Virus record (IMG/VR): IMGVR_UViG_3300009285_005118
Span: 1 to 29,919 of that record
Source of the DNA: a virus
Strand: one strand, 5' to 3'
Length of the DNA: 29,919 nt
Shown here: positions 1 through 29,919 of the stretch, piece after piece
Layout: each line of letters begins with the position of its first letter
Position numbering within the stretch: the first letter of the stretch is position 1
Made by a program: the position numbers and the translations under genes
Notes under the pieces: generated by a model
The model's input: the letters and a program-made list of their open reading frames with translations, nothing else
Database searches by the model: none
Told to the model about the DNA's origin: nothing

Positions 1-702
1 CATAGACAGCTCCAACTTAAGGGGTACTATAGGCAGTCGCAATATATACACCTATGGGTTCACTTGCTTTTGTGCGCCAACCACAAACGAACGGAGTATA
101 TGACCAACGGCCAAATAATACATATTAAAGAGGGACAACTGCTCACGGGACGCAAGCTACTTGCGGAGGGTACAGGCATACCAGAGACAACTATTGAGCG
201 CATACTCAAAGTGCTTGAAAGTGAACATCAAATTGAACAACAGAAAACGACAAAATACCGTTTAATTACAATAGTTAAATGGGACACCTACCAAAAAGCG
301 GACAGCACTTCGGACAGCAAGCGGACAGCAAGCGGACAGCAAGCGGACACAAACAAGAATGTAAAGAAGGATAAGAATGAGAAGAAACAGACCACCGCGC
401 AGAGCGCGGACGACGAAGTGGCTCGGTTTATACACCTCTTCAAAGAGATAAACCCTTCTATCGGGAGGTTGTACGGCCGGCCACCCCAACGCGCCTCCGC
501 CGAGCGGTTGCTGAAACTCCACCCCCTTTCGTGGTGGTCGGAATTTATGAAGGGCTACATGGGTGTGTTGGAGGAAAGGTTTTGCCCGAAAGCCACCACC
601 CCCTCTCAAATGGAGGATAAACTCGCCGCAATAACAATATACGGAAACGAGCGAAGAAAGGGATTAAAAACTAATGTTAAAAATCAACAAGTTATATGGT
701 AA
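1..702 (+). CDS. Phage replication initiator-like wHTH protein (5' end cut by window)
   Basis: The frame is open from base 1, so the N-terminus is missing; an ATG at 64 exists, but the residues before it (…YIHLWVHLLL) read as protein. The order is an N-terminal winged-helix-like domain (HLLLCANHK, GQLLTGRKLLAEGTGIPETTIERILKVLE, then EQQKTTKYRLITIVKWDTYQ), a polar low-complexity linker and a basic C-terminal domain from about residue 110 after the ATG. This pattern is known from phage replication-initiation (DnaD/O-like) proteins that bind the phage origin. The linker DNA consists of 11-bp iterons followed by a purine-rich A-rich stretch, as in lambda O where the origin lies inside the gene. 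The next gene overlaps its stop by 7 nt. The family call rests on pattern memory; the origin role is inference. It could instead be a wHTH regulator. Confidence 0.7.
   Translation, partial: HRQLQLKGYYRQSQYIHLWVHLLLCANHKRTEYMTNGQIIHIKEGQLLTGRKLLAEGTGIPETTIERILKVLESEHQIEQQKTTKYRLITIVKWDTYQKADSTSDSKRTASGQQADTNKNVKKDKNEKKQTTAQSADDEVARFIHLFKEINPSIGRLYGRPPQRASAERLLKLHPLSWWSEFMKGYMGVLEERFCPKATTPSQMEDKLAAITIYGNERRKGLKTNVKNQQVIW
299..354 (+). repeat. 11-bp iterons inside replication gene, candidate origin
   Basis: Three exact tandem copies of CGGACAGCAAG lie at 311-321, 322-332 and 333-343. Degenerate copies flank them at 299-309 (CGGACAGCACT) and 344-354 (CGGACACAAAC). The period is 11 bp (12 between the first two), about one helical turn, so the CGGACA cores face the same side of the helix. 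The period is not a multiple of three, so the repeat does not encode a repeated peptide in one frame, which argues for a DNA-level role. An A/G-rich, easily melted stretch follows (about 350-390). Iterons plus an AT-rich stretch within an initiator gene is the lambda-type origin layout. Confidence 0.6.
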
Positions 703-968
703 ATACTTACTATAAAATTGTGTATGGGTTTGAGCCGGAGAACTATATTCCCATTGAGGGTGATGAGCTTGAAAAGGCGATCTATGCTCACATGAGTTTG
801 GCGCGAGCTGCGTTCAGGCAAGGTTCGGCAGACTTTAGTCGTGGCGGAATTATGATACAACCCGACATAAACGCCGCGATGGGTTGGACACGGGGATACA
901 AACTCGGAGCGGACGACTACGCAGAAGTTGAGCAAAAAGGAATTGACCGCCTCCACCAAAAGCACTAA
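696..968 (+). CDS. Small phage protein, function unknown (90 aa)
   Basis: It starts with ATG inside the end of the upstream gene (7-nt overlap) in a TATATGG context with no Shine-Dalgarno. The protein is compact and mixed-charge, with VYGFEPENYIPIEGDELEKA near the N-terminus and MGWTRGYKLGADDYAEVE near the C-terminus. I recognise this overall pattern (FEPENYIPI … MGWxRGYxLxADDY) from small proteins of phage early regions, but I know of no function. It has no membrane segment and no obvious nucleic-acid motif. The TAA stop at 966-968 is followed by 49 further open codons in the same frame, so the gene may once have been about 140 codons long. Confidence 0.6.
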   Translation: MVNTYYKIVYGFEPENYIPIEGDELEKAIYAHMSLARAAFRQGSADFSRGGIMIQPDINAAMGWTRGYKLGADDYAEVEQKGIDRLHQKH

Positions 969-1118
969 TCAAAAGTAAAAGAGCGCGTGGAGTATCTAAA
1001 AGCCCACAACAAGACCGACCTCATAGGAAAAAACATACCGATACCGGAATTAGAAAAACCAAAAGGCAACGAGGAAAGAGGCGGAGAAATGAAACGAATT
1101 ATACCCCCACTTAACTAA
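969..1118 (+). other. In-frame open extension behind the 696-968 stop
   Basis: Directly after TAA 966-968 the same frame continues for 49 sense codons to TAA 1116-1118. The peptide looks protein-like (SKVKERVEYLKAHNKTDLIG, then KNIPIPELEKP) and is rich in Lys and Glu. A GTG at 987 could start a separate small protein. Alternatively the stop is a recent nonsense mutation or is read through. The end (…IIPPLN) precedes the methyltransferase start by 12 nt, the spacing seen at the other early gene boundaries. Whether it is expressed cannot be decided from the sequence. Confidence 0.35.
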
Positions 1119-1130
1119 GAGAAAAGATAT

Positions 1131-2039
1131 ATGAGTGAAAGAATTATTTGTGGCGATAGCTTAGAGGTTCTTAAAACCCTTGAAAGTGAAAGTGTGGATT
1201 GCGTTATCACTTCCCCGCCGTATTGGGGGCTTAGGGATTACGGCGTAGACGGACAGCTCGGACTAGAACCTCATTTCAATGAGTATATTGAGAAACTGGT
1301 GGCGATTTTTGACGAAGTGAAACGGGTGCTGAAAAAAGAAGGAACTTGCTGGGTCAATCTCGGCGACACCTACTCCGGTAACAAAGAGGGTAAGACCGAC
1401 AACAAAGTTTCGCAGTATCTCAAAGACACCACTACCCGATTACACAAAAAAGCGGTAATACAGGAAAAGTCTTTATGCCAAGTCCCCTCACGGTTTGCAA
1501 TAGCTATGACGGATAGGGGTTGGATTTTGCGTAATCGTTTAATCTGGCACAAACCTAATTGTATGCCCAGTTCGGTAGAGGATAGGTTTACGGTAGACTA
1601 CGAGGATGTGTTCTTTTTCGTGAAAAGCAAGAAGTATTTTTTTGAGCAACAGTTAGAAAAAAGTATTTGGGCAGAATCAGACTCAAGGTTTGAAAATGGC
1701 CCGACACGGGGAGGAAAAACAGTAACGGGTGAATACGCAATAGACAAGGGTGGTGCATACCGCGAAGATGGAATGAAAAATAAGCGTACTGTTTGGACAG
1801 TAAATACACACGGCTACTCCGAAGCCCACTTCGCCACCTTCCCAGAAGCACTTGTTGAGCCGATGGTGCTTGCTGGCTCACCGAAGGGCAGTTTAATCCT
1901 TGACCCATTCTCTGGCGCGGCCACCACCGGAGTAGTAGCTAAAAAACTCGGCAGAAACTATCTAGGCATAGAAATTTCGCCTGTTTATGTAAAAATGAGT
2001 GAAGAGAGACTTGCAAGAACACCAACACCCCTCTTCTAA
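1131..2039 (+). CDS. DNA methyltransferase (N4-cytosine or N6-adenine, TSPPYWG type)
   Basis: This is an S-adenosylmethionine-dependent DNA methylase of 302 aa. The catalytic motif IV TSPPYWGLRDYG is at residues 27-38. The SAM-binding motif I, DPFSGAATTGVVAKKLGRNY, starts near residue 258 with LGIEIS after it. Motif IV thus precedes motif I, the beta-class order used by N4C and N6A methylases. SPPY is commoner in N4C enzymes, but the specificity cannot be read here. The length is complete for the family and no restriction gene is adjacent, so it is probably an orphan phage methylase acting against host restriction. The start lacks a Shine-Dalgarno. The middle part (about 85-230) carries the variable target-recognition region. 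Confidence 0.9.
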   Translation: MSERIICGDSLEVLKTLESESVDCVITSPPYWGLRDYGVDGQLGLEPHFNEYIEKLVAIFDEVKRVLKKEGTCWVNLGDTYSGNKEGKTDNKVSQYLKDTTTRLHKKAVIQEKSLCQVPSRFAIAMTDRGWILRNRLIWHKPNCMPSSVEDRFTVDYEDVFFFVKSKKYFFEQQLEKSIWAESDSRFENGPTRGGKTVTGEYAIDKGGAYREDGMKNKRTVWTVNTHGYSEAHFATFPEALVEPMVLAGSPKGSLILDPFSGAATTGVVAKKLGRNYLGIEISPVYVKMSEERLARTPTPLF

Positions 2040-2040
2040 C

Positions 2041-2063
2041 CCCCCTAAAGGAGAATAAGGGGG
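2041..2063 (+). terminator. GC hairpin after methyltransferase, weak terminator candidate
   Basis: CCCCCT at 2041-2046 can pair with AGGGGG at 2058-2063 around an 11-nt loop just after the methylase stop at 2039. No T-run follows, so it is not a canonical intrinsic terminator. The position before a new promoter suggests a boundary between transcription units. Confidence 0.3.
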
Positions 2064-2078
2064 TGGGGATAAGTAGAT

Positions 2079-2112
2079 TTGACTGTAAGCGTGGGTATGC
2101 TAACATAAGGAC
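2079..2112 (+). promoter_or_regulatory. Sigma70-type extended -10 promoter giving a leaderless start
   Basis: The -35 box TTGACT (2079-2084), a 16-bp spacer, TG at 2098-2099 and the -10 box TAACAT (2101-2106) form an extended -10 promoter. The ATG of the XRE gene follows after 6 nt, so the expected +1 falls on or next to the A of the start codon. Repressor transcripts are known to be leaderless in lambda (cI from PRM). Expression of the regulator separately from the upstream operon is inferred. Confidence 0.6.
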
Positions 2113-2391
2113 ATGAATCTTAAAGATGCACTAGATAACTTAGATTTTAAGTGTGCTTTGGTAGATGATGCCCAAAACGAGGCTGAACTCGCTCAAGTAG
2201 TAGTTGGCGAGTGTATCCGTAAAGAGCGCCGCGCCAAAAGCATATCTCTTAGAAAATTTGCAGAAAGAGTAAAAATAAGTCCGGCGTATCTGTCCGACAT
2301 AGAACGAGGCAACCGCTATCCTGCTTACGAAGTTCTCGAACGCATCAAAAGACAATTACCCGCACCCAAATCCCCCTCTAAGATAATATGA
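2113..2391 (+). CDS. XRE-family helix-turn-helix regulator
   Basis: A 92-aa protein with a Cro/CI-type HTH at about residues 35-85. Recognisable elements are IRKERRAKSISLRKFAERVK, then ISPAYLSDIERGNRYPAYEV. The recognition helix lies around SPAYLSDIERG. The first 30 residues are acidic and may be a partner-binding arm. It is preceded by its own extended -10 promoter and is predicted to be translated from a leaderless mRNA. It overlaps the next gene by ATGA. Likely role: control of early phage transcription, or of the lysis/lysogeny choice if the phage is temperate. No integrase is visible in the window, so temperance is not supported. Confidence 0.85.
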   Translation: MNLKDALDNLDFKCALVDDAQNEAELAQVVVGECIRKERRAKSISLRKFAERVKISPAYLSDIERGNRYPAYEVLERIKRQLPAPKSPSKII

Positions 2392-2696
2392 TTCCTAAAT
2401 CTGCAATAAAAAAAGCGGTTAGTGGTGGGTGGAACTCTTCTTATTTGCCAAATGACGAAGAGTATTGGACACGAGAACATTTCTGTGTAGTCGCCCTCGA
2501 CCTCTCCTTCTGGCAAGCGTTGTTTCCGTGGACAGGGTTTGACGGACATTACATAAAGTGTGCTCTATACGAAAAACAAGATGAAGATTGTAATTGTTCA
2601 AAAAAAGAAGAGTGGAAAGAAAAAGCCCACCACTTCTACGACCTCATCCTCACTGGCGGGAATACGGAAAAGTTTTGGCAAGAATTATTAAACTAA
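2388..2696 (+). CDS. Small phage protein, unknown (102 aa)
   Basis: It is coupled to the XRE gene by a 4-nt ATGA overlap. The protein is rich in Trp and aromatic residues (GGWNSS, EEYWTREHF, FWQALFPWTGFDG, WKEKAHHFYDLILTGG). The last part (WKEKAHHFYDLILTGGNTEKFWQELL) has the look of a conserved helical tail found in phage proteins of unknown function. Three cysteines lie at about residues 57-70 (YIKCALYEKQDEDCNC). It has no membrane helix or catalytic signature. The C-rich tract and AT-rich start (CCCCCTCTAAGATAATATG) belong to the boundary pattern seen across this region. Confidence 0.6.
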   Translation: MIPKSAIKKAVSGGWNSSYLPNDEEYWTREHFCVVALDLSFWQALFPWTGFDGHYIKCALYEKQDEDCNCSKKEEWKEKAHHFYDLILTGGNTEKFWQELLN

Positions 2697-2705
2697 GATA
2701 CTAAT

Positions 2706-2804
2706 ATGAAGAAAGAGTTTGCCTACGCAGTTAGTTCTATAATTCTCTGTTCCATCTCATTCATTGTTGCTGTCAAAATGCTAGTACACATTTTAACTAA
2801 CTAA
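2706..2804 (+). CDS. 32-aa single-pass membrane peptide
   Basis: The short ORF ATG 2706 to TAA 2802-2804 encodes MKKEFAYAVSSIILCSISF, then IVAVKMLVHILTN. It has a charged N-terminus followed by about 24 hydrophobic residues, a single transmembrane helix. It fits exactly between neighbouring genes (9 nt before, 3 nt after), and the start has the same TAATATG context. Function is unknown; small phage membrane peptides of this form can be holin-like, superinfection or anti-host factors. Confidence 0.55.
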   Translation: MKKEFAYAVSSIILCSISFIVAVKMLVHILTN

Positions 2805-2807
2805 TAT

Positions 2808-2993
2808 ATGAATAAAGAAAAAACAATTAAAGCGTGGCTCGTCCTTGGGGGAAGAAATGATAAGGGAGGAATTGCACACCACAACTATTATCCAATGATT
2901 TTTATTCAAAGAACGAAGCCAAAAGTATGGAAAATCGCAAACGAAAAAGCAGAGACGGTTGTCCCTTGCACCATAACTTACAAACTACCCTAA
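2808..2993 (+). CDS. Small hypothetical protein (61 aa)
   Basis: It begins MNKEKTIKAWLVLGGRND. It is a basic, beta-rich looking small protein without recognisable motifs. The ATATATG start has no Shine-Dalgarno, and the gene is spaced 3 nt after the membrane peptide and 7 nt before the next gene. Both this gene and the next begin MNKE, which may reflect duplicated start regions. Confidence 0.5.
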   Translation: MNKEKTIKAWLVLGGRNDKGGIAHHNYYPMIFIQRTKPKVWKIANEKAETVVPCTITYKLP

Positions 2994-3000
2994 CCCCTAT

Positions 3001-3183
3001 ATGAATAAAGAATCAAAACATTTGTGGTCGATGCGGGAAATTGAAGAGTATTACACCAAAGAGGGTGAGGATGTTTACTACCATTGGCGAATTCCCAGTA
3101 TGAAAGATGATAAGTGGCACAAAGAGTTTACTGGTCACAAAGAAATTCCGTGGGTTGAATTTCCCGTCCCCCCAACAGAATAA
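3001..3183 (+). CDS. Small hypothetical protein (60 aa)
   Basis: It begins MNKESKHLWSMREIEEYYTK and is rich in Trp, Tyr, His and charged residues, ending …VEFPVPPTE. No domain is recognised. The C-run at its 3' end (CCCGTCCCCCCAACAG) followed by AATAAATATGG leads directly into the next gene, one of the repeated boundary signals of this region. Confidence 0.5.
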   Translation: MNKESKHLWSMREIEEYYTKEGEDVYYHWRIPSMKDDKWHKEFTGHKEIPWVEFPVPPTE

Positions 3184-3185
3184 AT

Positions 3186-3521
3186 ATGGAATACGAACTA
3201 GCAAAACAATTGAAGGAGGCGGGGTTTCCGCAAAAGTCTCAATTTTGGTGGCACAAGGGTAAAATCAAATGGCAGGGCGGCACATCAAAGACATTTGAGA
3301 AGATGGTTGCAACTGGTTATGTCGCTGCCCCCACCATCTCCGAACTCATAGAGGCGTGTGAAGGAAAATTGTTTGCCTTGTATCGAACCGCTAATGGTCA
3401 GTGGTTCGCAGACTATCACGAGAAGGATAACTGGCTATCTCCTAAAAAGAGCACCGATATTTTTGACACGCTTGAAGAAGTTATCGCAAAACTTTGGCTC
3501 GCATTACACGCTAATAAATAG
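3186..3521 (+). CDS. Conserved phage protein of unknown function (111 aa)
   Basis: It starts MEYELAKQLKEAGFPQKSQF and continues with AAPTISELIEACEGKLFALY and a helical end EEVIAKLWLALH. The layout "ELAKxLKEAGFPQ … APTLSELIEAC … EAVAxLWLxLH" is familiar from many phage and prophage proteins of unassigned function. The AATAAATATGG start has no Shine-Dalgarno. The final 50 residues carry the pattern NGQWFADYHEKDNWLS. No enzymatic residues can be named. Confidence 0.7.
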   Translation: MEYELAKQLKEAGFPQKSQFWWHKGKIKWQGGTSKTFEKMVATGYVAAPTISELIEACEGKLFALYRTANGQWFADYHEKDNWLSPKKSTDIFDTLEEVIAKLWLALHANK

Positions 3522-3523
3522 AT

Positions 3524-3808
3524 ATGGAAAAGGTTAAAAACAATTTATCTGCTGAAGAGGTTAGGATTAGGCGTGAGGTTGTGTTTGAGTTGCGGGACTT
3601 ACCACCTGCCGAAATTGCCGAGTGGTTTCACGACTTCTATGAGAGTTTCGCCAAAATGAAAGGGTGGAGTACACAAGAAAAGACCCGCGTTGCCTTTAAA
3701 GATTTGCCCGAAAAGAATAAGGAAACAATGATTTGTACCACAAGCGCAGTCTTACAAGAACTTGCAGGAAGACTTGCTCTACCCCTTATCCAATCCCGCC
3801 CCAAATAA
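3524..3808 (+). CDS. Small helical phage protein, unknown (94 aa)
   Basis: Predominantly helical and charged. The pattern LPPAEIAEWFHDFYESFAK, then GWSTQEKTRVAFKDLPEKNK resembles a family of small phage proteins found next to early-region genes, without known activity. It ends …LIQSRPK, with the stop embedded in the 35-nt boundary repeat (3795-3829) that also sets up the next start. It starts 2 nt after the previous stop in an AATAGATATGG context. Confidence 0.6.
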   Translation: MEKVKNNLSAEEVRIRREVVFELRDLPPAEIAEWFHDFYESFAKMKGWSTQEKTRVAFKDLPEKNKETMICTTSAVLQELAGRLALPLIQSRPK

Positions 3809-3829
3809 ATAATAAGTAAGGATATGAAA
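3795..3829 (+). repeat. Boundary repeat copy A (stop-to-start element)
   Basis: The element runs CCCGCCCC, AAATAAATAATAAGTAAGG, ATATGAAA. It spans the last codons and TAA of the 3524 gene and the ATG of the 3824 gene. It is identical to 4393-4427 except for one base (34 of 35). Confidence 0.75.
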
Positions 3830-4252
3830 AGAGAAATTAAATTCAGGGTGTGGGATAAAAATGAACGGCAAATGTATCCGTTGGTGGACTTCAATCAGAC
3901 TTGGATTTCTGTGCCTGTCATGGACGAAGACGGCGGTCACCTCGAACAACGAAAAAAAGACGACGTTGAGTTGATGCAATACACCGGCCTCAAAGACAAG
4001 AGCGGGAAGGAGATATACGAGGGGGATGTTGTAAAGTTCACAGAAAAGTGTTGTGATAACGCTTACTCCTCTTTTGTCATAAACTGGGATGACATTTCTG
4101 CCAGTTTTGTCTGTAGTGACTTTAAGGGGCGTTACTATAGATGGCTTTCTTCGATGAAACCAGATACCCATTTTAGTGTTAAATATGAAAGTAAAAAAAT
4201 CATCGGCAACATTTATGAGAACCCTGAGCTTTTAAATCCCCCCACTAAATAA
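3824..4252 (+). CDS. YopX-family protein
   Basis: The 142-aa protein matches the YopX fold family by its signature elements. MKREIKFRVWDKNERQMYPL stands at the N-terminus, LMQYTGLKDKSGKEIYEGDV follows at about residues 49-68, and the terminal strand KKIIGNIYENPELL is at the end. The family is widespread in phages and prophages of diverse hosts; its function is not established. The length is normal. The gene starts within boundary repeat copy A, and its last codons (PPTK) and stop lie within the second boundary element. Confident family call. Confidence 0.92.
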   Translation: MKREIKFRVWDKNERQMYPLVDFNQTWISVPVMDEDGGHLEQRKKDDVELMQYTGLKDKSGKEIYEGDVVKFTEKCCDNAYSSFVINWDDISASFVCSDFKGRYYRWLSSMKPDTHFSVKYESKKIIGNIYENPELLNPPTK

Positions 4253-4260
4253 ATATGGAA
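4238..4260 (+). repeat. Second boundary repeat type (partner at 4814-4836)
   Basis: CCCCCCACTAAATA, AATATGGAA at 4238-4260 matches CCCCCCACTAAATA, GATATGAAA at 4814-4836 in 21 of 23 positions. Each copy holds the C-run, the AAATA stretch and the start codon of the following gene (ATG 4255 and ATG 4831). In the first copy it also contains the stop of the YopX-like gene. Confidence 0.65.
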
Positions 4261-4410
4261 GAAATATCACACCATCAGTGGCAGTTAGAGAAAAAGCGTT
4301 TAGCTTTTGAGAAATATGTGCGCGGAGAATTAGATGTTGATAGTTTCCGACTTGAATTGCGCTTGGTTGACGAAACGGGAAGTATTACCGACCCCGCCCC
4401 AAATAAATAA
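4255..4410 (+). CDS. 51-aa charged hypothetical protein
   Basis: ATG 4255 to TAA 4408-4410. The peptide starts MEEISHHQWQLEKKRLAFEK and ends DETGSITDPAPNK; it is strongly helical and charged. It fills the whole space between two repeat boundary elements (2 nt after the YopX-like stop, 11 nt before the next start), which supports it as a real gene. No function is recognised. Its flanks make it look like an exchangeable single-gene module. Confidence 0.5.
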   Translation: MEEISHHQWQLEKKRLAFEKYVRGELDVDSFRLELRLVDETGSITDPAPNK

Positions 4411-4427
4411 TAAGTAAAGATATGAAA
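4393..4427 (+). repeat. Boundary repeat copy B
   Basis: It differs by one base from 3795-3829 and again contains the end of one gene (…APNK stop) and the start of the next (ATG 4422). Because the two genes before the copies (94 aa and 51 aa) are unrelated in sequence, the conservation is at the DNA level rather than inherited through a duplicated gene. Confidence 0.75.
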
Positions 4428-4841
4428 GAAGAATACGAAGTAATTTGTCCGTCTTGCGAGAAACCTGCTGAATGGATACCCAACGAGCAGGTATACGGGC
4501 GGCGATATGGTAAATCTTGGATGTGCTATTACTGCCGTGAGTGCGACTATATGGTGGGAGTGCATAACAACACCCGTCAACCACTCGGCACAATGGTCGG
4601 CAAAGAGCTTCGTAATCTCCGCAAAAAAGTTCACTCCAAAATAGACCCACTTTGGAAGACAGGAAAAATCAAGCGTGGGCATTTATATGCCCGTATCTCC
4701 AAAGCTCTCGGCTACACTTACCACACGGGAGAAACTGACGCTGAAACTTGCCGCAAGGTTCTCTCATTAGACGAAGAATATTTGTCGGGTAAAATAAAAG
4801 AGCTAAACTTTACCCCCCCACTAAATAGATATGAAAGTTAA
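4422..4841 (+). CDS. Zinc-finger-containing protein (DUF3268-like)
   Basis: A 139-aa protein with an N-terminal zinc ribbon: CPSC at residues 9-12, then MCYYCRECDYMVGVHNN about 25 residues later, giving paired cysteines for one Zn. It is followed by RQPLGTMVGKELRNLRKKVH and a helical part with FDPLW-like KIDPLWKTGKIKRGHLYARI. The pattern YG..…C..C…VG.H…PLG…ELR..R…H…DPLW fits the phage zinc-finger-containing domain family (DUF3268). Its function is unknown; nucleic-acid binding is a reasonable inference. It overlaps the next gene by 11 nt. Confidence 0.8.
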   Translation: MKEEYEVICPSCEKPAEWIPNEQVYGRRYGKSWMCYYCRECDYMVGVHNNTRQPLGTMVGKELRNLRKKVHSKIDPLWKTGKIKRGHLYARISKALGYTYHTGETDAETCRKVLSLDEEYLSGKIKELNFTPPLNRYES

Positions 4842-5124
4842 AATCAGCAAAGAGGAGTACAAAAAGGCTTGGTACGCACACCAACCCGATGACTTGCCAG
4901 ACTTCGTAGAGCTTGAAGTTGAACCTGTAGAGGAGAAGTGCACCTGCGGCCAACCGACTTATCACGAGGATAATTGTGCGCTGACGAAAGAGATAGCTGA
5001 CCAGCCGAAGAAGATAGAGCTGAAAACTGATTGTGCTGGTTGTTGTGCGTGTCCTCACCCAAACCTTGGCGATGTATGCGCAACTCTCCGACTACTCACC
5101 GACGCACACAATAAAAGGAAATGA
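4831..5124 (+). CDS. Cysteine-rich small protein, unknown (97 aa)
   Basis: An acidic N-terminal half (DDLPDFVELEVEPVEEK) is followed by cysteine pairs CTCGQPTYHEDNC and CAGCCACPHPNLGDVC, suggesting one or two small metal sites. It starts in the second copy of the short boundary repeat and overlaps the next gene by ATGA. No family is recognised. Metal-binding residues of the Cx1C…Hx3C and CxxCxC type could also be redox-active. Confidence 0.55.
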   Translation: MKVKISKEEYKKAWYAHQPDDLPDFVELEVEPVEEKCTCGQPTYHEDNCALTKEIADQPKKIELKTDCAGCCACPHPNLGDVCATLRLLTDAHNKRK

Positions 5125-5414
5125 AAAAATCCGCCGAAAACCGAATAGTAGATTTCTTAAAAGAAAATCCAACATTCTTTCCGGCGGCGCAACTCCAAAG
5201 AATGAGCTTTGCCAACAAAAACGGTACTCTGGCCTCACCAAAAGCAATCTCAAGAAGACTGCAAGAGCTGGCCGAAGGAGAACACGCCATACTGGATGTT
5301 GAATATCCGAACGGCCACGCGCACTACAAAATAAAACAAGAACACAGAAAAGTAAAGCAGGTGGTAGAGCGTTTATCCGATAACACCGTAAGGGTCAGTT
5401 ATGTTGCGGTCTAA
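5121..5414 (+). CDS. Winged-helix-like small protein (97 aa)
   Basis: ENRIVDFLKENPTFFPAAQL opens a wHTH-like fold; SPKAISRRLQELAEGEHAIL would be the recognition helix plus start of the wing, and NGHAHYKIKQEH the wing strand. Proteins of this layout (short wHTH, helix "xxSRRLxELAEEG") are common in phage early regions and probably bind DNA. It is translationally coupled by ATGA at 5121 and overlaps the NinG-like gene by 14 nt. Fold call by pattern; target unknown. Confidence 0.6.
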   Translation: MKKSAENRIVDFLKENPTFFPAAQLQRMSFANKNGTLASPKAISRRLQELAEGEHAILDVEYPNGHAHYKIKQEHRKVKQVVERLSDNTVRVSYVAV

Positions 5415-5892
5415 GGGAAAACTCAAGCCAAGGGGAATTAAACGCACCACGGGGCGTATAAAGCCCAAGAAACGCAGGAAAAAGGGCGAGATAACGAAAT
5501 TAAAGGCTAAGTTGTGGCAAATCTGCCGCCAAATCAAAAACGAAACAACTTGTTATACCTGTGGTAGACAAAATCTTACCGGCTCAAACAGACAATTAGG
5601 ACATTATATAGCAAGCTCTCTTTGTTCGGTGCCGACCCGCTATAGTCTGGACAATTTAAGAATACAATGTTACAATTGCAACATAAACAAATCAGGAAAC
5701 ACTTTACAGTTTAGACGAAATCTAATAAAAGAAGTTGGCATAGACGCAGTAAACGCTCTCGAAGAATATAACGAAACTCTAAAAGGAAAAGTCTATCCTA
5801 AACAATGGTTTCTCGACAAAATCACAGAATACAAAAAGTTAAAGTTATCCACATTGCAATCCAACAACCAACCTGCTATACTCGAACCATGA
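5401..5892 (+). CDS. NinG/Rap-like recombination protein
   Basis: A basic N-terminus of about 40 residues (KPRGIKRTTGRIKPKKRRKK) precedes an HNH-like zinc core: C51-YT-C54, H68 in QLGHYIASS, then RIQCYNCNINKSG with C90 and C93. NTLQFRRNLIKEVGIDAVNA follows. This order is that of lambda NinG (Rap), a structure-specific endonuclease acting on branched recombination intermediates, and the 163-aa length is slightly short of lambda's. It probably supports phage recombination or replication. It is coupled to its neighbours by overlaps on both sides. Confidence 0.8.
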   Translation: MLRSKGKLKPRGIKRTTGRIKPKKRRKKGEITKLKAKLWQICRQIKNETTCYTCGRQNLTGSNRQLGHYIASSLCSVPTRYSLDNLRIQCYNCNINKSGNTLQFRRNLIKEVGIDAVNALEEYNETLKGKVYPKQWFLDKITEYKKLKLSTLQSNNQPAILEP

Positions 5893-6029
5893 ATGAAATG
5901 AATGAAGAGGTACGGAAGTTTCTTACGGAGATAGGACGCAAAGGCGGTAAAGCGACCGCCGCCAAACACGACATGAAAGCTATTTCTAAAAAGGGCGTTG
6001 AAGCCCGCCAAAAGAAACGTGGAAAATAA
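5889..6029 (+). CDS. Small KGG-motif protein (46 aa)
   Basis: I take the ATG at 5889, which overlaps the upstream stop as ATGA, rather than the in-frame ATG at 5805 buried in the NinG-like gene. The peptide MNEMNEEVRKFLTEIGRKGG, KATAAKHDMKAISKKGVEAR, ending KKRGK, carries a GRKGGKATAAK element related to KGG/stress-protein repeats found in small bacterial and phage proteins. It is very basic. Function unknown. Confidence 0.55.
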   Translation: MNEMNEEVRKFLTEIGRKGGKATAAKHDMKAISKKGVEARQKKRGK

Positions 6030-7263
6030 GGAAAAGAAAATCGGAGTTTTAACTACTTTTTATAAATTGGATTCTGGCTATTCGCTTTGCGCTGTTGTAG
6101 TTGACCAACTTACAGCGTTAGTGGCACATGGACACAAACCAGTTCTGTTTACTCTTCCCACATTCAAAGACGAAGCGCTACTCCCGGCGGGTGTTGAGGT
6201 ACGCAAAATTGTTCCGCAACTTATTCTCGAACCGTATAAGGGGCTTGGGTTTCCCGCCCACTGGAAAGAAGATGTTGAGAAAACAAAGAAGCTGTTTGAA
6301 CTTAATTTACAAGATATAACCGACCTCATTTGTCATGACATCTTTTTCATTGATACTTATCTTCCTTATAACATTGCTCTTCGGGAGTCTGTTCTTAATT
6401 GCAAGATATACGCGTGGACTCATTCTGCCCCCTCCGACCGCCCTTCTCTTGAAAATAACCCTCATGCTAATAGGTACGTCCTACCTCCTCGTACAAAGTT
6501 GGTATATCTTAACCACGATAAAGTAACGGCGCTCGCGGAAATGTATGGTGCGTGGGACAAGGACGTGCGGGTGGTACATAATTCCCGGGACCCGCGCACG
6601 TTCTGGGGGCTTGACCCGCTTGTACAAAGAATAGTGAACGAACACAAACTCTTTGAGGTCGATATTATCAGCGTCTACCCTCTCTCCACTCCAAGAATGG
6701 TGTCGGGGAAAGGGCTGGACAAAGTTATTAAATTACATGGCAAACTTAAACAGTTGGGATATAAGACGCGACTCATTGTCCCTAACGCACACGCCAATGC
6801 CCAGCCGGAGCAGAGGAGTATCAGCGAACTCAAGGTCTGGGCGGCGGAGCAGGGGGTCGAAAACAACGAAATTATATTTACCTCGCAGTTCGGCAAAGAG
6901 TACGAACTTGGTGTCCCGCCGAAAGTCGTGTCCGACCTGTTCCGTATTAGCAACATCTTTATCTTCCCCACAGTATCGGAAAACTCTAGCCTCGTCCTCC
7001 TCGAAGCCATGCTGTCGGGCAACCTTTTGGTACTTAATGCGGCAGTTGGAACGCTTAGAGAACACGCTGGAGAGGGTGCTTTATACTTCGACTTCTCTTA
7101 CCGAGAACCCAAAGAAAAAAATGAAGCATACTATCTCGACCTCGCCAAAATCCTCGCGTCCCAGTTCGAGAACGACAAAGCGCTCCAAGTAAAACGTAGG
7201 GCGTTGCAGAAGTTCAACTACGACACCATTTATCAGCAAATAGAACGAGTCCTATGGGAGTAA
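5998..7263 (+). CDS. GT-B glycosyltransferase (GT4-like)
   Basis: The 421-aa protein has a Rossmann N-terminal half beginning KKIGVLTTFYKLDSGYSLCA and a C-terminal donor-binding half. Key elements are IISVYPLSTPRMVSGKGLDK (start of the second domain), NIFIFPTVSENSSLVLLEAM (the E-x7-E-type donor motif of GT4 retaining enzymes; E near the S/N pair) and HAGEGALYF. It should transfer a sugar from a nucleotide donor to a glycan or protein in the cytoplasm. The start is uncertain: ATG 5998 overlaps the preceding gene by 32 nt, while GTG 6019 leaves 11 nt and keeps the first beta strand. It heads the first glycan block and overlaps the next gene by 10 nt. Confidence 0.88.
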   Translation: MKPAKRNVENKEKKIGVLTTFYKLDSGYSLCAVVVDQLTALVAHGHKPVLFTLPTFKDEALLPAGVEVRKIVPQLILEPYKGLGFPAHWKEDVEKTKKLFELNLQDITDLICHDIFFIDTYLPYNIALRESVLNCKIYAWTHSAPSDRPSLENNPHANRYVLPPRTKLVYLNHDKVTALAEMYGAWDKDVRVVHNSRDPRTFWGLDPLVQRIVNEHKLFEVDIISVYPLSTPRMVSGKGLDKVIKLHGKLKQLGYKTRLIVPNAHANAQPEQRSISELKVWAAEQGVENNEIIFTSQFGKEYELGVPPKVVSDLFRISNIFIFPTVSENSSLVLLEAMLSGNLLVLNAAVGTLREHAGEGALYFDFSYREPKEKNEAYYLDLAKILASQFENDKALQVKRRALQKFNYDTIYQQIERVLWE

Positions 7264-8060
7264 AGAAGGTCGGAATAGTTGGCTACGGATATGTCGGTAA
7301 GGTCTTTGAGCGTTTCTTCAAGACCAGCTTCGAGGTAGAAATCTACGACCCCGCGTATCCAGAATACTCTAACCTATCAAAGATAAACGAGTGTGAGTTG
7401 GCGGTGTTCTGTCTGCCCACCATCTCGAGAGAGGACGGCTCTTGCGATACCTCGGTCGTGGAGAAGATGGCGAAAGAGGTGTCGTGCCCCCTTGTCCTCA
7501 TCAAATCTGCGGTAGTCCCCGGCACGACAGACAAACTCAATGCGCAGTACGGCCTTCGGTTTGCCGTATCACCGGAGTACGCGGGGGAAGGGAAGTACTT
7601 CACGCCCTTTTGGAAATATCCTGACCCCACAGACAGTACCTCCCACGGATTCTTTGTGGTGGGCGGTCCAGAACTGGCCACGGGGAGAATTACCGAGTAC
7701 ATACTCAAAGTGATGGGACCCGACACCAAGGTACACAAGATGTCTGCGGTGGAGGCTGAAATAACAAAGTATATCGAGAATAGTTGGGGGGCGACCAAGG
7801 TTACCTTCGCCAATGAGTTCTACGAAATCTGCAAAGCATATGGCGCTGACTTCCAAAAGGTGCGGGAGGGGTGGACGGCCGACCCCCGGGTGGAGAGGAT
7901 GCACACCATGGTGCTTTCTGATAAACGAGGCTTCGGAGGGAAATGCTTTCCGAAGGATGTGGCCGCGATACTCCACGCCGCCGCCCAAAAAGGATACAAG
8001 GCGGAGCTGTTACGGCAGGTGTTACACTCAAACGAGGAGTTTATAAAGAAAAACGTATGA
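7254..8060 (+). CDS. Short UDP-glucose/GDP-mannose dehydrogenase-like protein
   Basis: The N-terminal NAD domain shows G10-Y-G12-Y-V-G15 after VGIV. The central helical domain has EAEITKYIENSWGATKVTFA, and the catalytic-cysteine segment GFGGKCFPKD places Cys231. These are the hallmarks of the two-step NAD oxidation of UDP-glucose (or similar) to the uronate. At 268 aa it stops after the central domain, lacking the C-terminal UDP-binding domain of full enzymes (usually 390-440 aa). Short forms of this type occur in phages; the substrate cannot be assigned. It is translationally coupled on both sides (10-nt overlap before, ATGA after). Confidence 0.85.
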   Translation: MGVKKVGIVGYGYVGKVFERFFKTSFEVEIYDPAYPEYSNLSKINECELAVFCLPTISREDGSCDTSVVEKMAKEVSCPLVLIKSAVVPGTTDKLNAQYGLRFAVSPEYAGEGKYFTPFWKYPDPTDSTSHGFFVVGGPELATGRITEYILKVMGPDTKVHKMSAVEAEITKYIENSWGATKVTFANEFYEICKAYGADFQKVREGWTADPRVERMHTMVLSDKRGFGGKCFPKDVAAILHAAAQKGYKAELLRQVLHSNEEFIKKNV

Positions 8061-9127
8061 CATACGAACTGAATAAAAAATGCGAACGTTGCGGTGCTCC
8101 GTTGCCGGACGACTTTGGTAACCTCCTTTGTTTTGAACACTACACCGCCCTCGAAGAAGAAACTGCCAAACTGAACACTGAGAGAAAAATCCAAATGGAG
8201 GCTGAATTGTTAAAAAACCCCGAAAGTCCGACCCACCCCGAAGTGGTGGAGCCTCTTAATCCTGCCCCGGGAGAAGTGCCACCGGTCGGTGCGGTAACTG
8301 CGACCCTGCCGGAGCAGGAACAAGTGGCTTGCGACCACTCTAACTGTGGAATACTAGACCCCAACTACAAAGAAAACCCCGAGCAAGATGACAAAGACCA
8401 AGTGCTTGCGAACCTAGCGCAATTTATTTATACGCATCGGGACAAGGAACACCCCAAAGGAAGAAAACACGGCATCCTCCTCTATTATCCACAGAGGAAT
8501 ATGTACAACTTCGTCAAGAATTACTGCATGAAGAAAGCGGTTAGCCACCCGCAATACCCTAAGTACATTTGGAAGCCAAAGATAGTGGACGTGGGATGCG
8601 GTTCGGGTGTCGGCTCCAACATCCTCTCCCTCGAAGCCGACATGGTGTGGGGCATAGACAAAAATTCATTCTCCATTGAGTTCGCCAAAGAAGCGTTTAC
8701 GAGGGAAAAGAATGGCATCTACTACTCAAGCCAAGTTACGTTTGATGAGATAGACCTGATGAACGATAACCGGCAGTTTATGGCGTTTGATGTGGTGGTA
8801 TCCATTGAAGTAGCAGAGCATATTGCCGACATACACGGCTATCTCACCCAACTAAAACGATTTACCAAGCGTGACAAAAGAGGAGCCGTCATCAAAGACC
8901 AAGGCACAGAGTTCTTTATCTCCACCCCCAATAGAAATAGTGCAAAGATACGCAAAGACAGGCCAGAGAACGTATTTCATGTACGCGAGTGGACTTCTCA
9001 AGAATTCAAAGCGTTATTGCTCAAGCACTTTGAGCAGGTCGAGCTTATGAATGACAAGGGTGAGCCGGTACCTGACGATTCCGACCACCAAATTATATTC
9101 GCTAAGTGCAGTTGGCCTCTATGTTAG
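8057..9127 (+). CDS. Zinc-knuckle SAM methyltransferase
   Basis: The start at ATG 8057 (ATGA overlap) is preferred over the longer reading from 7943, which would run 118 nt into the dehydrogenase gene. The N-terminus has a possible Zn site, CERCGAPLP…LLCFEHY (C-x2-C…C-x2-H). A Pro/Glu-rich linker follows (about 55-85), then a class I methyltransferase: VDVGCGSGVGS near 178-188, VWGIDKN, IDLMND, and DVVVSIEVAEHIAD. The motif EFFISTPNRNS with HVREWTSQEF is typical of methylases that act on sugar or small-molecule acceptors in glycan clusters. Its position between a dehydrogenase and a glycosyltransferase suggests sugar O-methylation, but the substrate is inferred. Confidence 0.85.
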   Translation: MTYELNKKCERCGAPLPDDFGNLLCFEHYTALEEETAKLNTERKIQMEAELLKNPESPTHPEVVEPLNPAPGEVPPVGAVTATLPEQEQVACDHSNCGILDPNYKENPEQDDKDQVLANLAQFIYTHRDKEHPKGRKHGILLYYPQRNMYNFVKNYCMKKAVSHPQYPKYIWKPKIVDVGCGSGVGSNILSLEADMVWGIDKNSFSIEFAKEAFTREKNGIYYSSQVTFDEIDLMNDNRQFMAFDVVVSIEVAEHIADIHGYLTQLKRFTKRDKRGAVIKDQGTEFFISTPNRNSAKIRKDRPENVFHVREWTSQEFKALLLKHFEQVELMNDKGEPVPDDSDHQIIFAKCSWPLC

Positions 9128-9243
9128 AAAAACTTTTCCGTCCTATAGATTGTTTTTTGAGTACATTGTCTGATGGAACTCTCCAGGTGCTTGCTCTTGT
9201 AGTCTTAGTTGTTGGGCTAGTAGCAATAGTATTATTTACATGA
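9121..9243 (+). CDS. 40-aa single-pass membrane peptide
   Basis: ATG 9121 lies inside the last codons of the methyltransferase (7-nt overlap). The peptide has 20 polar residues (MLEKLFRPIDCFLSTLSDGT) followed by a 20-residue hydrophobic helix LQVLALVVLVVGLVAIVLFT at the very C-terminus, so it would be tail-anchored. Function unknown; a holin-like or membrane-anchor role are alternatives. Support comes from the tight coupling and the clear helix. Confidence 0.5.
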   Translation: MLEKLFRPIDCFLSTLSDGTLQVLALVVLVVGLVAIVLFT

Positions 9244-9285
9244 AAAACTATTCACTAAGTGTGCTTATCCGTTAAATTAAATAAT

Positions 9286-9441
9286 ATGGAAATTAAAGAA
9301 ATCGGTAAATGTCCTCATAATGACGATATAACCGCTCATCATCTTCAGTTAGTAGATACTGAAACAGACCCTAGCTACAAAACTCTTGTGTTTGTGTGTG
9401 TGCCGCATGGTGTAGTGTTTACGACAAAAGTGGAAATCTAA
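9286..9441 (+). CDS. 51-aa hypothetical protein
   Basis: The ATAATATGG context at 9286 favours this start over the in-frame ATG at 9259, whose extra residues look non-coding. The peptide begins MEIKEIGKCPHNDDITAHHL and ends HGVVFTTKVEI; Cys9-x-His pairs might hold a metal. It lies 4 nt before the GT-A glycosyltransferase, so it is co-expressed. Function unknown. Confidence 0.45.
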   Translation: MEIKEIGKCPHNDDITAHHLQLVDTETDPSYKTLVFVCVPHGVVFTTKVEI

Positions 9442-9445
9442 GCCC

Positions 9446-10717
9446 ATGTCCCGAAGTAAAGACCGAGTAGCCAACACGATAGACAAACTCAAAGCGGTAT
9501 TTGAGCAGTCAAATCACTTCCAAGAGTATTTGGATAATGAAGGTGGCGTGGCCGAAACAAAAGATGACCTCTTGTTGTCAGTTATCATCCCCGCGCGGAA
9601 CGAATTTCCAAACATCGTCCATACCATCCATAGTATCCTTAATTGTTGGGAGGGCGATGGATTTACTCACGACCAAATAGAAATAATCGTGGTAAATAAT
9701 TGCTCAACAGACTTCAATGACCCAAAATACGACCACAGCAAGCCTGGCGACCGAGGAACAACAGAACATCTCATGCCCCGAGGGATTTACCATTCGCGTA
9801 TACTGCGCGTCTTGTACGACCCTATTGCTGGCAACCACTCTGCACGGAACAAGGGGGCACGAATTGCACGAGGTAAATTCCTTTTCTTTAGCGACGCACA
9901 CATGTCCTACGCGCCCGGCGCGTTCAGGTACGGCATCCAAGCGTGTGAGGAAAGCGGAGGCATAGCCCACATGGGCATAGCGTGGATGGGCGGCTATCCA
10001 CAACACCCCACAAGCGTTGGAACGCAATACACCATCAAGCTAGGAGAGGAAATCAAAGGCACATGGGCAACCTATAGGCCGTGGGATAACAGCAAAGGGT
10101 GGTTTTATATCGCCGCCCAAGGCCACTGCTCGTTATTCGTGAAACGGACCCAGTTTTTAGACTTTGGCGGCTACCCTGAAATACACCGAACCTATGGAGG
10201 CGGGGAGTTTTACACCAACATGAAATGGTGGATGTTTGGCTCAAGCGTGGTATGCGAGCCGCGAGCGGTGGGCTATCACCTCGCCTCATCAAGAGGATAT
10301 TCCTACAACCACGACGACTATATCCACAATGTATTCAATATGGGTCATGCTTTAGGAGCAGATGGGTGGCTAGAACGCACCTACATCAACCACCTGCGCC
10401 GTGGACGCAAGGAAGTGCTGGATATGATGTTAGAGGAGGCTAAGCGGGAAACAGCGCAGGATAGGGTATATATCGCGTCTAGGAGGGTGTGTACCTTTAA
10501 CGACCTGCTGGTCAACAAGCCGTGGGACAAAAAGAACATAGAAAAAGGCGGCGCAAGTAATAGCTCAATGCTAATTTTCCACGATACTTGGCTCCCCCTG
10601 CTGGACGGCCACCCCATAGCGAAAGAGGCATACGAAAACTCCCAATATCAAAAGGAATTGGAACAGTTTATCAACGAAAACCTATCACAATATGTTTACA
10701 AGCGTACAAGTTCTTGA
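9446..10717 (+). CDS. GT-A glycosyltransferase resembling polypeptide GalNAc-transferases
   Basis: The 423-aa enzyme begins its GT-A fold with SVIIPARNE at residue 45, then TIHSILN and IEIIVVNNCS. GNHSARNKGARIARGKFLFF runs into S149-D150-A151-H152, a DxH metal site instead of the usual GT2 DxD. Further on come AQGHCSLFVKRTQFLDFGGY, Y250-GGGE and a later histidine G276-Y-H278. This order (DAH, then GGE within "xYGGGE", then GxH) is collinear with the catalytic part of GT27 peptide GalNAc-transferases (DAHCE, WGGEN, GHVFR). There is no ricin-type lectin domain. Expected reaction: sugar transfer to an acceptor that may be Ser/Thr; donor and acceptor are inference. It is the last gene before a terminator. 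The call of GT-A transferase is firm, the GT27 likeness less so. Confidence 0.85.
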   Translation: MSRSKDRVANTIDKLKAVFEQSNHFQEYLDNEGGVAETKDDLLLSVIIPARNEFPNIVHTIHSILNCWEGDGFTHDQIEIIVVNNCSTDFNDPKYDHSKPGDRGTTEHLMPRGIYHSRILRVLYDPIAGNHSARNKGARIARGKFLFFSDAHMSYAPGAFRYGIQACEESGGIAHMGIAWMGGYPQHPTSVGTQYTIKLGEEIKGTWATYRPWDNSKGWFYIAAQGHCSLFVKRTQFLDFGGYPEIHRTYGGGEFYTNMKWWMFGSSVVCEPRAVGYHLASSRGYSYNHDDYIHNVFNMGHALGADGWLERTYINHLRRGRKEVLDMMLEEAKRETAQDRVYIASRRVCTFNDLLVNKPWDKKNIEKGGASNSSMLIFHDTWLPLLDGHPIAKEAYENSQYQKELEQFINENLSQYVYKRTSS

Positions 10718-10827
10718 GATTTTTGTAAAGTTTGCCCCGCCTCACCCAAAGTGTAGCTGTACGCCCTGATGTTTAACAAAAAAGCCCTGCACTACTAGCT
10801 CGGCCTAGCCTAGCCCCCCAGACAAAC

Positions 10828-10866
10828 AAAAAAACCACACATGCTTGCGTAATTGTGTGGCCTTTT
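10828..10866. terminator. Bidirectional intrinsic terminator
   Basis: CCACACA (10835-10841) pairs with TGTGTGG (10854-10860) around a 12-nt loop. A run of A (10828-10834) stands on the left and CCTTTTGCTTTTT on the right, so it can stop transcription in both directions. It sits exactly between the converging rightward operon (stop 10717) and leftward operon (stop 10879). The remaining 110 bases up to 10827 hold no gene, only GCCTA direct repeats near 10803. Confidence 0.75.
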
Positions 10867-10878
10867 GCTTTTTGGCTT

Positions 10879-11199
10879 TTAGTTATGTATCAAACATTCG
10901 CCATTATGCGGATGCTTATAGCTACACACTTCACCTTTTTGCTTTTCGCCTTTTGTTACATCCCTTCCGTTTTCAGTGTGGTGATGCGCCTGTACTATGG
11001 TGTACATAGGCTCTCGACAATCGGCACACCTTTCGTGCGGTGCATAGGTTATTTCTAACTTGCCCGCTTGATTATAGTATACTCTTAATGCCGCAAGGAT
11101 AGTTTCCCTATCCTCTCCGCGCACCTGTACCTCAACAAACAGATTGCCACCTTGCGATTTTTGCGCCCTCTCACTCGTTACTGTAGCGTAGAGTTTCAT
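10879..11199 (-). CDS. Hypothetical protein with Cys/His pairs (106 aa)
   Basis: The N-terminal half reads as a beta-alpha fold (MKLYATVTSERAQKSQGGNL, FVEVQVRGEDRETILAAL). The C-terminal half has C-ADC-REP, HHH, EVCSYKHPHNGEC, enough for a metal site. It is the distal gene of the leftward mini-operon and starts 5 nt after the neighbour's stop. Its function is unknown; the NLFVEVxVRG…I.A pattern resembles small phage proteins I cannot name. Confidence 0.55.
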   Translation of the reverse strand: MKLYATVTSERAQKSQGGNLFVEVQVRGEDRETILAALRVYYNQAGKLEITYAPHERCADCREPMYTIVQAHHHTENGRDVTKGEKQKGEVCSYKHPHNGECLIHN

Positions 11200-11204
11200 A
11201 AAGT

Positions 11205-11495
11205 TTAATAATTTGCGATAATTAAACCGCTATCAAACTCTATGACCGTGGTGTTGTCTTGCAGTTCCTCTATTGTTTGTATTTTTGGGTATTGTTCTTG
11301 AACTTCTTTTAGGTCTTTATACTCGGTATACTCGCAACAAAGGGCTACTATATCAAGTTCTATTTTTTCTCCGGTCTCATTCTCCAATTGTTCTAGATAG
11401 TCAAACAAAGCTCGCTTACCATCATAGGTAAAGTTATTTTTGTAAGTATCCCAGAACGCATCACAGAACTGACTGAAGTTTATATGCTGTATCAT
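11205..11495 (-). CDS. Conserved phage/bacterial protein of unknown function (96 aa)
   Basis: The pattern is distinctive: MIQHINFSQFCDAFWDTYKN, ALFDYLEQLENETGEKIELD, VALCCEYTEYKDLKEVQEQY. Proteins with the segment "ALFDYLEx.EEETGExIELDxVAxCCEY.EY" are frequent in phages and plasmids, without known activity. It is acidic. The ORF is leftward, and the long hairpin-rich gap upstream (11496-11670) would be its 5' leader if transcription comes from the divergent promoter region. Confidence 0.7.
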   Translation of the reverse strand: MIQHINFSQFCDAFWDTYKNNFTYDGKRALFDYLEQLENETGEKIELDIVALCCEYTEYKDLKEVQEQYPKIQTIEELQDNTTVIEFDSGLIIANY

Positions 11496-11539
11496 CTGTT
11501 ATTCAATTATCAATGAACCGCACCGCAAGCTATACGGCA

Positions 11540-11662
11540 CCAGCTTATACGCTGGAATAGGGTAGCGGGCTTACTGGCTCTTAACACTGTGTCCCGCGCC
11601 CCTATTTCAAAGTACAAGTCATGGGCTACTGTAGCCCCCTGTAGCGCCCTAAAGCGCCACAG
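11540..11662 (-). ncRNA. Four-hairpin structured intergenic region
   Basis: Within 123 nt four inverted repeats stand in series. CCAGC/GCTGG pair at 11540-11544 and 11551-11555. A long stem has AATAGGG 11556-11562 with CCCTATT 11600-11606 and GCGGG 11565-11569 with CCCGC 11593-11597, separated by a 2x2 internal loop. GGGCTA/TAGCCC pair at 11623-11628 and 11632-11637. CTGTaGCGC 11639-11647 pairs with GCGCcACAG 11654-11662. No T-run follows, so they are not plain terminators. No tRNA cloverleaf could be built. It could be a leader RNA element of the 11205 gene, a small RNA, or a DNA-level site; strand is chosen from the flanking genes. Confidence 0.4.
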
Positions 11663-11670
11663 AAGATACA

Positions 11671-11880
11671 CTAGTGATACCAACTAGCAGAACTCTTACA
11701 CTCCGGCCATACTCCGTGCATATCGTAGTAATAGGTAGGATTTACGCCGTACTCATATTTTATGCACTCGCCGTATTGTTGCGCCCTCACGGCCTGGGCC
11801 TCATCAACCTCACTGGTGAAGCCTATATACCACGCACCAAGCGGGATCAACACCAGAACGGCCAGGATTGTTTTAATCAT
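11671..11880 (-). CDS. Small secreted or membrane-anchored protein (69 aa)
   Basis: The N-terminus MIKTILAVLVLIPLGAWYIG is a signal or anchor helix. The rest is extracellular in type, with two cysteines (GECIKYEYG…WPEC) that could form a disulfide. DAQAV-RAQQYGEC is preceded by acidic residues. It is the first leftward gene after the divergent promoter region. An envelope-directed role such as superinfection exclusion is a guess. Confidence 0.55.
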   Translation of the reverse strand: MIKTILAVLVLIPLGAWYIGFTSEVDEAQAVRAQQYGECIKYEYGVNPTYYYDMHGVWPECKSSASWYH

Positions 11881-11912
11881 ATTTCAAAATGAACTGATAA
11901 ACCCTCATATAC

Positions 11913-11921
11913 TATATACCA
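11913..11921 (-). promoter_or_regulatory. Possible leftward extended -10 element
   Basis: Read leftward, the sequence is TGGTATATA, i.e. TG-N-TATATA, about 33 nt before the ATG at 11880. No -35 box is convincing. It would drive the three leftward genes. The 113-nt divergent gap 11881-11993 also contains the rightward promoter. Confidence 0.35.
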
Positions 11922-11976
11922 ACCTGCTTGATTGTACAGTGAAGAAAATATACCACTGTGGACAACTCAAAATAAT

Positions 11977-11993
11977 GGTATAATAGGCTATAT
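11977..11993 (+). promoter_or_regulatory. Extended -10 promoter TGGTATAAT, near-leaderless
   Basis: TG at 11976-11977, N, and a perfect TATAAT at 11979-11984 stand 9 nt before ATG 11994. A TGGACA upstream (11959-11964) is spaced only 14 bp and is probably not the -35. The expected +1 lies at 11991-11992, leaving a 2-3 nt leader. It opens the late packaging and head region. Confidence 0.6.
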
Positions 11994-12209
11994 ATGGTAC
12001 TATTCTTGACAATAATCAGTATTATTTCTGTAGTATTTCAAGCACTAACGGTATTTATACTGTGGCTCATATTCGCCGCACTAACAGATACCAAAACAGT
12101 GGCCGGCACACTAACAAAAGTTAAACAACTTATACATTCAAAGGTCAGTTTCATTTCACCAACAAAACTCAAAACAATGCTGGAAGTAGAAAAAGAGCTT
12201 ACTAAATGA
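11994..12209 (+). CDS. Small membrane protein upstream of terminase (71 aa)
   Basis: A hydrophobic N-terminal segment (residues 2-30, LFLTIISIISVVFQALTVF continuing ILWLIFAAL) is a transmembrane helix, followed by a basic soluble tail (KVKQLIHSKVSFISPTKLKT). It starts almost directly at the predicted +1 of an extended -10 promoter and overlaps the small terminase gene by ATGA. Function unknown. It is the first gene of the late operon. Confidence 0.55.
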   Translation: MVLFLTIISIISVVFQALTVFILWLIFAALTDTKTVAGTLTKVKQLIHSKVSFISPTKLKTMLEVEKELTK

Positions 12210-12670
12210 TTATGGACACACCAACCATCAACCAAGCAGATTCAAACGCGCCACAAACGATTGTAGAGCGTCAAAAACCGCCCAAAAGGATTAAAACAGG
12301 CAGAATGTACTTAGAGAGGGCTTTTCCAAAAGCATATATTGATAATGGATTAAACGGCACCAAAGCATATCAAAGCATTAAGAAGACAAAGAATGCAAAG
12401 GTAGCAACTGTTAGTGCAACACGACTGTTGTCAAAAGCTAGTGTGCAGAAAGGTATTGAAGCGTTATTGCCCTCTGAAGAGGAAACGATGAAGGTGTTTA
12501 AAGAAGTCTACGCGGCTGAACGTGAAGAGATTTTGCCTTACAAAGACCTGCACAAATTCCTTGTTACTGACTTACAGCTTAGGGGCAAGCTCAAGGACAA
12601 CAACAGCACCAACGTACAAGTAAATATGGTAATAGACGGCAACACTACAACACACGACAAACAGCTATAA
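12206..12670 (+). CDS. Terminase small subunit-like protein
   Basis: The pattern MYLERAFPKAYIDNGLNGTK, AYQSIKKTKNAKVATVSATR, LLSKASVQKGIEALLP matches the N-terminal DNA-binding HTH of small terminases ("Y…gnaTqAa…..A…gsrLL….V…I"). Small terminase recognises the packaging site and loads the large subunit. At 154 aa the length is typical. Position about 700 nt upstream of the large subunit fits, though a 320-nt gap and one extra gene intervene. It starts ATGA-coupled; the second Met (MDT) is an alternative. Confidence 0.72.
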   Translation: MIMDTPTINQADSNAPQTIVERQKPPKRIKTGRMYLERAFPKAYIDNGLNGTKAYQSIKKTKNAKVATVSATRLLSKASVQKGIEALLPSEEETMKVFKEVYAAEREEILPYKDLHKFLVTDLQLRGKLKDNNSTNVQVNMVIDGNTTTHDKQL

Positions 12671-12990
12671 TATGGCTTAACAAAGGGATATTGTATTTAT
12701 TGTTTATGCACTCATTTGTCAATAGGTAAAGAACCCTTATGTAGCAACGCCTATAAACGTGTCGCACAATGTTTATTGTACGCGTGTGTAGATAGGAAGG
12801 GGTGGGGGAGAAGAACAACCCCCGCCGTATCGGGAGGAGTAACATATCAGTCCTCACACAATAATCCCCCTCTGTACCCAACTTGACAGCAAACAAGATA
12901 AATGTTGCATATATTTAATTATATATAGGGGGTGGGGTAATTATTAGAACGGGCTTTTCTTGTAGGTACGGTACTTTGAATTTATAGGAT
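12671..12990 (+). other. 320-nt gene-free stretch, promoter and packaging-site candidate
   Basis: No convincing gene is present. The stretch holds an ACAAT-GTTT-ATTGT hairpin near 12765-12780 and a strong hairpin GGTGGGGG 12801-12808 with CCCCCGCC 12819-12826. A perfect -35 TTGACA at 12883-12888 is followed by an AT-rich -10 area (GCATAT at 12907-12912, 18-bp spacer). AGGGGGTGGGG at 12927-12937 is identical to 2058-2068. A position between small terminase and large terminase genes is where cos or pac sites often lie; this is inference. Confidence 0.4.
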
Positions 12991-13362
12991 ATGGCTAAAA
13001 ATAAGGGCTACGGTTGTCAACAGGGGGCTGTGGATAACTATTTGGAGTGTATAATAACAACCATGAACACTAATGATGCCAACCGGTATCTGCGCAAGTA
13101 TGGGGCGGAGAAGCTCTCTAAAACCCACGAGGGGCGCAAAATCATTGAAAAGGCTAAGGAGAAGTACCGGATAGATTTGTTGCAGCCGGGCGACCCGGAG
13201 TTTAAAAAGCACTGGGGCAAGGTATTTGACGCTAACAAGCTCAAGAGAGAGCAAGACGAACGTAGAAGTAAAGAGATGTGGGCGATGACCAAAGAGCGGC
13301 AGGAATTTGAACAAAGACAGAGAACAGGACAGGGTACAGACTGGAAGTCTAAACGGCTATGA
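12991..13362 (+). CDS. Charged protein preceding large terminase (123 aa)
   Basis: A basic, helical protein with MNTNDANRYLRKYGAEKLSK and a coiled-coil-like end NKLKREQDERRSKEMWAMTK, ERQEFEQRQRTGQGTDWKSK. It is coupled to the terminase gene by ATGA at 13359. The GATATGG context supports the start at 12991; an in-frame ATG at 13063 would give a shorter form. No family is recognised. Its position suggests a packaging or head-assembly accessory role. Confidence 0.55.
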   Translation: MAKNKGYGCQQGAVDNYLECIITTMNTNDANRYLRKYGAEKLSKTHEGRKIIEKAKEKYRIDLLQPGDPEFKKHWGKVFDANKLKREQDERRSKEMWAMTKERQEFEQRQRTGQGTDWKSKRL

Positions 13363-14843
13363 TAATCAAGTTCTCTACCTCTGAGGGAGAGGTGTTGTGC
13401 GGACCGTGGGATTTAAACCCCTCGCAGGAGAAGTTTTGGAATTCCAAGAAGAAGTTCGTGTTGTTTTCTGGGGGGTACGGGTGCGGGAAGAGCCTTATGC
13501 TCACCCTGAAGGCCATCAACCACGCCCTCACCTATCCGAACAACTACATCCTCATGGGGCGGCGCACCTACCCGGAACTGCGGGACACCCTCCTCAAGGA
13601 GTTCTTTACCATTTGTCCGGATGCCCTTATCAAGGATTACCTCAAAGCAGAGGGTCGTATCATCTTTCATAACAAGTCGGAAATTGTGTTTAGGCATTTG
13701 GATACTATGGCGGCTTCGGAAATACGCTCCATGAACCTCGGTTCTGCTTTTATTGACCAAGCGGAGGATATTAGCAAGGAGGTGGTGGAAGGTTTGCGGG
13801 GTCGCTTGCGCCGGGAGGGTATCCCCGACGAAGCCCGCCAGATATTTATGTCCTGCAACCCCGCCTTGACGTGGTTGTTTGCGGAGTTTAAACAACACCC
13901 CCAGCCGGAATACGAGGTTATTGAGGCCTCTACGTTGGAGAATGAGAAGAATCTACCCAAAGGATACGTTGAAGACCTCCTCAAATACCCCGAAGCGTAC
14001 AAAAAACAGTATGTCTATGGCATTTGGGATGAGAATTTGCTTTCGGATAGGGTAGTATTTGACCGGGAGTACCTTGCCAAGCTCGCCGTCTACACTATGG
14101 AGCCTATTGAAACAAAAGAAGGGTTGGAAATCTTCGCCAAGTTTAACGAGGGACGCGAATACCAGATGGGGATAGACGTTTCGGAGGGTATCGTGCAGGA
14201 GGGGGTGGCGCAGGAACGACAGAAGTCAGACGAATCGGTCATTACCATCACCGACCTGACGCTTGAAGAGGAGGTGGCCTCGTGGTCGGGGCGGTTACCC
14301 CCAGACATTGTCGCCGAGAAGGCAATTCTGTTTGCAAAATACTACGCGACCAAGAAGTTTCCCATAAAAATGGTGCCGGAAATGAATTCGATAGGGCTTG
14401 CGTTGGTGAATCGTCTCAATCGTGAGCCGTCTGATTACATCCGCATCTACCGCCAGGAGACGTTCGACAAAAAGACGGGGTTAAAAAGCGAACGGGAGGG
14501 GTGGCGCACCAACCGCCAAACCAAACCCCTGCTGGTTTCTCACTTCCAAGAACTTTTGCGCCTCCGTAACCCGAAAATCCGTTCTAAAAGAACCCTGGAG
14601 CAGTTCAAGTCCTTTGTCTACACCGACGACGCGAAGAAACAGGGTATGGGGGCGGAGGGGGGCTTCCACGACGATCGGGTTATTTCCCTCCTCCTGTCTT
14701 TTTGGAAGAAGGGGCCGGTGTTTGCGGGCGGTGTCGTCAAAGAGAAACAAGGAAGGAGTGATATAATTATCAGGAACGGCAAATTGCACATACCCTCGTT
14801 GGCAATAGAAAGAGAAAAGACATCATCATGGAAATCCCAATAG
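13359..14843 (+). CDS. terL: Terminase large subunit
   Basis: A 494-aa ATPase-nuclease that powers DNA packaging into the prohead. The Walker A is G38-GYGCGKS45 after KKFVLFSG. The Walker B is AFIDQAED with D133 and catalytic E136. The coupling motif is IFMSCNPA. The RNase H-like nuclease begins YQMGIDVSEG with D273, followed by the acidic stretch DESVITITDL and a late GGFHDDRVISLLLS with the last metal-binding aspartates. The motif order and length are complete. It overlaps the portal gene by 16 nt. Confidence 0.95.
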   Translation: MIIKFSTSEGEVLCGPWDLNPSQEKFWNSKKKFVLFSGGYGCGKSLMLTLKAINHALTYPNNYILMGRRTYPELRDTLLKEFFTICPDALIKDYLKAEGRIIFHNKSEIVFRHLDTMAASEIRSMNLGSAFIDQAEDISKEVVEGLRGRLRREGIPDEARQIFMSCNPALTWLFAEFKQHPQPEYEVIEASTLENEKNLPKGYVEDLLKYPEAYKKQYVYGIWDENLLSDRVVFDREYLAKLAVYTMEPIETKEGLEIFAKFNEGREYQMGIDVSEGIVQEGVAQERQKSDESVITITDLTLEEEVASWSGRLPPDIVAEKAILFAKYYATKKFPIKMVPEMNSIGLALVNRLNREPSDYIRIYRQETFDKKTGLKSEREGWRTNRQTKPLLVSHFQELLRLRNPKIRSKRTLEQFKSFVYTDDAKKQGMGAEGGFHDDRVISLLLSFWKKGPVFAGGVVKEKQGRSDIIIRNGKLHIPSLAIEREKTSSWKSQ

Positions 14844-16624
14844 AAGAATTCTCAATAGACACGAAAGACGACAAACTCATAGAGACTTTTCAGTCGTGGC
14901 TGAAAGACTCCCAAACCTATCACGACTATCTCCTGAAATCTCAGAAGATTTCACAGGAATACTACGAAGGAAACCAGACAGAACGCGACCAAGTACCGGC
15001 TCATAACACCAACACGGTAGAGAACCGCATTTTTGAGGCCATTGAAACCATTGTACCCGTGGCTACCGCTAAAGCCCATCAGTTTGTCATTCTCCCTGGC
15101 TCCGAAGAGGAATCTTCCGTAGAACGGGCGAACAAAACCCAAAAAGTTCTAACTAGAAAATACGAAACACTAGAGATACAGCGCAAGTTGGAAGGGGTGA
15201 CGAGGGACTTCATGCTCTACCGCTTTGGGGTAATGAAGTGGGAATGGGGGTATGAGAAAAACGACATTGACGCACGCAAACTAGACCCCCGTCTTATCCT
15301 AGTCCCAAAAATGCGGTGCGACCCGCACGATCTCCCCTACAAGATTGAGATTCAGGAATACATCAAGCGGGAAATGGAGGAGTACTGGCCGAAGGCAAAA
15401 ATTGACGAACTTTCTCCAGAGTCAAACATAGATACAGGCACTGACTCAAAGGGTGATGTAAAGAAAAAACCGTATAGGGTGTACGAGGTGTGGGCCTACG
15501 GAGAGGTGGTGGTGTGGTTCTGCTCGGGCAAGGTGCTCGAAAAGAAAGCCAACCCCTACTATGACTTCGCGGGAACCGAGAAGTCCTATCTCCAAAAAAC
15601 AAAAGCCGGAGCGAAGATAGGGAAGAAGTTGGTATTTTCAAACGTATTTGACCGCCCAACCGACCCTTATGTGTTCTTTTCCTCCTACGAAGTAGGCGAC
15701 GAACCATTCGGTTCCGTATCTCTCGTAGAAGTTGCCATCCCTATCCAAGACGCAATCAACCGACAGAAGCGGGCGATTATAGACAACCTCCGCAGGATGG
15801 GCAACGGACAGGTGTATCTCGACTCCGACGCTATGTCGGAGGAAGAGGCGCAAAACATCACCGACGAGGTGGGGCTGGTTATCCGTGGGGAGGGAATTGC
15901 GTCGCAGGGGAAGATAAAAAGGGAGCCGGGGACGCAACTTCCGAACGCTCACTTCTCAAATCTCCAACACTCCGAAACAGTGTTTGATAACCTGATGGGA
16001 GTACACGGAGCAACCCGTGGAAATGCTCAAGCGGGCACTCTCGGTCAAGACATTATCTCACGACAACAGGATTTCACCCGCATCGACCTTATTACCAGAG
16101 TGTTAAACCGGGGCGTGTCGAAGTTGGCTATAGGCTTGGTGCAGTTGATGAAGATGTACTACACCGAAACCCAGGTGGTGAAAATCCTTGGGGAAGAGGG
16201 TGCGGTGGAGTTTGTGCGTTTGAATAAAGACGACATCGAGGACTATATCGAAATCATCGTTAAGTCAGGCGAGGTTCTTCCGATGGACAAAGTTTCACTA
16301 CGAATTGAAGCAGTCCAGCTTTGGCAACTCGGTGTACTTGACCCTGTAACGCTTTTTGAAAGACTTGAGTTTCCCAATCCGGCCAAGACCGCCGAGCGTT
16401 TGATGGCATGGAAGGCGGGACAATTGACGCAGGAAACACAGGCAAAGATAGCGGAAATAGCGGCAGGAGCGCAATATGGCGCACAGGCAAAAGCCGCCAC
16501 AGAAATAGCGACTCCAATGGGAGAAACGGGGAAGAAGGTCGAATCCCCGATGAACGTAATGCAGAGAGCTACGGCAAGTCTTGGCGGAGGTGTCGCCACT
16601 CTTCCAGAAGCTCCGAAACTATAA
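14828..16624 (+). CDS. Portal protein
   Basis: The 598-aa protein directly follows terL, as portals do, and forms the dodecameric ring through which DNA passes. Visible portal-type features are the N-terminal YYEGNQTERDQVPAHNTNTV with NRIFEAIETIVPVATA, a basic-rich wing with PRLILVPKMRCDPHDLP, and the long stem-helix region AIPIQDAINRQKRAIIDNLR, RMGNGQVYLDS. GVHGATRGNAQAGTLGQDII resembles the motif of large portals. The C-terminus is Ala/Gln-rich and helical. Large size places it with the bigger portal families. The next ATG overlaps its stop by one base. Confidence 0.88.
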   Translation: MEIPIEEFSIDTKDDKLIETFQSWLKDSQTYHDYLLKSQKISQEYYEGNQTERDQVPAHNTNTVENRIFEAIETIVPVATAKAHQFVILPGSEEESSVERANKTQKVLTRKYETLEIQRKLEGVTRDFMLYRFGVMKWEWGYEKNDIDARKLDPRLILVPKMRCDPHDLPYKIEIQEYIKREMEEYWPKAKIDELSPESNIDTGTDSKGDVKKKPYRVYEVWAYGEVVVWFCSGKVLEKKANPYYDFAGTEKSYLQKTKAGAKIGKKLVFSNVFDRPTDPYVFFSSYEVGDEPFGSVSLVEVAIPIQDAINRQKRAIIDNLRRMGNGQVYLDSDAMSEEEAQNITDEVGLVIRGEGIASQGKIKREPGTQLPNAHFSNLQHSETVFDNLMGVHGATRGNAQAGTLGQDIISRQQDFTRIDLITRVLNRGVSKLAIGLVQLMKMYYTETQVVKILGEEGAVEFVRLNKDDIEDYIEIIVKSGEVLPMDKVSLRIEAVQLWQLGVLDPVTLFERLEFPNPAKTAERLMAWKAGQLTQETQAKIAEIAAGAQYGAQAKAATEIATPMGETGKKVESPMNVMQRATASLGGGVATLPEAPKL

Positions 16625-16719
16625 TGCCAGTTGTTGATGGAAAACACTTCGCGTACAGTCCGAAAGGAAAGAAGATGGCTGCTATGGCGAAGAAGATGAA
16701 AAAAGCAAAGAAAAAGTAG
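16624..16719 (+). CDS. 31-aa lysine-rich peptide after the portal gene
   Basis: ATG 16624 overlaps the portal stop (TAATG). The peptide MPVVDGKHFAYSPKGKKMAA ends in MAKKMKKAKKK. Very small basic proteins starting MPxVxGKHFxYTxKGK are seen right behind portal genes of other phages, which supports it being real. A role in binding DNA or scaffold is only a guess. Confidence 0.6.
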   Translation: MPVVDGKHFAYSPKGKKMAAMAKKMKKAKKK

Positions 16720-16720
16720 G

Positions 16721-16729
16721 TGCTATACT
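16721..16729 (+). promoter_or_regulatory. Extended -10 promoter TGCTATACT before the scaffold gene
   Basis: TG-C-TATACT begins directly after the 31-aa gene stop. No -35 is apparent. The predicted +1 is near 16736, with a 45-nt leader before ATG 16781 that contains a small AGAC/GTCT hairpin. It could boost scaffold and capsid expression. Confidence 0.45.
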
Positions 16730-16780
16730 TTAGATAGTTAAAAGTTAATAAGACACTAAAAGTCTCTAAAATGAAGTTAT

Positions 16781-17404
16781 ATGGCTGATGAACCGAAAGA
16801 CGACCTCGATGTCTTTAAAGACGAGGAGGAGGGGGACGCTCCTGAAAAAGCCGAAGATGAACCGGAAGAAGGGTCCGAGGAGGAATCCAAGGACAAGCCG
16901 AGTAACCGCAAGTCTGCGATAGCGCAGAAGAAATACTGGCGGGAGAAGGCAAAAAACGCTTCGACCAAGGTTCAGGAATTAGAAGACGAGCTTACGAAGC
17001 TGAAAGGGGCAGTTAAGAAGCCTGATGACGATAAGGAGCGTGCCGCGCAGGATTACATCCGTCAGCAAGCCCGCGAAACGTATAAGGAGCTTCAGCTTGA
17101 GAAGGCCAAGGAGGAGGCTAAGGAATTAGCAACCTTTGAAGACCAGGTGCAGACTCTACTCGACGATAACCCTGACGTGGCCGAGGACGAACTCCTCGAC
17201 ACCATAGAGGAATACGAAGTAGAGCCGAAGACCGCTCTCAGGATTCTCCAAAAACAGAACAAAGACCCGAAGGAAAAGAAGCCGAATATGCCAAAAGCAA
17301 AAAGGGCTTCCGCATCCGACGAGGACAAGGCAAAACCCGATGACTCTAAAAAGAGTATGTGGGACATACTGAAAGAGGAGAAAGACAAACTGCTCAAAAA
17401 ATAA
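16781..17404 (+). CDS. Scaffolding protein
   Basis: A 207-aa, extremely acidic and helical protein between the portal and capsid genes, the canonical scaffold position. The first 45 residues are almost all Asp, Glu, Pro and Lys. A coiled-coil segment follows (REKAKNASTKVQELEDELTK), then a Glu/Asp-rich helix region, and the C-terminus (SMWDILKEEKDKLLKK) is a mixed-charge helix like the capsid-binding hook of scaffolds. It guides prohead assembly and is removed before packaging. Confidence 0.82.
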   Translation: MADEPKDDLDVFKDEEEGDAPEKAEDEPEEGSEEESKDKPSNRKSAIAQKKYWREKAKNASTKVQELEDELTKLKGAVKKPDDDKERAAQDYIRQQARETYKELQLEKAKEEAKELATFEDQVQTLLDDNPDVAEDELLDTIEEYEVEPKTALRILQKQNKDPKEKKPNMPKAKRASASDEDKAKPDDSKKSMWDILKEEKDKLLKK

Positions 17405-17431
17405 GCTTCGTGGGATAACCACCTAACTTAA

Positions 17432-18442
17432 ATGGCTATACCACTCGGGAACTTTGTCTCGACTACGACTCGCCAGCGGTTTTTCAACAAAGCCGTTGAC
17501 AATGCGTATACAGGCAACACCCTATTCGCACGCCTTCGTGCAACCGCTCGCCCGTGGTCTGGGGGTCGTCAGATAACCCAGGCGCTCATCGTGAGCAACC
17601 GCACGCAGGCCAGTTCATTCTCATCGTTCGACCTGCTCCCCACCACACAGGAAGACGTGCGCCAAATGGCGAGCGCCGACCCGGCCGAGTACGCATCCGA
17701 CCCCATCACCTTCTCTGGTATCCAGTTGGCGGTGAACAAGGGACCTGAAGCGTTCCTCGACGCGATGGCTACGGAGTTCTCTGACGTTGCCCGCAACCTT
17801 GCTGAAGAGATAGGGGCAGACCTCTACCTCGACGGCACCAGCAACACCAGCAAGGCTATTAACGGCCTTGCGTACCAAGTAGACGACGGCACCTCCGTTA
17901 CTACTTGGCAGGGACTCTCCCGCACCACCTACGCGAACCTCAACTCCACCCGCACCGCCCAATCGGGTGCCCTTGGTTTTGACGACCTCGCTACCGACTC
18001 CGACGCAGCGCAGCGCGGTAACGACGCTCCGAACCTTATCGTAACGACCCCCGCGGTCTTCTCGATAATCGAGCGCCTCGTTACCCCGACGTTGTATATG
18101 AATTACAACGGCCCCAGCTCTTCCGCGGGAACTGCCGCTGGTGAGCGTTCTGGTAATGCGCTTAACTTCGGCGCAACCCAACTCTCTTGGCGCGGTATGC
18201 CCATCATCCAAGACGAGATGTGCACCTCGGGCAACATCTGGACGCTCAACACCAACCACCTCCACCTCTATCAGTTGGATTACACCCCTGAAGTAGCGGA
18301 GTTTAGCAAGGAAGGGTTTGCGTTCACGGGCTTCAAGAAGTCGCAAAACCAGGCTGCCGTGGTCGGGCACCTGCTCTGGGCGGGTCAGTTGTGGGGTGAC
18401 GCTCCTCGTACTCACGCACGCCGCACTGGTGTTACCAGCTAA
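17432..18442 (+). CDS. Major capsid protein (HK97-fold type)
   Basis: The 336-aa protein follows the scaffold. Characteristic elements are the N-arm TTTRQRFFNKAVDNAYTGNT, SGGRQITQAL, the E-loop-like region with DPITFSGIQLAVNKGPEAFL and the long spine helix ATEFSDVARNLAEEIGADLY. LDGTSNTSKAINGLAYQVDD and PNLIVTTPAVFSIIERLVTP form the A-domain pattern seen in phage capsids, and WRGMPIIQDEMC…WTLNTNHL the closing strands. Codons are noticeably GC-rich compared with the early region, as expected for a highly expressed gene. Confidence 0.88.
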   Translation: MAIPLGNFVSTTTRQRFFNKAVDNAYTGNTLFARLRATARPWSGGRQITQALIVSNRTQASSFSSFDLLPTTQEDVRQMASADPAEYASDPITFSGIQLAVNKGPEAFLDAMATEFSDVARNLAEEIGADLYLDGTSNTSKAINGLAYQVDDGTSVTTWQGLSRTTYANLNSTRTAQSGALGFDDLATDSDAAQRGNDAPNLIVTTPAVFSIIERLVTPTLYMNYNGPSSSAGTAAGERSGNALNFGATQLSWRGMPIIQDEMCTSGNIWTLNTNHLHLYQLDYTPEVAEFSKEGFAFTGFKKSQNQAAVVGHLLWAGQLWGDAPRTHARRTGVTS

Positions 18443-18454
18443 CGCATAACCATC

Positions 18455-19159
18455 ATGTCTGTAAATCTTACTGCGGGCCTTCCTCCGGTCTTGGACGAAG
18501 CTAACCCGACAATCTCTCTCGGTGCTGAATACGTTTCTCCCGATGGGATACGCAAGTATCGTTATGCTCGCGCTGGTTCTTCAGCTCTTACTGCGGGCAA
18601 CGTGCTCCAGTCTGCCGCTGAAGACACGGGCGACCAGAACATTGCGGGCACAGTACAAGCGGTAGGTGCAACTTCCCTTGTTACTGCTGCAATGACGGTC
18701 ACGGCTAACCAGTATGCTGGTGGCTACGTGACGGTTACGGTCACCCCCGGTCTTGCTACCACCTATCGCATCAAGTCCCACGCGGCTTACACCGCGGCGG
18801 CGGCGACGTTCGAGCTTGAGTCGCCTCTCGTAGTTGCGCTTACCGCGACTACGCGCCTCGACTTCATTCCGAATCCCTTTAACGGTGTTATTGCGTGTCC
18901 TACGAGTCGCTCGTCTGCCATTGTAGGCGTTGCGGTCAACGACATCAGCATTAGTCAGTATGGGTGGATTCAAACGTGGGGGCCTTGCAACGTCCTTAAT
19001 GACGCGGCGGCGGCTATCACGGTTGGTGCTTCGGTCATGCCCTCAACGTCTGTCACTGGCGCAGTTCGCGCCCAGACAGCCGCTAACCCTATCGTCGGCG
19101 ATGCCATCACTGGTATTGCTTCTGGCGAGAACGGTATGGTCTACCTCCGCATCAATTAG
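18455..19159 (+). CDS. Virion protein, probable head decoration or fibre
   Basis: The 234-aa protein lies right after the capsid gene. It is rich in Ala, Thr, Val and Gly and appears all-beta (LVTAAMTVTANQYAGGYVTV). QYGWIQTWGPCNVLNDAAAA is a pattern typical of decoration-like proteins ("GWVQTxGPxxVL"). No signal peptide is present. It may stabilise the mature head. The call rests on position and composition plus that motif. Confidence 0.65.
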   Translation: MSVNLTAGLPPVLDEANPTISLGAEYVSPDGIRKYRYARAGSSALTAGNVLQSAAEDTGDQNIAGTVQAVGATSLVTAAMTVTANQYAGGYVTVTVTPGLATTYRIKSHAAYTAAAATFELESPLVVALTATTRLDFIPNPFNGVIACPTSRSSAIVGVAVNDISISQYGWIQTWGPCNVLNDAAAAITVGASVMPSTSVTGAVRAQTAANPIVGDAITGIASGENGMVYLRIN

Positions 19160-19163
19160 TTCA

Positions 19164-19192
19164 TTGACATAGGTTCGCAGGTCTCTTACTAA
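19164..19192 (+). promoter_or_regulatory. Possible promoter with perfect -35 TTGACA
   Basis: TTGACA at 19164-19169 is spaced 17 bp from TACTAA at 19187-19192, a weak -10. It lies in the 55-nt gap before ATG 19215. No other gap within the head block, apart from 16720-16780, has a comparable signal. Confidence 0.35.
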
Positions 19193-19214
19193 CGATTAAA
19201 ACACGCTGAATTAT

Positions 19215-19631
19215 ATGGCCCCGAAAGAAGACCTCACATCAGTAGAGATTATCAACCCTACCTCTGAAGATTTCACCTGGAATTACAACGGCGAACCGTA
19301 CACGGTTAAGTCCGGGGAAAAAACGGCGTTCGCAAAACCTGTCGCTTACCACCTTGCTCGGCATCTCTCCACGAAAATAATTGTGGACGCGATAAAGGGC
19401 AAAATGACTAAGAAGCAGATAGAGAACTCCCGCGACTCAATCCATGTGAAACTCTCCCAAGTAAACTTGTATGACACGCCTGAGCGCAGAATAGCGCTCT
19501 ACACCATCCTGAAGGATGAAGAAAAGGTCATGCAACTCCTCATGCGCTACCCCTACAAGGGCACCATCGGGGAAATGGACGAATATAAACAATTCGTCGA
19601 AAAGGAGAAAGTCAAAGAGGCTAAAGCCTAA
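19215..19631 (+). CDS. Conserved structural-region protein, unknown (138 aa)
   Basis: The N-terminal beta part EIINPTSEDFTWNYNGEPYT, VKSGEKTAFAKPVAYHLARH, LSTKIIVDAI is followed by a helical C-terminus rich in Lys and Glu. The pattern "xNPTxEDFTxxYxGxPYTxPxGExxxFPxxxAxHLAKHL" occurs in phages directly downstream of capsid genes, where it is of unknown function. The TTATATGG start has no Shine-Dalgarno. Confidence 0.65.
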   Translation: MAPKEDLTSVEIINPTSEDFTWNYNGEPYTVKSGEKTAFAKPVAYHLARHLSTKIIVDAIKGKMTKKQIENSRDSIHVKLSQVNLYDTPERRIALYTILKDEEKVMQLLMRYPYKGTIGEMDEYKQFVEKEKVKEAKA

Positions 19632-19636
19632 TCACT

Positions 19637-20002
19637 ATGGCTGGATTTTTTGGCAACGCTGTGGCGCGGTTTGTCCGCCAAGGTATTGCACGAGTGAATG
19701 TGTCCACATGGTCTCCGATACATTCAGGAATCGTTCAGGGTGAAAATGAGCTAAAAGGAAGGCAGTGGATAAAGATACAGCCCCGGGGTACCGACAACAT
19801 CCGCATGGCTATCAAGTATGCGAACCGGAACGCCGACGGGACATTTACCACGCCGACCGACACAGCTCACGACGCTATCGTCTACCCCTCGACCATTATC
19901 TTGGAGGAACCGATTAGCGACGACGTTCGTATCTACGCCCGCGCCGTGCAGAACGGCGGGTCGAGGGGTGGATTCAAAGTGGTGTGCGCTGAATATAAGT
20001 AA
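19637..20002 (+). CDS. Structural-region hypothetical protein (121 aa)
   Basis: A beta-rich protein with MAGFFGNAVARFVRQGIARV at the start and DDVRIYARAVQNGGSRGGFK near the end. No membrane helix or enzyme motif. It stands 5 nt after the previous gene and 12 nt before the Ser/Thr-rich gene, in the place where head-tail connectors or decoration proteins are usually encoded. Function not recognised. Confidence 0.5.
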   Translation: MAGFFGNAVARFVRQGIARVNVSTWSPIHSGIVQGENELKGRQWIKIQPRGTDNIRMAIKYANRNADGTFTTPTDTAHDAIVYPSTIILEEPISDDVRIYARAVQNGGSRGGFKVVCAEYK

Positions 20003-20014
20003 CTCTAAAACAAT

Positions 20015-20482
20015 ATGGCTGAATTTGATTTTGCGATGTTGGTGAAGAGTAACTTTAGCTTCACCACCACATCGAGTTCCACCTCAACTTCGACGAGTAC
20101 CTCGACTTCGACATCTTCGACTTCGACCTCATCGTCCACAAGTACGTCTACCTCAACCTCGAGTTCTTCGTCGTCAACGACCAGCTCGTCTTCGACATCA
20201 ACCTCGACGACGACTACTTCGAGCACCTCAACTTCGACTAGCTCGTCTTCGACGAGCACGAGCACGAGTAGTTCAAGTACTACAAGCACGTCAACTTCTT
20301 CTACTTCTACTTCTACGTCGACAACGACATCGAGCACTTCGTCCACGACGACGACCAGCTCAACGTCTACATCAACGACCAGTACCAGTACGACATCTTC
20401 GTCTACGACATCGAGTTCGAGTTCGACCACTACCACGTCATCAAGCACGACCTCCTCGTCGTCTTCGACGACGACCGCGTAG
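20015..20482 (+). CDS. Ser/Thr-only low-complexity (mucin-like) protein
   Basis: The 155-aa protein has a 16-residue head (MAEFDFAMLVKSNFSF), then 138 residues (17-154) that are exclusively Ser or Thr, then a final Ala. All six Ser and all four Thr codons are mixed, so the DNA is not a simple tandem repeat; the amino-acid composition is what is kept. Such tracts are extended and usually O-glycosylated when a suitable transferase is present. It lies at the end of the head block just before a strong terminator. A virion surface stalk or spacer is plausible. The long opposite-strand frame here is a composition artefact. Confidence 0.72.
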   Translation: MAEFDFAMLVKSNFSFTTTSSSTSTSTSTSTSTSSTSTSSSTSTSTSTSSSSSSTTSSSSTSTSTTTTSSTSTSTSSSSTSTSTSSSSTTSTSTSSTSTSTSTTTSSTSSTTTTSSTSTSTTSTSTTSSSTTSSSSSTTTTSSSTTSSSSSTTTA

Positions 20483-20500
20483 CCCTGTTCTGTTCCTAGG

Positions 20501-20530
20501 CGCAACAGCCCGCTTCGGCGGGTTTTTGCG
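20501..20530 (+). terminator. Strong intrinsic terminator
   Basis: CCCGC 20509-20513, loop TTCG, GCGGG 20518-20522, followed by TTTTT (20523-20527). The outer CGCAA 20501-20505 can also pair with TTGCG 20526-20530. A UUCG tetraloop with a GC stem and T-run is a textbook terminator closing the head operon after the Ser/Thr gene. Confidence 0.92.
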
Positions 20531-20532
20531 TA

Positions 20533-20549
20533 TGATATAATCACAATAT
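20533..20549 (+). promoter_or_regulatory. Extended -10 promoter TGATATAAT, near-leaderless
   Basis: TG at 20533-20534, N, and TATAAT at 20536-20541 stand 8 nt before ATG 20550, only 5 nt after the terminator T-run. The predicted +1 at 20548-20550 gives almost no leader. No -35 is visible since the terminator occupies that place. Confidence 0.65.
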
Positions 20550-22211
20550 ATGAAAAAGTGTAGGCCAACGGTTAGTGTTATTTTAGCTGGAGTTAGTTTA
20601 GGGATATTATTAACTCCTGTTACTGCGTCTGCTACATTTTCAGTGGGGTGGAACGCAACCTCGACTGCAACTGCGTGGATTTCTCCAAACTATGTCAACG
20701 GAATAATTCAGGCTGTAAGGGCTAACTTCTTTATCGCAACCTCAACCACCGCTTCCAGTTTTGCCGGTGGCCTCACCTCCTACGCCTCCTCGACCATCGG
20801 CAATGGGACGCAGGCGGGTGGTTTGACTATTAGCGGAGGGGCTACGACGACGGGAAATATGTTAGCACAAGGTACACTTAATGTTACTGGTTCCGCTACC
20901 AACGCCAACCTTTTTGTGGTCAATGGAACACAAACAGACACGACGGGGATACAGACTAATGCTCCAGTCGTTTTCAGTCCTACGGTAGACGAGCAAAGTG
21001 GGGCGGCATCAGTTGGTATTTTTCGTTTTGTCCCAACGATTAATATGACGAGCGGTAGTACTATCGTTACTGTGTTCAATAATAACTACACGCTTGGACT
21101 TGGTTCAGGTAATATAACTAACCTCAATTCCATGCTCATTACTCCAGTTTTTGGTTCAACATATACAGGAACTGTTACCAACGTCATTGGTCTTAGTCTT
21201 CCCACCCCATCCTACTTATCAGGAAGTGTAACTAACTTTCTTGGAGTATCTATTGGAGCTAATTCCGTTGCGTCATCTTCAGTGGGGTTGGCTGTGGGCG
21301 ACCTTACAAGCGAAGTGAATAATACCAGTATCCTTACAGGACAGTTAGTCCTGCCTACAGGCGATTGGGACACCTATTTTGCCGCTAACTATCCTGCTGG
21401 ATTTATCGCAACTTCAACCGGAACTACGGGAGATAAAATCGTCCTCAAATCCACCCGTGCTGCACAAGCGTCTGGGAACTTAATGGGTGGTATTGCGTTT
21501 TGGAGTGACGATACAAACTTAACTGCACCGGGTACTAAAGTGGCGGGGCTACAAGCTCTCACTACTCAAACTCACACCGCCTCAGCGCTTGGAACCGCGC
21601 TTACGTTCACTACTACTCCAAACTCATCTATCGTACCTGCCGAAGCGATGCGGATTGACCAAAACGGTTACGTCGGCATCGGGACGACGAGTCCTGCGAC
21701 AAAGCTCGATGTGAACGGCACTATCACACAACTTACGGTCAAATCCTGCACTCTAGGACTCACGACAGACGACCTTGGGAGTATTACAGGTTGCGTAGCT
21801 TCTGACCAAAAGCTCAAAAAAAATATCAAACCACTCACCTCCGCACTCACTACACTCCTCAAACTCAACCCCGTCTTCTATGATTGGAAAGATACGAAGG
21901 TGAGGGACACCCAGAACCATGCGGGATTTGTGGCGCAAGATGTAGCTAAGGTATTTCCGCAAGCAGTGGTAAACGCAGGAACTAACCTGAAAGGAGTGGA
22001 TGCAAACGCTATCGTTTCACTTGCGGTGCGCTCTATTCAAGACTTCTACAAACAATTTACGACGTTTGTGCAACATCCCGTTTTTGGGACACCCGCGCGA
22101 CCGACAGGAATCACACTCTACGATGACATGGATGGAACTCCGTACTGCATACGCATCCACGCAAAAGAATTCCTAAAGACAGCTGGAGAGTGCTATGGAT
22201 ACACAAAATAG
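20550..22211 (+). CDS. Secreted fibre-like protein with C-terminal S74 chaperone domain
   Basis: The 553-aa protein begins with a Sec signal peptide: basic MKKCR, hydrophobic VSVILAGVSLGILL, then A26-S27-A28 as signal peptidase I site. Next are repeats rich in ATSTT, ASSTIGNGTQAGGLTISGGA and beta-strand units, then GIGTTSP at 376-382 with KLDVNG. The C-terminal intramolecular chaperone of the S74 family starts S418-DQKLKKNIKPL, with NPVFYDWKD and HAGFVAQDV; it trimerises fibres and autocleaves in phage tailspikes. The signal peptide is unusual for a virion fibre and points to display on the host cell. It has its own promoter right behind a terminator, as in phage morons. The repeat style matches what I know of Parcubacteria surface proteins. 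Confidence 0.8.
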   Translation: MKKCRPTVSVILAGVSLGILLTPVTASATFSVGWNATSTATAWISPNYVNGIIQAVRANFFIATSTTASSFAGGLTSYASSTIGNGTQAGGLTISGGATTTGNMLAQGTLNVTGSATNANLFVVNGTQTDTTGIQTNAPVVFSPTVDEQSGAASVGIFRFVPTINMTSGSTIVTVFNNNYTLGLGSGNITNLNSMLITPVFGSTYTGTVTNVIGLSLPTPSYLSGSVTNFLGVSIGANSVASSSVGLAVGDLTSEVNNTSILTGQLVLPTGDWDTYFAANYPAGFIATSTGTTGDKIVLKSTRAAQASGNLMGGIAFWSDDTNLTAPGTKVAGLQALTTQTHTASALGTALTFTTTPNSSIVPAEAMRIDQNGYVGIGTTSPATKLDVNGTITQLTVKSCTLGLTTDDLGSITGCVASDQKLKKNIKPLTSALTTLLKLNPVFYDWKDTKVRDTQNHAGFVAQDVAKVFPQAVVNAGTNLKGVDANAIVSLAVRSIQDFYKQFTTFVQHPVFGTPARPTGITLYDDMDGTPYCIRIHAKEFLKTAGECYGYTK

Positions 22212-22231
22212 TATGACAGAAACATCTATGC

Positions 22232-23362
22232 ATGATTACGCTATCAGCAACAGGCACAGTAGACGGTTCAAATAAAGATTTTAGTTTTGTTAGTGCACCT
22301 GACTTCATCAACGTAGATGATGTCATCATACAAAAAACCTCCAGCGACGGCACCGTAAACTGGACAGGCACAATATCGGTTACGTTAACCATTGCTCCCA
22401 CTTTCTTTATCGAAGGGTATGGAAGTGCAAACTACCAAGTACCTACTGGGGCAGTAGACGGCTCAAATAAAGACTTTACTTTCGTCTCCGAACATGACCG
22501 TATAGTCGTAGATAATATCGTCTTCGAGAAGGTATCGAGTGACGGCACTGTAAATTGGACTGGTACAACAACTATATCTCTCACGATTGCTCCTAACTTT
22601 GATATTTTTGGATACGACTCTGTTCCAGTTACTACGACATCATCCTCTACAAGTACCTCCACCAGCTCCAGTACCACCTCAACAAGTTCAACGACCACTA
22701 CAAGTACCTCGACGAGCACATCAACCTCGACTTCCACCTCTACATCGTCCTCAACGACCTCCTCGTCGTCTTCGAGCACTTCTACGTCTACAACATCTAC
22801 ATCAACTAGCACGTCATCAAGCACTAGTTCGTCAACTACCTCTTCAACCACAAGTACAACGACTTCCACCTCGTCAAGTACTTCTTCAACCACCTCGTCG
22901 TCAACAAGCACCACAACTACCTCAACAACTTCAACTTCCACCTCCTCTTCCACCACCACATCAACCAGTACAACAACCTCCTCTACAACTTCGACGACTA
23001 CTTCCACCTCTACCACAAGCACGTCGACAACAACTACCAGCACTACATCCTCTTCAACCTCAACCACTACCTCGTCTTCGAGCTCGACCACAACGTCGAC
23101 ATCTTCTACATCCACATCCACAACTTCAACTTCATCAAGTACCTCGACCAGTACAAGCAGTTCCTCTACCTCTTCCTCCACTACCACAGGGCCACCGACT
23201 ACAACTTCTTCCTCTACAACTAGTAGCACTTCAACTAGCACTACCACCTCGACTTCGAGTTCTTCGACAACAACCCAATTTGTTGAACCTGTTATTGCCC
23301 CTAGATTTATCCGCAGTATTCGTCTACGAGATGGTACGAGAATACAAGTAGGAATTCCTTGA
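22232..23362 (+). CDS. Duplicated beta domain with long Ser/Thr mucin-like tract
   Basis: The 376-aa protein has two tandem copies of a roughly 65-residue domain. Copy 1 (about 5-68) has TVDGSNKDFSFVSAPDFINV and TSSDGTVNWTGTISVTLTIA; copy 2 (about 71-131) has AVDGSNKDFTFVSEHDRIVV and VSSDGTVNWTGTTTISLTIA. Residues 134-348 are then Ser/Thr, interrupted only by G320-P-P322. The 28-residue tail ending RSIRLRDGTRIQVGIP is beta-like. There is no signal peptide, so it is most likely a virion (tail or head fibre) component in which a receptor or attachment domain is set on a glycosylatable stalk. It starts 20 nt after the fibre-like gene; the start lacks a Shine-Dalgarno. Confidence 0.72.
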   Translation: MITLSATGTVDGSNKDFSFVSAPDFINVDDVIIQKTSSDGTVNWTGTISVTLTIAPTFFIEGYGSANYQVPTGAVDGSNKDFTFVSEHDRIVVDNIVFEKVSSDGTVNWTGTTTISLTIAPNFDIFGYDSVPVTTTSSSTSTSTSSSTTSTSSTTTTSTSTSTSTSTSTSTSSSTTSSSSSSTSTSTTSTSTSTSSSTSSSTTSSTTSTTTSTSSSTSSTTSSSTSTTTTSTTSTSTSSSTTTSTSTTTSSTTSTTTSTSTTSTSTTTTSTTSSSTSTTTSSSSSTTTSTSSTSTSTTSTSSSTSTSTSSSSTSSSTTTGPPTTTSSSTTSSTSTSTTTSTSSSSTTTQFVEPVIAPRFIRSIRLRDGTRIQVGIP

Positions 23363-23375
23363 TATACTTTCTTTT
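23360..23375 (+). promoter_or_regulatory. Extended -10 promoter TGATATACT, leaderless
   Basis: TG at 23360-23361, N, and TATACT at 23363-23368 stand 7 nt before ATG 23376, so the predicted +1 coincides with the start codon. It overlaps the stop of the upstream gene. It is the start of the second glycan operon. Confidence 0.6.
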
Positions 23376-24701
23376 ATGTGTGCAATTTCTGGAAGCCATG
23401 TTGAGGAAGAAGTAAAAGAAATGCTCGCAGTGACGCGGTATCGTGGCCCCGATGAAGTAGGAATATCCACACACGGAGGCTTTACTTTAGGAATGGCAAG
23501 GCTCAAGATATTAGATACGGTATCAAGCGGCTTGTGTCCTATTCAAGATGAAAACTACACCCTTGTATTCAATGGAGAACTCTATAATTATCTTGAACTA
23601 AAATATGAGCTTGAAGAGTTGGGTGAAAAGTTTATTACAACGGGTGATAGCGAAGTGCTCCTCAAAGCCTATAAACAATGGGGAAAAGACTGTCTTGATA
23701 AGTTTAATTTCATGGGAGCGTTCGCTATCTCCAATGGAGAAACAGTCTTTATAGCAAGAGATATTGCGGGAGAGAAACCGCTCTATTACACGGAGCGACC
23801 CTTCCGATTTGCCTCCGAAGCCAAAGTATTTAATTATGACTGTGGGGAGTTTTCCCCCGCTCACTACGGAACCTACGAAATTCGCACCAGAACACTATCG
23901 CTCCACCAGTGGTGGAACCCTCCAATACGTCAACGGAATGTTAATTTGGAAACCGCAGTCAAAGAACTCGACATACTCCTTGGCGACTCAGTTCGACTTC
24001 GCACCCGCTCCGATGTCCCCTACGGTCTCTATTTCTCTGGAGGAATTGACTCAACACTTATTTCCACCTACCACAACTTCGAGCACCAATTCACCTACCA
24101 CGACGAAAAGTACGCCGCCAGAGACTTCAAAGAAACCTTCCCTAAAATCCTCTACCATCTCGATTACCCCGTCAAAACCTTCTCGCCATTCGGTCTCTGG
24201 AAGCTCGCGGAAGAAGCCTCAAAAAAGGTAAAAGTAGTTCTTTCAGGAGAAGGAGCGGATGAGTTGTTCGGCGGTTATGTACGCTATGTCCCAAATGAGT
24301 TCAATCGAAAAGCCAGAGAGATATTTCCTTCCTACACGGCTCTCTTCCCGTACAAAGATATGCTCACGGAAGAGTTCAATGGAAATATGCGAGAGTTATT
24401 ACGCATGGGCGACCGCATGGCCGCCGCACATTCTCTCGAAAACAGATGCCCGTTTCTTGATAGGAGAGTTATCGAATTTGCCATGCGTCTGCCTTTGGAA
24501 CTCAAAATCCAAGGGTACGAAACAAAAGTAGTCCTCCGCGAACTTTTAAAGAAAAGAAAACCCGACTATCAGTTTGAAGAAAAGGCGGGTTTGTTTTGTT
24601 CTGTAAATTCTTGGCTAGGAGAAAGCAACCCCTACGACAAAAAAGTGTACACTGAGTATCAGCAAAAACTATGGAAACAGAATATCCTTGCAAACAGGTA
24701 G
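23376..24701 (+). CDS. Asparagine synthetase-like glutamine amidotransferase
   Basis: The 441-aa protein has the class II amidotransferase N-terminus with catalytic Cys2 (MCAISG), R23-GPD26 and FNGELYNYLEL. The synthetase half has the PP-loop S221-GGIDS226 and G291-EGADELFGG300, followed by HSLENRCPFLDRRVIEFAM. It would hydrolyse glutamine and use ATP to amidate a carboxylate. It is shorter than AsnB (about 550 aa), and in glycan clusters similar enzymes amidate uronic acids rather than make asparagine. This location beside sugar genes and the dehydrogenase at 7254 favours the latter, an inference. Predicted leaderless transcript. It overlaps the next gene by 31 nt. Confidence 0.9.
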   Translation: MCAISGSHVEEEVKEMLAVTRYRGPDEVGISTHGGFTLGMARLKILDTVSSGLCPIQDENYTLVFNGELYNYLELKYELEELGEKFITTGDSEVLLKAYKQWGKDCLDKFNFMGAFAISNGETVFIARDIAGEKPLYYTERPFRFASEAKVFNYDCGEFSPAHYGTYEIRTRTLSLHQWWNPPIRQRNVNLETAVKELDILLGDSVRLRTRSDVPYGLYFSGGIDSTLISTYHNFEHQFTYHDEKYAARDFKETFPKILYHLDYPVKTFSPFGLWKLAEEASKKVKVVLSGEGADELFGGYVRYVPNEFNRKAREIFPSYTALFPYKDMLTEEFNGNMRELLRMGDRMAAAHSLENRCPFLDRRVIEFAMRLPLELKIQGYETKVVLRELLKKRKPDYQFEEKAGLFCSVNSWLGESNPYDKKVYTEYQQKLWKQNILANR

Positions 24702-25270
24702 AAATAAGGTGCGACGACGTTCTACTCCTGAACAACCTCACGGGGTCGATGAAGAACTCGCTCCGCTACAACTCCTTCTTCGGGCATTTTCTTTTATTCG
24801 ACAAGTTTCTTGAAGACCACAACCTCTATTGTATTCTCACGGTCATGGCAGAAGGAATCGCCGCTTACCCTGAGTGGATGCAGTACATCAAACTCCGCAA
24901 GAATCGCTACACGATAGAGTTGCACGGCTACTCTCACTACTACTACAAAGGCATGAGTGAAGAAGAAGCATACCAGTCTTTATCCACAGCAAGAGACATG
25001 ATTGAAAAAGCGTTTGATGTTAAGGTAACGAGGTGGTATGTCCCTTTCGGGAGACTCTCTTTTCCTGAGTGGGATTATCTAAAAGTATGCGAACGATTAG
25101 GACTCAAATTTCATACTCGTGGAGGGACAACAATGCACAGGTACTTCCACTATTGGAACAGCCGCTCACGCTTCCAGTTGGAGGAGTTATACAAAAAACA
25201 CCATGAGCAATTCAAGAAGGCAGATAGAGCACTGGCTCTCGACCTTGGAAATAAGCGGGTCGGTACTTGA
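24671..25270 (+). CDS. Polysaccharide deacetylase-like protein
   Basis: The 199-aa protein has the core of a CE4/NodB-like barrel. EIRCDDV gives the aspartate pair D15-D16, and ELHGYSHYYY gives H85-x3-H89, the metal-binding His pair. RWYVPFGRLSFPEWDYLKVC stands for motif 3 and LGLKFHTRGG for the last part. Such enzymes remove N-acetyl groups from GlcNAc-type sugars. It is short and lacks a signal peptide, so it may act on cytoplasmic intermediates. The ATG 24671 lies within the amidotransferase end (CTATGG), and the 3' end overlaps the next gene by 68 nt. Confidence 0.7.
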   Translation: METEYPCKQVEIRCDDVLLLNNLTGSMKNSLRYNSFFGHFLLFDKFLEDHNLYCILTVMAEGIAAYPEWMQYIKLRKNRYTIELHGYSHYYYKGMSEEEAYQSLSTARDMIEKAFDVKVTRWYVPFGRLSFPEWDYLKVCERLGLKFHTRGGTTMHRYFHYWNSRSRFQLEELYKKHHEQFKKADRALALDLGNKRVGT

Positions 25271-25754
25271 TGTGGGCGGGGCGGCGTGGCCGGTGAAAGG
25301 TCGCACAAAAACATGGGATGTGACGGACTACAAAATCCTCGACAAAAATCATACATACAAAAAAGCACCGATAGAATATATCCAAGACCTTAATCGCCCG
25401 TTTGAACTGACTGAAAAATACGATGTAGTATTTGCGATGGAAGTCATGGAGTATATGTGGAACCCGTATCAAGCGGCACTCAACTTATTTAACGCCCTTA
25501 AACCTAACGGGATTTTATATTGCTCTACTCACTTTATGTTTCCCAACCACGGGGGGGGAACTGATGTTTTTCGTATAACAAGAGAGGGAATAAATGTGCT
25601 TTTTACTTCAGTTGGGTTTAAGATTCTTGAGGTAATTCCCCGGCGGGCGGTTGAAGCATACCAACCGTTGCTCCTAGAATGGCAAAACCATGAGAGTAAA
25701 ATCTGCAAATACCCCGATGAAATAGGACATTTCTTCAAAGCTCAAAAACTATGA
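25203..25754 (+). CDS. Class I SAM methyltransferase
   Basis: The start at ATG 25203 (MSNSRRQIEHWL) gives 183 aa; the longer frame from 25119 would read deep inside the deacetylase gene. The SAM motif is GSVLDVGGAAWP near residues 20-31, followed by TWDVTDYKI, YDVVFAMEVMEYMWNPYQAA, LNLFNALKPNGILYCSTHFM. The last is the motif V-VI pattern of small-molecule or sugar methylases. Overlap with the upstream gene and ATGA coupling with the next place it in the glycan operon. Substrate unknown. Confidence 0.8.
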   Translation: MSNSRRQIEHWLSTLEISGSVLDVGGAAWPVKGRTKTWDVTDYKILDKNHTYKKAPIEYIQDLNRPFELTEKYDVVFAMEVMEYMWNPYQAALNLFNALKPNGILYCSTHFMFPNHGGGTDVFRITREGINVLFTSVGFKILEVIPRRAVEAYQPLLLEWQNHESKICKYPDEIGHFFKAQKL

Positions 25755-25963
25755 GAATAAATAAAGGGGATTTACCCAAACCAAAGAAGGGGCAAGTGTG
25801 GCGGAACAAACAAGACGGACTTGAAATCCTTATAGTTGGAACGCATGGCGACAATATGTTTCGCACGGTAAATTTGCTCAACCGAAAAATCCAACACCAC
25901 GTTACCAGAAAGACCTTTTGGCTCTACTATGACATTATGGGCACTGAATCAAAACATGGCTGA
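25751..25963 (+). CDS. Small hypothetical protein (70 aa)
   Basis: The pattern KPKKGQVWRNKQDGLEILIV, GTHGDNMFRTVNLLNRKIQH, HVTRKTFWLYYDIM resembles small phage and bacterial proteins with a "KxGQVWRNKxTGxxxxI" beta fold, of unknown role. It is basic. It starts by ATGA coupling and overlaps the next gene by 8 nt, so it lies fully inside the glycan operon. Confidence 0.6.
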   Translation: MRINKGDLPKPKKGQVWRNKQDGLEILIVGTHGDNMFRTVNLLNRKIQHHVTRKTFWLYYDIMGTESKHG

Positions 25964-26822
25964 CCTCTTCAAACTTTCCTCCTATCAGAACCCTGAAGGT
26001 CAGTTGGCTGACCGTCTCGCCCCCCGCACCGCAAAGAGGTTAGAGAACACCACATGGTTGGATATTGTCAAAAAACGCTCTGTATTAGACCTCGGGTGTA
26101 ACAATGGCTACTTTACTAGGGAAGCCCTCAAACGTGGAGCTAGGAGGGCTGTAGGGGTCGACAGGAGCCTTGCTGTGGTGGGGGCGAGGCAGTTGGCGGC
26201 CGAAGAAGGGTCAAAAGCGGAGTTTTGGCAGACCGACCTCGACTCCAAAGAATTCCGCCGTTTTTGCCCCAAATTTGAGGTGGCGTTGCTTCTGTCGGTT
26301 TTGACCCACGTAAACGACAAAGAGGAGTTTCTTGAGTGGCTTGACAGCATTTGTACCTATGCCCTTGTGTTTGAAAGTAATCATGGTGAAAAAAACAAGG
26401 CGCACATAGAACTGGTGAAGAAATACTTTTGGGTGGAATCGGTAACCGAATTTGGCGCAACCGATGTCCCAGAAAAGCCACACTACCTTTGGGTGTTGCG
26501 AAAACACAATCATCACATCCGCTACCCCGTCCTAGAGGCACAACCTGTTGAGTTTATTTCCGTAGACAAAATCACCGGCTGGGACGAACAGAGTATTTTA
26601 CAGCAGAAAACCAGGTACGATATACACTCTCCCGAGTTCCAAAAACTTAAAGAGGATATTAAAAAGCGCGGTATAAGAGAACCGCTTGGGCTGGAAGATG
26701 AAAAAGACGGACTCTACAAGGGCTTCCAGGGGGCACACCGCTATTTGGCGGCAAAACAACTCGGTTACACGTCAGTTCCATGCAAAGTCCTCCGCGGACA
26801 TGTTATCAAACACCTCCAATGA
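25956..26822 (+). CDS. SAM methyltransferase fused to ParB-like domain
   Basis: I choose ATG 25956 (MADLFKLSSYQN) over 25929, giving 288 aa. The N-terminal part is a class I methyltransferase: SVLDLGCNNGYFTREALKRG with V43, AVGVDRS, and FEVALLLSVLTHVNDKEEFL. The C-terminal 90 residues have the ParB/Srx layout: EFISVDKITGWDE, HSPEFQKLKEDIKKRGIREP, then G259-AHRYLAAKQLG and TSVPCKVLRG. The ParB-like domain binds nucleotide or acts as ATP-dependent kinase/nuclease in known families. A single chain with both in a glycan operon is unusual; it could phosphorylate or methylate an acceptor sugar or peptide. Function inferred. Confidence 0.8.
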   Translation: MADLFKLSSYQNPEGQLADRLAPRTAKRLENTTWLDIVKKRSVLDLGCNNGYFTREALKRGARRAVGVDRSLAVVGARQLAAEEGSKAEFWQTDLDSKEFRRFCPKFEVALLLSVLTHVNDKEEFLEWLDSICTYALVFESNHGEKNKAHIELVKKYFWVESVTEFGATDVPEKPHYLWVLRKHNHHIRYPVLEAQPVEFISVDKITGWDEQSILQQKTRYDIHSPEFQKLKEDIKKRGIREPLGLEDEKDGLYKGFQGAHRYLAAKQLGYTSVPCKVLRGHVIKHLQ

Positions 26823-27544
26823 AACTCTCTACAATCGTTCTAGCGTACTCTCGTCACGAAATGACCGTTCGCCATGTAGAAGAATGTCTTAAATCTACTC
26901 GCATACCCGATGAACTGATTGTGGTCAATGACGGAGGAGACCCCGCTCTCAAAGAGAAACTTCCAAAAGGAATTACTTATGCTTACATTACTGAAGATAT
27001 ACTTTGGAACTACAACGGCGCGTGCAACTTAGGATTTTGGCTTGCTTCGGGAGACATTATAGCGTTGGAAGATACCGACCATATTCCCGGAAGAGAGGTC
27101 TACGCAGACGCAGTGAAGTTTTTTGAGAACCCTGACAACAAAAACATCGAGCGTTTGGCCTTTTCACGCAACGTAATCGAACAAAGCGAACTTTCCAAAC
27201 CAATGGAAGAGTGGGTGGTGTCCCGTAACTGGGGAGCAAATGATATGGTCTCTGTAATGCGCCGTTCTCTCTATACCAGAATGAAAGGACAGGACGAACG
27301 GTTTGCAAGGAAATACGGATATTTCGCCTACGATTGGAAATACCGAATGAAGAAATTGGGCGTTAAATCTGCGAAGATACACGGCTACAACGCCATTGTG
27401 GGAGATGGGGGAGAGCCGGGACTGCAACGAGGTTTGTCCCCAAAGAATAGAAGTCTGTTGCATGAAAATGCCAACCGACCTCAAAATGACGGACAGTATT
27501 CGGGAGGTATGCTGAACTTTAACTTCACTGTAGAAACTCTATGA
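26819..27544 (+). CDS. GT2-family glycosyltransferase
   Basis: The start at ATG 26819 (ATGA overlap) gives 241 aa with MKLSTIVLAYSRHEMTVRHV as the first GT-A strand. Further motifs are LIVVNDGGDP, NYNGACNLGFWLASGDIIAL, E-DTDH (the DxD-type metal site), and DERFARKYGYFAYDWKYRMK for the acceptor region. It is a retaining or inverting GT-A enzyme with unknown sugar. It is placed directly before a second GT2 gene. Confidence 0.88.
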   Translation: MKLSTIVLAYSRHEMTVRHVEECLKSTRIPDELIVVNDGGDPALKEKLPKGITYAYITEDILWNYNGACNLGFWLASGDIIALEDTDHIPGREVYADAVKFFENPDNKNIERLAFSRNVIEQSELSKPMEEWVVSRNWGANDMVSVMRRSLYTRMKGQDERFARKYGYFAYDWKYRMKKLGVKSAKIHGYNAIVGDGGEPGLQRGLSPKNRSLLHENANRPQNDGQYSGGMLNFNFTVETL

Positions 27545-28251
27545 ACCACGTAAGTATAATTGTCGTACATTATAGTGCTATTGACGACTTTGGCGAAAAG
27601 GCGGCGGGGAAGAATCCTCCTAAACGTAGTGACCTTTTGCGTACTTGTGTAGAGTCTATAATCGCCAACACCAACTACCCAGCAGAACTCATCGTAATGG
27701 ATAACGGAGGCGACCCCGATGATTCAGACTATCTACTCTCCAAAGCAAGAGAAGGTAAACTAACCCACGTTCGTTTCCCCCAGAATATGCACTTTGCTTT
27801 TGCATGGAATCAAGGGGCAAAACTCGCCACCGGCCAGCACTTGGCTTTTGTCTGCAATGATATAGAAGTCGCACCAAATTGGCTCAACGAGTGCATGAGG
27901 ATTTTGAAAGAGAACGAGAACAAAGTAATTGCTTGCGGATTTATTACCTACGACAAACGCAAATTCACTACCGTACTCTCCAATGGAGATAGACAAAATC
28001 CACGTTCGGGAAGCAACTGTCTTGTCATCTCGCGGGAACTTTTTTATCACATAGGCGAGTGGCCGGTACACCGCATAGGGGGAACTATTTGGTACAACAA
28101 GATTTACAAGATGGGGATAAAGACGGTTGCGCCACCAAGCGACTTGGCGCATGATAGGGGTTGGCGACACGGAGTAGCGTTTAATATTCCCATAGAGGTC
28201 AAAAAGAAGTTATTAGACGGGTCGGAAGTAAGTTTCCATTTACCACAGTGA
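27541..28251 (+). CDS. GT2-family glycosyltransferase
   Basis: A 236-aa GT-A enzyme: MNHVSIIVVHYS, LRTCVESIIANTNYPAELIV, MDNGGDPDD, FAFAWNQGAKLATGQHLAFV, CNDIEVAPNWL (C-N-D-I variant of DxD). GSNCLVISRELFYHIGEWPV and IWYNKIYKMGIKTVAPPSDL close the domain. It is coupled by ATGA to the previous gene and by GTGA to the epimerase. Its metal site is the commonly seen N-D-x-E/D form. Sugar and acceptor unknown. Confidence 0.88.
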   Translation: MNHVSIIVVHYSAIDDFGEKAAGKNPPKRSDLLRTCVESIIANTNYPAELIVMDNGGDPDDSDYLLSKAREGKLTHVRFPQNMHFAFAWNQGAKLATGQHLAFVCNDIEVAPNWLNECMRILKENENKVIACGFITYDKRKFTTVLSNGDRQNPRSGSNCLVISRELFYHIGEWPVHRIGGTIWYNKIYKMGIKTVAPPSDLAHDRGWRHGVAFNIPIEVKKKLLDGSEVSFHLPQ

Positions 28252-29018
28252 GGATAATGATTACAGGGAGTGCTGGGTTCTTGGCTCAGCATTTGATACC
28301 AAAATTCCAAAATGAGGGTCATTTTGTTGTGGGGGTGGACAAACGCCCAGAACGCCACCAGTCAAACTATTTTATACAGGACGATGTGCGTAACCTGGGC
28401 TATCGGGACTTGCTCGGTATAGACGCGGTCTGTTCGATGGCGTGGCGCACTAATATCCCCGACTGCTCACGCCACCCCGAAGACTCTACCAACGACAACA
28501 TCGACATGACTATCCACCTTCTTGAGGTGGCGAAGGAGGCCGGGGTTAAAAGAGTCTTCTTCCCCTCCACCGCTTCGCTGTACGGTAACAACCCAACTCC
28601 TTGGAAGGAAGATATGCCTCCCGCCCCCATAGAACATTACTCATGGCAGAAACTTGCCTGCGAATCGGCCTGTAAAATGTACGCGCGGTCGCTTGGGCTG
28701 GACACGGTGGTGGCGAGGTTCTTTCAGATTTTCGGGGAACACCAGCGCGACGACACCGCCCTCGCCGCTTTTCTGCGGGCAAAGAAAAACGGACAACCGA
28801 TTACACTCACCGAAACCACCGCCCAGTCTTCTTTCAAAAGCGGGCAGAGGGATTTTGTGTATGCGGGAGATGTAGCTGAAGCGGTGTACTTATTGACGAC
28901 TCATCCGCATATTGGAAAAGGAGAAATCTATAATGTCGGTGGATTCGTACATTCAATGGAAGAAATTGCCACTGCTATAGGAAGTGAAGTGGTATGGATT
29001 CCCCGTCGTCCGTCCTGA
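28248..29018 (+). CDS. NAD-dependent sugar epimerase/dehydratase (C-terminus clipped)
   Basis: An extended SDR enzyme: GTG start 28248 overlapping the upstream stop, MRIMITGSAGFLAQHLIPKF with TGxxGFxxxxL, DDVRN, PSTASLYGN, then the catalytic Y131-SWQK135. RDFVYAGDVAEAVYLLTTHP and GEIYNVGGFVHSMEEIATAI follow. It acts on nucleotide sugars such as UDP-glucose or dTDP-glucose. At 256 aa it ends EVVWIPRRPS, whereas relatives continue for another 50-60 residues. The frame is broken where a leftward gene overlaps it by 44 nt, so the gene is probably truncated. Confidence 0.85.
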   Translation: MRIMITGSAGFLAQHLIPKFQNEGHFVVGVDKRPERHQSNYFIQDDVRNLGYRDLLGIDAVCSMAWRTNIPDCSRHPEDSTNDNIDMTIHLLEVAKEAGVKRVFFPSTASLYGNNPTPWKEDMPPAPIEHYSWQKLACESACKMYARSLGLDTVVARFFQIFGEHQRDDTALAAFLRAKKNGQPITLTETTAQSSFKSGQRDFVYAGDVAEAVYLLTTHPHIGKGEIYNVGGFVHSMEEIATAIGSEVVWIPRRPS

Positions 29019-29709
29019 TGTTAATGAACCTCGCGTAAGTGAACGAAGATATCTGCTGGAAGAGGGAATATTGAACCCTCGACCCGTAATACGTCGCGTC
29101 CCCGGTAAGCCCGTCCTTAACGTCCATCACGTTGCCAAGTACAAGATACCCGTTCGGCGCGAGGACGTACTTCGCCCTTAACCGCATCTGACTTGTCCCT
29201 AACTGAACGTCGAAAAGTCCAGTAAAAGAGTCCTTTGCTATATCGTAGACGAACGGTTCATCGGTAAGCGCGTCGCCTGTCATTACTATTTTTCCGTTTG
29301 AATTTGCAAAACTGAAATGCTGGTCTGCCGTTGCAAGACCTTTTTTTAACAGACGCCATACGGGTGCCGAGTCTGACGTTGAGATATAAATTCTGTCCAT
29401 AGTTGTGACAAGGAGAACTTTCTTCGTCGTTGTCCCCTGATCTAAAGATGCTCGGTAAATTGAGTTTATGGGGTGCGTTGATATCGCTTGGCCAATATAT
29501 CTGACTGACCCGTTCCGCTTGGACGCAGAACCGAAGATGTTCCCAACCATGTTTTGAGAGTCGCACGCGGCATTGTCGGCGACCTCGGTGCAGGCTTTTG
29601 CATGGTCTACCCCTTTCCCAAAGTTTATGGGACTGGTAATGCTCGTGGCGCACCATGCGGACGTTGCGCAGGACAAGACTGCAAGGATTGAGAGTTTAAG
29701 GGTTTTCAT
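28975..29709 (-). CDS. Tail-type protein with signal peptide, C-terminus probably clipped
   Basis: The 244-aa protein begins MKTLKLSILAVLSCATSAWC, a clear Sec signal peptide. The rest contains AACDSQNMVGNIFGSASKRN, GSVRYIGQ, TTKKVLLVTTMDRIYIST, GDATYYGSRVQYSLFQQISS, FTYARFINIRTDDGESI. The pattern "DSQNxx…xxxxKRNGxxRY…SRVxYSxxxxxxFxxxxFInIxxDDGExI" is that of phage tail or neck beta-propeller proteins, which continue much further after DDGExI. Here the frame stops within seven residues (PLHFL). The signal peptide is odd for a tail protein. The gene is convergent with the epimerase. Confidence 0.6.
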   Translation of the reverse strand: MKTLKLSILAVLSCATSAWCATSITSPINFGKGVDHAKACTEVADNAACDSQNMVGNIFGSASKRNGSVRYIGQAISTHPINSIYRASLDQGTTTKKVLLVTTMDRIYISTSDSAPVWRLLKKGLATADQHFSFANSNGKIVMTGDALTDEPFVYDIAKDSFTGLFDVQLGTSQMRLRAKYVLAPNGYLVLGNVMDVKDGLTGDATYYGSRVQYSLFQQISSFTYARFINIRTDDGESIPLHFL

Positions 29710-29919
29710 ATTTCAGAACAGGGAATCTTGTTTTTCTGGAAGACTCATTCAGTCTTTCGCCAACCGCCGCCCTTATCAATGGCACGGCCACAGTAGACGG
29801 TGTTCCAAACGTTTGATTCAAGGCAAGCCCGGCCCCTGCCGCGTAGCGACTTCCGACCAAACGATTTATGATTCCGGAAAACCAGCCGATAGGGATTACG
29901 TTGGCCCCCGATTTCCCTT
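29696..29919 (-). CDS. Tail-region protein, C-terminal fragment (cut by window)
   Basis: The leftward frame is open from the window end to TAA at 29696-29698, overlapping the next leftward start by 14 nt. Visible sequence: NVIPIGWFSGIINRLVGSRY, AAGAGLALNQTFGTPSTVAV, PLIRAAVGERLNESSRKTRF, PVLKYENP. It looks like a structural protein end with Gly/Ala-rich helices. The overlap with the start of the signal-peptide gene supports a leftward operon. Function not recognised. Confidence 0.5.
   Translation of the reverse strand, partial: GKSGANVIPIGWFSGIINRLVGSRYAAGAGLALNQTFGTPSTVAVPLIRAAVGERLNESSRKTRFPVLKYENP

Follow-up and report, generated by a model that had tools for sequence, protein, structure and literature searches.

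An accessory S74 fibre-like gene with a predicted signal peptide in a variable slot of a podovirus genome

Signal peptides serve to tell cell-displayed from virion proteins, and a phage gene whose product carries both a signal peptide and an S74 chaperone raises the question of where that product acts. We addressed this question for such a gene in the window, which is the whole 29,919-nucleotide stretch analysed and corresponds to an entire IMG/VR virus record (IMGVR_UViG_3300009285_005118). The sequence-only reading had described a strong terminator, an extended -10 promoter, a signal peptide and a C-terminal S74 domain, all of which are present where it had placed them, and had interpreted them as a moron-like unit behind a terminator and with its own promoter. 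From that interpretation we retain that the gene is accessory and that its S74 fibre-like product would be exported and probably act outside the cytoplasm, but not the moron-like unit.

Anatomy of the S74 fibre protein

The S74 fibre gene (20550..22211; this and the other features of the locus lie on the + strand) was defined from the open reading frame list and family matches and encodes 553 aa. Its N-terminus (20550..20627) reads as a Sec signal peptide, MKKCRPTVSVILAGVSLGILLTPVTASA, with an AxA cleavage site predicted after A26. Signal peptide prediction, a check proposed along with the original claim, was run with a crude heuristic that gave 7.02 for the S74 protein, compared with 5.2-6.7 for four standard E. 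coli signals (OmpA, MalE, PhoA and LamB) and only 4.35 for M13 g3p. The same heuristic is passed by 0.3% of shuffled N-termini and by 3 of 148 large ORFs in five control phages, one of these three being Mx8 p64. A signal-anchor instead of a cleavable signal was also considered and dropped, because the AxA site comes after the core.

The signal is followed by a fibre region of low charge and beta type and then by the S74 chaperone/protease core (aa 418-473; 21801..21968), which matches PF13884 with 62.6 bits against a gathering cut-off of 22. Its SDQKLK (aa 418-423) aligns with the catalytic motif SDxxxK, placing Ser418 and Lys423 at the conserved positions, and self-cleavage is predicted at A417/S418. 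The protein shares this C-terminal core and motif with the Peptidase_S74 family (intramolecular chaperone of endosialidase), but it differs in having a Sec signal in front and about 80 residues past the core, which include the second of two cysteine pairs (C400/C415 and C533/C548, spanning 21747..22193) that are candidate disulfides. An AlphaFold model computed without an alignment reached a pLDDT of 34 and was left out of fold searches. The N-terminal part, where a virion-docking domain would be expected, matched no family by itself, and no LPXTG, lipobox or C-terminal membrane segment that could serve as a surface anchor is visible in the protein.

A variable slot with a phage-class promoter

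Upstream of the gene lies a head operon with terminase (13359), a P22-type portal (14828), capsid (17432), a possible cement protein (18455) that scores under the curated cut-off, and two small genes, and it finishes with STS1, a Ser/Thr-repeat ORF of 155 aa (20015..20482) listed among the open reading frames and found at the same place in relatives. The STS1 stop marks the upstream border of a variable slot and is followed by an intrinsic terminator (20500..20531). The hairpin sequence CCCGCTTCGGCGGGTTTTT (20509-20527) occurs once in the window, with 0 occurrences expected from shuffles, and the segment 20496-20532 folds with -21.8 kcal/mol (z -4.7). A generic terminator scan did not pick up this hairpin, whose stem extension pairs with some of the U-tract, the probable reason for the miss. 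A hairpin straight after the STS1 stop is also found in 6 of 8 relatives (G004, where it reads ACTCCCC...GGGGAGTTTTT, L007, L008, L109, L110 and L123), the remaining two, L004 and L119, having none and the next gene beginning immediately. Several relatives likewise have a -10-like site after the hairpin: G004 has TGGTAGAAT, 7 nt ahead of an ATG, L109 has TGTTACAAT and L110 has TTGACA-16-TATAAT.

What follows this site varies. The next gene is a homing-endonuclease-like ORF in G004, a glycosyltransferase in L007, an asnB-like or deacetylase-like gene in L110 and L109, and a methyltransferase in L004 and L123, while in the window the slot holds the S74 gene and STS2 (22232..23362), a second Ser/Thr-rich ORF with two head repeats that starts 21 nt past the S74 stop and was not found at the slot in L004 or L110. 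The downstream border is formed by the asnB-like, deacetylase-like, methyltransferase, glycosyltransferase and epimerase genes (23376..29018), colinear in relatives and identical in order in the window and G004. Since the next gene differs between relatives, the hairpin and -10 pair is best read as marking where two transcription units meet, and the site as a cargo slot. PF13884, strongly matched in the window, had no match in about 70 related records searched; these records may be fragments, so the slot synteny is the better evidence of accessory nature. Judged by this synteny the S74 gene is accessory, the relatives examined carrying other optional genes or none at the slot. As a side observation, the homing-endonuclease-like ORF that apparently fills this slot in G004 (L016 1-250 and L018 4192-4388, both on the minus strand) overruns both contig ends.

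The promoter, TGATATAAT (20533..20541), begins 1 nt past the hairpin and is a perfect extended -10, with the S74 ATG (20550) 8 nt downstream and no usable -35, whose position falls within the hairpin. The transcript is expected to start at about 20548. Given this -10 spacing and an almost absent Shine-Dalgarno (-1.8 kcal/mol), a leaderless S74 mRNA is implied. The motif TGNTATAAT was found at five sites, all on the + strand, in the window and the non-overlapping part of the near-identical record G002, and 4 of the 5 sit 7-9 nt ahead of an ATG opening an ORF of 71-553 aa: g11994 (before the packaging genes), the S74 gene, a tail-module gene (L014:1259) and a further ORF (L014:9633). We estimate the chance of such spacing at about 5% per site with three allowed spacings, or about 3e-5 for four of five. 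On this evidence the S74 promoter is of the phage's own class, not that of a foreign moron. The four sites (window 11976 and 20533; L014 1243 and 9615) are apparent leaderless promoters of this phage, and a clear Shine-Dalgarno is also missing from many of its genes.

The terminator and promoter thus lose their value as a moron signature: the hairpin recurs at this border in relatives that carry other cargo or none, the promoter is phage-class, and no terminator was found between the S74 gene and STS2. The S74 gene is missing at the same site in relatives, as in a moron, but its hairpin lies upstream and is common to relatives instead of closing a unit with its own promoter. These results bear directly on the proposal that the gene codes for a surface adhesin recently captured from Patescibacteria and acts as a lysogenic moron, which we consider quite improbable. 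Its accessory position would fit, as would the ATSTT/GIGTTSP style, which we take to be common in Parcubacteria, and a capsid that resembles a TM7 phage capsid (28%), although it also resembles those of Mx8 and other proteobacterial phages; Patescibacteria would be a plausible host. Against it, the terminator and promoter are those of the phage slot, the gene's GC (0.476) equals that of the record (0.472) and the nearest homologue lies in another phage. Lysogenic expression also lacks support, as no tyrosine or serine integrase was found in the window, the near-identical record or the closest long relatives, records that may be incomplete.

Homologues and place of action

The nearest homologue found belongs to IMG/VR phage 3300036760_000440 (L002:8669-11134), with 42% identity over aa 142-368 (20973..21653) and 55% in a conserved block. 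It also has a signal-like hydrophobic N-terminus and its gene stands in a structural module, between capsid and tail adaptor, but it lacks the S74 domain, its signal is weaker (heuristic 3.5) and its portal and capsid lineage is unrelated. Genome scans with the S74 protein and with the terminase found no genomic relative, nor did the C-terminal 155 aa of the protein find relatives as a scan query.

A similar design known from cells is that of the mosaic adhesive trimer (MAT) fibres of Bdellovibrio, exported and cell-displayed S74 fibres of a predatory bacterium (PMC10769870). Their S74 subgroup combines a signal peptide, a beta fibre and S74 with SDxxxK (PMC10769870), and there is direct similarity to the fibre tip (PDB 8oml, 8on4; E 1e-10) at aa 310-395 (21477..21734). 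The window protein has a signal peptide by the heuristic, as MATs do, but it is encoded by a phage and not by the displaying cell, its gene lies between phage operons, and its host is not a known predator; the conserved post-signal MAT domain has no match in it, the PDB matches being tip fragments. An Aureispira plasmid protein likewise has signal and S74 together. Judging from these comparisons, an S74-fibre-with-signal design used by cells is here carried by a phage.

Signal-bearing fibre-like ORFs are also found in structural modules of other podoviruses, in the tail module of MW202801 (27247-28632, beside the stabilisation protein) and among distant terminase relatives (one each in L031, L082, L085 and L092, two in L081). 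In Mx8 p64 (L098 36781-37854) and Mx9 (L102 5383-6459) a conserved signal peptide is seen on a tail-fibre-type protein annotated as hypothetical protein or putative tail fiber, and the signal stands before a motif with which the tail fibres of BUCT555 and ppBjS10J-1, both unsecreted, begin. These two proteins resemble ours in being signal-bearing, fibre-like, with paired cysteines and from a podovirus with a related capsid, but they lack S74, have another N-terminal fibre motif and share no established sequence similarity with the S74 fibre. A phage fibre with a signal peptide would accordingly be unusual but not unique, which weakens the premise that tail-type fibres are never signal-bearing. 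Cys makes up 1.11% of the mature signal-bearing fibre-like proteins against 0.52% of non-signal structural proteins (Fisher p 8e-5, in a small set hand-picked by signal), as expected if the former fold in an oxidising place.

We propose, at about an even chance, that the gene encodes an exported, self-cleaving trimeric S74 fibre acting on envelope receptors outside the cell, and the protein probably works there rather than as an ordinary tail fibre. The gene would be optional cargo in a podovirus with a P22-type portal, placed in the variable slot that separates the head and glycosylation operons and transcribed from a phage-type extended -10 promoter into a leaderless mRNA. Sec would export the protein and the 26-residue signal would be removed, the S74 chaperone would trimerise it into a beta-rich fibre and be cut off at Ser418, and two disulfides would brace the product, which would most likely bind envelope receptors of infected or neighbouring cells, leading to receptor occlusion or adhesion. 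This proposal draws on a signal that equals standard ones in strength and has an AxA site, an S74 core with an intact SDxxxK, even and paired cysteines together with the high Cys of signal-bearing fibre-like proteins, the differing slot content and missing S74 in related records, and the export of S74 fibres by cells. It also agrees with the targets of DGRs, where phage ones usually lack signals and cell-displayed ones have them, to the point that lack of a signal has been used to call targets phage-borne (PMC6199706). Against it count a promoter class shared with the packaging and tail modules, the heuristic nature of the signal call, the low pLDDT and the lack of a visible anchor.

Two virion-based readings draw on the same data. 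An ordinary tail fibre made in the cytoplasm, with a hydrophobic N-terminus that serves for anchoring or insertion instead of export, would be in keeping with an S74 C-terminus matching many tail fibres and with a promoter class that also precedes the packaging and tail modules and so fits a virion protein too; we judge it unlikely, given the complete signal architecture, the paired cysteines and an accessory position outside the tail module. Somewhat unlikely, in our view, is a receptor-binding virion fibre that would first be exported, then mature either in the envelope or outside it, and finally dock on virions at lysis. The signal-bearing fibre-like genes inside structural modules (MW202801, L002) speak for this and against our proposal, the placement of the signal in Mx8 p64 and Mx9 before a tail fibre starting domain points the same way, and the tail region, as far as it is available for this phage, showed no clear spike or fibre gene. 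The gene is nevertheless missing from the closest relatives and no docking domain was recognised after the signal. To our knowledge, no tailed phage has been proven to export a fibre and then dock it on virions.

More tentatively, it is possible that Sec-exported fibres (this S74 fibre, Mx8 p64, MW202801 and several IMG/VR phages) form an unrecognised, recurrent podovirus class that folds and disulfide-bonds outside the cytoplasm and either coats the infected cell or is fitted to virions after lysis. If so, phages would export fibre-type proteins during infection, including cultured Mx8 and Mx9, giving a route by which receptors could be occluded or fibres put together outside the cell, for which Mx8 and Myxococcus xanthus offer a testable system.

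Assembly support and neighbouring genes

The S74 region rests on one contig, as G002 ends at window position 17667. Since exact matches between STS1 and STS2 reach no more than 22 bases, misassembly through shared Ser/Thr repeats was rejected as the likely source, though the junctions lie on that single contig. At the right end (29010-29919) the epimerase ORF is shorter at its end than in relatives L021 and L017 and is followed on the opposite strand by an ORF (28975-29709) whose start looks signal-like and which found no relatives as a scan query; this region probably marks an assembly join or a point of recombination.

Ser/Thr-repeat proteins (S+T up to about 90%) are conserved beside capsid genes (window 20015-20482 and 22232-23362; L007 8400-9914; L008 15254-18715), and phage-borne glycosyltransferase, asnB and epimerase genes adjoin theirs; they are possibly mucin-like glycosylated virion tails. 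The capsid gene itself is interrupted in several relatives: by a group I intron in L123 (5504-5760), by two inserts that Rfam does not recognise in L131 (6631-9196), and also in L124 and L125.
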